Assembly: GCA_022844165.1 (NCBI GenBank)
Contig: JALHMH010000005.1
Span: 1-64,000, forward strand
Direction of reading: 5' to 3'
DNA length: 64,000 nt
DNA from: Lysobacterales bacterium
Lineage (GTDB): Bacteria; Pseudomonadota; Gammaproteobacteria; Xanthomonadales; SZUA-5
In this document: positions 1 through 64,000 of the stretch, one piece after another
Layout of the letters: every line of letters starts with the position of its first letter
How positions within the stretch are numbered: position 1 is the first letter of the stretch
The notes under the pieces: model-generated
Told to the model about the DNA's origin: nothing
The model's database searches: none
Seen by the model: only the letters and a program-made list of their open reading frames with translations
Translations under genes and position numbers: made by a program

Positions 1-303
1 ACCCGCAGCTTCAACAGCATCAGCACCTCAGTGCCCACACCATCTCTTCCGCCTTTCCAACCAACCCAACATCTCGTCAGGTGAGCCGCGCATCATAACT
101 GGGAAATGATGGCTGTCAATCAATTTCGTCTCAGGGTCTGAGACACGACAGTGTTTGTTCAGGAAATCAGCTGCGCGTGCAAACAGGACTTCGCTCGCCA
201 CGGCGGCGATCAATGCGCTTGCATCAGGGGAGGCGTGACGAGTCGAGTAGCGCTGCCGCCGCTCATCAGGGCTGCACAACGGCACATCACGGCTGCATCT
301 TGG

Positions 304-354
304 CATTTGAGCCAAATTTTCTCGGAGCAACTTTGACTTTTGAATCCCCTTTGA
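304..354 (-). repeat. Dispersed ~50-nt repeat, copy A
   Basis: catttgagccaaattttctcggagcaactttgacttttgaatcccctttgag aligns with 58889-58940. Confidence 0.7.
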
Positions 355-363
355 GTCAAGGAA

Positions 364-385
364 CGCCGAGCGCAAGCGCTCGGCG
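364..385. terminator. Hairpin downstream of the redoxin gene
   Basis: cgccgagcgc-aa-gcgctcggcg perfect inverted repeat, no clear T tract. Confidence 0.45.
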
Positions 386-446
386 GGGTTGTGGAGATAT
401 GCTGGTTGTTAGCGAGCAGGGCGGGTCGGTCTGAGACCAAGCCTCG

Positions 447-1043
447 TTAGTACTTGACGCTACACCCGTACGGCTGCGTGCTTGCGACGCTGACGGGTTT
501 ACCGGCATCGATTTCACCGATCGCGCGTGTGACGTACTGCGTTGCCTTCGGGATGTCGGCTTGATCGGCGCTCGGGATTGAGTCGATCGCTCCGTTGTAC
601 GCGAGCGTGCCATTGGCATCGATAACGTACATATGCGGAGTGGTCTTGGCGCCGTAGGCCTTGCCAACAGTGCCATCGGCATCGATCAAGTAAGCAGAAT
701 TCTTATGGCCATTCTCGCTCATGACTTGATTGGCGCCAGCGCCGTCCACATGGCCTTGTTTGCCTGGAGCTCCCGAGTTAATGCTGAGCCATACGACGTC
801 ATTGGCTGTCGCCGACGCCTGTTGTTGCTGCATGTTTTTAGCGCCGTAATGCTTGACGACAAACGGACACTCGTGATTAGTCCATTCCAGAACAACGGTC
901 TTACCTTTGAAGTCCGCCAGGCTGTGGGTCTTGCCATTGGAGTCGGTGAGTGTAAAGCCGGGTGCCGGCTGTCCCACCGTAGCGGCAATCGCACTGCCAG
1001 ACACGGCGAGGGCGAGTAAGGACGACAACACAGATTTCATCAT
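447..1043 (-). CDS. Redoxin/thioredoxin-like (AhpC/TSA-type) secreted protein
   Basis: Signal-like N-terminus MMKSVLSSLLALAVSGSAIA, then VGQPAPGFTLTDSNGKTHSLADFKGKTVVLEWTNHECPFVVKHYG, redoxin-like; start moved to the internal Met. Confidence 0.85.
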   Translation of the reverse strand: MMKSVLSSLLALAVSGSAIAATVGQPAPGFTLTDSNGKTHSLADFKGKTVVLEWTNHECPFVVKHYGAKNMQQQQASATANDVVWLSINSGAPGKQGHVDGAGANQVMSENGHKNSAYLIDADGTVGKAYGAKTTPHMYVIDANGTLAYNGAIDSIPSADQADIPKATQYVTRAIGEIDAGKPVSVASTQPYGCSVKY

Positions 1044-1069
1044 GACATCTCTCCGTAACGAATGCCGCA

Positions 1070-3220
1070 TCAGGGGTTGCGGCGGGCTGGGTCGACTGTC
1101 GCCAATGCATCGAGCACAATGTCTGGCGTCAGCAATTGCGGCAGAATTTGCGGGGCACGATTGCCCCCAGGATAGAGCACATACAGTGGCACACCAGTAC
1201 GCTCAAATTGCGCCAGATAGCGCGTGATAGCCTCGTCTCGGCGCGTCCAGTCACCTTTGACATAGGTCACGCCTTTGGCGCGTATCGCTGCTTGCACTTC
1301 GTCGCTACTGAGCGCAACGCGTTCGTTTGCAAGACACGTGATGCACCACGCGGCAGTCATATTCACGAGCACCGGCTCGCCATTCGCCACGCGAACCTGC
1401 AGTTCCTCTGAATCGAACGCAACGCTGGTCGATGACGAAACAGCAACGGCGGGCTCGTGCGCGATCGCGCGCGATAATACATAGCCACCGGCGCTGAGCG
1501 ACATCAAGGCCAGGGCTACCGAGATCCGTCCACTGTCTGGCAATCCAAACAACCATAGCGCCATCGCCAACGCCACCGCGCCGACGAGCACCTGACCCAT
1601 CGCCATCGCACCTTGCTGTTCGCCGAACACCCACAGCAACCACACAGCACTCAGGTAAAGCGGGAACGCCAGGAAATGCTTGAATCGATCCATCCATGGG
1701 CCAGGCCGCGGCAGGCGAGCTGCCAGCGCTGGGCTCAGTGTGAGGGCCAGGTACGGCAGTGCAAGACCGAATCCAAGAGCGCCGAAAATGGCCATCGAGA
1801 CAGGTACCGATTGGGTCAACGCATATCCGAGCGCTGCGGCCATCAGCGGCGCAGTACAGGGGCTGGCAACGACTGCCGCAAGTACACCGGTAAAGAACGC
1901 TGCCCGATCGCTTTCGCCATCGGTCAATGATTGACCGATGCCCATCCAACGCTCGCCTAGGGTGAAGACGCCCGACAAGCTCAGGCCCATGGCGAAAAAC
2001 AAATACGCCAATAGCGCCACCAGCCACGGCTCTTGCAACTGGAATCCCCAACCAAGGGCCTCGCCGGAAGCCCGCAAAGCCAGCAACACCCCGGCCAGCG
2101 AGAGAAAACTCAACACCACGCCCAACGTGTAAAACAGGCCATGACGCGGATGCGCGCCGCCTTGCAGGCTCAGCGCTTTCAGCGCTAACACCGGAAAAAC
2201 GCACGGCATCAAATTCAACACTGCGCCGCCGAGCAGCGCGAACAGCAAGGCCGTGCCGAGACCCAGAGACGCCTCGCCCGATGAAGTGCTCGACGATGTG
2301 GCGGTTGTACCCCGCGCCGCTGTCGCGCCGGATGCCAGGTCCACCACGTCCGCCTCGATTTGCCAGGAGCGCGACTGGGGCGGTTTGCCCTGCGTAACCA
2401 CCAGACTCATCCGCTCTGGCGCATTTTGGAAGTAGTCGCTTCGCGGCGCGATCCAACGCAAAACGCCATTGCCCGCATTGGCAGTGCCCGGCACGTTAGC
2501 CAAAATCTCTGTTTGTACCGGGAACAGATCGAACGGTTCATCGGCGACAAAGTCATCCGGAAGTTCCGCCTCAATCGTCACAGCATCGGATGCGATCTGC
2601 GCGTTGGCCGTCCCTGCACTGGCCGACGGCCAGCGCGCTTTAGCAGCGGCAAAGTCGGCGGCGTGCGGACCGGGCTCGACGCTCGGCACAACCGGCACCG
2701 ACAATGCGAGCGTCGCCGATCCGGGAATGCACTCCTCTTTACACACCAACCAATCGATCTTCAGCGATACCGGCAAACTCGCTGCTGCATAGCTGGCGGG
2801 CACCGCCAGCTCGATTGGTAGCAACTGGCGCTCGTGGTAGCCGAAATTGTAGAGACCCGATAACTCAAAACGCTCTGGATGAGGCCACGCAATCCCTGTC
2901 GCCGTCACGCCATCGGGTAACGACCATGTGAGTTTGGTCGGCAACCCCGAGTCGCCGGGGTTCACCCAGTAGGTATGCCACTCCGGAGCGTGCTCCAGTA
3001 GCACGCCCAGCCACAGAGGCTGACCACGAACGGCCGGCGTGTCGCGCACCAAACCTGTTTCCGCCACCAACGTGACCGCCAGCTCAGGCGTTTCAGCGCG
3101 TTCGGCGGCGAGCGCCACCGGCGGCAACAACATCAGCAAACCTAGCCCAAACGCTCTCACCCGAACCCCATTCTCGACTCGACCCGTCAGCAGACCGGGA
3201 ATGAGACGCGAAGTTGACAT
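1070..3220 (-). CDS. DsbD-like protein-disulfide reductase (thioredoxin family)
   Basis: N-terminal DsbC/D-like domain, multi-TM core with LNLMPCVFPVLALK and ASPCTAPLM, C-terminal thioredoxin-like AAWCITCLANE. Confidence 0.9.
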   Translation of the reverse strand: MSTSRLIPGLLTGRVENGVRVRAFGLGLLMLLPPVALAAERAETPELAVTLVAETGLVRDTPAVRGQPLWLGVLLEHAPEWHTYWVNPGDSGLPTKLTWSLPDGVTATGIAWPHPERFELSGLYNFGYHERQLLPIELAVPASYAAASLPVSLKIDWLVCKEECIPGSATLALSVPVVPSVEPGPHAADFAAAKARWPSASAGTANAQIASDAVTIEAELPDDFVADEPFDLFPVQTEILANVPGTANAGNGVLRWIAPRSDYFQNAPERMSLVVTQGKPPQSRSWQIEADVVDLASGATAARGTTATSSSTSSGEASLGLGTALLFALLGGAVLNLMPCVFPVLALKALSLQGGAHPRHGLFYTLGVVLSFLSLAGVLLALRASGEALGWGFQLQEPWLVALLAYLFFAMGLSLSGVFTLGERWMGIGQSLTDGESDRAAFFTGVLAAVVASPCTAPLMAAALGYALTQSVPVSMAIFGALGFGLALPYLALTLSPALAARLPRPGPWMDRFKHFLAFPLYLSAVWLLWVFGEQQGAMAMGQVLVGAVALAMALWLFGLPDSGRISVALALMSLSAGGYVLSRAIAHEPAVAVSSSTSVAFDSEELQVRVANGEPVLVNMTAAWCITCLANERVALSSDEVQAAIRAKGVTYVKGDWTRRDEAITRYLAQFERTGVPLYVLYPGGNRAPQILPQLLTPDIVLDALATVDPARRNP

Positions 3221-3268
3221 ATCAAACGTCGTTTCGGCGTGTGCATCGGGCGATTTGGCCCGAATTGA

Positions 3269-5056
3269 TCATTTCTCTTTACGGACGACGCGCACGCTGA
3301 GTTCCTGCAGCTGCTTCTCCGGGACCTCGGATGGCGCTTCAGTGAGCGGGCATTGCGCGCTGGCAGTTTTTGGAAAAGCGATCACTTCGCGGATGGAGTC
3401 GACGCCGCACATCAGCGTGGCGATGCGGTCGATGCCAAAAGCGATGCCGCCGTGTGGTGGACAGCCGTAGCGCAGGGCTTCCAAGAGGAAGCCGAATTTG
3501 ACTTGCGCCTCATCCGCTTCGATGCCGAGAAGGTCGAACACCGCAGACTGCAATTCGGGACGGTGGATACGGATCGAGCCGCCGCCGATTTCGTTGCCGT
3601 TGAGCACCATATCGTAGCCGCGCGACAGCGCGTCACCGGGATTCGCTTTGAGCGTGGCGACATCGTCGATGGACGGCGCGGTGAACGGATGGTGCAGGCT
3701 CATCCAGCGATTTTCGCCAGCGTCGAACTCGAACATTGGGAAGTCGACCACCCACAACGGCCGCCATCCGTCCTGCACGAGTTTCATGTCACGGCCCACG
3801 GCCAGGCGCAGCGCACCCATGAATTCGGAGACGATTTTGTATGGGCCGGCGCCGAAGAAGATGATGTCGCCACTGGTCGCGCCGGTAGCGGCGACGATGC
3901 CGTTAAGGGCGTCATCGCTTAGGAACTTGGTGATCGGGCTGGTCATGCCCTCGCGACCCTTCGCGAGATCGTCAATACGAATCCAAGCCAGGCCCTTGGC
4001 GCCGTAGCGCGCCACATACGGGCCATAGTCGTCGATTTGCTTTCTCGTGAGCGTCGCGGCACCCGGCACGAGCAATGCAGCAACGCGACCACCCGAATCG
4101 TTGGCCGGGCCGCTGAACACCTTGAAGTCGCTGGTCTTGACGTAATCTGCAACGTCGACCAGTTCCAGTGCGATACGCAGATCCGGTTTGTCCGAACCAA
4201 AGCGTTGCATCGCTTCGGAATACGGCATACGCGGGAACGGGTTCTCGAGCTCCACGCCAACGACCGTGCGGAACACGTGGCGGATCAGATCCTCGACACG
4301 ATCCTGCACGTCGTGCTCGCGTACGAACGCCATTTCAATATCGAGCTGGGTAAACTCCGGCTGCCGATCGGCGCGTAAATCCTCATCTCGGAAGCAACGC
4401 GCGATCTGATAGTAGCGATCCATACCGGCCATCATCAGGATCTGCTTGAAGAGCTGCGGCGATTGCGGCAACGCATAGAACTGGCCAGGATTGACGCGGC
4501 TCGGCACCAAATAGTCGCGCGCGCCCTCAGGCGTAGCCTTGGTCAGAATCGGCGTTTCGATATCCTGGAAATCCTGCGCGTCGAGGTAGCGGCGGATTTC
4601 TTGAACCAGTCGTGTGCGCAATCGCAGCTGCCTTTGCATTGCGCCACGGCGGATATCGAGATATCGATAGCGCAAGCGCGCCTCTTCGCCGGGCGTTTCG
4701 TCGAGCATGAATGGCAGTGAAGCGGAGGCGTTCAGTACTTCAACGCTCCACGCCACGACTTCGATTTTCCCGGTTGCGAGGCGCTCGTTGATCTGCGAGC
4801 CAGATCGCGCCCGAACAGTTCCGACAACGCGTAAGCAATACTCGTAGCGCACGCGGTCCGCAACGGAAAATGCACTGTCGTTAGTCGGTTCAACAACGAC
4901 TTGTACGATCCCGGCATGGTCTCGGAGATCGATGAAAGTAGCATTGGGATGCTGCCGCCGCGAATCCGCCCAGCCACAAAGCACGACCTCATTGCCGATC
5001 TGGGACTCATCGATGCGACCACACAAATGGCTACGGTACGAAGTGCTCTGACTCAT
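3269..5056 (-). CDS. aspS: Aspartyl-tRNA synthetase
   Basis: [59 protein letters not shown]; start set at [10 protein letters not shown]. Confidence 0.97.
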
Positions 5057-5173
5057 GAGTTTGCGCTTTGGCGACGTGAAAGGGCGCGGATGGTAGCGCA
5101 ATGAGACTAGAGTTCGGCAGCTTGACACTGGACGTGGTATTGCTTGCATTTCGGAAAACACACCTCAAGAACT

Positions 5174-6700
5174 ATGATCAAGCTGATTGTTTTTTTGCTC
5201 GGGTTATCTCTCGCTACAACGTGTGCCGCACGACCTTCGTTGTTTCTGATCGGCGGGCAACTGCAGACATGCGCCAGCAATGCCCCCGAGGCTTGCAACA
5301 ATGGCTCGTTCCCGGTCGGCGCCAATCAATTGGCCCGGCGCTATCGGATCGACCGCGCCGGCATCGACCGACTGCAAACAGGTTGGCATGGCCAGCGTGA
5401 CGAAATACGCGATGCGGTGACGGCTGCGCTGTCTGAGGGTACCGCCGAAGTCGCCGGTGACGTAGATCAGTTGGGGCTTAGGGGCGTCATTGGGCCAGTG
5501 TGGGAACGGCTTGCCACCTTCGAACGCGAGCGCATCTTCGACGCGTTGGAGCTGGCGCCGGAAAACGAAAGGAGCCAACTGGCCGCCACTGTCAGTCCGC
5601 ACTCGCTGGCCATCGTCAACAGTTTTACCTCGATGGCGCGCGAAGTGTCGATGCGCGGTCGGCCACGAATTTTGGTCGTCACCGCATCCAGTCGCGATCC
5701 TTTTGCTTCCATTGACTTCTATACCGAACTCTTCGCGCAGACGGACGCCAAAGTGCTTTGGTTGCCAATGGATGCCGCGTTGCGGAAGGCACAAGCGAAC
5801 CCGGGGACGGACTGTGAACGCCTCGATGAACTGCGAGCAGACCTGGGTGCCGCGCACGATCGTGCACGACTCTATCCCGCGAATGCCAGCCAGTTGCAGA
5901 GCGCTTGTCTGAATCCAACGATATTGTCCGACTTGCTCTTGTGGACCGATTCTGTGTTCTTCAATGGCGGCGATCAGAGCTTTACGCGCGCTGCGTGGTT
6001 CAATACCGACGGCACGCCATCGGCCGAACTCATCCTGCTGCGCCAGCGCCATTCGGCTGGCCAAATTATGATCGGCGGCACCAGCGCTGGTGCCGCCGTG
6101 CAGGCATACTCCAAAGCGATGATGGTGAGCGGCCAAGATCAGATTGGTCACGCAAAGGCGACGACGGCTTTGCCTCCGCTGTTGGGATGCACTGCAGCGG
6201 GCGTCTGCCATGAGGACGAGTTTTCGCTGCTCTATCACCCAGGCGGTGGCTTGAACACCTTTGATCTGGGTGTGGTCGATACTCACTTTTCCGAACGTGG
6301 TCGCGAGTGGCGTCTGGCACGGCTGTTGATTGACGCCGATCTCCAGCTGGGCTTGGGCATCGACGAAACTACAGCTGTGCGTCTGGATAGAACCGAATCG
6401 GGCTTTGACGCGCGCGTTATTGGAGCGGGGTCGGTATCGGTAATGCAACTTCGCACGTCCGATGTCGTCATCCACCGCTATGCCGACGGCGCCTCATTTG
6501 CGTTACCGAATGAGGCCAACGACATCCGTTGCAAAGGCAAAGCGCTGGCACAAAAGAGCGCGGCCGTCGACAGTTTCGAGTTGCGCAAAGCGCTGGATGC
6601 TGCCAGCAAATCGTTGCGCCCGACACCGATACAGATTGGCGGCCAGGCTGTCGGGCAAGCTTGCGGCAGAGACGGCGCGACGGTGTTGAAACTCGACTGA
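5174..6700 (+). CDS. Cyanophycinase-like peptidase S51 family, predicted exported
   Basis: Signal-like MIKLIVFLLGLSLATTCAA; FFNGGDQ and GGTSAGAAV nucleophile motif. Confidence 0.85.
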   Translation: MIKLIVFLLGLSLATTCAARPSLFLIGGQLQTCASNAPEACNNGSFPVGANQLARRYRIDRAGIDRLQTGWHGQRDEIRDAVTAALSEGTAEVAGDVDQLGLRGVIGPVWERLATFERERIFDALELAPENERSQLAATVSPHSLAIVNSFTSMAREVSMRGRPRILVVTASSRDPFASIDFYTELFAQTDAKVLWLPMDAALRKAQANPGTDCERLDELRADLGAAHDRARLYPANASQLQSACLNPTILSDLLLWTDSVFFNGGDQSFTRAAWFNTDGTPSAELILLRQRHSAGQIMIGGTSAGAAVQAYSKAMMVSGQDQIGHAKATTALPPLLGCTAAGVCHEDEFSLLYHPGGGLNTFDLGVVDTHFSERGREWRLARLLIDADLQLGLGIDETTAVRLDRTESGFDARVIGAGSVSVMQLRTSDVVIHRYADGASFALPNEANDIRCKGKALAQKSAAVDSFELRKALDAASKSLRPTPIQIGGQAVGQACGRDGATVLKLD

Positions 6701-6702
6701 AG

Positions 6703-7074
6703 CTACGTCTGAGCACAGAAGAAATTCAACTTGTTGCCATCCAGATCGCGGATGTAGGCGCAGTAGAAGGCATCGCCGCGTGGCCCGGGATCTCCCTCGT
6801 TGCTGGCGCCAAGTTCCAGCGCTTTGTTGTGTAGCGCACGCGCTTGTTCCGGCGATCGCACAGCCAAAGACACCATCGATCCGTTACCGATGGTGGCTGC
6901 CTCTTTGTTGAAGGGCAGCGCGATGCCGAAGGCTGGTTGATGTGGGGCGACGGTCCAGGCGATCAGTCGCTCGAGTGTCATCAGGCGCACCGCACCCATA
7001 TCGGCCAGCAAAGCATCGTAAAACACTGCCGCTCGCTGCAAATCGTTAGTTCCTACCAAAACATACCCGATCAT
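6703..7074 (-). CDS. VOC (glyoxalase/bleomycin resistance) family protein
   Basis: MIGYVLVGTNDLQRAAVFYDALLADMGA...RDLDGNKLNFFC. Confidence 0.85.
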   Translation of the reverse strand: MIGYVLVGTNDLQRAAVFYDALLADMGAVRLMTLERLIAWTVAPHQPAFGIALPFNKEAATIGNGSMVSLAVRSPEQARALHNKALELGASNEGDPGPRGDAFYCAYIRDLDGNKLNFFCAQT

Positions 7075-7331
7075 GACTTGTCTCCTTCGTTTCTTGAGTG
7101 CTCGTTGATACGCAGTTGGGTGCCGGGTGAAAAGGGCCGAATCGGACAGGTCCATCGTCCGATCGGATCTTGTCTCGAACTGAACTGTGTCAGACGCGCC
7201 GCTAAGCTCCCAGTGGATGAACACGCGGCTGTCGGATTTCGCCACTACAATTGCGCATTCGCCGCTACGCACCATTGTCGTTACGGCGCAAAGTGTGCGC
7301 ACCGGGTGTCCGGTGAAATGGGTGCAGAATC

Positions 7332-7730
7332 ATGATTACGTTGAGTCTCGTGCTTGCCGCAACGCTCGGGGTGAGCCCTGCAGAACAAGCCGATGGCGCG
7401 CCTGTGTATGTCGCAGGCGGGCAGTACACAGCTACGCTGTCGCAATCGAGTGGTCGCTGGCAATTGATGCCAATGACTGGCAATGACGCCACCGTGCTTA
7501 GTCACTGCTTACAAGAAACTCACCTTCCGCCAGGGATTTGGCTGATCAATCGCAATACACAGGGAGAAGCCGAGCTGATCGCACCATCGGGAACGGCACT
7601 ACCACCGGGATATCGCGATCGCGTACCTCTGGCGTCCTGCGATTCGCGTGTCGAAGATGCTCTGCGGGCACCCGCTGAACTGGTCGATTGGCTGGTAGAA
7701 CACACTGGCGCTGTGTGGATCGGCGAATGA
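7332..7730 (+). CDS. Hypothetical protein, possibly exported
   Basis: 132 aa ORF with signal-like N-terminus; overlaps the next gene by ATGA. Confidence 0.6.
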   Translation: MITLSLVLAATLGVSPAEQADGAPVYVAGGQYTATLSQSSGRWQLMPMTGNDATVLSHCLQETHLPPGIWLINRNTQGEAELIAPSGTALPPGYRDRVPLASCDSRVEDALRAPAELVDWLVEHTGAVWIGE

Positions 7731-8728
7731 ACGCACCTTTGCTTCGACTTGGCGTGCTTGTCCACGATGGATGTTTGCTGTCGAGCATTGGTGACCCCAT
7801 TGATGCTCTGAGCATCGCTGAGCGAATTGCGCAACTGCGGCAGCCTCGGGCGGAACCAAGGTTCGTAACGCATGTGCTCAACGCTCGCGGCAAAACAGCG
7901 ATTGCCTCGGCATCTGGCGTCGGCGTAACCGGCGTCAGTGCCGAGACACCCGACTTAGACGTGCTCCTGGTCACCGGCACCATGGGTGAACACCCGCGTG
8001 GACTTTACGACCCACACGCGATGCACGCCGAAATCGACTACATTCGCGCGATGCACGCTCGCGGCGTGCGCATTGCCGCTGCTTGCAGCGGCACGCTGTT
8101 GCTCGCGGCAACGGGCCTTCTTGATGGCAAGAACGCCACCACCAGCTGGTGGCTGGGAGCGCACTTTCGCCAGCACTTTCCAAAGGTGAAATTGCAAATC
8201 GACCAGATCTCAGTCGAAGACGGGCAAATCACCACAGCGGGTGCGGCCACTGCGACGTTGAACCTCATCGTCCGGCTGATTGGCGAGGTGGCGGGTCAGG
8301 AGTTGGCGTCTCAAGTGGGCCGCATGCTGATCATCGATAGCGAACGCCAAAGTCAGGCGCCCTATGTGAGCATGGCTCTGCTCGACCGACCCAGAACTTC
8401 GCTCGCGGAAAAAGCCGAGCACGTGCTGCGCCGCACGCTCGATGACGACATCAGCGTCGGTTTTCTGGCAGAGCAGTGCGGCACCAGTGAACGCAACCTG
8501 CTGCGCCATTTTAAGGCGCACTATGGCTGCTCACCGCTCGAGTACATTCAACGTCTGCGCGTTGAGCGCGCCAAAGCGTTGTTGGAAACCACGCATCTGG
8601 GTTTCGAAGAAGTCGTCGAACGCTGCGGCTATCGTGACGCGTCAAGCTTTCGCAAGCTCTTTAAGCGCGCGACCTCACTCACGCCAAACGATTATCGCGA
8701 GCGCTTCAGATTGCGGGCGCGGCATTGA
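7727..8728 (+). CDS. GlxA-type AraC family transcriptional regulator (DJ-1/PfpI-like + HTH_18)
   Basis: N-terminal PfpI-like domain, C-terminal HTH (CGTSERNLLRHFKAHYGCSPLEYIQRLRVERAKALL). Confidence 0.9.
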   Translation: MNAPLLRLGVLVHDGCLLSSIGDPIDALSIAERIAQLRQPRAEPRFVTHVLNARGKTAIASASGVGVTGVSAETPDLDVLLVTGTMGEHPRGLYDPHAMHAEIDYIRAMHARGVRIAAACSGTLLLAATGLLDGKNATTSWWLGAHFRQHFPKVKLQIDQISVEDGQITTAGAATATLNLIVRLIGEVAGQELASQVGRMLIIDSERQSQAPYVSMALLDRPRTSLAEKAEHVLRRTLDDDISVGFLAEQCGTSERNLLRHFKAHYGCSPLEYIQRLRVERAKALLETTHLGFEEVVERCGYRDASSFRKLFKRATSLTPNDYRERFRLRARH

Positions 8729-8932
8729 GCCGTCCTGCTGACCGCGCGCGGTGTGGCCTGGGTCGCCAGGCACACAAGCAAACCTGGGCCAGTCGGTGCG
8801 CGACTTGACCAAAGTATCCGGGTCCTGCGAGTGAAGCCTCGCCAATACCTACGTCAATTCTTCAAGCGAAATCGGCCATTCGGCCTCTAACAGGAATATA
8901 ACCGGGGTACTTTAGCGATCAAGAACACGATT

Positions 8933-10975
8933 GTGCGCGCCGAACGAGAGTCCAGTCCGATTGCTTCGCAAGCCGCTCTCGTCGGCACACCTGAGGCAGC
9001 TCCGTTTACGCAAAACGTAACAGATTCAGATCTTTTGTTCTTGCCGCCGAATCTGGAGGCGGAACTCCTTCGACACGCATTGTTGAATCAACGTCCGTTA
9101 CTCGTCGTCAATTTCCTGGCGGCCTGCGGCTTTACGTATCTGGCCTGGACTGAATTGGGCATCGCTGTTGGCGCGTGGCTGGTGCTGATGGCGCTGATTT
9201 CCAGTTTGCGTTGGACAGCTGGCATGACGTTGTATCGCTCGCAGCTTCGACGAGAACGTCGTTGGGGTTGGTCGGATGCCATTGCGCTTCGCGTTTTTTA
9301 TGCCGGTTACGTCGCCTCCCCTTTTGCCTGGGCCGCCATGGTTGTCTGGGCCATCCCGTTGTTGGAACCCTTCACTTTGCTGGCACTGATCGTCGTTCTG
9401 GCTGCACTTGTCGGTGGCGCCACGGGCGTGTTGGCGCCATTGCGATACCTGGGCCAGGTCAACATGTTTCTTTTGCTGGTTCCTGGCAGTTTTCGATTGC
9501 TCAGCCTGGACCCGCCGCAGTGGATTCTGGCACTGCTGGGCGTGGTCTTCGCTGGCGTCGCGATGATCAGCCATCGCTTCAATAACGACCTCTTGCGGCG
9601 GGCCCTGACGCTCCAGCATCGCAACGACTTTTTGCTGCAACGCGTATCGGAGTCCAACGCGGCGATTCTCGAAGCCAATGCGGAACTTGAGTCCCGAGTA
9701 GAAGCGCGAACCATCGAACTTCGCGAGTTGTCTCAACGCGACCTGCTGACAGGCTTGCTCAATCGTCGCGGGCTTGTCGACCTGTTACGCCATTTCGATG
9801 AGCGCCAGACACCCCTGGCAGTCTTGTTCATCGATCTCAACGGGTTCAAACAAGTCAACGACGGGCTTGGTCATGAAGCCGGTGATGAAGTACTTCGGAT
9901 TGCCGCCAGGCAACTGGCCACAGCCGTCCCGATGGACGCCAGCATCGGTCGATGGGGCGGCGACGAATTTGTACTGATCTGGCCGGCCCGGGTCGCTACG
10001 GAAGCGTTGATATCACTCGGTCATCACCTGCGAACGGCGCTGGCGGTACCGATTCTCGTTGGTGACGAACGCGTGCAGCTTGGCGCTACCATCGGTTATG
10101 CAATTCGCGGCGCCAACGAAACAGGCGCGGAGCTGGTGACCGCAGCTGACCTGGCAACGGCAGAGGCACGTCGGAACGATCAAGGGGGAATTGCCGGTTT
10201 CGAACCAGGCCTCGCCGTTGTGCAACAGCGGCGACTGCAAATCGTCGGCGGACTCCGAACCGCCGTTGATGACCAGAGCCTCTGGCTGGCGTACCAGCCG
10301 ATCGTTTTTGCCGGCAGCGATAAATTGCATTCACTGGAGGCACTGATGCGCTGGACATCGCCTCGATTGGGAGTCGTTGGTCCGGACGAGTTTATCGCCA
10401 TCGCGGAGGACTCTGACCGCATTCAACAATTGGGCGATTGGGCACTACGACGAGCTTTGGCCGATTGCCTTGCGGCAGGCGCAGAAGGACCGCCGCAAAT
10501 CTGTGTCAACGTGTCAATTCGACAACTGGCTTGGGACGGCTTCTATGCATCCGTTGTCGCGGCACTCTCCGAGCTTGGGTTTGCACCTGAGCGACTGGTG
10601 CTTGAAGTCACTGAGTCGGTATTCGAAGACCGCAACAGCCATCGCACATTGAGCGCCCTTCGCGCGCTGGCAAACCTGGGCGTGCGCATCCACGTCGACG
10701 ACTTCGGGTCTGGCTACTCATCCTTGGGCAGTCTCCACAACTTTCCGCTGCACGCGATCAAGATCGATCGAATTTTCGTCGAGCGGCTGGATACCCAGTC
10801 GCGCTCGGTGATTGAAGCCGCCGTGCTGATCGCCAGGGGCCACGGCTTGGAAGTCATCGCTGAGGGGATCGAAACGGCAGAGCAAGCGCGGGTGCTTCAC
10901 GATCTTGGCGTCGACGCTCTGCAAGGGTACTACTTCGGCCGACCGCAACCGGCCCTCCTTTCGCCGCGACGATGA
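8933..10975 (+). CDS. Membrane GGDEF-EAL protein
   Basis: N-terminal TM helices, RWGGDEFVLIW, SLEALMRW, DDFGSGYSSL; both motifs look intact. Start uncertain. Confidence 0.9.
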   Translation: MRAERESSPIASQAALVGTPEAAPFTQNVTDSDLLFLPPNLEAELLRHALLNQRPLLVVNFLAACGFTYLAWTELGIAVGAWLVLMALISSLRWTAGMTLYRSQLRRERRWGWSDAIALRVFYAGYVASPFAWAAMVVWAIPLLEPFTLLALIVVLAALVGGATGVLAPLRYLGQVNMFLLLVPGSFRLLSLDPPQWILALLGVVFAGVAMISHRFNNDLLRRALTLQHRNDFLLQRVSESNAAILEANAELESRVEARTIELRELSQRDLLTGLLNRRGLVDLLRHFDERQTPLAVLFIDLNGFKQVNDGLGHEAGDEVLRIAARQLATAVPMDASIGRWGGDEFVLIWPARVATEALISLGHHLRTALAVPILVGDERVQLGATIGYAIRGANETGAELVTAADLATAEARRNDQGGIAGFEPGLAVVQQRRLQIVGGLRTAVDDQSLWLAYQPIVFAGSDKLHSLEALMRWTSPRLGVVGPDEFIAIAEDSDRIQQLGDWALRRALADCLAAGAEGPPQICVNVSIRQLAWDGFYASVVAALSELGFAPERLVLEVTESVFEDRNSHRTLSALRALANLGVRIHVDDFGSGYSSLGSLHNFPLHAIKIDRIFVERLDTQSRSVIEAAVLIARGHGLEVIAEGIETAEQARVLHDLGVDALQGYYFGRPQPALLSPRR

Positions 10976-11114
10976 GCTTCGCGGCGTTTCGAGGTTCCTG
11001 GCGACAACATTTGTCATTTCGCACGAAGTCTCCCGAAGAACCTGCCTGGCAACGGCGCGCAGCTTGCGCGACTCTCGTAGCATCCCCCTCGCCTTCTCTC
11101 AGAATTCTCCACCC

Positions 11115-11795
11115 ATGCCGAACTTCCTGCGCCTGCTGGTCATCTTTACTTGGGTCACGCTCTGTGCGTGTACGCCTAAACCATCCGCGGAGACGATTGA
11201 GCGGGTGCGCGCGGATGCGAATCGGGTGTTCGATGAGTTCGATCCGATGTGCATTTATCAAGGGCCGTTTCCGTGGCGGCAGCGGGATCAGTTCATTGGA
11301 TGCGACCGTTGTGATGAGCTGGTTCGCGCGGGTTTGGTGACAAAACGGGTCGTGGAGGGCGAATCCACTTTAGAACTGACGGCTGAAGGCAAAGCGCTGT
11401 ATCGCAACGACGTCGACGTGGCGTACAAAACGGTGGTGGAGGAGCGTCGGCGACAGTTGGGTTCCACGGATGCGCCGCCGCCGGAGAAAGCGTTCAAGCG
11501 TCCACGCTTGTGCTTTGGCAAGACGCGCTTTCATTCAATCACTGAAATGCTGGCGCCGATGGGCGATGGCAGCGAGAAGTTTCAGAGCTTCAAGATCGTG
11601 CGCGAGGTGACGGACGTCAAACCGCAGCTCTACGACGCGGCATACGCCGAGTTCACGGCTGGCTGCAATCGGCGCCCCGAGGGCAGCAAGCCGGCGCTGT
11701 GCGATGCGGCGATCTACAATTTTGTGTACTACGGCGATGGCCTTGTCGAACTGCGCAATGACGTGCGCTATGGCGCGTGGGTGAATGAGCCGTAG
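11115..11795 (+). CDS. Putative lipoprotein, unknown function
   Basis: MPNFLRLLVIFTWVTLCACTPKP lipobox-like N-terminus. Confidence 0.7.
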   Translation: MPNFLRLLVIFTWVTLCACTPKPSAETIERVRADANRVFDEFDPMCIYQGPFPWRQRDQFIGCDRCDELVRAGLVTKRVVEGESTLELTAEGKALYRNDVDVAYKTVVEERRRQLGSTDAPPPEKAFKRPRLCFGKTRFHSITEMLAPMGDGSEKFQSFKIVREVTDVKPQLYDAAYAEFTAGCNRRPEGSKPALCDAAIYNFVYYGDGLVELRNDVRYGAWVNEP

Positions 11796-11908
11796 CACTT
11801 TTTGCGCGGTGACGGACCTGATTCTGATTGAGTTGGCGCCTTTCGACTTGCCAAAGCCGTTGAACTCGATAAGAGTAGCGCGGCTTGAACGGGCTTTTAG
11901 GGGGCCAG

Positions 11909-13030
11909 GTGAATCAGTGGTATTACGCAGATCAGGGGCAGCAACGTGGGCCGGTGGGCGAGTTGGAGTTGATCGAAATGCGCCGGCTCGGCTCAGTCAA
12001 CGACAACACCCTGGTCTGGCGTGAGGGCATGGCGGAGTGGAAACGATTCGCGGTGTGTCTCGAAGCACCAACAGATCGCATCTCGCCGCCGCCAAGCCCC
12101 TTTGCTCCACCCAGAGCCCCCGTGTACGAAGCGCCGCTCGGCTCGGCGGTGCACGGCGGCCCCGTTGTTTATGGTGGCTTCTTGCGCCGATGGGTGGCGT
12201 TAATCGTCGATGCGATCATTCTCTATCTGCCGCTGATGGTTGTGGCTGCGGTGATGGGCGCGGTGCTCGGACCTGCCATGGAAGGCAACAGCGCAGCCGG
12301 GCTGCTCTATTTGATGTGGCTACTTTGCGTGCCCTGCTATTACGCGTTTCTCGAGAGCTCGTCGTGGCAAGCCACGCTCGGCAAGCGACTGCTGGGCATT
12401 AAGGTTGTCGATCTGGAAGGGCAACGGATCAGCTTTGGCCGGGCGCTCGGGCGCTGGTTTGCTGCAAGCTTGTCCTACTTGACGTTGTATATCGGCTTTT
12501 TGCTGGCAGCGCTCACGGATCGCAAACAGGCGCTGCATGATTTTATTGCGAGTACGCTGGTGGTCGATCGTTGGGCGTACACAGATTCGCCGGAGAGACA
12601 GCAGCAGCGGCTTCCTGCGCTGGTGATCGTATTGATCCTCGGATTGGTGTTGATCGTGCCGCTGTCCATTCTCGCGGCGATTGCGATTCCCGCTTACAAC
12701 GATTACCTGCTGCGCGCAAAAGGCGCCGAAGTCCTGGGATCTGCTTCGCCGGCGAAGCTGGCCGTAACGGAGTTTGTCTTCAGCGAATCACGGTGTCCGC
12801 AAGACTGGGCTGAGCTGCCGAGGGGTTCACAACCCGTGTCGCCGCTGATCGGCGAGAGTCTGGTCGGCGAGTTCGATGGCGGTGGCTGCGGGATCGAGAT
12901 CAAACTCGCGAACTCGGCGCCGGCCAAATTGGCCGGCAACCATTTCTATCTGAGTTTCGATTCGGACTCGAACGCCTGGACATGTTCATCGGACATCGAT
13001 TCTCGTTATCTGCCCTCGGGTTGCCGGTGA
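11909..13030 (+). CDS. GYF_2-like / RDD family membrane protein with type IV pilin-like C-terminus
   Basis: VNQWYYADQGQQRGPVGELEL (GYF_2-like), FLRRWVALIVDAIILYLPL (RDD), ILAAIAIPAYNDYLLRAKGAEVL...WTCSSDIDSRYLPSGCR (pilin-like). GTG start preceded by AGGGGG. Confidence 0.85.
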   Translation: MNQWYYADQGQQRGPVGELELIEMRRLGSVNDNTLVWREGMAEWKRFAVCLEAPTDRISPPPSPFAPPRAPVYEAPLGSAVHGGPVVYGGFLRRWVALIVDAIILYLPLMVVAAVMGAVLGPAMEGNSAAGLLYLMWLLCVPCYYAFLESSSWQATLGKRLLGIKVVDLEGQRISFGRALGRWFAASLSYLTLYIGFLLAALTDRKQALHDFIASTLVVDRWAYTDSPERQQQRLPALVIVLILGLVLIVPLSILAAIAIPAYNDYLLRAKGAEVLGSASPAKLAVTEFVFSESRCPQDWAELPRGSQPVSPLIGESLVGEFDGGGCGIEIKLANSAPAKLAGNHFYLSFDSDSNAWTCSSDIDSRYLPSGCR

Positions 13031-13034
13031 CGTT

Positions 13035-13817
13035 CTAAGTTCGTGGCAACCAGGCGGCGACGCGCCCGATGGCGACGCCCTTTGGCCCAAAACTGCGCTC
13101 CTCGAACCACAGGCCCGCGTCATCGCCGAGTATCACGGTGCTGGCGCGTGTGCCGTAGTCGGCGCCGACGATGAACGCCGCGGAGAGCCGTTTTTCCCAA
13201 TCGAAAGGCACGCCGGTGTTGGGCAATTCGGCGTCCTCGGCGAGCGTTGGATCGGCCAGGGCGGAGAACAGCGAATCGAGAAGTATCGAGTTGTCTACCG
13301 GATGTTCGGTGGCAGGCGTCTGCTCTAACCACTTGCCCAACGCGGCGCGAATCTTCAGGGTTTTTGGCCATGGGGTGTCGAGCGTTGCGTTGCTCAAACC
13401 GTAGAGGCCGGGCGAGAGCATTCGCGCGCGGGGCGCCGGATGATTCCCGACGAAAAACGCATCGCCATCCCAGAGCAGCAGATTGAAGCGGCCGAACTCC
13501 GTGGCGTTCGCCAGCAGCCGCTGTGCGGTGTCGGCGGCGGAATCAGCGCTCGCGATAAAGTTCTGCACCAGCGCGCCGCGGGAGCGCGCTGCTGGCTCGG
13601 GCCGTCCCGTTCGCACATTGGTCACAGCCGCGAGCCGGCCCTCTGCAGAGACTTGCAACCAACCGCCGCCCGCTTGCAAATCGACGCCACCGAAAGCGCG
13701 CCCGCCGCCGAGCGGCCCGGCCGCTGCCGTCGGTCGTGCGTGAAACTCATCGCGATTACCGGCGAGCGCGAATCGCCAGCGCGAGTGCGCATGCAACGCA
13801 AATGCGATCAGGCACAT
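13035..13817 (-). CDS. NRDE/TANGO2 family protein
   Basis: MCLIAFALHAHSRWRFALAGNRDEFHARPT. Confidence 0.92.
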   Translation of the reverse strand: MCLIAFALHAHSRWRFALAGNRDEFHARPTAAAGPLGGGRAFGGVDLQAGGGWLQVSAEGRLAAVTNVRTGRPEPAARSRGALVQNFIASADSAADTAQRLLANATEFGRFNLLLWDGDAFFVGNHPAPRARMLSPGLYGLSNATLDTPWPKTLKIRAALGKWLEQTPATEHPVDNSILLDSLFSALADPTLAEDAELPNTGVPFDWEKRLSAAFIVGADYGTRASTVILGDDAGLWFEERSFGPKGVAIGRVAAWLPRT

Positions 13818-13823
13818 GAGGTA

Positions 13824-14459
13824 TCAGGCGCTCGTTGGGTTCAGCGGATCATGCCCGACATAGGCATTCGCCTGGTCGTCGAAACGCTGCAACAACCGCA
13901 TCAGCGCGAGCGCCTCCTCCACATAGCTGTGATAGTCGTATTGGCGCATGGCCATGACGCCGACACTGCTGGAGGGCGGCAGACGATCCTCGCGCACCAT
14001 CGCACGGGCATTGGGCAGGAATATGCACTGCAACCACAGTTCGAAACTCGGCGCATCGAGATCCGACCGGATTTCGCCACGCGCGACGAGGGCCTGCAAG
14101 TCAGGCGGATCGTTTTGCCAATAACCGATCTGGCGCATTTCTGCTTCGATGGCATCCAGCGTGGCTGCCATCCTGGCCAAGGCTTCGCTGCGTTGCGCCT
14201 GGGTCAGAGGTTTTTTGCCCAGGCCACTTAGTTTGCGGAAGACCCAGTTCATCGCACGGTCTGCGCCCCAGAAGAGCATGAGCACAGCGCCAACACCGAA
14301 ACCCGACCACGCGCCAATGCGAAGACTGCTTGGCCAATCGGCCTGCGCGGCAAAATGCAGCAATGGCGGCAATACGACCAGACAAAACAGCGCTGCGCCC
14401 AGCGCGATTCGCCACATGCGGCCAAAACTTGATGAACCAGGGCCACGGACGGAAGTCAA
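13824..14459 (-). CDS. Membrane protein with C-terminal YqcC-like (DUF446) domain
   Basis: Two N-terminal hydrophobic segments; C-terminal IGYWQNDPP...FELWLQCIFLPNARAMVRE resembles YqcC. Confidence 0.65.
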   Translation of the reverse strand: MTSVRGPGSSSFGRMWRIALGAALFCLVVLPPLLHFAAQADWPSSLRIGAWSGFGVGAVLMLFWGADRAMNWVFRKLSGLGKKPLTQAQRSEALARMAATLDAIEAEMRQIGYWQNDPPDLQALVARGEIRSDLDAPSFELWLQCIFLPNARAMVREDRLPPSSSVGVMAMRQYDYHSYVEEALALMRLLQRFDDQANAYVGHDPLNPTSA

Positions 14460-14602
14460 ATCGAGTCTCCAGCACGTTGTTGAGAAACACTGTCGCTAAA
14501 ATGGCTACGCCACGACCGGCATCGCTCTCTTGACCTTTAGCATTCAATCCCAATTTCCTAACGCTCACACGCGAATCCGCGTGCCATACCTTGCGCGAAC
14601 TC

Positions 14603-16627
14603 ATGAATCCACTGCTCGAAACCACCGACCTTCCCTCGTTCGACACCATCGCGCCGGAACATGCGGTACCCGCGGTGGAGACCGTCATCGCCGAATATCA
14701 AGCGCTGGTCGATCAGCTGACCTCACTTGGCAACGACACGTGGGATACGTTGATTGCGCCGCTGGAAGCGATCGACGCCAAACTGGAACGCGCGTTCAGT
14801 CCGGTATCGCACCTGCACTCGGTCATGGATTCGCCCGCATGGCGCGAGGCGCACGAAATCGCTCAGGACAAGATCACCGAATTTCAGGCGGCGCTGGGGC
14901 AAAACCGCGCTTTGTACGACGCCTATCGCGCACTCAAAGCCGCGCCGGAGTATCAAAGCTACGCACGCGAACGTGTGGCTGTGATCGAACATGCGCTGCG
15001 CGATTTTGAGTTGTCTGGTGTTGCGCTCGATGAGCCGATGCGCACGCGCTTTCGCGACATCGCGCGGGAGTCCTCGCAGTTGGAGACGGCGTTCGAGCAG
15101 GCGGTCATGGACGCCACGGACGCCTGGCAGCATCCGTTGAGCGAAGCCGAACTGGACGGCATCCCGGACAGCGAACGCGCAGTGTTGGCGCAAGCGGCGC
15201 GCGACAAACAACTCGATGGCCATTTGCTGACACTGCAGCAACCGGCCTACCACGCGGTCATCACCTACGCCACACATCGCGAGCTGCGCGCGCAAGCCTA
15301 TCGCGCTTATCAAACGCGGGCTTCGGATCAAGGGCCGCATGCAGGTCAGTTCGACAACGCCGAGCGCATCGAAAAAATCATGGCGCTGCGCCATGAGGCC
15401 GCGCAGTTATTAGGTTTCGCGAACGCCGCCGCAATGTCGTTGGCAACCAAAATGGCGCCGAATGCTGACCGTGTGCTCGCGTTCCTGCGCGATCTGGCGA
15501 CGAAGGCCAAACCGGGCGCAAAACGCGATCTCGAGGAACTGGCGACGTTTGCGGCCGCCGAACTGGGCATCGACGATCTGCGACCGTGGGACGTGCCTTT
15601 CGCCTCTGAGAAACTGCGCGAGCGCCGCTACGCGCTGTCGGACGAAGAGCTGAAACCGTACTTTCCGCTCGATGCCGTGATGGCTGGCCTGTTCCGCATC
15701 GTCGAGGAAGCGTTCGGCGCGCGCATTGTACCGCGCGCCGATGTCAGCGTGTGGCATGCGGATGTTCAATATTGCGACGTGTACGCTGAGTCCGGGCAAC
15801 GCATCGCCGGGCTGTATCTGGATCCTTACGCGCGCGCCAAAAAACGCGGCGGCGCGTGGATGGACACCTGCCGTTCGCGCTTCGTGTCGAAGCACGCCAG
15901 TTCTTTGCCGATTGCCTATCTCACCTGCAATTTTGCGCCGCCGACCCAGGGTAAACCGTCGTTGCTGACGCACGACGATGTCACCACCCTGTTTCACGAA
16001 TTTGGCCATGGCCTGCATCACATGCTGACGCGCATCGATGCGCGCGATGTATCAGGTATTTCCGGCGTCGAATGGGATGCGGTGGAATTGCCCAGCCAGT
16101 TCATGGAGAACTTCTGTTGGACGCGCGCGGGCCTCGATCGCTTTGCACGGCACGTCGACAGCGGCGCGCCGATGCCGGAGGATCTGTTTCAGCGTCTGCT
16201 GGCCACCCGGCATTTCCAGTCGGGCCTGTTCCTGGTGCGCCAGCTCGAGTTCGGCCTGTTCGATTTTTTGTTGCACTTGAACTACGCCCCGGATTCCGGC
16301 GCACGGGTACTGGAAACACTGGCCACTGTGCGTCAGGAAGTGGCTGTCATTCATCCGCCGGAATGGCAACGCTTTCCGATGAGCTTTGGACATGTCTTCG
16401 CCGGTGGTTACGCCGCCGGTTACTACAGCTATTTGTGGGCCGAAGTGCTGTCGGCCGATGCCTTTGCGGCCTTCGGCGATGGCATCGATGCCGCAGCAGG
16501 ACGGCGCTTTCTCAACGAGGTGTTGTGTGTGGGCGGCAGCCGCCCGGCCCTCGAGAGTTTCGTCGCCTTCCGCGGCCGTGAGCCCATCGTCGAGCCGCTA
16601 CTGGCGAGTTATGGGCTGGCTGATTGA
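14603..16627 (+). CDS. prlC: M3 family oligopeptidase A-like
   Basis: Zinc motif LFHEFGHGLHHML, MNPLLETTDLPSFDTIAPEHAVPAVE. Confidence 0.93.
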   Translation: MNPLLETTDLPSFDTIAPEHAVPAVETVIAEYQALVDQLTSLGNDTWDTLIAPLEAIDAKLERAFSPVSHLHSVMDSPAWREAHEIAQDKITEFQAALGQNRALYDAYRALKAAPEYQSYARERVAVIEHALRDFELSGVALDEPMRTRFRDIARESSQLETAFEQAVMDATDAWQHPLSEAELDGIPDSERAVLAQAARDKQLDGHLLTLQQPAYHAVITYATHRELRAQAYRAYQTRASDQGPHAGQFDNAERIEKIMALRHEAAQLLGFANAAAMSLATKMAPNADRVLAFLRDLATKAKPGAKRDLEELATFAAAELGIDDLRPWDVPFASEKLRERRYALSDEELKPYFPLDAVMAGLFRIVEEAFGARIVPRADVSVWHADVQYCDVYAESGQRIAGLYLDPYARAKKRGGAWMDTCRSRFVSKHASSLPIAYLTCNFAPPTQGKPSLLTHDDVTTLFHEFGHGLHHMLTRIDARDVSGISGVEWDAVELPSQFMENFCWTRAGLDRFARHVDSGAPMPEDLFQRLLATRHFQSGLFLVRQLEFGLFDFLLHLNYAPDSGARVLETLATVRQEVAVIHPPEWQRFPMSFGHVFAGGYAAGYYSYLWAEVLSADAFAAFGDGIDAAAGRRFLNEVLCVGGSRPALESFVAFRGREPIVEPLLASYGLAD

Positions 16628-16649
16628 AGACGCCAGCTCAATTTCTGAA

Positions 16650-17282
16650 TTAGAAAGCGAAGCGCAAGCCCGCGAGCAGACTCACGGTCTTGATGCGCGT
16701 TTCGCCGTCGAATCGCACATCGCCGATGTCGTAGGTCACATCGTTAGCGCGCACATAACCGTAGCGCGCATCCATGGTCAGTGTCAGCTGATCGGACAAG
16801 GGTAGTGCTAAGCCAACCATGGCCTGCAGACCGATCGCGTTGTCGTCTTCGCCACGGAGGCCTATAACGCTGGATGCATCGTCAATATCGACCGATGCCC
16901 AGCCCGCACCAGCGCCAAAGTAGGGCCTGAGCGATGAGCCCTCAATGGGCACCTCGTAAAGTGCGTTGAGCATGACCGTGCGCACATCGACGCGCCCGCC
17001 CAAGGCTTCGAGCCCTAACGCGGGCAAAGCGTCGATATCTTGTCGGCGCAGCATCGCCTCCAGCTCGAAGCGCCAGGCGGCACTGAACTTGCGCCCGAAT
17101 GCGGCACCGAACCCCAGGTCGCGATCCAGGCTCAGTTCGCCAAGAACTGGTCCTGCATCGATGTCGATGTCCGAAGCATCGTCATAGCTGATCCGGGCAT
17201 CGACGTAGAAATCGTTGGCGTGCACGTTGGGCGACGCAACAATGGCACCCAGCAGCGCCGCAAGAGAAAGACCGCTGTGCAT
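16650..17282 (-). CDS. Outer membrane beta-barrel protein
   Basis: Signal peptide, alternating beta pattern, C-terminal ...LAGLRFAF. Confidence 0.8.
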   Translation of the reverse strand: MHSGLSLAALLGAIVASPNVHANDFYVDARISYDDASDIDIDAGPVLGELSLDRDLGFGAAFGRKFSAAWRFELEAMLRRQDIDALPALGLEALGGRVDVRTVMLNALYEVPIEGSSLRPYFGAGAGWASVDIDDASSVIGLRGEDDNAIGLQAMVGLALPLSDQLTLTMDARYGYVRANDVTYDIGDVRFDGETRIKTVSLLAGLRFAF

Positions 17283-17321
17283 GATGATGAGATCCTCGCT
17301 GACACGCAAAAAACGGACAGA

Positions 17322-19100
17322 TCAACCGAAGCGCCGAGCGCCGGCCTGCACTGTCAGAGTGCGATCCACAACAGCCGTGTAATTGGTGTTGAAGACGTTG
17401 CTGACCAGAATCCACTGGGCCTGTGCGCGTTCGCGCGTGATGTCCAACAACACAAAGCCACGCCGCGATGTTTCGGCATACACCAGTTGATCCACGCGCG
17501 TCTGTGCAGGCGCGCTGTTGCTCTCCACGATCACCGCAGACAGCGCTGGCGATGGGATATCGGGCAACGCTTCCTCGAAGCCTGGCGACGAAACCGATGG
17601 CGTTGCCAATTCAACACCCACGTTGACGATGCCGGTCGCGGTGGGCAGGCGCAGATTGGCCGCCCAGGAGTTGTGACTATCGCCCGTGAGGACCAGCGGG
17701 TTACGGGCCGCCTGCAACAACGTACCCAGAAGCCGCGTTCGGGCAGTCGGATACGCAGCCCAACTATCGGCGACAAAGTCGTACAGCGGCAACCCGGCAC
17801 GAGCCAGTTGATTATATTGCGCCAGTCCAGCAGGGCCGCCCAGGAGTTGCTGAATGCCGGCAACCAGCGCGTCCCGGACTGCGGCCGGCAGCACGCGCGT
17901 GTCCGAGAAATTAGGCGCCGACTGAAAGTGAAGCAGCGTCTGATTGCCGATGATCTGCCAGGGTGCCGTGCTGGTCGACAGTTGCGACTGTATGAAGGCC
18001 TCCTGCTCAGCGCTCATCATGCGACGCGAGCGTGTGCTACCGGGAACCACGTCGGCGGGAAAGGTACCGTCGGGTCGTGCGGTCAGATAGAACGACAAAA
18101 ACTGGTCCTGACTGACCGCATACTGATCGCGCCCCTCGATTCGCGTGTCCAGCATCACCAGCCGTGCCAGATTGCCGAAATCGAAGGCGCGCCAAATGCG
18201 CAGGCGATTACCGTCGAGCGCGGTGCGAATTGGCATCCATTCGTGGTAGGCGCGCGTCGAATCGAGCAAGCGCGTCTCCCATGAACCCTCGTTCGGCTGA
18301 TGGTTTTCGGCACCATTGCGCCAACTGTCGTTGGTCGATTCGTGATCGTCCCAAACCATAATCCATGGATTCTTCCGATGCAGCTCCTGTAGATCGGCAT
18401 CGCTCCGGTACAGCGCATAACGTTGGCGATAGTCGGCGAGCGTAATGGTCTCGTTACGTGGGTTCAGTTGTTCGATCCGCGGTTGCGTAACGGCCTGTCC
18501 AACGCTGTTCCGACCCACCGCAAGACCGGGCGTCTGATAGCCCGTCGGGCCGTACTCGTAGATGTAATCGCCCAGATGCAACACGGCGTTGAGATCGTCG
18601 CGCTGTGCCGCTTCGCGATAGACGTTAAAGAACCCCTTCGGATGATTGGAGCATGAGAAGAACGCCAGCTTGATATTGGCCACATCGCCAACAGGCAGTG
18701 TGCGGGTAATGCCCACCGCAGACCGACGATCGCGATATACGAACTGGTAGTAATACGTCTTGCCCGGCTCGAGGCCGGCAGCATCGACTTTGCAACACCC
18801 ATCGTTCTCCGGGCTGGATAGTACCAGACCGCCCGCGACCGGGCGCCGCATATCGGCGCGCTCAGAAATCGACCAGAACACATAGAAGCTCGTGCCAGAC
18901 CCTGCCGCCACAGCACGCGTCCACAAAATTACCCGATTCGCAAGCGGATCGCCGCTGGCGACGCCATGCGTAAACGACACATCAAGAACCGGCTCGCGGG
19001 CAAACGCCCTGGAATTGACGCCAGCAGTCGCGATCGGCGCCAAACCAGCTGCAAGAGCGCCGCGCAGCACGCGGCGGCGAGTGGAGAACAGGTCGGTCAC
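17322..19100 (-). CDS. PhoD-like alkaline phosphatase, Tat signal
   Basis: STRRRVLRGALAAG Tat motif, HLGDYIYEYG, WDDHESTND. GTG start at 19100 with GGAGG upstream preferred to ORF-track ATG at 19196. Confidence 0.9.
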   Translation of the reverse strand: MTDLFSTRRRVLRGALAAGLAPIATAGVNSRAFAREPVLDVSFTHGVASGDPLANRVILWTRAVAAGSGTSFYVFWSISERADMRRPVAGGLVLSSPENDGCCKVDAAGLEPGKTYYYQFVYRDRRSAVGITRTLPVGDVANIKLAFFSCSNHPKGFFNVYREAAQRDDLNAVLHLGDYIYEYGPTGYQTPGLAVGRNSVGQAVTQPRIEQLNPRNETITLADYRQRYALYRSDADLQELHRKNPWIMVWDDHESTNDSWRNGAENHQPNEGSWETRLLDSTRAYHEWMPIRTALDGNRLRIWRAFDFGNLARLVMLDTRIEGRDQYAVSQDQFLSFYLTARPDGTFPADVVPGSTRSRRMMSAEQEAFIQSQLSTSTAPWQIIGNQTLLHFQSAPNFSDTRVLPAAVRDALVAGIQQLLGGPAGLAQYNQLARAGLPLYDFVADSWAAYPTARTRLLGTLLQAARNPLVLTGDSHNSWAANLRLPTATGIVNVGVELATPSVSSPGFEEALPDIPSPALSAVIVESNSAPAQTRVDQLVYAETSRRGFVLLDITRERAQAQWILVSNVFNTNYTAVVDRTLTVQAGARRFG

Positions 19101-19144
19101 GAATAAGCCTCCAGGAAGCAATGCCGACAGGCTGCGGCCTCGCG

Positions 19145-19162
19145 ATGACCGACCGATGACAT
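19145..19162 (-). promoter_or_regulatory. Pho box upstream of the phoD-like gene
   Basis: ATGTCAT-CGGT-CGGTCAT (each half 6/7 to CTGTCAT, 4-nt spacer), 45-62 bp upstream of GTG start 19100. Confidence 0.6.
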
Positions 19163-19209
19163 CCGGATTGCAGTTTGGTCCGCCCGAAACGGACAATCGA
19201 CCGTTTGAC

Positions 19210-20301
19210 TCAGGCGAGTCCCAGAAATTCGTTCACACGTTGCAACTCATCTTCGAAAGCGGTTTCGAAGTCGGATCCGTTGGGGCGGCCAGCCACATAT
19301 CCTGGGTCGACGATCAGGCGCTGATTGCGGACCGCCAGATTGCACCAGCCGATGACGCGGTCGCCCCACAACATGGGCAGCGCGTAGTGCCCCATTTTGC
19401 GTTTCGCTGCGGGTGTGTATGCCTCAAAGCGGTAGGCCCAGCCCCAGAAGACCTCGAAACGCCGACGATCCCAGACCACGGGATCGAACGGTGCCAGCAA
19501 ACGCAGCAGCGGCGCTCGAACGCGCCATCGCGGCGCCGCTGGATTCTCCTCCGCCGGCCAATACCAGTCGATGCCCTGGACATGCGCATGCGCCAGCCGC
19601 GACTGTGCATCCGCCATGGCGCGACGGCGATCCGCCTGCCACTGCGGCACCGCCATCCGCAAAGCGCCGATCAGTTGTCGCAACGATTGCGCCGGCAGGG
19701 GTGCGTAGGTGGCAGCGATCAAGTCCACGAGCGCATCCATGCGCGCCGTTGCGATGCGGGGATCGCCGGAATTCGGCCAGGGCGTACGCGCCACGTAGAC
19801 GCGCGTACCGGCTTCGCGACGCGCCACACGCAACAGCCCACGATAGTGCAGTCCATCGAGCAACTCGGTGCTGGCATTCGACGAACCGCCAAACCAATTG
19901 CGGACCTTGCCGTGGTTGAAATGCGCATCGACCTGCCGCGGATGTACCTCCCCACGCTCCCGCACGTACGCCAGCACCAGATTCGCCTGGTTCCAGCGAG
20001 ACTCAGGCCATGGCGTTTGAGGGGTTCGCGGGTGCATCAACGCATGGTGCTCAGCGCCAAGAAATCCGTAGTTGACGAAAAAGTCCTCTTCAATCGCTAA
20101 GCGCGGATAACGCTGCTCCAGATCGCCTGCCCGATAACCAGTCACACGATGGCGCAGAATCAAGTCCTGCGCGCGTGCCGGAGCCCGCAGCGGGTCGGCC
20201 TGCAAAAACCCGAGTTGCGCCAGCGCACGCGCCAGACTCGTCGGCTTGAACAGCGTGCGCGCAAGGGCGTAACGGCGAAGGCGCTCGAGTGTCAAAGGCA
20301 T
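19210..20301 (-). CDS. Winged-helix AlkZ/YcaQ-like DNA glycosylase family protein
   Basis: LGFLQADPLRAPARAQDLILRHRV and overall YcaQ/AlkZ-like layout. Confidence 0.85.
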   Translation of the reverse strand: MPLTLERLRRYALARTLFKPTSLARALAQLGFLQADPLRAPARAQDLILRHRVTGYRAGDLEQRYPRLAIEEDFFVNYGFLGAEHHALMHPRTPQTPWPESRWNQANLVLAYVRERGEVHPRQVDAHFNHGKVRNWFGGSSNASTELLDGLHYRGLLRVARREAGTRVYVARTPWPNSGDPRIATARMDALVDLIAATYAPLPAQSLRQLIGALRMAVPQWQADRRRAMADAQSRLAHAHVQGIDWYWPAEENPAAPRWRVRAPLLRLLAPFDPVVWDRRRFEVFWGWAYRFEAYTPAAKRKMGHYALPMLWGDRVIGWCNLAVRNQRLIVDPGYVAGRPNGSDFETAFEDELQRVNEFLGLA

Positions 20302-20322
20302 AACAGTCGCATGGTTCGATGG
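20291..20322. repeat. 32-bp perfect direct repeat, copy 1
   Basis: gtcaaaggcataacagtcgcatggttcgatgg, identical to 20361-20392. Confidence 0.98.
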
Positions 20323-20360
20323 GAGAACATAAAGTCACCTCTTACTTGGCGCGCATCGCG

Positions 20361-20392
20361 GTCAAAGGCATAACAGTCGCATGGTTCGATGG
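20361..20392. repeat. 32-bp perfect direct repeat, copy 2
   Basis: Identical to 20291-20322; 70-bp period. Confidence 0.98.
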
Positions 20393-20462
20393 CAATCTAT
20401 GACCGGATCAGCCGAGGCATCGCTGGCCAATTTACGTAACGAGCCCTGCTGGCACGAGTGGT

Positions 20463-20476
20463 AACATCCGGATGTT
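20463..20476. promoter_or_regulatory. 14-bp perfect palindrome upstream of corA
   Basis: AACATCCGGATGTT. Confidence 0.35.
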
Positions 20477-20532
20477 GGCGAACGCTCATCGGCATTCTGC
20501 ACGTTACTTCCAAGAACATACTGAGGATTTCG

Positions 20533-21561
20533 GTGCCCAACGATGCCGCCCTGCCTTTGCCTTCCAGCGCCGCACGCGACAGAACGCGCGGGCCAGTGAT
20601 CAATTGTGTGGCCTATAACCGCAATGGCAAACGCATCAGCGACATTACCGTCGATGCGATCAGCGATGTGCTCAAGGAACCGGACACCTTCATCTGGTTG
20701 GGCTTGCATGAACCCGACGAAACGTTGCTGCTGAAAATCCAGGAGGAGTTTGACCTTCACGAGTTAGCCATCGAAGATGCACAACACGCGCACCAGAGGC
20801 CGAAGATCGAGGTCTATGACGACACGCTGTTCGTTGTCGTGCACACAGCGCAGTTCGTCGGTGGCAAAGTCGAGTTCGGCGAAACGCATATTTTTCTCGG
20901 CAAGCGTTTTTTGGTGACGGTACGTCATGGCGCGTCGCTCAGCTACGCGCGCGCTCGTTCGATCTGTGAGCAGACACCAGAAATGCTGGCTTTGGGACCG
21001 AGCTTTGGCTTGTACGCAATCCTCGACTTTATCGTCGACAACTACTTTCCGATCGTCTCCAGCTTTGAGGCTGAGCTGAAGGAACTGGAACTGCGCATCT
21101 TCAACGAAAAGTTCGACCGGAACACGATCGAACGGCTGTATTACCTCAAACGCGAACTGGTCACGCTGCGGCTTGCGGTCACACCGATGCATGACATCCT
21201 GAATCAACTCAAGCGTTTTTTTCCTGGCCTGATTCAGGAAGACGTGCGCGTCTACTTTCGCGACGTACTCGATCACGCGGTGCGGATGAGCGAAGCCACC
21301 AGCACGCTGGGCGAAATGATCTCGGCTGCTTTGCAGGTCAATCTTGCGATGGTGTCGGTGGGCCAGAACGAAGTGACCAAGCGCCTCGCGGGCTGGGCAG
21401 CGATTCTGGCCATCCCGACCACCGTCGGCGCTGTTTACGGAATGAACTTCGAGCACATCCCGGAACTCAAATGGCAATATGGCTACCATGTCGTCGTCGC
21501 TGCGACCGTGGTGGCATGCTCTGGCTTGTACTGGCGGCTCAAGAAGGCAGGCTGGTTGTAA
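20533..21561 (+). CDS. corA: Magnesium/cobalt transporter CorA family
   Basis: YGMNFEHIPEL (GMN motif) and two C-terminal TM helices. GTG start proposed; ORF track begins at 20458. Confidence 0.92.
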   Translation: MPNDAALPLPSSAARDRTRGPVINCVAYNRNGKRISDITVDAISDVLKEPDTFIWLGLHEPDETLLLKIQEEFDLHELAIEDAQHAHQRPKIEVYDDTLFVVVHTAQFVGGKVEFGETHIFLGKRFLVTVRHGASLSYARARSICEQTPEMLALGPSFGLYAILDFIVDNYFPIVSSFEAELKELELRIFNEKFDRNTIERLYYLKRELVTLRLAVTPMHDILNQLKRFFPGLIQEDVRVYFRDVLDHAVRMSEATSTLGEMISAALQVNLAMVSVGQNEVTKRLAGWAAILAIPTTVGAVYGMNFEHIPELKWQYGYHVVVAATVVACSGLYWRLKKAGWL

Positions 21562-21647
21562 CGATCGGCTGAAGCTACTGCCGACTTGGACGGTCGTTTC
21601 ACGGCATTATCGCGCCTCATGCTTGCTCAACGAGAGAGATAGGTTTC

Positions 21648-22769
21648 GTGCCACAAACACTTTGGTTACGCGCGGCGCCGAATCGCCCTGTCGAGTGGCT
21701 GGTGCGCGATCCGCAGGGACGAATCGTCGCCGGCCCAGAATTGCTGCGCGCAGATTCGGTTCTGCCGAGCGCGGACAGCAGGATCGCCATCTGGAGCGAT
21801 CCCAGTTTGATGCTGCGCCGCGTTGAGCTGCCCAAGTCCGGCCTGGCGAAATGGCGCCAGGGCCTGCCTTATCTCGCGGAAGATTGGATCGCCGGCGACG
21901 TCGCGCAAGTTCACGTTGCGGCACCGACCCGGCTCACCGGGCGCGACACCTTGGTGGCGGTTGCGGACCGCGAGCGTCTGGTGGCGTTGCTCAGCGAACT
22001 AGCGCAATTCGGAATCGACGTGGATCGGCTGGTTCCGGAACCCGCGCTGCTCGGTCCAACGCATGCGGCCGATGTGCTGATCGACGCTCAGTATGCTTCG
22101 TTCTGCAATGCCGAACACGGCGGCACCACCGAAACCGACATGCTCGCGATGCTGGTCGATCCCAATGCGCGCATTCTGATCGGCCGAACGCCGCATGGCG
22201 AGTGGCACGGCGATGGCATCGAATCCGTGCTGCGCTGGGCGTCTTTGCAGCGCATCGACGACACCACGCTCGATCTGCGCTGCGGCGAATTTGCGAAGAC
22301 CCGGCGCGAATCACGTTTTCCGAAAATGCCCGTGCTGGCGCTCGCTGCGGCACTTCTGGTGCACACGCTGGCGCTGGTCTTCGACTGGTATCAGTTGCGC
22401 GGTCAGGTCGCGACGGCGGAAGTGCGAATCGAGACCGCGTTTCGCGATGCATTCGGCCCCGATGAGCGCATGGTCGATCCGGCGTTCCAGTTGCAGCAGG
22501 CCGCTCGCGGCGAAGCAAGCACGAGCCATGCAGGCGCCCTGGCTTTGCTGCAACGCATTGCACCAGTGCTCTCCGGCAGTCGCATGGTGCTGGTGAGTTT
22601 CGAGTATCGCGAGGGCGTTTTGGAGCTCGCGGTGCGTGCGCCGGATGCGTCGCAGTTCGACGGCTTCCGCGAACAACTGGTCAGCAGCGGACTGTCGATC
22701 GAAATGGGCAATACGCAATACGATGCCAATGAATTCACCGGCCGGCTAAAAATTCGGAGCGCAGGATGA
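21648..22769 (+). CDS. gspL: Type II secretion system protein L
   Basis: GspL-like actin-fold cytoplasmic domain followed by TM segment; followed by M and N. Confidence 0.85.
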   Translation: MPQTLWLRAAPNRPVEWLVRDPQGRIVAGPELLRADSVLPSADSRIAIWSDPSLMLRRVELPKSGLAKWRQGLPYLAEDWIAGDVAQVHVAAPTRLTGRDTLVAVADRERLVALLSELAQFGIDVDRLVPEPALLGPTHAADVLIDAQYASFCNAEHGGTTETDMLAMLVDPNARILIGRTPHGEWHGDGIESVLRWASLQRIDDTTLDLRCGEFAKTRRESRFPKMPVLALAAALLVHTLALVFDWYQLRGQVATAEVRIETAFRDAFGPDERMVDPAFQLQQAARGEASTSHAGALALLQRIAPVLSGSRMVLVSFEYREGVLELAVRAPDASQFDGFREQLVSSGLSIEMGNTQYDANEFTGRLKIRSAG

Positions 22770-23242
22770 ACGCATGGTGGCGTGGATTGGCCGATCGTGA
22801 GCGAACGCTGCTGCTGGTGGCTGCGGTGGTGATCGGCGTATGCGTTTGGTGGCTGTTGTTGTTGCGGCCGCTCGGCGCTGCGCGCGATGCCTTGGCGGAG
22901 CGGTTGCCGGTGGCGCAGCGCCAGGCGCTCGAGGCCGAAACGGCAGCGATGTCGATCAAGGCACAGCCCGCGCTTGGGCAAATGCCGCGGGTTGGGCGAT
23001 CGCTGCTCGCGATGGCGGACGCCACTGCGCGCGACGCCGGTTTGGGCAAGGCGCTCGACCGCGTCGAACCACAAGGTGAGCGAGAGGTCCGCGTCTGGCT
23101 CAAAGACGCCCATTTCGACGCACTGGCAACCTGGGCCGAACAACTCAATCGCGAGGGCATCATCGTCAGCGAATGGTCAGTGGATCGTGCGCTGGCGCCG
23201 GGCGTCGTGAACGCGCGGCTGGCTTTGAAGGAATCGCCGTGA
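22766..23242 (+). CDS. gspM: Type II secretion system protein M
   Basis: Single N-terminal TM, position after gspL, GspM-like length. Confidence 0.82.
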   Translation: MNAWWRGLADRERTLLLVAAVVIGVCVWWLLLLRPLGAARDALAERLPVAQRQALEAETAAMSIKAQPALGQMPRVGRSLLAMADATARDAGLGKALDRVEPQGEREVRVWLKDAHFDALATWAEQLNREGIIVSEWSVDRALAPGVVNARLALKESP

Positions 23243-24003
23243 AACGCTGGCTGTTGTGGGGATCGCTCATTTTGCTGGCGCTTGCGGCCGTGCTCGCCGC
23301 GACCTTGCCGGCGGCGGTGGTGTGGCGCCACATCGCACCAAACGTGCCGGATCTTGCGCTCGAGTCGCTCTCGGGAACGGTGTGGCGAGGCGAGGCCGGC
23401 AATGCACGTGTACGCGGTTTCGCCCTAGGCAAACTGCGTTGGCAGTTGGCGCCCTTGAGCCTGCTCTCGGCACCGACTGTGCGCCTGGCGCTCGACGGAA
23501 AGGATCTGGATCTTGAGACGACTGTGCGCAGCAGTGGCACCGACACCGAATTCACCTCGTTGACGGCGACCACCGACGCCGCATGGTTATCGCCCGCGTT
23601 GGCGATTCCCGAGCTGAAGCCGGAGGGCGAATTGGATATCGCCATCGAGCGTTTGCTGATTGGACAAAATGGCATTCCGAGTGTGATCGCGGGCAGCGCG
23701 CGCTGGCGCAAGGCAGCAGTGACAGGTCGCGTGCGCGCCGATCTCGGCGATATTGAGCTGTCGGCGCGCACGATCAACAAAAAAATCGAATTGACTGCAC
23801 GTGACGATGGCCGCGGCGCACTGATCGTCAACGGCAATTTCGAGATTGAGGGCAGTACTTATCGTGGCCGCGTTGCGCTGACACCGCGCAACGCGGATCC
23901 TGCCCTGATAGAAGCGCTGCAGTGGATCGGCGCGCCCCAACCCGACGGCAGCCGTCTGTTGATCGTCGACGGCACCATCCGGGCGACTCAGGTTCAGCTG
24001 TAG
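23239..24003 (+). CDS. gspN: Type II secretion system protein N
   Basis: GTGA overlap with gspM; VKRWLLWGSLILLALAAVLAATLPAAVVWRHI, GspN-like. Confidence 0.82.
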   Translation: MKRWLLWGSLILLALAAVLAATLPAAVVWRHIAPNVPDLALESLSGTVWRGEAGNARVRGFALGKLRWQLAPLSLLSAPTVRLALDGKDLDLETTVRSSGTDTEFTSLTATTDAAWLSPALAIPELKPEGELDIAIERLLIGQNGIPSVIAGSARWRKAAVTGRVRADLGDIELSARTINKKIELTARDDGRGALIVNGNFEIEGSTYRGRVALTPRNADPALIEALQWIGAPQPDGSRLLIVDGTIRATQVQL

Positions 24004-24039
24004 CAGCAATCAACGAATACGTCTGTCGGTCTGGCGAAT

Positions 24040-24705
24040 CTAATCCTCCACCGTAAACACCACCGGTACACGCGCCCATACCTCGCGGGCAGTGCCGTCT
24101 TTGACATACGGCTGAAATCGCCAGCGCTTGAGCGCTCGCAGCGCAGCGCGTTCGAAGTTGCCATTGCCAGACGAATTGCCGATGCGCAGTTCGAGGGGCA
24201 GACCATCGGTGCCGACGAGCACCAAGACCTCCACAGAACCGCCGATTCGGCGCGCCTGTTCGTTGCGCGGATAGGCCGGCGGCGGCGCGAACAGCTTGGT
24301 CAAAGCCAATGCCTGGCTGGGATCTGATCCATCCGGCCCGGTATCGACCGTGCTGTCGACTGCCGTTTCTTCCGGATTTGACTCGGTCACAGTCTCCGCG
24401 CTGATCGACGGCGCAACAAACTCTCGCGTGTCGCTCGGCACAACTGGCGTCGGAACAAAGGTCGTCGGTTGCGGTGGTGCGGGTGTAGGCGCGGGCGGGG
24501 GTGGCACCGGCGGGCGCGGTGGCGGCTGTACCTCCGTGAATTCGATCAATGTGGCCACTTCTTGCGACTTAGGCGTCTTCAACTCGAATGCCTGTTTGGG
24601 TAACAACAGAACCGCAAAAACGATGGCGTGAAAAACGAACACGCCCGACAGTGCAAGCACCCGTTTGGCATCCCAACTTTGCCGATACGTCGTCCGCGCA
24701 CCCAT
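24040..24705 (-). CDS. TonB-like energy transducer
   Basis: N-terminal TM, Pro-rich PPPRPPVPPPPAPTPAPPQP, C-terminal TonB domain (GGSVEVLVLVGTDG). Confidence 0.88.
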   Translation of the reverse strand: MGARTTYRQSWDAKRVLALSGVFVFHAIVFAVLLLPKQAFELKTPKSQEVATLIEFTEVQPPPRPPVPPPPAPTPAPPQPTTFVPTPVVPSDTREFVAPSISAETVTESNPEETAVDSTVDTGPDGSDPSQALALTKLFAPPPAYPRNEQARRIGGSVEVLVLVGTDGLPLELRIGNSSGNGNFERAALRALKRWRFQPYVKDGTAREVWARVPVVFTVED

Positions 24706-24837
24706 GAGCTTCCCCCTCGTCCACACCGCGATTTGGCGTGATGCCAAAGTAACCGAGGTCATCTTGGACCAGACTCAACGGGAGATTGGGAGTTGTTTAG
24801 GGATCGCCGACGGGCCGTAGCGGGCCAGCAGCAAAGG

Positions 24838-24866
24838 CGTCGCTTCCGGTCGCGCCGGAAGCGACG
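24838..24866. terminator. Hairpin downstream of the PPC-domain gene
   Basis: cgtcgcttccgg-tcgcg-ccggaagcgacg perfect 12-bp stem, 17 nt after the stop. Confidence 0.5.
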
Positions 24867-24882
24867 TAGGCGCAACTACGAC

Positions 24883-26190
24883 TCAAGGGCAGCTCAGCCC
24901 CACACCACGATTGAAGGTGCGGGACATGTCGACTGAACCTGGTCCGCCCCAGCCGCTCAACGTGGGTGTGTACGAAACGGTGAGTTGACCACAGTTGGCG
25001 TACCGCAGGCGCACGTTGCCCCAGCTGATGAACTGAACATCCTGGGCTTGGAATGCGCTTCCGAATCGCGCACCGCGGGTGATCGACACGGGCATGTCGA
25101 TATCCTGATTGACGGAACTGCTGTTGAGGGTGGCCACACCGGATAGATACGTCGGATTGCCCGCCGGATCGTAGGTGAACCACGCGAAGAACAGCAGGCT
25201 TCGATCGACAAATGAAGGGTCTGGGTTTCTCACGACTTCGATCATGACACCCTCGCCCGCGCGACGCGGGTTCCACCAGGTGCCACCGAATCCGGCGTCA
25301 ATTCCAATCAACCCCCGCACCGTGGCCGGCACCAGTGTGACCATCGTGCTGCCGCGGGTATTGCTTGCCGCACCAATGCGGATCCAATAGGTGGTACCGC
25401 TCACGGCGTCGAAGCTAACTTCGGCGTCGAGATTTCCATTGACAAAATCGATATCGTCGACGGAGCCGACCAAGGTTAACGCGTTCAACGCGCTGCCCGT
25501 AAACACGTCGACGATCGAGTCGAAGCCAGCGTTAACCGTCCTGATGGTATAGCGCTGCGAACTCGTGGCCGCGAACCGATACCAGGCGGTGCGAGAAGCG
25601 GCTCCCGGTTCGCTGGCTTCCGTTGTCGCAGCGGGCGAATTCAGAAATACGTTGTCACCGACCGACAAAGCAGCAGCGTTGGCGAATAGATCATTCGGTG
25701 GCGGCAGAGCGATCGGAATACCCGTTGGCGTAAACGAATAATTCAGCACGTAGCCACCGCTGTTGACGTTGTTGCGACTACCATCGATGGCCAGATAGTA
25801 CGTACCGTGGCCGAGGATGACTTCGACCGAGCTGCTGAAATTGGTTGCGGAGATATCGTCGTTGCCGCCAACCAGCGCCAGCTCGCTCAAATTTGCGCCG
25901 CGATACACCGCCAGCGTGGTGTCGAATTGCGACCCGATAGTATCGGCGTTGAACCGATAGGGACGGTCAGTATTGATGCGAAACCAATGGCTCTTTCCGG
26001 TTGCAAACGGGCTGATACCGATTTCCCCGAGCTGCGCGGTCGCCGTTGAAGTGCTGCCTTGAATGGTGCCCTGGTCGAGCGGCAGCGTCGCTGTGGTGGC
26101 CCCTAAGGCAAATCGATCTGTCCCCTGCGCAAACAATGGGCCGGCGAGCACGAAGCCGGCCGCGAATAGCAAAGTCAAACGCAATTTCAT
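24883..26190 (-). CDS. Secreted protein with PPC-like domains and C-terminal GTWWNP...AWFTYDP domain
   Basis: Signal peptide; HWFRINTDRPYRF...GTYYLAIDG (PPC-like); C-terminal GTWWNPRRAGEGVMIEV...FFAWFTYDPAGNPTYLSG. Confidence 0.8.
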   Translation of the reverse strand: MKLRLTLLFAAGFVLAGPLFAQGTDRFALGATTATLPLDQGTIQGSTSTATAQLGEIGISPFATGKSHWFRINTDRPYRFNADTIGSQFDTTLAVYRGANLSELALVGGNDDISATNFSSSVEVILGHGTYYLAIDGSRNNVNSGGYVLNYSFTPTGIPIALPPPNDLFANAAALSVGDNVFLNSPAATTEASEPGAASRTAWYRFAATSSQRYTIRTVNAGFDSIVDVFTGSALNALTLVGSVDDIDFVNGNLDAEVSFDAVSGTTYWIRIGAASNTRGSTMVTLVPATVRGLIGIDAGFGGTWWNPRRAGEGVMIEVVRNPDPSFVDRSLLFFAWFTYDPAGNPTYLSGVATLNSSSVNQDIDMPVSITRGARFGSAFQAQDVQFISWGNVRLRYANCGQLTVSYTPTLSGWGGPGSVDMSRTFNRGVGLSCP

Positions 26191-26416
26191 GATGTCGTTC
26201 CTGGTTGGAGATGGCTGGCGATGACTTGCAATCCAAGGGTGCAAGACAACTCCCAACCCTCACAAACGCAGTCCGACACAAAATCCGGCAGGCAATCCGG
26301 GCGCGCCTGCGCTACGGCAAGCAGCGCTCAAACGTCGGAGCGCTCCCGCCCGACTGCTCCACAATCAAGCTTCGACCGCGAACCGTGCCTGCTGGACCGC
26401 AGCTTCGCCTATCCCG

Positions 26417-27397
26417 TCAGGGCACAATCACCACCTTCCCGACCACGCGCCGCGCGGCCATATCGATGAGGGCTTGCGGAACATCGCTTAACGGGTAGCG
26501 CTTTGAAATCAGTGGCTGGATTTTGCCTTCGCCCATCCAGCGCACCATTTCGAGCATGCCGCGCGCATTGCCTGCAGGCTCGCGTTTGGCGAATTCGCCC
26601 CAGAACACACCGACGAGCGACGCGCCCTTGAGCAGCGGCAGGTTGAGCGGCAACGACGGCACGTCGCCAGTCGCGAAACCGATCACCAGATAGCGGCCGC
26701 GCCAGGCAATGCTGCGAAAGGCCGGTTCCGCGAACTTACCCCCGACGGGATCGAAGATCACATCGGGGCCTTTACCATCGGTCAGCGCTTTCAGTGCGGC
26801 GCGCAGATCGTCCTGTTCGTAGTTGATCAGCGCATCGGCGCCGTGTGCTTTGCAGATCGCCAGCTTGGCAGCATCGCTCGCCGCTGCGATCACACGCGCG
26901 CCAATCGCTTTGCCGATCTCGACCGCCGCCAGACCGACGCCGCCAGCCGCGCCGAGTACCAACAAGGTCTCGCCAGGTTGCAGCGCGGCGCGATCGCGGA
27001 CCGCGTGCCAGCTGGTCCCGTACGCCAACCCGAAACTCGCCGCCAGATCCATCGGCGTGCCGGGGGGCAATGGCAGACATTGCGTCGCATCGATATTGCA
27101 CGCCTGGGCGAATCCGCCGATGCCGCACACCGCCGCAACAGCAGTTCCCACCTTGAGCGTTTCCACCTCAGCGCCAACCGCCTCAACGATACCCGCCACC
27201 TCAGCACCGGGTGTAAACGGCAACGGCGGCTGCATCTGATACTTCTTCTGAATGATCAAGACATCCGGAAAGTTCACCCCGGCTGCTTTGATCCGCAAGC
27301 GCACTTGTCTGGGACCCGGGTCGGGTAACTCGACATCGCTCAGTTGCAACAGCTCAGGGCCGCCCCAGGCGACACATTGGATGGCTTTGATTGGCAT
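26417..27397 (-). CDS. NADPH:quinone oxidoreductase family (zinc-type alcohol dehydrogenase superfamily)
   Basis: PGAEVAGIVEAVGAEV, LGAAGGVGLAAVEIGKAIGARVIAA. Confidence 0.92.
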   Translation of the reverse strand: MPIKAIQCVAWGGPELLQLSDVELPDPGPRQVRLRIKAAGVNFPDVLIIQKKYQMQPPLPFTPGAEVAGIVEAVGAEVETLKVGTAVAAVCGIGGFAQACNIDATQCLPLPPGTPMDLAASFGLAYGTSWHAVRDRAALQPGETLLVLGAAGGVGLAAVEIGKAIGARVIAAASDAAKLAICKAHGADALINYEQDDLRAALKALTDGKGPDVIFDPVGGKFAEPAFRSIAWRGRYLVIGFATGDVPSLPLNLPLLKGASLVGVFWGEFAKREPAGNARGMLEMVRWMGEGKIQPLISKRYPLSDVPQALIDMAARRVVGKVVIVP

Positions 27398-27694
27398 ACA
27401 GGCAGGTCCGCGGAGACAGAATGACTGAGACTCTCCCACGCTGCAGCGTTCGCGGCAACCGCTTCTGCGCAGTGGGCGGCCAGGTCCCGTCTGGGCCGGG
27501 TCTACCTCCCGCGGCTCGTCGAACGAATCACGAAGTGACCTGCGCGACCGCCTTGGTTTTGCAGCACCAAAGCGCGATCAACGCGACCTTCGCATTCAGC
27601 GCCATCTACGGATCATATGCTCATGATCGATCCGGTCACGACAGGCCGACTAGAATCACCAGCACCGAACGCAAGAACACACAGGACACAAACC

Positions 27695-28414
27695 ATGCGC
27701 TTGTTCGCCTCACTGATCGCCGCACTCGGCCTGATCGCTTCCGGCGCCAGCATGGCAGCTGATCGGTGGTTCGCGACGCAAAACGCCGTGATCGATATCG
27801 ATGCGACCGGCGCCGTGAGCGAAGTGACCTTGCAACAATCCGGTTTCAGCGCGGTACGACAAGCGCAGTTGATCGAACGCATCAAACAGATCCAGTTCGA
27901 CCCTGCAACGCGCGACGGCGTGGCACATGCCTCCAGGGCACACGTCAGTATTGAGCTTGAGGTCCGGGAGATTGAGTCTGGCCTGGTCATCGCGCTGAGC
28001 GGAGCGCAACTGACGCCGCAAATGCTGGCCACGAAACCTCCGCGCTACCCTGCTCAAATGCTGCGTCGCGGCGCCAGCGGCGAAGTTGCAGTTGAGATCG
28101 CGTACAACGCGCAGGGTCAAGTCGTGTCGGCGAAAGTGGTCGGCTCAAGCTCGAAATCTGATGAGTTCGCGGAGTCGGCGCTGAAGGCGGCGAAGGCGTG
28201 GCGTGTGGTGCCCGAGCAGGTGGGCAATGTTGGCGTTCCGGGTTCAGCAGTGATTCCCGTTCGCTTCACCATAGGCACCAGCGGGGCGCGCCAGTTGAAG
28301 CTCGACGATGGCAGCCGCCTGCAGCTCTTCAAGTCCAGACCGCAGCACGATGGCGAGATGCTCACGTCCAGTGTCGGTATCCGCTCGCTGGACGCGGCGC
28401 GCACGCCGATTTGA
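27695..28414 (+). CDS. Exported protein with TonB C-terminal-like domain
   Basis: Signal peptide; PPRYPAQMLRRGASGEVAVEIAYNAQGQVVSAKVV. Confidence 0.8.
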   Translation: MRLFASLIAALGLIASGASMAADRWFATQNAVIDIDATGAVSEVTLQQSGFSAVRQAQLIERIKQIQFDPATRDGVAHASRAHVSIELEVREIESGLVIALSGAQLTPQMLATKPPRYPAQMLRRGASGEVAVEIAYNAQGQVVSAKVVGSSSKSDEFAESALKAAKAWRVVPEQVGNVGVPGSAVIPVRFTIGTSGARQLKLDDGSRLQLFKSRPQHDGEMLTSSVGIRSLDAARTPI

Positions 28415-28756
28415 TGACGACAAACACGAATCCGCGCAACGCATCCCAGGCAGCGTTAAGCGAAGTCGATCTGACCCGACATCCAGGCCGCGCGAGTCAG
28501 TTGCGATCCAGCCTGTTCGTGGGCCTAAGTTGGCCAGCCAGAATCCAAGGAACGAATCGGAGCGTCGCGCTCCAGCGAGACCCATAATGCAACCAATGCT
28601 GCGATAGTGTTCCCGGCAAATTGCAAGACTCAAGTCAGCTACGAGTTGGGCGAAAACGTCATTTCGATCAATCTTGAGGCAACGATGGGATTGAGATCGC
28701 GATTCGACGCATTCGATGGAAACTGTTGCTTCTGTCTGATCGAACATTCCGCCGAG

Positions 28757-30655
28757 CTACAACGCGCCACACACCGCCTCCACTGAACTCACTACCGCCC
28801 CACTTTGCACCAGACTGATCGCCCGCTCAATATCCGGTGCGAGCAAGCGGTCGCGTGCGAGGAACGCGATGCCCGCCTGGCGAACAGTATCGAGTGCGGC
28901 ACGCGTGGCGGGCGACGGTTTGGCGTTGCGCAGCGAGCGCAGATCCGATTGCAGCCGCTTGACGTCCTCGGCGAGCGTCATCGAATCGTCGCCCGAGACC
29001 TGCGATAGATTGCGCAGTTTGCTACGCAGCGCTTGCACGCCCAGGTTGCTCGCCAGTGTGTAACTCGCATGCAGCAGCTGCACCCGAAAGTCCAGCGCCT
29101 GGCAATTCACCAATAGCTCCAACGCCAGAACATGCTCCAGGTCGACAAGCATCTCCAACACGTGGCGGCCTTCGGTCGCGCCCATGGAGACGTGGTCCTC
29201 GGCGTTTGCGCTGGTTGGAATCGAGTACACCGTGGCGGGATGTGCCTTGCTCGCCAATTCATTGACCAGCGCCGCAGCGGTGTACTGGACAATCATCATG
29301 CCCGAGTCGGTGCCATCCTCGTTACCGATCAGGAACGGCGGCAGTCCATCGTTGGTGGCTGGATCGAGCAGCTTATTCAGGCGTCGCTCGCTGATCGATG
29401 CCAAAACTGGCAGCACGACCTTCAATTGCGTGAGCGCAAGGGCGATCGGCATACCATGAAAGTTGCCTGCGGAGACCACATGATCTTCGTCTGGCTCAAC
29501 GTCGGGAAAAATCAGCGGGTTATCGGTGACCGAGTTGAGTTCGATCTGGACGATTTCGCGAACGCGCTCCAGCGTATCGCGAACGGCGCCATGGACCTGT
29601 GGAATGCAGCGCAACGAATACGCGTCTTGTGGCTGTGCCTTTTTGCCGCCGCGGAACGGCAGATTCTTCTGATAGAACTTCGATCGCGCGCCGCGCTCGG
29701 CTTTGGGTACGTACTCCCAGCGCACATCGAACGTACGTTCAGCACTTTCGGCACCCGTCCAACTTGTTGCGCTCCAGGGCGCAAACCGCGGTACGCGATG
29801 GTACGGGATATCGACCAGCGTCGACCCGTGTGTCAGGCGTCGAATGGACTCGGCGACGTGCGATTGACCTGGATGCGGCCGCAGCGCATGGACGCGCGGA
29901 TCGAACGCCGCGCTGCGGCCACAAAATGCCTCCAACGCCAGCGCCGCATTGATGTCCGCCTGTTTGACCAGCCGCTGCAACTGACCCAGCGCCAGGATAG
30001 CGCTGGCCAGCATCTGCGCCGTGCCGTTGTTCAACGCCAGGCCTTCCTTGAAGGACAAGGTGATCGGCTCTAACCGGGCGCGTTCGAGCGCTGCCCGGGC
30101 CGACATCCGTTCGCCAAAAGCGAACACATCTCCCTCGCCTAACAAAGCCAGGGCAAGGTGAGACAAAGGCGCCAGATCACCACTGGCGCCAACCGAGCCC
30201 TTCTCGGGAATCACCGGGACAATGTCGTGGTTCAGCAATCCGGACAGCGCCTGCAATGTCGCAACGCGGATTCCGGAGTGGCCTTGCAGCAAAGTATTGA
30301 TGCGGATCGCCAACATCGCGCGCACAATCTCCGGCTTCAGCGGAGCGCCAACACAAACCGCATGGCTGACAATCAAATTGTGTTGCAGCTCCGCTACGAT
30401 CGGTAAGTGGTCGCCATCGCGCTGGCGCCGACGAGTGCTCTCAAGCACACGATCGGCATTCGAGCCGAAACCCGTCGTCACGCCGTAAATCGGCTCGCCG
30501 CGCTTCAGTTCCCTGGCTAGAAAATCGGCGCTGGCTTGAACGCGCTTCAGTGCCGTCCGCGACAGCCGCACCTGACGCTTGTTCAGTGCGATATCGAGCA
30601 CTGCGTCGGTGGTCAGCCGGCGGCCGTCGAGATCAATGGGTTGAACAGTAGCCAT
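28757..30655 (-). CDS. Aromatic amino acid/histidine ammonia-lyase family (MIO enzyme), extended form
   Basis: GVTTGFGSNAD, GSVGASGDLAPLSHLALALLGEG (ASG MIO triad), ELNSVTDNPLIF. Confidence 0.88.
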   Translation of the reverse strand: MATVQPIDLDGRRLTTDAVLDIALNKRQVRLSRTALKRVQASADFLARELKRGEPIYGVTTGFGSNADRVLESTRRRQRDGDHLPIVAELQHNLIVSHAVCVGAPLKPEIVRAMLAIRINTLLQGHSGIRVATLQALSGLLNHDIVPVIPEKGSVGASGDLAPLSHLALALLGEGDVFAFGERMSARAALERARLEPITLSFKEGLALNNGTAQMLASAILALGQLQRLVKQADINAALALEAFCGRSAAFDPRVHALRPHPGQSHVAESIRRLTHGSTLVDIPYHRVPRFAPWSATSWTGAESAERTFDVRWEYVPKAERGARSKFYQKNLPFRGGKKAQPQDAYSLRCIPQVHGAVRDTLERVREIVQIELNSVTDNPLIFPDVEPDEDHVVSAGNFHGMPIALALTQLKVVLPVLASISERRLNKLLDPATNDGLPPFLIGNEDGTDSGMMIVQYTAAALVNELASKAHPATVYSIPTSANAEDHVSMGATEGRHVLEMLVDLEHVLALELLVNCQALDFRVQLLHASYTLASNLGVQALRSKLRNLSQVSGDDSMTLAEDVKRLQSDLRSLRNAKPSPATRAALDTVRQAGIAFLARDRLLAPDIERAISLVQSGAVVSSVEAVCGAL

Positions 30656-30749
30656 GATGGGTCCGGGCTCTCTTGAGGACGCCGCTCCCTCGGCGCCTGG
30701 CAAAAGTTCGAAGGTTCCCAGGTGCCCCGGGAGCGGCACCTGTCCGGGG

Positions 30750-32153
30750 CTACTGAGTTGTTGTGCGTGGGCGGCGCTTCAACTCGCCCAAAGCTTCGGC
30801 CTGTTCGATCTCGACGCGCAGTGCGCGAATCAACTCGCCACGGGGAACCGTGAACTGCTCTTCGCGAGTCAAGTCTTTGATCACGACCGTGCCATCCTTG
30901 TTCTCGGTTTCGCCGAGGATTACGGCAAATCGGATGCCGGCCTTCGACGCGTATTTGAGCTGTTTGCCGAGCTTACCCGATTCCATCACCATCTCAGTAT
31001 TGATGCCTGCGCCACGCAGTTGGCCGGCAATCTCCAAATAAGTGTCCATCAACGCGCTGTCCATTTGCGTCACCAGCACTTGCACGCTGCTCTCCGCCGT
31101 GCCGATCAGGCCGGCCTCGCGCAACTGGTAATAGAGGCGCGTGGCACCGATGGAAATGCCCACGCCCGGCAAACGCGACTTGGTGTAGTGGCTTGCGAGA
31201 TTTTCGTAACGACCGCCCGAGCACACGCTGCCGATATCGGGGTGCTCGTTGAGCGTCGTTTCGTACACTGTGCCGGTGTAGTAATCGAGTCCACGCGCTA
31301 TCGAAAAGTTCAGTGCGTAATTGGCCTCAGGCACACCAAGCGCCTTCACCAGATTCAGCACTTCGATCAGCTCGGCCCGCCCTTGTTCGATCAACGCATT
31401 GCCCTCGCCCAGTTCGGCCAGCATCTTCAACGCCTGGCTGTGCGATGTGGAGCGCAATCCGACAAATCCGAGAATTTCGTTGATGCACTTAGTTGGCAAG
31501 GCAAACTGCTGCGCCAGCGTATCACGCACATAAGCCTCCCCACGCTTGTCGAGTTTGTCGACTTCGCGCAACACCAGCATTTGCTGCTCCGGATCGACCA
31601 CACCCGCGCGCTCGAAAAACCCGCGCATCAGCTTGCGATGGTTGAGCGCGATGGTGAACGGGCCCACGGCCAGTTCGCGAAACACGCTGGCGATGACCGC
31701 TACAACTTCTGCGTCGTAGCGCACCGACAACTCATCTTTGCCGATGACATCGATATCGCACTGGTAGAACTCACGGAACCGCCCCCGCTGCGCGCTCTCG
31801 CCGCGATACACGCGCTGCATCTGATAGCGACGGAACGGGAAATGCAACGCGTGCTCATGTTCGGCAACATAACGCGCCAGCGGTACCGTGAGATCGAAGC
31901 GTAATGCCAGATCGGGTGCGTCACCCTGCTTCAGGCTGCCTGTCGACTGCACGAAATACACTTGCCGCTCGGTCTCGCCGCCGCTTTTGGTGAGCAGCAC
32001 ATCGGCGACTTCGAACACCGGCGTCTCGATCGGTAAAAAACCGAAGCGCTCATAGTTGCGACGGATCGTATCCAACATATCCTGGAACGCGATTTGATCG
32101 AGCGGCAACAACTCCATCGTACCGGCGGGTGTACGCGGCTTGACGATACTCAT
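30750..32153 (-). CDS. hisS: Histidyl-tRNA synthetase
   Basis: [43 protein letters not shown]. Confidence 0.96.
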
Positions 32154-32239
32154 GGTGGGAATGTCCTGGCGTTCGATGAGGGCGAAGGCTAGCGGATTCC
32201 GAAGGGTCAGTTGTTCGTTGACCGATGTTGAAACGCCGA

Positions 32240-32590
32240 TCATTCGTATCGCGTTACCGCCAATACGATGCCAAATTCAGACAACAGGCCCAAGGTCGCG
32301 GAAGGAATGCGTAACGTCTGGACAGGAAACGTGTCGCTGCTCTGGATGCCAAAGTCCAACTCGCAATCGGCGCCATGCAACCGCAGTTTCTCTATTGCAA
32401 CTTGATAGTGCGCGATGAAGCGATGCGCTTCTGCCACCTGTGCGACAAATGTCGGCGCATCTGAAAGGGTTAGATTGAACCTGCCCCGCGGGCGTCTCAC
32501 GATCTGACGATCTGGCTTGTCGAGCGAATTCTCGAACGCCTCGACTGCCGCAGAGTGAGCACGACCAATACGGAGAACCGTACCCGTCAT
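32240..32590 (-). CDS. Hypothetical protein
   Basis: 116 aa ORF overlapping the merR stop by ATGA, same strand. Confidence 0.55.
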
Positions 32591-32949
32591 GCCGGACGAA
32601 GAATCTCCAACACCGCTTCAAGATCCAGGCGCATTTGCCGCACGATGCCGGCGGGCACTTTGGCCGGTTCGGGTTTGCTCGACTCAAGGTCCATACGCTG
32701 ACGAGCGCCGCCGATGGTGAAGCCTTGTTCGTACAAAAGGCTGCGAATCTGGCGAATCATCAATACGTCATGGCGCTGGTAGTAACGACGATTACCGCGG
32801 CGTTTGACTGGCTTCAGGCTTGGAAATTCCTGTTCCCAATAGCGCAGCACATGCGGCTTGACGCCGCAAAGCTCGCTCACCTCACCGATCGTGAAGTAGC
32901 GCTTGGCCGGAATTGGCGGTAGCTCGCTATTGCTGCCCGGATCCAGCAT
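32587..32949 (-). CDS. MerR family transcriptional regulator
   Basis: [33 protein letters not shown]; follows ihfA as in many gammaproteobacteria. Confidence 0.93.
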
Positions 32950-33229
32950 ACGCTTCCACTCTCGCCTTCAACTTCTGCCCTGACCTGAACGTCACGACCC
33001 GGCGCGCCGAGATCGGAATTTCCTCGCCGGTTTTGGGATTGCGACCCGGCCGCTGATTTTTCTGGCGCAGATCGAAATTGCCAAAGCCCGACAGCTTGAC
33101 GTTCTCCCCCTGTTGCAGCGCATCGCGAATCACGTCGAAAAAAATATCGACGAATTCCTTAGCTTCGCGCTTGTTCAAGCCAACATCTTCGAACAAGCGT
33201 TGCGCCATTTCGGCTTTGGTCAGCGCCAT
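32927..33229 (-). CDS. ihfA: Integration host factor subunit alpha
   Basis: [38 protein letters not shown]...[20 protein letters not shown]. Confidence 0.97.
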
Positions 33230-33232
33230 CCC

Positions 33233-35587
33233 CTAACTCCGAACCGTAGCACCACATGTTGCTGCCGCAGCTTTAATGACAGTTGCCATCGCAGCTTCCA
33301 CTTCAGCCTCGCTAAGAGTGCGCGATTCGTCCTGGAAAATCAAGCCGATAGCGACACTCTTCGAGCCGACCTCGACCCCTGCGCCGCGGTACACGCTCAT
33401 GAGCTTCAGGTCAACCAGTTTGGCGCCCGCAGCAGTCCTTGCCGTCGCCGAGAGGGATTCGAATGAGACGTCATCACTGACTAACAGCGCCAAATCTCGC
33501 CGAACAGATGGAAATTTCGACCATTCGCGGCTTCGCGGCAACGCCCGCGCCACCACTGCACCGGTACTCAACTCAGCAACGACAATGGATCCAACACCAA
33601 GCTCGCTCGCAAGCCTGGGGTGCAAAACGCCGATGAACCCGATTTCGCGATCATCAACGTATACCCGCGCGCATTGACCGGGATGCAAGAATTCTGGCCC
33701 GCCCGCTTCGCATCGAACTGCCGCCAAGGCCTCAATGTCCGCCTTCAGGTCGTAGAAATCCACCGCGCGCGCGGTTTGCGACCATTGCTCCGGGGCTGCT
33801 GCGCCGGCGAGTACAAAAGCAATGCGCTCTTCCTCAACCGGTTGACCGCCAACATTGAGGTAAACCCGCCCCAGTTCAAACAGGCGTGCCCGCGACTGCT
33901 GGCGATCAAGATTGAACTTAAGTGCCGCCACCAAGGTCGGCAACAACGAGGTCCGCATGACCGCCAGATCCGCAGACAGCGGGTTTGCCAGCGTCAGCCT
34001 TGGCGCTTGAATGCCCCAGGTATCCAGCGTCGAAGCACTCAGGAACGCGAAGGTCAACGCTTCGTGATAACCACGCGAAACCAGACGCTCGCGCAAGCGC
34101 AACGCGGGCAGCCGTGACTCGTCCGCTGGCACAACTGACAATTCACCGCGCGGCGCGGCAACCGGGATCTCATCATAACCATGGATTCGCGCCACCTCTT
34201 CGATCAGGTCTTCTTCGATGGCGATGTCGAAACGCGCGCTGGGCGGCGTGATCTGCCAGCCACCATCGGTCTGTTCAATTTCCATCCCCAGGGCACCCAG
34301 GATGCGCTCGACGCAAGTATCGGGAATTGCGATGCCAAGCACTCTTTCAATTCGGGCACGGCGCAATGGTACCGACGGGCGTCGTGGAAAACCGTCAGCA
34401 TGCTCGGCCCGGCAGATCGGCCCGGCTGCGCCGCCGGCTATCGTCAGCAAAAGCGCCGTGGCACGTTCGATCGCAATCGCCGGCAGTGCCGGATCGACGC
34501 CGCGCTCGAAACGGTGCGAAGCATCGGTATGAAGTCCCAAACGGCGTGCTCGACCGCTGATCGCGGCAGGCACAAAATGCGCGCTTTCCAAGAACACACG
34601 TGTGGTCCTGTCTGTAACCCGCGACGAATGCCCGCCCATGACGCCGGCCAAGGCGAGCGCTTTCTCATCGTCGGCGATCAATAAGAACTCACCATCCAGC
34701 GATACGTCACGCTCGTCGAGCAGCTTGAGCGTTTCCCCCGGCCTGGCGCGCCGGACTCGCACACCGCCGCGCACGGCATCGGCATCGAAAGCATGCAACG
34801 GCTGGCCCAGTTCCAGCATGACGTAGTTCGTGACATCGACCAGCGCCGAAATTGAACGCAATCCAGCACGCCGCAGACGCTCGCGCATCCACAACGGCGT
34901 TGAAGCTTTCGGATCGAGGCCTTCGATGACACGACCCAGATAAAGCGGACACCCAGCACCATGCTCACTTTCCACCGGCAATTGTGTTGGAAGTGTCGGT
35001 TGCACCGGCTCGATCACCGGCAATCGTGTTTCGCAAGCAAACTCAGTAGCGACTTCACGCGCCAAACCAGCCAACCCGAGACAATCGCTGCGATTCGGTG
35101 TCAGGCCAAGTTCGATCACCGCATCCGGCAATCCGAGCCAGGCGCCCAACGCGGCGCCCACCGGTGCATCGGCTGGCAACTCCATCAACCCACTGGCGTC
35201 GGCATCGAGCCCCAGCTCTTTGGCAGAACACAACATGCCATGTGAATCCACACCGCGCAGTTGCGCCGCGTTGATCGACAAGCCACCTGGCAACGTACAC
35301 CCAATCCTGGCCAGTGGCGCAAGCAATCCGACGCGCGCATTCGGCGCACCGCAGACAATTTGCAATAGCTCCGATTGGCCGACATCGACTCGACAAACGC
35401 GCAAGCGATTTGCATCCGGGTGCGGCTCGGCGCTGACGATACGCGCGACGACCACTCCGTCGAGCGTCGCGTCCATTGGCACGATCGATTCAACTTCAAG
35501 CCCGCACATGGTCAGCCGATGCGTGAGCTCATCACGCGATGCCTGCACGTCAACCAACTCGCGCAGCCAGTTCTCCGAAAATTTCAT
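33233..35587 (-). CDS. pheT: Phenylalanyl-tRNA synthetase beta subunit
   Basis: MKFSENWLRELVDVQASRDELTHRLTMCGLEVE; B5, tRNA-binding and FDX-ACB-like regions. Confidence 0.97.
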   Translation of the reverse strand: MKFSENWLRELVDVQASRDELTHRLTMCGLEVESIVPMDATLDGVVVARIVSAEPHPDANRLRVCRVDVGQSELLQIVCGAPNARVGLLAPLARIGCTLPGGLSINAAQLRGVDSHGMLCSAKELGLDADASGLMELPADAPVGAALGAWLGLPDAVIELGLTPNRSDCLGLAGLAREVATEFACETRLPVIEPVQPTLPTQLPVESEHGAGCPLYLGRVIEGLDPKASTPLWMRERLRRAGLRSISALVDVTNYVMLELGQPLHAFDADAVRGGVRVRRARPGETLKLLDERDVSLDGEFLLIADDEKALALAGVMGGHSSRVTDRTTRVFLESAHFVPAAISGRARRLGLHTDASHRFERGVDPALPAIAIERATALLLTIAGGAAGPICRAEHADGFPRRPSVPLRRARIERVLGIAIPDTCVERILGALGMEIEQTDGGWQITPPSARFDIAIEEDLIEEVARIHGYDEIPVAAPRGELSVVPADESRLPALRLRERLVSRGYHEALTFAFLSASTLDTWGIQAPRLTLANPLSADLAVMRTSLLPTLVAALKFNLDRQQSRARLFELGRVYLNVGGQPVEEERIAFVLAGAAAPEQWSQTARAVDFYDLKADIEALAAVRCEAGGPEFLHPGQCARVYVDDREIGFIGVLHPRLASELGVGSIVVAELSTGAVVARALPRSREWSKFPSVRRDLALLVSDDVSFESLSATARTAAGAKLVDLKLMSVYRGAGVEVGSKSVAIGLIFQDESRTLSEAEVEAAMATVIKAAAATCGATVRS

Positions 35588-35775
35588 GGATCAGTGGAGC
35601 CAAAAAACGGGGGGCGAGACTCTAGCAGGTTGCCGGGATCGTCGTTGCGCTCCGCCAACTACTCAAAGCCACTGGCGAACAACCTGTCGGACAAGGTGCA
35701 ACCGCTGATGGTGACGCAGACGGCGGCACTCAGCGTAGCCCATCCAACGAAAGCAATCGGTGCGCCCTGCCGGGC

Positions 35776-35810
35776 GCAAAAAAAAGCCGCGACGGGGTTT
35801 CCGCCGCGGC
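35776..35810 (-). terminator. Intrinsic terminator upstream of pheT (possible attenuator)
   Basis: Minus-strand RNA: GCCGCGGCGG-AAACC-CCGUCGCGGC (10-bp stem, one G-U pair) then UUUUUUUU. Confidence 0.8.
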
Positions 35811-35837
35811 TGCGAAGGTCATCCGCTGGGGAGTGCA

Positions 35838-35870
35838 TCAAAAAGCGGAGGCATCGAAAGGAGCCATCAT
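35838..35870 (-). CDS. Candidate 10-aa leader peptide MMAPFDASAF
   Basis: ATG ATG GCT CCT TTC GAT GCC TCC GCT TTT TGA, preceded by CGAGGGGAGA; terminator begins 28 nt after its stop. Confidence 0.35.
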   Translation of the reverse strand: MMAPFDASAF

Positions 35871-36027
35871 TCTCCCCTCGACACAGCGCATAGGATGCCA
35901 TGATCGAGTTGCGAAATCGCGAAGGTTCTCTGACTTGTTTCGGGCGTGGCGAGGGACATGAACGTACAAACAACTTCACATATCATTCATAACATATTGA
36001 TATTTATACCTTCGTTGGATTTCTTCA

Positions 36028-36060
36028 CTGACATCAAACGGACGTAAAGATGATGTCAAA
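36028..36060 (+). promoter_or_regulatory. Dyad / weak Pho-box-like element upstream of phoD paralog
   Basis: TGACATCA-N14-TGATGTCA perfect 8-bp inverted repeat (36029-36058); also CTGACAT-CAAA-CGGACGT-AAAG with 11-bp spacing. Confidence 0.45.
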
Positions 36061-36096
36061 ATCTCCGCCATCGTCAGGCCACGGCGTAAAATCTCA

Positions 36097-37635
36097 ATGG
36101 TTAACAAATTAAGTCGTCGTGTTGCATTGCAGCACATCGGATCCCTGGTCGCCAGCGTTGGGCTGATGACCCACCGACCGGTACGAGCTCAAACCAGAAC
36201 ACGATTTGTCCTCGATCCATTTTCTCTTGGCGTAGCCAGTGGCTATCCAACCACCACCGGCATCTCGCTCTGGACTCGTTTGGCACCCGCACCACTGCGT
36301 AGCGACGGCGGCATGGATCCCGAACGCGTTCCGTTCGTCTGCGAAATTGCGGACGACGAGAACTTCAGATCCATCGTGCGGGCGATCCAATCGGAAGCGT
36401 ACGCCGATGTCGCGCACAGCGTGCATCTCGACGTGGAGGGCCTGAAGCCGGGAAGAGCCTACTTCTATCGATTCCAGAGCGGCGACGCGACCAGCCGGGT
36501 CGGCCGCTTTGCAACGTTGCCCAACGCTGTTGACGATTACCGTATCGCATTCGCCAGTTGTCAGAACTTTGAACATGGCTACTTCTCTGCGTATCGACTG
36601 ATGCTGCGCGATGCACCGAATCTGGTTTTGTTCCTGGGCGATTACATCTACGAGAACCAGTGGGGCAACGACTCGATCCGCAAACATCTGGGACCAGAGA
36701 CGAACACCTTGGCGCAATACCGCACACGGCATGCGCAGTACAAACTCGACCCGGATTTGCAGGCGATGCATGCCAGCACACCGTTCGCTTTCGCATGGGA
36801 CGACCATGAGGTCGATAACGACTATGCGGGCGATGTCTCGGAGAATCTGGACCCGCAGTTCTTCAAGCGACGCATCGCCGCTTATCAAGCGTACTTCGAA
36901 CACATGCCATTGCCGCGGCGCATGTTCCCGACGCGCGACGAGATGCGCATCTATACGCACTTCGATATCGGCAAACTCCTCCGTGTTTACCTGCTCGACG
37001 ATCGGCAGTACCGCACATCCCAGCCCTGTCCGCGCGACAACCGTGTTGGCTCGCGCACACTGGATGAGTGCAGGCCCGACGGACCGCACACGCTGCTCGG
37101 CAGAGCACAGGAAGCATGGCTCGACGCGCGGTTCGCAGACAGCCCGGCCCGCTGGAATTTGATCGCGCAACAAACATTGTTGTCGCCTCTGGACGAATCG
37201 CCCGGCGCAGGTCGCGGGCTTTGGACCGATGGTTGGGATGGTTATCCAGCGGCGCGCAAGCGCCTTTTGGAAGCGATCCAAAACAACCGTTTGCGCAATC
37301 CGATCGTCGCCGGCGGCGACTTACACGCGCACATCGTGGCAAGCGTGCCCGGAGATCCTGAGCGCTTCGAATCCAAACCGATCGCGAGCGAGTTCGTCGC
37401 CACATCGCTTTCCGCTGACGGCAGGCCACAGTCGTATTACGACGAGCGTCGAATTGACAATCCTCATGTGCAATTGTTGCGCAGCGATGTACGGGGTTAT
37501 ACCCTGCTCGACATCGGCAGCGATCGGGTGTTGGCCAAACTACAGTCGGTATCGGACGTGCGTGAGCGCGAACCCACTTTCTCGACACTCGCGAGCTTTA
37601 CGGTAGAGGACGGGACACCGGGGCCACAGTCGTAG
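36097..37635 (+). CDS. PhoD-like alkaline phosphatase, second paralog
   Basis: LSRRVALQHIGSLVASVGL Tat-like; FLGDYIYENQ, WDDHEVDND. Confidence 0.9.
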   Translation: MVNKLSRRVALQHIGSLVASVGLMTHRPVRAQTRTRFVLDPFSLGVASGYPTTTGISLWTRLAPAPLRSDGGMDPERVPFVCEIADDENFRSIVRAIQSEAYADVAHSVHLDVEGLKPGRAYFYRFQSGDATSRVGRFATLPNAVDDYRIAFASCQNFEHGYFSAYRLMLRDAPNLVLFLGDYIYENQWGNDSIRKHLGPETNTLAQYRTRHAQYKLDPDLQAMHASTPFAFAWDDHEVDNDYAGDVSENLDPQFFKRRIAAYQAYFEHMPLPRRMFPTRDEMRIYTHFDIGKLLRVYLLDDRQYRTSQPCPRDNRVGSRTLDECRPDGPHTLLGRAQEAWLDARFADSPARWNLIAQQTLLSPLDESPGAGRGLWTDGWDGYPAARKRLLEAIQNNRLRNPIVAGGDLHAHIVASVPGDPERFESKPIASEFVATSLSADGRPQSYYDERRIDNPHVQLLRSDVRGYTLLDIGSDRVLAKLQSVSDVREREPTFSTLASFTVEDGTPGPQS

Positions 37636-37759
37636 CTGCACCATGAGCGATGGGCATTGACATACGCCACCGTCTTGTCGGTGCATTCAGGCAAGGCGCG
37701 ACGACGCGCGTATAGTCCGCGCCGATTCGGATGCATACGATTTCATAGCGAGGTTATTC

Positions 37760-38857
37760 ATGGTTTTCGATGTCGTCGGGCAAATGGGCCACGAGCAGGT
37801 TGTGTTTTGCCATCACAAAGATGTGGGTTTGAAAGCCATCATCGCAGTCCACAACACGACGCTCGGTCCAGCGCTTGGCGGCTTACGCATGTGGCCGTAC
37901 AAGAGCGAGCAGGAAGCGCTCAACGATGTGCTGCGGTTGTCGCGCGGCATGACCTTCAAAGCCGCGGTTGCGGGGCTCAATCTGGGCGGCGGCAAAGGTG
38001 TCATCATCGGCGATCCGTCGCGCGACAAGTCGGAGGGCTTGTTTCGCGCTTTCGGTCGCTTCGTCAACTCGCTCGGTGGTCGATACATCACCGCAGAAGA
38101 TGTCGGGATCGACGTGAACGATATGGAATACGTCATGCAGGAGACGGATTTTGTCACCGGCGTGCATCAGGTCCACGGCGGTTCCGGCGATCCGTCGCCG
38201 TTCACGGCCGCCGGCACCTTGCAAGGAATCATGGCCAGCTTGAACGTGCGCTACGGCAACGAAAATGTCGGTCAATATGCGTATGCAGTGCAAGGGGTTG
38301 GGCACGTCGGCTTTGAACTGTGCAAGCTGTTACGCGGCGAAAAAGCCAAGGTATTCGTGACGGACATCAATCGCACAGCGGTGCAACGTTGCGTCGATGA
38401 ACTCGGATGCGAAGCTGTTGCCCTGGACGATATCTACGATGTCGACGCAGATGTGTACGCGCCCTGTGCTTTGGGCGGTACCGTGAATGAAAAAACCATG
38501 CCGCGCTTTAAGTTCAAGATCGTTTGCGGCGCTGCGAACAACCAGCTCGCCACCGACGAATGTGGCGACGAATTAGAACGCCGCGGCATCTTGTACGCGC
38601 CCGACTACGCAGTGAACGCCGGCGGCCTGATGAATGTCTCCATTGAGCTGGACGGGTACGATCGCGAGCGCGCCATGCGCATGTTGCGCACGATCTACTA
38701 CAACGTCGGCAAGATCTTCAAAATCGCCAAACGCGATGGCATTGCCACATGGAAAGCATCTGATCGCATGGCCGAAGAGCGAATCAACACCATCGGTCGC
38801 GTGCGCATGCCCTTTACTGGCACGAGCCGGCCGATGTTCAAAGGCCGGTCGCGCTAA
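37760..38857 (+). CDS. Leucine/Glu/Phe/Val dehydrogenase family
   Basis: GPALGGLRMWPY, GLNLGGGKGVIIGDP, ITAEDVGIDVNDME. Confidence 0.93.
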   Translation: MVFDVVGQMGHEQVVFCHHKDVGLKAIIAVHNTTLGPALGGLRMWPYKSEQEALNDVLRLSRGMTFKAAVAGLNLGGGKGVIIGDPSRDKSEGLFRAFGRFVNSLGGRYITAEDVGIDVNDMEYVMQETDFVTGVHQVHGGSGDPSPFTAAGTLQGIMASLNVRYGNENVGQYAYAVQGVGHVGFELCKLLRGEKAKVFVTDINRTAVQRCVDELGCEAVALDDIYDVDADVYAPCALGGTVNEKTMPRFKFKIVCGAANNQLATDECGDELERRGILYAPDYAVNAGGLMNVSIELDGYDRERAMRMLRTIYYNVGKIFKIAKRDGIATWKASDRMAEERINTIGRVRMPFTGTSRPMFKGRSR

Positions 38858-38864
38858 CTGGCAA

Positions 38865-38893
38865 CTGGCGATATTGCTATTCGCCAGCTTTTC
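38865..38893 (+). terminator. Probable intrinsic terminator after the leucine dehydrogenase-like gene
   Basis: ctggcga-N9-tcgccag followed by cttttctg. Confidence 0.55.
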
Positions 38894-38957
38894 TGAGGCG
38901 GATCGACGCCGCGCGCGCTCATGGTTCAACGCAACGACCGCATCGCGTGAAGCGCGC

Positions 38958-39962
38958 TCAATCTCTGCGCGCCTGCGACTCCAGATGTAGCACACGCTCC
39001 GACACAAAACTCTCTGGCGGTGAGCTGGGGAGGTTGGCAAGACGAAACACCGCATTCATGACATCGCGCTCGGTGGCGCCTTCTTTCATCCAGTGCCGCA
39101 GTGCTTCATCCCGGATTGCGATGTCATCGACCGTCGTTGAATACGCCTGATCCTGCCACTCAATGGTGCGAACACGTTCGGCCCAAACCCTGCGTTCCGC
39201 CGCTGTCACGGCGCGGCGATAGCCCAGCGATGCCGCGAAGTTGACGACGATCTGGTCGGTCCCCTCGCTCGCCATGCGATCGAGCAAGAGTCCGCACGAA
39301 GCCGGTGGCCACGGCGCATCTTTGCCACACCACCTGGCTACCGGTTGGAGCGGCAAGCTAACGGCGGCATCGAAAGCGAAGCCGATCACCATGCCCAAAT
39401 CGCGCCAATCCGATCCGTGTCCGTCCGCTTGCAACTGTTGCTGCAACTCCGCTGACGGTTCCGGCAGGTTGGCCTCGCGCCAGAGCTGTCCGATCGCCCG
39501 GACCATGAGCCCGAAATCCGACCCTGCACGCCTGGCCACGGCCGCTCGACCGATCAGACGCTCCGCATCCGCAAGATTAGCTTCACTGACTTCGGGCAGC
39601 TGTTCAAGCCAGGCTATCAGGCTGTCCGGATCGACTTGCGCCAACTCGTAGGCAAGTGTGCGGCGCTCGTTGTGATCGCGAGCATCGACCATGCGCAAAC
39701 GCAGTATCAGCGGGTCTCGCGCAACCTGCGCTGCGAGCTGCTCCTCCAGCGACACGGCGCGAGCACTCGGCGCTGCCGGGCGCTCGCTATCCGGCAAGCT
39801 GAGCAGCAGTTTGGCGCCGAGGAATTTTTTGATCGGATCGGCAGATGTCATGGCGTGCTCCGCGACCGCCTGTTGCATCGCCGACATTTCGAGATCGACT
39901 CGCGACGCCTCGCGCGCGCACAGCGGCGTGGTGACTAACAAGAGAATGGCGACAATCCGCAT
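38958..39962 (-). CDS. Exported hypothetical protein
   Basis: MRIVAILLLVTTPLCAREAS signal peptide; no recognised domain. Confidence 0.7.
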   Translation of the reverse strand: MRIVAILLLVTTPLCAREASRVDLEMSAMQQAVAEHAMTSADPIKKFLGAKLLLSLPDSERPAAPSARAVSLEEQLAAQVARDPLILRLRMVDARDHNERRTLAYELAQVDPDSLIAWLEQLPEVSEANLADAERLIGRAAVARRAGSDFGLMVRAIGQLWREANLPEPSAELQQQLQADGHGSDWRDLGMVIGFAFDAAVSLPLQPVARWCGKDAPWPPASCGLLLDRMASEGTDQIVVNFAASLGYRRAVTAAERRVWAERVRTIEWQDQAYSTTVDDIAIRDEALRHWMKEGATERDVMNAVFRLANLPSSPPESFVSERVLHLESQARRD

Positions 39963-40114
39963 CGTTCGCTCCTGAAGTGTTGTCCTGCGACTATATCGGT
40001 ATGAAGCGCACGCGCTATCTGCCGAAAGCCCTAAGCAGCCTGACCCCATACCTATGGGACGGCAAACCCCGATCTGCGTCCTAAGATAAGGCTACCTGAT
40101 CATCGGAGTTCGCT

Positions 40115-41296
40115 ATGCGCGCACGTGCACTGCTTCACGGTCTCCTGGCCCTGGCAGGATCGACCATCGCCAACAGCGTTGCAGCGGCTGCGCCTGCGCT
40201 CACTTTGCTCACGCCCGGCGGCGTCGCCGAAGGCGACACTGGCGCGCGAGCATTGCCATTCGGCATGCGCTGGACGCCGCTCCCCGGTGTCACAGGTGCG
40301 TACCAGGTGCAATGGCAAACCACCGATGGCAGCGCCACGGCGGGGAACGACTATGTCGCTGCAAGCGGCACAGCGACGCTTTCGCCTCAACAGACTTTCG
40401 TACCACTTTCAGTCATGGTTTTGGGTGATGAAGTCATCGAGCCGAATGAGGATATTCGCATCGTCTACCAGGTCGTTGGTGCGGCGATCAGCGGCAACGG
40501 TGCGTTGTGGATCAGCGACGATGACGGCGCATCGCCACCGCCTCCACCGCCAACTGTACTGATTCAGGCGCTTGATGCCAGCGTCACCGAACCGACCACA
40601 GGCGTACTCGATGTCGGCGTGATGTTGTTGCGACTGGGTCCAAACAACGGCTCGGTCGACGTCGACTTCAACGTCGATGCCTCCAGCAGCGCCGCACATG
40701 GCCAGGATTGGACGGGCCCAACGGCCGGCCGGATTCAGTTTGCGCCAGGGCAAACCATGCGCCGTATCGACTTGGCGGTATTGGCCGACGCGGAACAGGA
40801 AGGCATCGAGAGCATTCGGTTTTCTCTAGCGACGGCAGCCCCGGCGCTACTGCCACGAGAGCACGCCACCGTCACGATACGCGACCGCATCAGTGGCGTT
40901 GGTGCTGGCGTGGGAATCGTTGCGTGTCGCCGAGCCTTGTTGGAGAACGACGGTCCGGCGCGAGTGGTGGTCCGCCGCCACGGCGATAGTGGCGGTGCGC
41001 TCGAGCTCGACTATCGAACGGTCGACGGCAGCGCGCGCGCCGGAGCAGACTACACGGCAATCTCGGGAACCCTCAGCTGGGTGGCTGGCGATGCGACACC
41101 GCGCCTGATCGACATTACCCTGGCGACAGACAGTCAAATCGAACCACCCGAGTCGTTCACGGTGCAGATCTTGGATCCGCAGCCGGGCGTTAACCTCGCT
41201 CCAGCCGGCACCGGCATCATCATTCTTGATGCACACGATCAGATATTGATCGACGACTTCGCGCCCGGATGCGACGACCCTGCGAGCGGCGAATGA
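40115..41296 (+). CDS. Secreted Calx-beta domain protein
   Basis: Signal peptide; repeated ...DGSATAGNDYVAASGTATLSP / DGSARAGADYTAISGTLSWVAGD. Confidence 0.87.
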   Translation: MRARALLHGLLALAGSTIANSVAAAAPALTLLTPGGVAEGDTGARALPFGMRWTPLPGVTGAYQVQWQTTDGSATAGNDYVAASGTATLSPQQTFVPLSVMVLGDEVIEPNEDIRIVYQVVGAAISGNGALWISDDDGASPPPPPPTVLIQALDASVTEPTTGVLDVGVMLLRLGPNNGSVDVDFNVDASSSAAHGQDWTGPTAGRIQFAPGQTMRRIDLAVLADAEQEGIESIRFSLATAAPALLPREHATVTIRDRISGVGAGVGIVACRRALLENDGPARVVVRRHGDSGGALELDYRTVDGSARAGADYTAISGTLSWVAGDATPRLIDITLATDSQIEPPESFTVQILDPQPGVNLAPAGTGIIILDAHDQILIDDFAPGCDDPASGE

Positions 41297-41315
41297 TCCG
41301 GCCCATGCGGGCGGA

Positions 41316-43502
41316 TCATCCGATCACGACCAGATTGGCCTGGGCCAGTTTCAAATACCGCTGACCATGCGTTTCGAAATTCACTTGCACGATGGCGTGC
41401 ATACCGTGGCCTTGCCCGCCGATGACGATGCCTTCGCCATACTGAGCATGCGAGACGCGGCTACCGATACTGATCGACGGCAGGTCCAGCAGGTCCATTG
41501 GCTGCTCGCGTTGCCGCTGCGCAAAGGCGTAACCCGTTGCCCTGTAAGCTGTCTTTTTTGGGCGCACTTCGAACAATAGTTCGCCCGGGATCTCGCGCAA
41601 AAAACGCGACGGCGGATTGGAATTCTCCTGGCCGCGAAAGCGCCGCGTCTCCGCATGACTCAAGGTGAGCTGGCGTCGTGCCCGGGTGATGCCCACGTAT
41701 GCCAATCGCCGTTCCTCATTGAGCTGCACATCGCCGGATTCGCTGGCCCGGGAACTGGGGAACAAACCCTCTTCCAGGCCCACCAAAAAAACACACGAGA
41801 ACTCCAGGCCCTTGGCCGAATGCAACGTCATCAACTGCACGGCATCGTCGCCCGCCTCGGCTTGCCCATCGCCCGCGTCGAGCGCGGCGCTGGCGAGAAA
41901 TGCCTGCATTTCGCTGATGCCTTCTTTCTCGTCTTCCAAGCTCAAAACGAACCCACGCGCAACCGTAATCAGCTCGTCCAGATTGTCGACGCGCGAATCG
42001 GCATCGTGTTTGCTTTGGGCAGCATAGTGCGCACGCAAACCGCTGTCGTCGACAGCCATCGCCAGGCGCTCGTGCAGCCGCATTTCCATGGCCGGATCGA
42101 GCCGCGCGATGAGTGCGAACAAACTCTCCAACCCAGTTTTGGCGCGACCGCGAATCGCGCCGGCGTCGAGCGCCTGGCGCGCTGCAGACGACAACGGCAC
42201 CGCGGCGCTGCGTGCTGCCGACCGCAAATCCTCTAGTGTTTTCTCGCCGACGCCACGCGGTGGCGCGGAACAGACACGTTCGAACGCAGCATCGTCGTTA
42301 TGATTGGCGGCCAGCCGCAGGTATGCGAGCGCGTCTTTAATTTCGGCGCGTTCGAAGAAGCGTAATCCGCCGTAAACGCGATAGCGAATGCCATAGCGCA
42401 TCAACTCGTCTTCAAAGACCCGCGACAATGCGTTCGCGCGATATAAAATCGCATGGTCCTTCAACGTATATTCGCCTTGCACGCCACGCCGAATACGTTC
42501 GACGACATAACGCGCTTCTTCTTGCTCGTTGTACGCGGCGTACAGCATGATCGGCTCTCCGCCACCGGCGTCGGTCCAGAGCGCTTTCCCGAGGCGGTCA
42601 TCGTTGTGCGCTATGACAGCGTTCGCCGCCGCCAGGATATTGCCGCTTGAGCGATAATTTTGCTCCAAGCGAAAGGTCGACACAGCCGGGAAGTCGCGGG
42701 TAAAGCGTGCCATGTTCTCGACGCGCGCTCCGCGCCAGCTGTAGATCGACTGATCGTCGTCGCCCACAGCAAAGACCTCACCCGACGTTCCGGCCAGCAT
42801 GCGTATCCACGCGTACTGGATGGTATTGGTGTCCTGGAACTCGTCCACCAGCAGATGCGAAAAGCGCCGCCGGTAATGTTCGAGCAGCGCTGGCTGGCCC
42901 AACCACAACTCATGGCTGCGCAGCAGAATTTCTGCGAAATCGACCAATCCCTGACGTTGGCAACTGTGTTGATACCGCTCGTACACATCGATCCAGGTCG
43001 GCAACTCCTGACTGTAGGCTGGATCAACATCGTTAGGCCGCCGGCCCTCGTCTTTCCACATGTTGATCAGCCAGACGCCCTTGCGCGGCTGAAACAGAGA
43101 ATCGTCCAGACCGGCATCGGCGATCACCCGTTTGACCAGCCGCAGCTGATCATCGCTGTCGAGCACCTGGAATCCGGCAGGGAGTCCCGCCTCCGCGTGG
43201 TGCAGCCGCAACAACCGATGCGCGAGACCGTGGAATGTACCGATCCACAAACCGCGCGTCGGCCGATCAAGTTGTCGCTCGCAGCGTTCGCGCATTTCTG
43301 CGGCCGCTTTGTTGGTGAAGGTGACCGCCAAAATCGCATGCGGCCAGACGTCGAAAGCCTCCACCAACCACGCAATGCGCTGGGTCAATACGCGCGTCTT
43401 CCCGGATCCGGCACCGGCCAGCACCAGATGATGGCCCGCCGGCGCACTGACTGCGGCGCGCTGCGCCTCATTGAGGCCCTGAAGCAAGTGAGTAAGGTCC
43501 AT
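41316..43502 (-). CDS. uvrD: DNA helicase II
   Basis: GLNEAQRAAVSAPAGHHLVLAGAGSGKTRVLTQRIAWLV, VDEFQDTN, LMTLHSAKGLEF. Confidence 0.96.
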   Translation of the reverse strand: MDLTHLLQGLNEAQRAAVSAPAGHHLVLAGAGSGKTRVLTQRIAWLVEAFDVWPHAILAVTFTNKAAAEMRERCERQLDRPTRGLWIGTFHGLAHRLLRLHHAEAGLPAGFQVLDSDDQLRLVKRVIADAGLDDSLFQPRKGVWLINMWKDEGRRPNDVDPAYSQELPTWIDVYERYQHSCQRQGLVDFAEILLRSHELWLGQPALLEHYRRRFSHLLVDEFQDTNTIQYAWIRMLAGTSGEVFAVGDDDQSIYSWRGARVENMARFTRDFPAVSTFRLEQNYRSSGNILAAANAVIAHNDDRLGKALWTDAGGGEPIMLYAAYNEQEEARYVVERIRRGVQGEYTLKDHAILYRANALSRVFEDELMRYGIRYRVYGGLRFFERAEIKDALAYLRLAANHNDDAAFERVCSAPPRGVGEKTLEDLRSAARSAAVPLSSAARQALDAGAIRGRAKTGLESLFALIARLDPAMEMRLHERLAMAVDDSGLRAHYAAQSKHDADSRVDNLDELITVARGFVLSLEDEKEGISEMQAFLASAALDAGDGQAEAGDDAVQLMTLHSAKGLEFSCVFLVGLEEGLFPSSRASESGDVQLNEERRLAYVGITRARRQLTLSHAETRRFRGQENSNPPSRFLREIPGELLFEVRPKKTAYRATGYAFAQRQREQPMDLLDLPSISIGSRVSHAQYGEGIVIGGQGHGMHAIVQVNFETHGQRYLKLAQANLVVIG

Positions 43503-43729
43503 AGTCTGGCGCTAAGCGTGTTTGGACTGCGAATCAGGGCTTGTCGAAAGGCCCGGGGCATTTGGCATCCTGCCGGCCACGATCGCGGATTTGCGACCGT
43601 CGATCCTTTCGTTCGCAGAGAACCAACCCATGACCTAAAGCCCATCGCAGCCACATTCGTCGCCGGATATCATGCACGACGCCGCGCAAGTTCGTCGTGG
43701 GCATCGTCGTTTGTTTGGAGGAGTTTCTC

Positions 43730-45583
43730 TTGGAAAAGCGTCCTGGGTTTTTCCGCCGGTTTTTCGGCGGGCTGTGGAACGGGCTGAACTTCACCCGCCA
43801 GTTAGTTTTCAACCTGGTTTTCTTGTTCATTTTGATTGCGATCGTCGCCTCAATTTTCAGCGGCGGCGAGGGCAAGATCCGCGAAAAAACCACATTGGTG
43901 CTTGATATCAAAGGCGAGATCGTCGACCAGTATTCCGGCAGTCCGGCTGACGTTGCATTGTCCCGCGCACTGGGCGAAGAAGTGCCCGAAACGCAGTTGC
44001 GAGATGTCGTCAAGGCGCTTGAGGAAGCGGCAAAAGACGACAACATCACACAAGTGCTAATCCACCTGAATGGCTTCGGCGGTGCGGGTGTTTCGACCTT
44101 ACGTGAGGTCGGCCGCGCGATCGATGCCTTTCAAACCAGCGGCAAGAAAGTGATCACCTACGGCGAGTTTATCGACCAGACGGGCTACTACCTTGCCGCG
44201 CACGGCGATGCCGTCTACATGCACCCCGAAGGCATGGTTTTGCTTGAAGGCCTCGGACGCTACCGGAACTACTATCGCTCCGCACTCGAAAAATTCGGAG
44301 TGACGATGCACGTGTTTCGCGTCGGCCGTTATAAGAGCGCGGTGGAACCCTATCTGCTCGATGGTCCGTCGGACGATGCGCGCGACGCCGACCGCTACTG
44401 GTTGAACGATGTTTGGAGCGTGTTTCTGGCCGATATTGCCAAAGCGCGAAATCTCGATGTTGCTGGCTTAAGTGCCATGATCGACGAGTTGCCGCAGCGT
44501 CTCGCAGCGGTGGAAGGAAATCTGGCGCAACTGGCGATCGATGAGAAGTTGGTCGATGGCACCAAAACCCCCGACGAGTTGCGGGCTATGTTGATTGAGT
44601 CCGGTGCCAGGGACGATGACAAGGAAAGCACGTTTCGCCAGGTCGCCTTACAAAGCTACGTCAAGCGTTTCCCCGCACCCATGCCGCTGCCAGGCAGCAA
44701 ACACGTCGGCGTGATCGTAGCTGCCGGAGCGATCCAGAGCGGCTCCCAACCGCAGGGCACGATCGGCGGCAAAAGCACCAGCGATCTGGTGCGCCGCGCT
44801 CGCGAAGACGAGAACATCAAGGCGCTGGTGCTGCGCGTCGATTCGCCGGGCGGCAGCGGTTTCGATTCGGAGCTCATTCGCCGTGAAATCGAACTGACCA
44901 AAGCCGCGGGCAAACCGGTGGTCGTATCGATGGGCGATCTTGCTGCGTCGGGTGGTTATTGGATCTCGATGACCTCCGATGTGATTTATGCCGAACCGAC
45001 AACCATCACCGGCTCGATCGGCATTTTCGGCTTGTTCCCGGATGCCAGCCAGACCCTGGATAAAGTGGGCTTACATACGGAAGGCACCACAACCACCTGG
45101 CTGGCCGGCGCGCTTGATCCACGGCGCGCGCTTGATCCTCGCGTCGGCGAAATGTTGCAGACCATGATCAATGCCGGTTACCAGGACTTTATCGGCAAGG
45201 TCGCCTCCAGTCGCGGCAAGACCAAAGAGCAAATCGATGCGATCGGACAAGGCCGCGTTTGGAGCGGCACACAAGCCAAAGAACGTGGCCTCGTCGACGA
45301 AATCGGCGGTCTCACCGATGCCATCGCAGATGCGGCGAAGCGCGCCAACCTCTCCGATTACAAAGTCGTTTATGTCGAAAAGGAACCCAGCGGATTCGAG
45401 GCTTTTGTCGCCAGCATGACTGCTCGAATTTCCGCCGGCATCGCAAATAGCGTCGGATCGGCCTACGTGCCGAGCTTTTTGCGAAGCTCCCAGCGCGAAT
45501 TGCAGCGCGAACTGAAGCTGCTGGAAGGCTGGGAGCAGCAACCACTACGCACCTACGCTTATTGCTTCTGCGACATTCGCTAA
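43730..45583 (+). CDS. sppA: Signal peptide peptidase SppA, 67K type
   Basis: LRVDSPGGSGFDSELIRREI, VSMGDLAASGGYWIS; TTG start proposed with GGAGG-like SD. Confidence 0.92.
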   Translation: MEKRPGFFRRFFGGLWNGLNFTRQLVFNLVFLFILIAIVASIFSGGEGKIREKTTLVLDIKGEIVDQYSGSPADVALSRALGEEVPETQLRDVVKALEEAAKDDNITQVLIHLNGFGGAGVSTLREVGRAIDAFQTSGKKVITYGEFIDQTGYYLAAHGDAVYMHPEGMVLLEGLGRYRNYYRSALEKFGVTMHVFRVGRYKSAVEPYLLDGPSDDARDADRYWLNDVWSVFLADIAKARNLDVAGLSAMIDELPQRLAAVEGNLAQLAIDEKLVDGTKTPDELRAMLIESGARDDDKESTFRQVALQSYVKRFPAPMPLPGSKHVGVIVAAGAIQSGSQPQGTIGGKSTSDLVRRAREDENIKALVLRVDSPGGSGFDSELIRREIELTKAAGKPVVVSMGDLAASGGYWISMTSDVIYAEPTTITGSIGIFGLFPDASQTLDKVGLHTEGTTTTWLAGALDPRRALDPRVGEMLQTMINAGYQDFIGKVASSRGKTKEQIDAIGQGRVWSGTQAKERGLVDEIGGLTDAIADAAKRANLSDYKVVYVEKEPSGFEAFVASMTARISAGIANSVGSAYVPSFLRSSQRELQRELKLLEGWEQQPLRTYAYCFCDIR

Positions 45584-45598
45584 CATCGATCGACGAAG

Positions 45599-45624
45599 GC
45601 CGGCGCCCGCAATTGGGCGCCGGC
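45599..45624. terminator. Hairpin between convergent genes
   Basis: gccggcgccc-gcaatt-gggcgccggc perfect 10-bp stem, no T tract. Confidence 0.5.
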
Positions 45625-45656
45625 ACACTGGCCCGATTCCGTTCAAAACCAATGCT

Positions 45657-47666
45657 CTACTGACTGGCCGCTGTCGCCCAATGCAAATCGACGGTCAAGG
45701 CATCGTTCCGCGCCACAATCGCAAAACTGCCGTCGCGAGACACTGTGATTCCTCGCGTGAGCGTATTTGACGTCGGCCATGGCGTGGGCGCCTTGTGATC
45801 GCCATCGACACGCACCACATGACCTGTCTTGCTCTCCACGGCGTACAAGGTTGACCCGACGACAATCCAGTGTTCGGCTCTGGTTTGATCCAACGTCAGA
45901 TCGATCGTGACACAGTCTGCGCGACAGCGTTGAATAGTTGTACCACGCCGTACGTAAATCGCGTCGTCCCCCACGGCGTACTGATCGACACGCATGGCGC
46001 CGATCTCTTCCGTGCCAGCGGCATCGTGTCGGAACAATCGCTGTGACTCGCCTTCGCCGAGCAGATAGTAGATTCGACCAGCGCGATCGCCGCGCGCGTC
46101 GTGCGCGCCGAACGGCAACCCAACGGGCTCGGCGCGATCAGCGCCTAGCGTGTAGCGGACGATGTCGGTTGTCACACCGCGATAGCGGGTCAGCAGCAGC
46201 CTGCGCTCGTCGACAAATGCAGGATGTGCCCAGCGTTCCCCTTCAGGTGCGGGCAGACGCCGCTCCGACCCGCTCGACAAATCCAGTTGATAGAGCGAGT
46301 CGAAGCCGTCCCGATTGCTCTGATAAATCACCGAACGATCATCCGGCGCGAGCTGCGGATAGGCATCGTAACGCGTCGATAGCGTCAGCTGTTTCGATGT
46401 GCCGTCGGCCCGATGCAGCCACAAATTCGCGTCATATTGAGCCATCTCGAAGACGATGGTCCCTGCGACCGTATCTGGATAACGCGCCCCGCGGGCACCG
46501 AGCAACGTCGTCTCGCCGGTTTGTGGATCGAAACTCACCAGGGCACGAAATCCAAGGACATCGCTCGCCAGAATCAGCGCCGGCGATTTCCCGGCCGCAT
46601 AACCGTAGAGCAGGCTTGGCGGCAATCCTGGAACTAATTCGGCTCGACCGTCGATCCATCGGAACAACGACTGCGCATCGTCCCTGGCACGGGAAAAGTA
46701 CAAAGTTCCGTGCAGGCGCCTGGGATCGACATCGAAACCCGCACCATCCGGTGGCATCGTGAGTTGTTCTATGGCACCTGTCGCAATATCGAGACGCGCC
46801 AGCCCTCGGTCGACGGCAGTGAACAGCACATCACCGCCATCGATGTCCGGGCAACTGCGCACTGCAGCGCATTCCGCAAGGCCACTCGCCTGTTCACTGC
46901 GCAGCGACTGGCGCATCAATGTACAACGACCAGCGGCCCGCCGAACGAACACGATGTCGTTACCCAGCCATGTGGGGCAGTTATCCCAGGCACTGCCATC
47001 CGTCAGCAGCCGGCGCTCGGCGGTGGACAAGGTCTGCACCACGATTCGCGAGCCCGGCTGGGCGGACTCGGCATATGCGACTTGAGTTGCATCGGGCGAC
47101 AGCCGCGGCGAGACCTCAAGGCCAGCTGCGCTGGTCAGCGGCTGTGCGCGGAGCAACATAGCCGCATTCAGACCCGGCGCGTCCGTCACTCCCTGCAGTG
47201 CAAGGTGGCGCCAGAAAAACGAAAGGGAAATAGCAAGCAGCGCGAGTGCGAGAAGACGCAGCCCCCAGCGCGAGCGCACAGCAGAATCGGCGCGCAACAC
47301 CTCCACGGGCTCAACCCCGGTCATTGAAACCGACGTTTCCACGGGCAACGGCCTGACCGGTGCAATCAGCCGGTAACCGAGTTTTGGAATGGTGGCGATG
47401 TACGTCGGCTCGCGAGGATCGTCGCCCAACGCCTGGCGCAAGTCCGCAATTGACCGCGACAGAACCTCATCGTTGACCACGCGCCGCTGCCATGCCGCTT
47501 CCAGCAGTTGCTCCCGTGTGACCGTCTCCCCCGGCGTATCGGCTAACCGCAGCAGCAGTTGCACCAGACGCGGCGGCAATCGAATGGCGGTTCCATTGCG
47601 ATGCAGCTCGTGGCGATCTGCCCAGAGTTGTGCTTGCCCAATGATCAGGCGACGAGTTGGAGTCAT
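45657..47666 (-). CDS. CadC/ToxR-like transmembrane winged-helix regulator with TolB-like propeller
   Basis: N-terminal OmpR-type wHTH (LPPRLVQLLLRLADTPGETVTREQLLEAAW), central TM, C-terminal WD40/TolB-like repeats. Confidence 0.87.
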   Translation of the reverse strand: MTPTRRLIIGQAQLWADRHELHRNGTAIRLPPRLVQLLLRLADTPGETVTREQLLEAAWQRRVVNDEVLSRSIADLRQALGDDPREPTYIATIPKLGYRLIAPVRPLPVETSVSMTGVEPVEVLRADSAVRSRWGLRLLALALLAISLSFFWRHLALQGVTDAPGLNAAMLLRAQPLTSAAGLEVSPRLSPDATQVAYAESAQPGSRIVVQTLSTAERRLLTDGSAWDNCPTWLGNDIVFVRRAAGRCTLMRQSLRSEQASGLAECAAVRSCPDIDGGDVLFTAVDRGLARLDIATGAIEQLTMPPDGAGFDVDPRRLHGTLYFSRARDDAQSLFRWIDGRAELVPGLPPSLLYGYAAGKSPALILASDVLGFRALVSFDPQTGETTLLGARGARYPDTVAGTIVFEMAQYDANLWLHRADGTSKQLTLSTRYDAYPQLAPDDRSVIYQSNRDGFDSLYQLDLSSGSERRLPAPEGERWAHPAFVDERRLLLTRYRGVTTDIVRYTLGADRAEPVGLPFGAHDARGDRAGRIYYLLGEGESQRLFRHDAAGTEEIGAMRVDQYAVGDDAIYVRRGTTIQRCRADCVTIDLTLDQTRAEHWIVVGSTLYAVESKTGHVVRVDGDHKAPTPWPTSNTLTRGITVSRDGSFAIVARNDALTVDLHWATAASQ

Positions 47667-47810
47667 CTGATTAGCATAAGCAGCACGACGCAATAAATGG
47701 CGGAAAACCTCAGCGTTTCACACAAAAAGGAGGTTAAGTTCCGACGAACATCAGGTGCAAACACAGGCTGACGAGCACCATGAGTCTCCCCCAACCAGAA
47801 GGAGGCTGAC

Positions 47811-49115
47811 ATGCAACGTTCGATCTCTGCGATTGCCCTGCTCGCACTCGCGTCATCTGCAAATGCACAAACATGCAACCATCGGCTGCTGGTCAGCGGC
47901 TATTTCAGTTCCGTACATGTGTACGATGCCTGCACTGGCGCCTACGAGCGGTTGCTTGACGATCAGAACCGGATTCGCGGCCCACAAGCCACGCGAATCG
48001 GGCCGGACGGGAAACTCTATGTCGTATCGGAAGAAACCGGGCAGATCCTGCGCTACAACGCCACGTCGCTCGCGTACGAAGGGGTGGCCGTCACGTTGCC
48101 GGCTAACTTTGGCGCCACCGGCATCGACTTTCGGAACGGCGAAATCTACATCGGCGGTTACAACTACGACGGTGTGCAGCGCTATCGGCTGAGTGATGGT
48201 ACGCTGGTTGGCGATGCCTTCCCGCGCAGTGCAGCGGGCTTGAATGGCCCCGACAACGGGTTGGTCTTTGGCCCCGACGGCCGTTTGTACGTACCTGGAT
48301 TCGACAGCGACTCCGTCGTTCGTTTCGACCCAATCACCAACACGGTCAACGTCTTCATCGCTGCACGCGCGGGAACTTTGGACGAAACGCGCGGGATCCT
48401 GTTCGAGCCTGGCGCCACCACTCTGCTGGTCGCCAGCGAACGCAACGGCAAGGTGCTGCGCTTTAACGCCGACGGCAGTTTCAACGGCGACTTCACCACG
48501 GGCCTTTCGCGGCCCACGGGTCTCGCTTACCATCCGGACGGCAGCGTGCTGGTCGCACATGTTGCCGGCGTGAGCAAACATGATCCAGCCACCGGCGCCT
48601 CGCGTGGGTTGTTCGCAGATGCCACTGCCGGCGGGGTTTCAGGCCCAACCTTCGTGACCGTGATTCCGAAGGCGGCGACTGTCGATACTGCGCAAGTCGG
48701 AACTCAGTACTGGATCAGTGGTTTGGGCAATGCAAGCGGGCGCAGTATCGTTGTCGATCAAATGGCCAGTGCGACCGGCGCGCGCTTCGGCGCAGCATTT
48801 AACCCCGCAGCGATCGCGCGCAAACGTTGGGGTTCGCTCCGCATTGATTTTACCAGCTGCACCGAAGGCCAATTTTCCTGGCAATCGAGCGGCGCCGACA
48901 GCGCCGGTTTCGGCGATGGCAACTACCGCATCATTCGTGCCGTAGAAAACGACGCCACGCAGCGCTGCCTGAGCGCTGGTTTCGCCAACGCAAACGACCT
49001 GTTATGGACCATTGGCACCTGGTTCGGTGGCGCATCGCGCGACGGCGAAGGCCTGATGATCGACAGAACCGCCGACGGTCGACCATTCGTCGCCTGGTTT
49101 ACGCATCGGCCGTGA
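47811..49115 (+). CDS. Secreted NHL/SMP-30-like propeller protein with permuted C-terminal domain
   Basis: Signal peptide; repeats such as GPDGKLYVVSEETGQILRYN; C-terminal YWISG...GTWFGGASRDGEGLMIDR...FVAWFTHRP. Confidence 0.8.
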   Translation: MQRSISAIALLALASSANAQTCNHRLLVSGYFSSVHVYDACTGAYERLLDDQNRIRGPQATRIGPDGKLYVVSEETGQILRYNATSLAYEGVAVTLPANFGATGIDFRNGEIYIGGYNYDGVQRYRLSDGTLVGDAFPRSAAGLNGPDNGLVFGPDGRLYVPGFDSDSVVRFDPITNTVNVFIAARAGTLDETRGILFEPGATTLLVASERNGKVLRFNADGSFNGDFTTGLSRPTGLAYHPDGSVLVAHVAGVSKHDPATGASRGLFADATAGGVSGPTFVTVIPKAATVDTAQVGTQYWISGLGNASGRSIVVDQMASATGARFGAAFNPAAIARKRWGSLRIDFTSCTEGQFSWQSSGADSAGFGDGNYRIIRAVENDATQRCLSAGFANANDLLWTIGTWFGGASRDGEGLMIDRTADGRPFVAWFTHRP

Positions 49116-49213
49116 GTGAAGTGGCCCTGCGAATGCCTGGACGCCGCGGTGCTGTCGCTGCCGCGGTTCAGTCCTGACGTGTTACACGGTTCTCTTCGAA
49201 ATCGGACAGCACC

Positions 49214-49903
49214 GTGGGCGGATTTCAAACCAAGTTCGAATCGGTGCGCGTTGCGGGCGTCGACAATCTCACCATTCGCTCGCTGTTCGATCGCATGCAG
49301 TTTGCCGACGACGGTGGCGAAGCCGAGCGCCTGGGCATCTCGCCAGCGCAATGGCCGCTGTTTGGCCTGCTTTGGCCCTCTGCATTGCATCTTGCCGCAC
49401 GCATCGGACAGCGCCTGGTGACGGAGGAGCGAATTCTGGAACTCGGCTGCGGACTGGCCGTACCGAGCCTCGTCGCACATCGCCGCGGCGCCGACATCAC
49501 CGCCAGCGACCACCACCCGCAAACACTGCCATTTCTCACCGAGAACCTGCGGCTCAACCGACTCCCGCCGATGAAATACGTACATCGCGCCTGGAATCCC
49601 GCCACCGTCGATGCCGATGAAAAGTATGGGCTGGTCATGGCCAGCGACGTACTCTACGAGTGCGACCCAAACGGGATCCTCGCCGAGTGCATCTCTAATC
49701 GCACGAGACCCACAGGCGAAGTGTGGATCGTCGACCCCGACCGCGGCCATCGCCCGCGCTTTACCCGACATATGCGCGAACTCGGCTTCAACGTCCAGGA
49801 AACCCGCCTCACGGCCCCGGCCGGCGCGAACGACGCGTACAAAGGTCGGATGCTGAGCTACACGCGAGTCGGCGAACACTCCGCTACCGCGCAGTTGGAC
49901 TAA
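49214..49903 (+). CDS. Class I SAM-dependent methyltransferase (METTL21/lysine methyltransferase-like)
   Basis: ILELGCGLAVPSLVAHRRGADITASDHHPQTL, MASDVLYE. Confidence 0.82.
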   Translation: MGGFQTKFESVRVAGVDNLTIRSLFDRMQFADDGGEAERLGISPAQWPLFGLLWPSALHLAARIGQRLVTEERILELGCGLAVPSLVAHRRGADITASDHHPQTLPFLTENLRLNRLPPMKYVHRAWNPATVDADEKYGLVMASDVLYECDPNGILAECISNRTRPTGEVWIVDPDRGHRPRFTRHMRELGFNVQETRLTAPAGANDAYKGRMLSYTRVGEHSATAQLD

Positions 49904-50128
49904 CGTGATGGGGGGCGGGCGATGTCCGCGCCATCCATGGCGATGGCCCGCAGGCGCCCCACTCTATGGGCTCAAAAAAGCGCGCGCGGCGGGTTTGCTG
50001 GGAGTCTGGTGGGAACAGACAAAGGCATCGCGCTATTGCACGGCGCACAGACGGGCGTGCGCATCGCGTTGCGGGTTTGCTGGAAAGTCCGTTTCCAACA
50101 GCATGTGCGTCTAAGGAGCAGCGGCCTT

Positions 50129-52219
50129 CTACTCGAACCCATCGATGAGCAGTGGTTCACTGGTACAGACGCGCGAACGCTCTGGATCGATGTAGACATG
50201 GAATGCGGCGCCCGCAGGAATCGCCGCACCGTCGCCGCGCTCGATGGCCCATTGTCCGCGACCCTGTGTCGCAGAGTTGTAGCTCAACAGCAGATTGCTC
50301 GGTACGTACACGTTGTTCGGATTGTAAACGGCGGTGACGAAAGGATGTGCGCACTCGATGTTGTCCAACAAGGGGTGGCTGATGTTGAGTATCTGCACCG
50401 CAACGCCCAGTGGTTCGGTCCGAAACGCGTGGGTTCCTGCGGCAAACAACGGGTTGGGAATGAGCACATTGAATGCAGCGCCTTCGGGCATCGCAGGTGG
50501 GAGACCAGCCACGGGCGCTTGATTGAAAACGCGCCAGCGATTGACCGATGTGTCGAACCACACGCCGATCGAGGAGTTGTTGTAAACGCCACTACCAGCC
50601 TGTGCCGGATCCCACCGCTGTGTCACGATCGGCAGCGCGTTTGGCTGATTGTTGAGTTGCGTGTTGTCGAGCGTCGTCAGGTTGAAACCGGTGTTCGCCG
50701 CGACGGCGGTGTGCACGTACGAGGTTTGCGTATCGATGTTCAGCAACACGAAGTAGCGCCGCCCGGTGGGCATCGGCGCACTCGTGTTTTGGTTGAAGAT
50801 GTTCCACAGGTTGATGCCACCGCTAAACCAAACACCGGTATGGTTGGCCGCGCCGGCAGGTAAAGGTGTCACGCCATCGATCTCGCGACCGAAGTGGCTC
50901 AGCGTGAGATTGTCGTTCGGTAGCAGTCCGACGGGTGGCGTTGCGATGCGTGTGACATTGCTATTGACATTGGCCGCCAGGCTGTAGTGTTCGAAACTCT
51001 GATCGAAGCTGCGCTCGTGCGCACCGATATCCACGGTCCCGCCGACGCGCCCTGCCCGGCCATCGATATCGGGCAAGGGAACAGGAACAATGATCACGAT
51101 CACCGGCTGATCGCTATTGTTCCCGGCGTTGACTTGTGGTGCCCCACTGTCTCGCGCCTGGAAATCGAATGGGCCGCGAAACCTGGCGATCGCGTTCACA
51201 TCGTTCGCGCCTGCCACAGTATTGCAGTAGGGCGTTGGGCTCTGCGAGTACAAATTGAAATTGTGCGTGGTTGAGATACCCGCTGCCGAAAGGAACTCGA
51301 TTCCACAGTTGGTTGCGCGATGCACAATGTTGTTCGCAATGCGCCCGGCAACCGTGTTGCTCGCATCGCGCTGCAGGGCTACACCGGACAAATTGGCCCC
51401 AGAAAGCGTGTTATTGAGCACCGATGCGATCAATGGCGCCGCCGTTGCGCGGATGACCACACCGGTGTCGACATTGAAGATCGCATTGCGCGTCACACGC
51501 ACCGTTGCAGGCAACGTGCCACCACCGGTTCCCGATACGAAAACCCCTGCCGACAGGGTTCCGCCGATCGGCAGTTGCTGCAGCCGACCAATTCGGTTGC
51601 CGTTGATGTTAACGGCCCCGTCGTGCGCCGAAATCAAAGCGGCAACGCCGGATCCTCGCACCAGCATTTGATTGTTGCGTACATTGATCGCCGGTCGTGC
51701 CGCGCCCACACCGCCATCGAAGAACAGTGCCGCACCAGAGGGATTGCCTTGCGTAAGATAAGAGCGTTCAACAGTCACGGTGTACGTCGAGGCCGCACCA
51801 GCTGCCTCGCTGATTTGCACGGCCGAAAACGAGGTACCGCCGGGCTCCAGGCGCATGTTGTCGAGCCCGATCGATTGAGTTTGGGCGACGACGCCAGATC
51901 CAACCCGGACGAAAACCTGGCCACGCAGGCGCAGATTCGACAGTGATATGTTGATGTTGGCCCCGGTCGCCGTCAGGTCAATGCTCCGTCCATCGGCGAA
52001 TAGGGCTGCGGCCCCCCGTTTGGTCAGTGTCAGGCTCTTGTTGGAGATGATCAGCGATTCGTTGATTACCCCTTCGGTCGTGATCTGCACGGTATCGCCG
52101 GTTGCCGCGGCATTAATACAGGCCTGCAGCGTGGTCGAACAGATACCGCTGCCCGGCCAGTTCAATTCGGCCGCTACTGCGGAATGACTTACCAGGGCGA
52201 GCAGCAATAGGCGTCTCAT
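50129..52219 (-). CDS. Secreted right-handed beta-helix protein with repeated GVWF..NxWxxFNQ C-terminal modules
   Basis: Signal peptide; beta-helix-like repeats; tandem GVWFSGGINLWNIFNQ / GVWFDTSVNRWRVFNQ; C-terminal IDGFE. Confidence 0.8.
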   Translation of the reverse strand: MRRLLLLALVSHSAVAAELNWPGSGICSTTLQACINAAATGDTVQITTEGVINESLIISNKSLTLTKRGAAALFADGRSIDLTATGANINISLSNLRLRGQVFVRVGSGVVAQTQSIGLDNMRLEPGGTSFSAVQISEAAGAASTYTVTVERSYLTQGNPSGAALFFDGGVGAARPAINVRNNQMLVRGSGVAALISAHDGAVNINGNRIGRLQQLPIGGTLSAGVFVSGTGGGTLPATVRVTRNAIFNVDTGVVIRATAAPLIASVLNNTLSGANLSGVALQRDASNTVAGRIANNIVHRATNCGIEFLSAAGISTTHNFNLYSQSPTPYCNTVAGANDVNAIARFRGPFDFQARDSGAPQVNAGNNSDQPVIVIIVPVPLPDIDGRAGRVGGTVDIGAHERSFDQSFEHYSLAANVNSNVTRIATPPVGLLPNDNLTLSHFGREIDGVTPLPAGAANHTGVWFSGGINLWNIFNQNTSAPMPTGRRYFVLLNIDTQTSYVHTAVAANTGFNLTTLDNTQLNNQPNALPIVTQRWDPAQAGSGVYNNSSIGVWFDTSVNRWRVFNQAPVAGLPPAMPEGAAFNVLIPNPLFAAGTHAFRTEPLGVAVQILNISHPLLDNIECAHPFVTAVYNPNNVYVPSNLLLSYNSATQGRGQWAIERGDGAAIPAGAAFHVYIDPERSRVCTSEPLLIDGFE

Positions 52220-52295
52220 GACCGTCGGTTCCTACTTCGATGGAATGTCCATCTATCCGCAGGAAAGTGGCAAAACCCGACAACGCCCTTCCAGA

Positions 52296-53216
52296 CTACC
52301 AAACCGAACCGTCAAGCCCACCCAATCCGTCGCCCACAATGCCACGGGAGGTGCGCAGCGTGCCGTCGCGGGCGACGCCAATCGCGATCAACCGACCGGC
52401 AGCGAACACCGCTACTGGGTCCGCCTGGACTTGTGTTGGCATCGCCTGCCCGTGCCGAAAGCGAATCGCAGCGGCATCGTCCAGATCGATTCTGGGCAGG
52501 TGCGCAACGCCGGATTCCATGGGCAACAGTAGCGAATCCAGCCGCTCGACGTCGGCTTTTTCGATCTCATCGAGTGTATGCATCGAGTGCGAAACGAACG
52601 GTGCAGCCCAGGTTCGCCGCAGTGTCGCGACATGCGCTCCGCAGCCCAGTGTTTGACCGATATCGTCGACCAGCGAGCGGACATACGTCCCGCTGGAGAC
52701 GTCGCAATCGAGCGTGATCAACGGCAGTTCGAGCACGACGATTTCCAACCGCGAAACTCTGATCGCGCGCGACGGCCTATCAACAATCTCGCCACGGCGC
52801 GCGAGCTCGTACAGGGGTCGACCATTGCGTTTGAGCGCCGAATACATGGGCGGCACCTGCATCTGCGCACCGCGGAAAGCTGTTAGCGTTTGTTCGACAT
52901 CGTCGCGTGTCAGCGCCGGTACCGGCAGCGATTCGACCGCGACGCCTTCGGCATCTAAAGTATCGGTGCGCACGCCGAGACGGACGGTGACTCGATAGCC
53001 CTTGTCGCCCCCGAGCATCAACCCCGCGAGTTTGGTCGCTTCGCCAAAGCAAATCGGCAACAATCCGCTGGCCAGAGGATCGAGTGCGCCTGTGTGCCCA
53101 GCCTTGTCTGCGCGATACACGCGGCGCACGCGTTGCAAAGCGGCGTTGGAGCCAGGCCCTGAGGGCTTATCGAGCAGCAGAATGCCGCTCACGCGGCGCG
53201 CGCCTCGCATGGGCAA
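52296..53216 (-). CDS. truB: tRNA pseudouridine(55) synthase
   Basis: GILLLDKPSGPGSNAALQRVRRVYRADKAGHTGALDPLASGLLPICFGEATK. Confidence 0.96.
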   Translation of the reverse strand: MPMRGARRVSGILLLDKPSGPGSNAALQRVRRVYRADKAGHTGALDPLASGLLPICFGEATKLAGLMLGGDKGYRVTVRLGVRTDTLDAEGVAVESLPVPALTRDDVEQTLTAFRGAQMQVPPMYSALKRNGRPLYELARRGEIVDRPSRAIRVSRLEIVVLELPLITLDCDVSSGTYVRSLVDDIGQTLGCGAHVATLRRTWAAPFVSHSMHTLDEIEKADVERLDSLLLPMESGVAHLPRIDLDDAAAIRFRHGQAMPTQVQADPVAVFAAGRLIAIGVARDGTLRTSRGIVGDGLGGLDGSVW

Positions 53217-53567
53217 TCAGCTCTTCAAACTGTCGCGCAATAATTGGTCGATGCGATCGCCACGATCGACCGAATCGTCATAGTGGAAGCGTAGCTCCGG
53301 CATCATGCGCAGCGCTAGCTGTTTGGCCAATATCTGTCGGTAGCGTTTGGCTTCTTCTTTGAGTAACGCCAACGCCGCTTTCGACTCTTCGCTGCGCAGC
53401 GCCGTGACGAACACCTTTGCGACAGCTAAATCGCGACTGACCTCGACGTCCGAAACGCTGACCTCAGGCAGCAAGCCGCCACGCACATCTTCGTGAACCA
53501 GTACCGCCACTTCGCGGCGCAGCAAGGCGGCAATGCGATCAGTCCGAGCAAAGGTCGAGCGGGGCAT
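53217..53567 (-). CDS. rbfA: Ribosome-binding factor A
   Basis: RIAALLRREVAVLVHEDVR...PELRFHYDDSVDRGDRIDQLL; between infB side and truB. Confidence 0.95.
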   Translation of the reverse strand: MPRSTFARTDRIAALLRREVAVLVHEDVRGGLLPEVSVSDVEVSRDLAVAKVFVTALRSEESKAALALLKEEAKRYRQILAKQLALRMMPELRFHYDDSVDRGDRIDQLLRDSLKS

Positions 53568-53625
53568 GAGAGTTCCTGGACGAAAAGCAAAAAAAAAGTA
53601 TCGGAAACGGAACGGATTGTGCGCG

Positions 53626-53904
53626 TCAGCTCAGCGCTTTCCATAACGTCGCGGCACCGATCAGCAAGAAGCCGACGCCCGCAATGATGTGCAGCACTTT
53701 TGGGCTGATCACGTTGGACAACAGATGCCCGGCCAGAACGCCTATCGCACTCGACAACACCAACGCCAGCGAAGCACCCAGAAAAACAGTCCACTTGCTG
53801 ACCTGCTTGTCTGCCGCGAACAACATCGTCGACAGCTGCGTTTTGTCGCCCAATTCGGCGATAAAGACCGTCAAAAAGACAGTAAGGAGAAGCTTAAGAT
53901 CCAT
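53626..53904 (-). CDS. Single-domain TMEM165/GDT1 (UPF0016) family membrane protein
   Basis: MDLKLLLTVFLTVFIAELGDKTQLSTMLFAA (ExGDKT motif), about 93 aa. Confidence 0.87.
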   Translation of the reverse strand: MDLKLLLTVFLTVFIAELGDKTQLSTMLFAADKQVSKWTVFLGASLALVLSSAIGVLAGHLLSNVISPKVLHIIAGVGFLLIGAATLWKALS

Positions 53905-53989
53905 GCTCTGGTACTCGCATTTCAACAAGGAAAGCGGGCGTGACACCAACCGCTCCGGGTTGGTGCCGCGTCACATCGTACCTGCTCGC

Positions 53990-56596
53990 TTAACCCAACG
54001 TCCGCTGTACTTCAACGCGATCGAAACACTCGATCTGATCGCCGACCTTTACGTCGTTGTACGCTTTCACGGCGATACCGCATTCTGTGCCCATACGCAC
54101 CTCGTCAACGAGATCCTTGAAGCGCCGCAGCGATTCGAGCTCGCCCTCAAAGACCACGACATTGTCGCGCAACACACGAATGGGCTTGTTGCGACGGACG
54201 ACGCCTTCGATCACCATACAACCTGCGACCGAACCGAATTTGCTGGAGCGGAATACGTCGCGCACTTGCGCCAGGCCAATAATCTGCTCGCGCGTCTCGG
54301 TGCCGAGCATGCCGGTCAACGACTTGCGTACGTGGTCGATCGCTTCATAAATGATGCTGTAGTAGTTGATCTCGACGCCGCCCTCCTGGAGCACCTTACG
54401 CGCTTGCGCATCGGCACGGACGTTAAAGCCGATCACGACAGCCTTGCTGGCCACCGCCAAGGTAGCATCGGATTCGGTAATGCCACCGACGCCGGAGGCG
54501 ATGATGTTGACCTTGATCTGATCCGTTGCCAACTTCGTCAAAGATTCGCGCAAGGCTTCGGACGAACCCTGGACGTCCGCCTTGATCAGCAGGTTCAGAG
54601 TTTGCACATCGCCCTGACCCATCTGCGCAAACAGATCGTCGAGTTTCGTGGATTGTTTGGCAAGGCGCACATCTCGACTCTTCAGTTCGCGCGCGGTTGC
54701 AGCATCGCGCGCCGCGCGTTCGTCGGCCACGACCACAAAATCGTCGCCAGCGTTCGGCGTACCTTGCAGACCGATGACCACAGCAGGAATCGATGGGCCC
54801 GCCTCGGCGATCTGGCGACCCGCTTCATCGAACATCGCGCGCACTCGACCCCACTGCATACCAGCGAGCACGACATCGCCCTTGCGCAAGGTACCCGATT
54901 GCACCAACACCGTCGCTACCGAACCGCGGCCCTTTTCCAAGGTCGATTCGACGACAGTCCCACGAGCTCGACCTTTCTCCGGCGCCCTCAGCTCCAAGAC
55001 CTCAGACTGCACCAGAATCGCGTCGAGCAAGTTGTCGATGCCCATGCCGGTTTTTGCCGACACCGGAATGAACTGCACATCGCCACCGTACTCTTCCGGC
55101 ACCACTTCTTGTTGCAATAAGCCTTGTTTGACGCGCTCCGGATCAGCGTCGGTTTTGTCCATTTTGTTGACCGCAACGATGATCGGGACCTTTGCGGCTT
55201 TCGCGTGGTTAATGGCCTCAATCGTTTGCGGCATGACGCCGTCGTCGGCTGCAACTACCAGCACAACAATGTCTGTCACTTTCGCGCCTCGGGCACGCAT
55301 CTGCGTGAACGCAGCGTGGCCGGGCGTATCAAGGAACGTGATGACCCCCTTCTTGGTGTTTACATGGTAAGCGCCAATGTGCTGGGTAATGCCACCCGCT
55401 TCGCCCGATGCCACACGGGTGCGCCGAATATGATCGAGTAAAGAGGTCTTACCATGATCGACGTGACCCATAACGGTTACAACGGGCGGCCGCGTTGTGG
55501 CCTCGCCGGCGCTTGGATCCTGGCTCGTCAACTCGCTCTCAAGGTCACGATCGCCGGCACGTTTGACCGAATGCCCAAGCTCTTCGGTGACCAGCACCGC
55601 GGTGTCGTGATCGATGGTCTGGTTGATTGTGACCATGACGCCCATCTTCATCAACGCCTTGATGACTTCCGGCGCTTTGACTGCCAATTTGGCAGCCAGC
55701 TCGGCAACGATGATCGTCTCACCCACCTCGACTTCGCGAACAACCGGCGCCGTTGGCCGGGAGAAGCCGTGGTCGCGCCCGCTGCCACGTTGCTCGGGTG
55801 CCTTGCCACGCGGCTTCTTCTTGCCGGGGCGTCGTGCACCATCGGCCAGATGTAATTCGCCGCGATTGAAGCTCGGTTCGGTTTCTTCGACAACGGCCTC
55901 ACCGAAGGCACGACCATGCGTGCGTTTTGCGCCCGGAATGGGTTTGTGTCCCCGCGGTTTTTCGTCAGCCAACTCGCGCTTCTTGGGTTTTTCGACGACG
56001 GGCGGTGGCGCTTTGGGTTTTTCCGCCTCCGGTGGACGAATCGCCTCTTCCTCGGCGGCACGCGCGGCTGCCTCGGCGGCCAGTTGCTCGGCCCCCTCGC
56101 GCTCCTCACGCTCGCGGCGACGTTGCTCTTCTAACTCCCGCTGTCGCTCTTCGTCCGCAACTCGCCGCGCTTCGGCATCACGCCGTGCGATGTCTTCCGC
56201 ATCGCGACGGAGTTGCGATTCCGCCAGCAGCTTCTGAGCGTGTTCGCGTTCGGGATCGGCCTCGCCTTGTTCGGCTACGGTGCTGCGTTTAACGTAGGTC
56301 TTCTTTTGCCGCACTTCAACGTTGACGGTCTTCCCGCCGCCTCTGGAACCACCGGGCGACAGTGTAATTTCGCTGACCGTCTTGCGCTTGAGCGTGATCT
56401 GGCTGGGTGCTTTCAAGTCCTCTTTCGCCTTGCCGTGCGAAGCACGCAAATGCTCCAGCAGCTTGACTTTTTCCGCAGCACTGACCTCCTGCTGTACGCC
56501 GGTCACTTTAAGGCCGGCCTCCGCCAGTTGCTCCAGCAGCCGCTCCGGCGAAACGCCGAGCACGGTCGCTAATTTTTCTACGGTGATGCCGGCCAT
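53990..56596 (-). CDS. infB: Translation initiation factor IF-2
   Basis: [35 protein letters not shown]. Confidence 0.97.
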
Positions 56597-56695
56597 ACCT
56601 TCTCCGAAATGAATCTCTTGTCACTCGTTGTTGCCGCCTTCGCGGCAGTGCATTCGTCCGCCCATCGGTCCGCGTTTAACCCGGGCCAAATACCA

Positions 56696-58186
56696 TCACT
56701 GGTCTGCGAACATTGCAGAGCGCGCGGCCATGATCAACGACCGCGCGCGGTCTTCTGTCATGCCCTCGAACTCCATTAGCTCATCGGTCGCCAAATCCGC
56801 CAGGTCGTCTCGCGTACGGACTCCGCCCGCCGCCAGCGTGTAGGCCATCGCATCATCCATCCCTTCCAAGCCAAGCAGAGATTCGTCCGGCCGGTTCTCG
56901 TCGATCGCTTCTTCCTTGGCGATCAGCTCAGTCAGTAATGCGTCGCGAGCTCGGGCGCGCAACTCTTCAACCAGATCTTCATCGAACTCATCGACGTTCA
57001 GCAACTCGCCAGCTGGCACGTATGCCACTTCTTCGACGGAACTGAAGCCTTCTCGCACCAGGATTGCCGCGATCTCAGCGTCGACCTGCAAACGGTCTTT
57101 GAACAATTCCAGCGTCGCTGCGGATTCGGCCTCGCCCTTTGCGGAGGCCTGCGCCTGGGTCATCACATTCAGCTGCCAACCCGTGAGCTTGCTGGCCAAA
57201 CGCACGTTTTGGCCACCACGGCCGATCGCCTGGCTAAGCTTGTCTTCTGCGACCGCCAGATCCATCGCGTGCTTCTCTTCGTCAACGACGATCGATTGCA
57301 CTTCCGCGGGCGCCATCGCGTTGATCACGAACTGCGCCGGATTGTCGTTCCACAAGACGATGTCGATGCGTTCGCCATTCAGCTCGTTCGAGACCGCCTT
57401 GACGCGCGAACCTTGCATACCAATGCAGGCACCCACCGGATCGGTCCGGTGATCGTTGGCGCGCACCGCGATCTTCGCGCGGTCACCCGGATCGCGCGCT
57501 GCGGCCATCACATTGACAACGCCCTGCCCCACTTCCGGCACTTCGAGCTTAAACAGCTCCATCATGAACTCTGGCGCCGTGCGCGAGATGAACAACTGCG
57601 GACCTCGCGTTTCGCTCTTGACATCGAACAAATACCCGCGCACGCGATCGCCAGTGCGAAAGTTCTCGCGTGGCACCATGCGTTCGCGAAGAATGATGGC
57701 TTCGGCGTTGCCGCCCAAATCCAAGTACACGTGCCCACGTTCCACGCGTTTGACAACGCCGGTCACCAACGTCCCGATTCGATCTTTGAACTGGTCTACA
57801 ACCTGCGCACGTTCGGCTTCGCGCACGCGCTGCACGATGACTTGTTTTGCGGCCTGCGCGGCGATTCGACCAAATTCGGCATTCTCGATTTGTTCTTCGA
57901 CAAACCCGCCAATCTCAATGTTGGGATCGTCCTCGCGGGCCACCGTCAAAGCGGTTTGACGTTCCGGAAATTCGAGCTGCTGATCGTCGGCAATCACTTC
58001 CCAACGACGGAACGTCTCGTAATTGCCGTTCGACCGATTAATGGTCACACGTGTCAAGATGTCGCCGCCGTGTTTACGCTTGGCCGCCGAGGCAAGCGCC
58101 GCTTCCAGCGCGTCAAAAATGACCGCCCGGCTGACGCCTTTTTCATTCGCAACCGCATCGGCGACCAGCAGCATTTCCTTACTCAT
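56696..58186 (-). CDS. nusA: Transcription termination/antitermination protein NusA
   Basis: MSKEMLLVADAVANEKGVSRAVIFDALEAALASAAKR; KH and C-terminal acidic repeats. Confidence 0.97.
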   Translation of the reverse strand: MSKEMLLVADAVANEKGVSRAVIFDALEAALASAAKRKHGGDILTRVTINRSNGNYETFRRWEVIADDQQLEFPERQTALTVAREDDPNIEIGGFVEEQIENAEFGRIAAQAAKQVIVQRVREAERAQVVDQFKDRIGTLVTGVVKRVERGHVYLDLGGNAEAIILRERMVPRENFRTGDRVRGYLFDVKSETRGPQLFISRTAPEFMMELFKLEVPEVGQGVVNVMAAARDPGDRAKIAVRANDHRTDPVGACIGMQGSRVKAVSNELNGERIDIVLWNDNPAQFVINAMAPAEVQSIVVDEEKHAMDLAVAEDKLSQAIGRGGQNVRLASKLTGWQLNVMTQAQASAKGEAESAATLELFKDRLQVDAEIAAILVREGFSSVEEVAYVPAGELLNVDEFDEDLVEELRARARDALLTELIAKEEAIDENRPDESLLGLEGMDDAMAYTLAAGGVRTRDDLADLATDELMEFEGMTEDRARSLIMAARSAMFADQ

Positions 58187-58679
58187 CGGACTTTCCTTTA
58201 GCTTTTCTCGGCTTCATCGCCGTTTCGAACTGCGGCACAAGCCGCGCTTTGTCGATATCGCCATGACGCAACGACACTTCAACCCCGTCGACGGCGAGCG
58301 TGATGCCCGAATCATCGGCGGCTTTCAGCGCGCCCTGAAACTTGCGGCGATTGTTGATCGGCGCGAGCGACTGCACGCGCAAAACTTCGCCAATAAATCG
58401 CTGGTATTGCGACGGCGCGAAAATCGGCCGATCGATGCCCGGCGAGGATACTTCCAGCGTGTAGTTACCGCTAATCGGATCGTTCACATCCAGCAGCGCC
58501 GAAATCTCGCGGCTGGCCGCCTCGCAGTCCTCCAAAGTCACCGGACGCCCAGGATGATCGATATAGACGCGCAACAGCCCACGCGATCGCGATAACGCCA
58601 GTTCCAAACCCCATAAATCCAGACCCAAGGAGCCGATGGCGGGCGCCAGCAACGCTTGCAGTTGGTCCTTCTTTGCCAT
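58179..58679 (-). CDS. rimP: Ribosome maturation factor RimP
   Basis: LGLDLWGLELALSRSRGLLRVYIDHPGRPVTLEDCEAASREISALLDV; start set at MAKKDQL. Confidence 0.95.
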   Translation of the reverse strand: MAKKDQLQALLAPAIGSLGLDLWGLELALSRSRGLLRVYIDHPGRPVTLEDCEAASREISALLDVNDPISGNYTLEVSSPGIDRPIFAPSQYQRFIGEVLRVQSLAPINNRRKFQGALKAADDSGITLAVDGVEVSLRHGDIDKARLVPQFETAMKPRKAKGKSDE

Positions 58680-58712
58680 AGGCCGATGGTCTTTACCAAA
58701 ATTATTGCGGGC

Positions 58713-58738
58713 AACAAAAAAGCCTCCGAAGAGGCTTT
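58713..58738 (-). terminator. Intrinsic terminator upstream of rimP
   Basis: Minus strand AAAGCCTC-UUCG-GAGGCUUU followed by U tract. Confidence 0.75.
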
Positions 58739-58839
58739 CTGACGAAAACCAGTGGAACCGAGCTCTAAAGCATGAGGCGGTTAACCACACAAGGCCCCGA
58801 AGGATAACCTCAGAGATCCCATAGAGCAAGGGACAACGC

Positions 58840-59244
58840 CTAAGCTTGGGTCAGGTCGCGCTGGAGTCCTTGACGGAGCCGGAACTTGTCATTTGAGTCA
58901 AATTTTCGTCGGAGCTGCTTTGGCAGTTGAAGCCCCCTTGAGGGCGGCTCGACGCGGATCAGCACCGGGAAGTCCGTTGGTACCGTGACGTCCAGACCCG
59001 GGAGCCGCGGCTGAATCGCTGCTGGGCTGATGATGAAGGCGTCAATCCCAAGGTTCTCCACGCTCAGGTTCTCTGGCGACGAGAACTCCAGCCGCAAAGT
59101 CGCGGTGTAGGTGGGCACGGCTACACTCGGCAGCGCGATCTCGGCCGTCGCGACGTTTCCAACAATGGTGACTGAAACATCGGCCGGCGCGTTTGCCGCG
59201 TAGAGCGCTAGCGCGGCGATGGCGATTCGAGTGGCAAGAGGCAT
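58840..59244 (-). CDS. Exported hypothetical protein with repeat-encoded C-terminal tail
   Basis: MPLATRIAIAALALYAANAPADVSVTIVGNVATAEIALP signal-like N-terminus; tail lies in repeat copy B. Confidence 0.65.
   Translation of the reverse strand: MPLATRIAIAALALYAANAPADVSVTIVGNVATAEIALPSVAVPTYTATLRLEFSSPENLSVENLGIDAFIISPAAIQPRLPGLDVTVPTDFPVLIRVEPPSRGLQLPKQLRRKFDSNDKFRLRQGLQRDLTQA
58889..58940 (-). repeat. Dispersed ~50-nt repeat, copy B
   Basis: catttgagtcaaattttcgtcggagctgctttggcagttgaagcccccttgag. Confidence 0.7.
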
Positions 59245-59258
59245 GATCGTTACGGAGC

Positions 59259-59384
59259 TCAGTAGTAAGGTGGTGGCGCACAACTGACGACATCAAGACT
59301 CGGCCCCTTCCCTGGGGCCGCGTTCTTTGCGGTAGATGCCTCCAACTTCGCCGACGCGAGCCCGACCAGGCGCTTGCGGGCCAT
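59259..59384 (-). CDS. Candidate small protein, 41 aa (MARKRLVGLASAKLEASTAKNAAPGKGPSLDVVSCAPPPYY)
   Basis: ATG preceded by AGGAG-N5; 14 bp upstream of the next same-strand start. Confidence 0.4.
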   Translation of the reverse strand: MARKRLVGLASAKLEASTAKNAAPGKGPSLDVVSCAPPPYY

Positions 59385-59420
59385 TGATGCTCCTGGCGCA
59401 ACGGCCAAAAATGCCACCTG

Positions 59421-59434
59421 TTGATTCAAGTCAA
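59421..59434. promoter_or_regulatory. FNR/ANR-type box
   Basis: TTGATTCAAGTCAA vs TTGAT-N4-ATCAA (9/10), 59 bp upstream of hemN ATG. Confidence 0.65.
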
Positions 59435-59492
59435 TGGCGAAGATGACGAACCGACCTAAGGTTCGACTCCGACGACAAAACGCCACGGCCCC

Positions 59493-60890
59493 ATGGTCCA
59501 GCCTCTCTTCAGCGCCGATCTATTGCGACGATACGATCAGTCTGGTCCTCGCTATACGTCTTACCCCACCGCACCGACATTCCAGCCGGACTTCGGCGAA
59601 GACGATCTGCGCCAGCAGGCAATGCGCAGCAATGCCGATCTGATACCGCGTTCGCTGTCGGTGTATGTGCACATCCCATTTTGCTTCAACCCCTGCTTTT
59701 ACTGCGGCTGCAACCGAATCGTGACGCGCGACACGGCCCGAGGCGAGCGCTATGTAGAGCGCCTTGAACGCGAGATCGAGTTGATTTCGCCGCTATTTGA
59801 CCGCGACCGGGATGTCGTGCAATTGCACTTTGGCGGCGGGACACCCAACTTTCTGTCGTCACAGTTGCTGCTTCGCATCGTCGCAAGCCTGCAACGCAAC
59901 TTCCAACTCAGCCAAACCACGTCGCGCGATTTCTCGATCGAACTGGACCCGCGGTCCGTTGTCACCGACGACATTCCGGCGTTGGTTGCAGCTGGACTAA
60001 ATCGCGCGAGTCTTGGTATCCAGGACTTCGATCCAGAAGTACAACTCGCTGTCAATCGCGTTCAGGACGAAACGCACACCCTGTCGATCATCGATGCCTG
60101 CCGGCAGGCGGGCATGCGCTCGGTGAACGTCGATCTCATTTACGGATTGCCGAAACAAACCCAAGACGGCTTCTCAAGAACCCTGGCGAGCGTCCTGTCA
60201 GCGCGCCCGGATCGTATCGCGTTGTACGGTTACGCCCATATGCCTCAGCTCTTCCGTGCACAAAGGCAGATTGAAGACAGCGCGCTGCCGAGCGCCGATG
60301 CCAAGCTCAACTTGCTGCAGCTTGCGATCGATCGGCTGACAACCGCAGGTTATCAGTACATCGGAATGGACCACTTTGCGTTACCCACCGACGAATTGGC
60401 ACTGGCTCAACAACGCGGTGCACTGCATCGCAACTTCATGGGTTACACCACGCATGCCGAATGCGACTTGATCGGGTTGGGCGTGAGCGCGATCAGCCAT
60501 ATTGGCGACAGTTTCAGCCAAAGCGTCCGCGAACTGCCCGCCTGGGAATCAGCCATCGATTCGGGCAGGTTGCCCGTATGGCGCGGCCTGGCGCTGACCG
60601 AGGACGATCTTTTGCGCAACGCTGTCATCCAATCGCTGATGTGTCACAGCCGCATCGACATTCGCCACATCGAGCAGCGTTTTAAGATCAACTTTGGAGC
60701 CTACTTCGACTCGTCGCTCGCGCAACTGACCGCGTTGCAGGAAGATCATCTGGTTGCTGTCGACGCCGAGCACATTGAAGTTCCCGTTCGCGGGCGAATG
60801 CTGCTGCGCCGAGTGGCGATGTGCTTCGATCGGTATCTCGACCCCACTTTTGCATCGAGCACCTCAGCGCGGTATTCCCGGGTGATCTGA
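59493..60890 (+). CDS. hemN: Oxygen-independent coproporphyrinogen III oxidase
   Basis: YTSYPTAPTFQ, VYVHIPFCFNPCFYCGCNRI, FGGGTPNFL. Confidence 0.94.
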   Translation: MVQPLFSADLLRRYDQSGPRYTSYPTAPTFQPDFGEDDLRQQAMRSNADLIPRSLSVYVHIPFCFNPCFYCGCNRIVTRDTARGERYVERLEREIELISPLFDRDRDVVQLHFGGGTPNFLSSQLLLRIVASLQRNFQLSQTTSRDFSIELDPRSVVTDDIPALVAAGLNRASLGIQDFDPEVQLAVNRVQDETHTLSIIDACRQAGMRSVNVDLIYGLPKQTQDGFSRTLASVLSARPDRIALYGYAHMPQLFRAQRQIEDSALPSADAKLNLLQLAIDRLTTAGYQYIGMDHFALPTDELALAQQRGALHRNFMGYTTHAECDLIGLGVSAISHIGDSFSQSVRELPAWESAIDSGRLPVWRGLALTEDDLLRNAVIQSLMCHSRIDIRHIEQRFKINFGAYFDSSLAQLTALQEDHLVAVDAEHIEVPVRGRMLLRRVAMCFDRYLDPTFASSTSARYSRVI

Positions 60891-61061
60891 AGCCGCCAGA
60901 GTCTGGACGCCTGAATCGAATTTCCGGTCGCCAGTCGTGGCGGCCTGCAGGCTCGTGTATGTTCATTCGCGTGAAGCGTCCGGACTGCCTTGGATGCACT
61001 CGGCCATCGGCCAGCTGTCTAAAACCCTGACGCATCTCAACAACAGACTGAAGAACGACGC

Positions 61062-61949
61062 ATGACGCCAGACCGACGATCAGGACTTTTGCTGGCGGCG
61101 CTCTCCGCGATTCTTTTTTCCGGCAAAGCGATCGTCGTTAAGCTGATGTATCGCCACAATGTCGATCCGGAAACGGTGATCGCATTGCGCATGGGCATGT
61201 CTGCGCCGGTTTTCGGCGCTATCGCATGGTGGCAGGCGCAAGGATCTGAACGCCTGTGCGGGCGCGATCTTCGCACCGTGGCTGTGCTGGGCTTCCTTGG
61301 CTATTACCTGTCGAGCCTGCTGGACTTCTGGGGACTGATGTATGTCTCTGCAGCGCTCGAACGCCTGATCTTGTTCTTGACGCCGACGTTGGTGCTGCTG
61401 ATCTCTGCGGTCGTCCTGCATCGCAAGATCAATGCACGCCAATGGCTGGCGATGGCTGTCAGCTACGTCGGCATTTCCCTGGTCTTCATCGAAAACCTGC
61501 GCTGGGGTGGCGACCAGGTGCTGCTCGGCGCCGGCCTGGTTTTCGCCGCTGCATTGTCATACGCGTTGTACTTAATCGTCTCTGGCGAGATTGTCCAGCG
61601 TATCGGCAGCACTCGGCTGGTTGCCTATGTCATGTGCGTTGCATGCGCCCTGTCGCTGGGTCACTACGCGCTGGTGCATCCACCCACAGAATTGTTCGCA
61701 CAAACAACGCCCGTCCTTGGACTGTCGGCAATCAACGCCGTTTTTTGCACGATTCTGCCAGTGTTCCTGACGATGTACGCAATATCGAGAGTCGGCGCAC
61801 CCAGCACGTCGCAGATGAGTGTGCTCGGTCCGATCTCTTTGCTTTTTCTTTCGGCGTGGCTGCTGCAGGAACCGGTCACAAGCGTGCAGTTGCTTGGCGC
61901 AGCCATCGTCATCGGCGGGGTGTTGCTGATCTCGACCCCGGCTCGCTGA
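61062..61949 (+). CDS. EamA/DMT family transporter
   Basis: About ten TM helices, duplicated EamA-like halves. Confidence 0.88.
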   Translation: MTPDRRSGLLLAALSAILFSGKAIVVKLMYRHNVDPETVIALRMGMSAPVFGAIAWWQAQGSERLCGRDLRTVAVLGFLGYYLSSLLDFWGLMYVSAALERLILFLTPTLVLLISAVVLHRKINARQWLAMAVSYVGISLVFIENLRWGGDQVLLGAGLVFAAALSYALYLIVSGEIVQRIGSTRLVAYVMCVACALSLGHYALVHPPTELFAQTTPVLGLSAINAVFCTILPVFLTMYAISRVGAPSTSQMSVLGPISLLFLSAWLLQEPVTSVQLLGAAIVIGGVLLISTPAR

Positions 61950-64000
61950 TCAGGCTGCAGCGGCCTTGGGCAATCGCAACAGCCGAAAATCGATGTCCTC
62001 GACTTTCAACGGCTCGCCCAGATAGTGTCCTTGCCCGTAATCGGCGCCCGATTCAGCAACCCACTTAAGCGTGTGCGCGCTGCCAACGTGTTCGGCGATC
62101 ACCTTCAGATCCAGAGCGTGCGCCAACGCGACCATCGATGCCACCATGGTTCGATCGCGCGCCGATTCTCCCAAATCGGCGACAAAACTGCCTTCGATCT
62201 TGACGAAATCGACGGGCAGATGCTTGAGGTGGCTGATCGATGAAAAGCCCGTTCCGAAATCGTCCAGGGCAAAGCGCACGCCTTGTTTGCGCAAACTCTG
62301 GATGAACCTTCGAGCCGTATGCAGACTGCCGATTTCGCTGGTTTCCGTGACTTCAAAAATAACACGTTCAGCAGAGACCCCTGAACCGGCAATCAAGTTG
62401 TCGATCAATTTCATCGAGTCGGCATCTTGCAGTGTTGCGTTCGAAAGATTGATGGTCAGTCCCACACGCGAGTCTGCATCGAGCGCAGCAAGGAACTTCA
62501 GCGCCCTGCCGATCACCCATAGGTCGATCTTAGGCATCATGCCGACGCGTTCGGCAAGTGGCACAAATACGCTGGGGCTGACGATCTGACCGTCGCGATT
62601 AATCATGCGTATCAGCACTTCGAACAATGCCTCCCCGCCTGTGTGCTGGAGCAAACGCCACGCCTGATTACGCAATGCGGCTTCATCGACATCGCGAAGC
62701 ACCGGCATCGGCAGGATGGGCTGCATCAGCAGCACGAAACGATCTTCATGCAACGCATCTTTGAGGCGCACGATCCAGCCGGCATCCAACTCTCGCGCGA
62801 TGCGCGCATCGGCACCCGCAACGTAGATCTGCGTTTGATCGCGCCCACGCCGTTTTGCATCCTGGCAAGCCAGACGCGCATGTTCCAACACGTACTCGCC
62901 GCTCGGCGCGTCGCCAGAAAGAATCGCCACGCCAACGGATCCCGACACCATCGCCGGACGGCCATACATCAAGTAGCGGGCGTCCTTGAGCAGTTCGCGG
63001 AGTCCATCGGCGATCGTGAACAGATTTTCGAGCTGCACGTTCGAAAGCACCATGGCGAAGTGGTCGTCTTCCAGTCGCGCCACCAGATCATCCTGGCGCA
63101 AGCGTTGCGACAGCAGTTGCCCAACGTCGGCGAGCACGCGATCTGCCGCCTGTTGTCCGGAGTTTTCGACAATCGCGTGAAAACGGTCGATATCGATATA
63201 GAGCAATGCCGAGTATCCGCCGCGTTCGCGCCTGCGTTCGAGTTCCTGCGTCAGCGACTGGATCAAGTGTCGACGATTCGCCAGGCCGGTTAATTGATCG
63301 TGCTGCAACTCCCAGCGCAGACGATCCGCACTCTTACGCTCGGAGATGTTCCGGAACACGACCACCGTGCCCTCGCGGCGTCCCGAGATCGCCAGAGACA
63401 ACACGGTACATTCGACCGGCAGCGGCTGCCCGAGGCGTGTCCAGAACACGGTCTCATGGCCGTTGAGTTCCTGGCCGTTGGCGTACGCCTTGGACAACGC
63501 CGATTCGCTGCTGCTGACCGGCTCACCGTCTTCGGCGGCAAAGTGAAACAAACTATGCGCCGTCTTGCCAATCAGGTCCTCTTCATCGAGAAAATTCAGT
63601 AGCCGAATCGCCGCGGGATTGACGAAGGTGATGACGCCCTGCCCGTCAACGCCGTACACGCCATCGCCCACCGATCGTAAGATCCCGCCGAGTCGTTGAC
63701 GATCCGCCTCGATGGACTTTTGCGTCTGGATCGTACGCGCCAGTGCCTTGATGCGGACCAGTGTCAGCTCCAGCACTTCGTTTTTGAACATGCACTCCAT
63801 CGCACCGGCCTCAAGGCACTTCTTGATGATGGCGTCCTTGTAACTGCCAGTAATGATGGCGATCGGCATGTGTTGGGTCGTCGGCGACTCGACGAACTTG
63901 CGCGTCAGCTCATCGCCACTGCCATCTGGCAGGTAGTAGTCGAGTATCGCCAGATCGTAGGCGCCGGATTGTCCCTTGGCAAAACCCTCCTGGATCGAAG
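61950..64000 (-). CDS. REC-PAS-GGDEF-EAL protein, N-terminus truncated by window edge
   Basis: Frame stays open upstream of the ORF-track Met to the window end and reads DLAILDYYLPDGSGDEL (REC); PAS; RLEDDHFAMVL (degenerate GGDEF); EVLIR...DDFGTGFSS (EAL). Confidence 0.88.
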   Translation of the reverse strand, partial: SIQEGFAKGQSGAYDLAILDYYLPDGSGDELTRKFVESPTTQHMPIAIITGSYKDAIIKKCLEAGAMECMFKNEVLELTLVRIKALARTIQTQKSIEADRQRLGGILRSVGDGVYGVDGQGVITFVNPAAIRLLNFLDEEDLIGKTAHSLFHFAAEDGEPVSSSESALSKAYANGQELNGHETVFWTRLGQPLPVECTVLSLAISGRREGTVVVFRNISERKSADRLRWELQHDQLTGLANRRHLIQSLTQELERRRERGGYSALLYIDIDRFHAIVENSGQQAADRVLADVGQLLSQRLRQDDLVARLEDDHFAMVLSNVQLENLFTIADGLRELLKDARYLMYGRPAMVSGSVGVAILSGDAPSGEYVLEHARLACQDAKRRGRDQTQIYVAGADARIARELDAGWIVRLKDALHEDRFVLLMQPILPMPVLRDVDEAALRNQAWRLLQHTGGEALFEVLIRMINRDGQIVSPSVFVPLAERVGMMPKIDLWVIGRALKFLAALDADSRVGLTINLSNATLQDADSMKLIDNLIAGSGVSAERVIFEVTETSEIGSLHTARRFIQSLRKQGVRFALDDFGTGFSSISHLKHLPVDFVKIEGSFVADLGESARDRTMVASMVALAHALDLKVIAEHVGSAHTLKWVAESGADYGQGHYLGEPLKVEDIDFRLLRLPKAAAA

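Follow-up and report, generated by a model that had tools for sequence, protein, structure and literature searches.

A rotated segment order conserved in secreted Lysobacterales proteins, read as a natural circular permutation of a calycin-like barrel

Two secreted proteins encoded in a 64,000-nucleotide stretch of a Lysobacterales genome (contig JALHMH010000005.1, positions 1 to 64,000, hereafter the window) end in the same two conserved segments arranged in opposite orders, A-B in a comparison protein and B-A in a second protein, P0001. This rotation is a conserved feature of the sequences: a search of 399 Lysobacterales genomes with an alignment of the permuted module (A1) found it in 37 of them, across nine families, where it ends 44 distinct proteins. 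Structural modelling confidently predicts that the rotated strands form one compact domain, and we consider it very likely that the last 143 residues of P0001 are a naturally circularly permuted calycin-like barrel, an account that includes a flip of its tether, a binding or anchoring role and an origin by trimming of a tandem array. Precedents exist for natural circular permutation, for calycin barrels and for engineered permuted streptavidin; in the limited open-access literature covered, we found no report of natural circular permutation of a lipocalin-like, avidin-like or other beta-barrel.

Segment order and its conservation

P0001 consists of a signal peptide, an NHL/SMP-30-like propeller, segment B and segment A, followed immediately by the stop (Table 1). 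Both it and the comparison protein are intact open frames with signal-peptide-like N-termini, in keeping with a sequence-only reading that had taken both for secreted proteins. That reading had also described their ends as A-B and B-A, with P0001 stopping directly after A, and both descriptions hold; the reading had not mentioned that the comparison gene is on the minus strand.

Table 1. Features of P0001 and of the comparison protein, in window coordinates
Feature	Position	Strand	Basis
Gene of secreted protein P0001, 434 aa plus stop	47811..49115	+	Full-length orthologs
Signal peptide of P0001, MQRSISAIALLALASSANAQ	47811..47870	+	By eye
NHL/SMP-30-like beta-propeller of P0001	47868..48668	+	Pfam NHL exceeds its cut-off; related propellers found
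Permuted module of P0001, residues 292-434, predicted order b4-b5-b6-b7-b8-b1-b2-b3	48684..49112	+	AlphaFold2, rotated-profile tests
Segment B (b4-b8) of P0001, through second conserved Cys (residue 386)	about 48705..48968	+	Ordinary-only B model
15-residue junction of P0001, old C- to old N-terminus, predicted partly helical	48969..49013	+	AlphaFold2, junction-length comparison
Segment A (b1-b3) of P0001, GTWFGG...VAWFTHRP, stop directly after	49014..49112	+	Ordinary-only A model
Gene of comparison protein: signal peptide, PPC-like repeats, ordinary A-B domain	24883..26190 (stop 24883-24885)	-	
Segment A (b1-b3) of comparison protein	25165..25305	-	
Segment B (b4-b8) of comparison protein	24886..25158	-	

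We built hidden Markov models from 13 ordinary domains of the window genome only, one each for A, for B, for A-B and for those A-B columns put in the rotated order B-A. Searches with the separate segment models, which the sequence-only reading had proposed, recovered B (62.4 bits, E 9.5e-18) and, positioned after it, A (30.4 bits, E 4.5e-8) in P0001, with no extra A upstream of B and no B downstream of A. The rotated model outscored the unrotated one in P0001 (80.2 versus 56.6 bits), while the comparison protein, itself one of the 13 seeds, gave the reverse (126.4 bits unrotated, 65.0 rotated). Profile-profile alignment (hhalign) of the permuted modules with the ordinary domains (alignment A2) covered 86 columns, essentially B, when unrotated (E 4e-22), and 121 of 122 columns in a single path after rotation (E 3e-35). 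Comparison of like segments, whose failure the same reading had named as one possible refutation, was significant for both A-A (1e-18) and B-B (7e-25), and crossed comparisons of A with B yielded no significant match. Both halves of the permuted module are therefore individually homologous to the ordinary domain.

The permuted set was defined as A1 matches of at least 136 bits, below which a clear gap separates it from a next group at 110 bits or less; the members of that group that were fetched are A-B-A-B proteins matched over their internal B1-A2 junction. Each of the 44 permuted proteins carries a single B and then a single A, stops 0-13 residues past A (median 4), and scores higher with the rotated than with the unrotated model, by 12-35 bits (median 27). 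Full-length homologs of P0001, aligned to its last residue, occur in many genera of Lysobacterales. Permuted and ordinary modules co-occur within the same genomes, and no permuted module turned up outside the order in 369 genomes sampled at class level and 299 at phylum level; the strong class-level matches that were classified hold either one A-B domain or an A-B-A-B array.

Because the window genome is assembled in 59 contigs, an error at a single locus was conceivable in principle. The stop after A in P0001 is nonetheless not an assembly error, as a stop 0-13 residues past A recurs in a relative with 83% identity and in 42 further permuted proteins. Given 44 independent sequences with one intact frame each, E-values reaching 1e-20 for B and 1e-11 for A, and orthologs that refute it, we regard chance motif resemblance or an assembly or frameshift artefact as exceedingly improbable. 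Two narrower ideas were rejected as well. The 43 further permuted proteins rule out a damaged A-B-A-B array private to the window genome, and the residues TVDTAQVGT before QYWISG are not a leader left behind when a first A was lost, since orthologs lack an A leader there and the QYW/QAW start matches the GQQAW/GNPTY start of ordinary b4.

The ordinary A-B domain has many more matches in the window genome, single or as A-B-A-B arrays (C6:21340-21711, C6:65766-66521, C23:2033-2842, C36:42537-42905 and others, L011-L019), and is present in 138 of 200 sampled Lysobacterales genomes, often in ten or more copies per genome, while being rare outside the order. By eye, it forms the C-terminus of secreted proteins with varied N-terminal parts (PPC-, cupredoxin-, cyclophilin- and propeller-like). 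Pfam and NCBIfam hold no family for either form, a Cbm74 match being weak (E 0.004) and under its cut-off; an abundant, secreted and unnamed domain such as this deserves its own family entry. The comparison gene adjoins a TonB-like gene and type II secretion genes at 21648-24003 (+), comprising T2SSN (Pfam) and a GspL-like frame (by eye). Secreted proteins of the ordinary A-B type are possibly type II secretion substrates.

Predicted fold and junction

Structures of both forms, whose prediction the sequence-only reading had called for, were modelled with AlphaFold2 from shallow input alignments (16 and 15 rows). Each form is predicted as a single confident domain, the permuted module (A1 alignment) with pLDDT 90.7 and pTM 0.85 and the ordinary domain (A2 alignment) with pLDDT 86.5 and pTM 0.80. 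The permuted model has strands at residues 8-14, 21-31, 45-56, 61-67 and 78-85, a helix at 90-98, and strands at 111-114, 123-128 and 134-141, with a short strand at 16-18 left out of the count; the ordinary model has strands at 8-11, 19-26, 36-45, 51-60, 69-77, 91-104, 107-114 and 123-129. Matching strands by homologous columns gives the order b1-b8 for the ordinary domain and b4-b5-b6-b7-b8-b1-b2-b3 for the permuted module, a rotation by three strands that places the new termini in the predicted b3-b4 loop.

Both models have eight main strands, and their Foldseek matches are weak, with all E-values above 1e-3 and TM-scores of at most 0.47 among the best-ranked matches. The top PDB match of the permuted model is a circularly permuted streptavidin, 4gda (E 6e-3, probability 0.98, TM 0.37), and the ordinary model matches best to lipocalins (nitrophorin and retinol-binding) and to designed barrels (E from 1e-2 upward). 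Given these scores we assign the domain only tentatively to the calycin barrels (lipocalin/avidin-type). The assignment is strengthened by the calycin signature, a Gly-X-Trp on the first strand (A) and an Arg on the last (H) (PMC3367933), which is kept in both the ordinary domains (G 0.93, W 0.89, R 0.84) and the permuted modules (G 0.89, W 0.68, R 0.89); in the permuted sequence the Arg precedes the Gly-X-Trp. A second conserved Cys directly follows b8, so that it lies near the C-terminus of ordinary single domains and opens the junction in permuted ones, and it may form a disulphide with the Cys of b6.

The segments could instead be half-domains, a B and an A left from two barrels of a tandem array, which would need a domain-swapped dimer or remain unfolded. 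A-B-A-B arrays abound in these genomes, and the permuted profile matches the B1-A2 stretch inside them, but one compact domain is predicted, every permuted protein has a single B and a single A, and the junction from Cys to GxW measures 15 residues in 36 of 42 modules (range 11-16), as opposed to 12 to 26 residues for the internal linkers of 15 arrays. A fixed, partly helical junction points to part of one fold rather than to a linker between halves of different domains, and we judge the half-domain explanation improbable. The sequence-only reading had left a choice between a true circular permutation and a tandem array cut back at both ends, with termini that are adjacent in the fold. The rotated-profile test, the recurrence of the module and the prediction of b4-b8 followed by b1-b3 in one domain speak for the first; the near-constant junction length speaks against the second as a description of the present protein, leaving it plausible solely as an evolutionary route.

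Parent proteins and evolutionary origin

By N-terminal homology, the permuted module follows a propeller in 38 proteins, an SGNH-hydrolase-like part in three and a family with an HExxH motif in the remaining three. The SGNH-hydrolase-like partner carries GNSLTY and DxFHPS motifs, and its best solved relative is an uncharacterised protein (4s1p, E 1e-4). The HExxH family (L045, L075 and L082, with HEASHTSLD, HEGVHTSLD and HEAVHTSLD) has an N-terminal part lacking a Pfam match, possibly an undescribed metallopeptidase-like domain.

A search with the propeller alone revealed related propellers that bear the ordinary A-B domain (L139/L154, L151, L152 and L153, and the more distant L155) and others that end in a short tail (L133, L134, L136 and L137). 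One starred clade of the propeller tree holds B-A bearers along with these tail bearers and the four closer A-B bearers. Likewise, the SGNH-hydrolase-like gene beside a propeller gene ends in B-A in L080 and L084 and in ordinary A-B in L090. The same slot on related propellers and SGNH-like proteins thus holds either topology, indicating that the two replace one another in place.

At L080, L084 and L090 the propeller gene is followed by the SGNH-hydrolase-like gene on the same strand, both ending in a module of the A-B/B-A type, and the two genes are perhaps a functional pair. The tail of the module-less propellers, (I/L)(F/I)xDGFE, occupies the position of the module and recurs at the C-terminus of a window protein with two DUF7452 matches (50129-52219, -).

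In trees, the permuted modules cluster within the ordinary family, with two to three label changes, and a single permuted clade is not rejected; constraining them to one clade improved the log-likelihood by 14 units over the free search (p-AU 0.83). This is what a single origin predicts, short of proof, and the module most likely arose once. Tandem duplication followed by trimming is a route to circular permutation (PMC3320104), and it is the likeliest here because A-B-A-B arrays are common and one of them (L043) follows a related propeller; we therefore favour trimming of a tandem A-B-A-B copy as the most likely source.

A true permutant could also have formed by fission and fusion or by cut-and-paste. 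The A-B-A or B-A-B intermediates that the sequence-only reading had suggested looking for were not seen among the classified proteins, and permuted A segments find their best ordinary match in a first rather than a second repeat in 33 of 44 cases, which does not favour an origin from B1-A2; both observations suit these other routes. The trees and nearest segments offer too few columns to tell the source repeats of permuted B and A. Set against the abundance of tandem arrays and the array behind a related propeller, and with no stand-alone halves noticed in passing, such a route appears unlikely, though it keeps an appreciable share of the probability. One candidate intermediate, L020, first read as A-B-A, proved to be an A-B-A-B array whose last B has diverged.

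Possible function and comparison with known barrels

In an up-and-down barrel, consecutive loops alternate between the two barrel ends. The permutation would have joined the old termini through the short, partly helical junction and opened new ends in the b3-b4 loop, so that the chain would run through b4-b8 and then b1-b3 into a single barrel. Because three strands is an odd number, the b3-b4 loop should lie at the pole opposite the old termini. The barrel would then be turned round relative to the propeller, its tether on the loop side rather than at the base. This is the side that holds ligand in lipocalins and streptavidin, and the cut may have opened a ligand-side loop. The loop joining strands 3 and 4 of streptavidin covers its ligand, and a circular permutant without this loop binds biotin with an affinity reduced about a million-fold (PMC7385176). 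The permuted module probably serves as a cup for binding or anchoring, in the C-terminal slot that the ordinary form also takes.

We give about an even chance to the fullest version of this proposal, in which a natural permuted calycin-type barrel, kept across the order and cut at the loop that engineers chose in streptavidin, flips the pole of the cup that faces its propeller, SGNH-like or HExxH-bearing partner. Somewhat less probable, yet a serious contender, is a real but functionally neutral permutation, in which it makes no difference to the working of the barrel which loop is open or where the tether sits. Neutrality would fit related propellers that bear either topology or merely a short tail, but the permuted form is kept across nine families with conserved features of its own (a Tyr before the b8 Arg, GG after GxW, and R-x-G-E-G). 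As both forms occur in the same genomes and replace one another on related parent proteins, a direct test is possible: permuted and ordinary pairs let one ask what changes when the termini of a barrel are shifted to its opposite end.

One close comparison is the ordinary A-B form, which shares the eight predicted strands, both conserved Cys, the G-x-W/Arg signature and the C-terminal place on secreted proteins, but has the order b1-b8, termini expected at the other barrel end and frequent A-B-A-B tandems. Lipocalins (nitrophorin and retinol-binding protein, of the calycin superfamily) resemble this ordinary domain in the Gly-X-Trp of strand A and the Arg of strand H. They differ in a C-terminal helix packed on the barrel, whereas the ordinary model has no helix past b8; the ordinary domain is also shorter, its structural scores are weak, and no sequence match is significant (best E 0.02). 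Engineered permuted streptavidin (4gda; discussed in PMC7385176) is, like the predicted model of the permuted module, an eight-stranded barrel with termini in the strand 3-4 loop, a weak likeness seen only at the level of the fold (TM 0.37). It is engineered, tetrameric and biotin-binding, whereas the module described here is natural and fused behind other domains. Saposin/swaposin and other natural circular permutations (PMC3320104) represent the same kind of event, with a rotated domain order and tandem copies in the family; they involve other folds, and here the rotated and ordinary modules exchange on the same type of parent protein.
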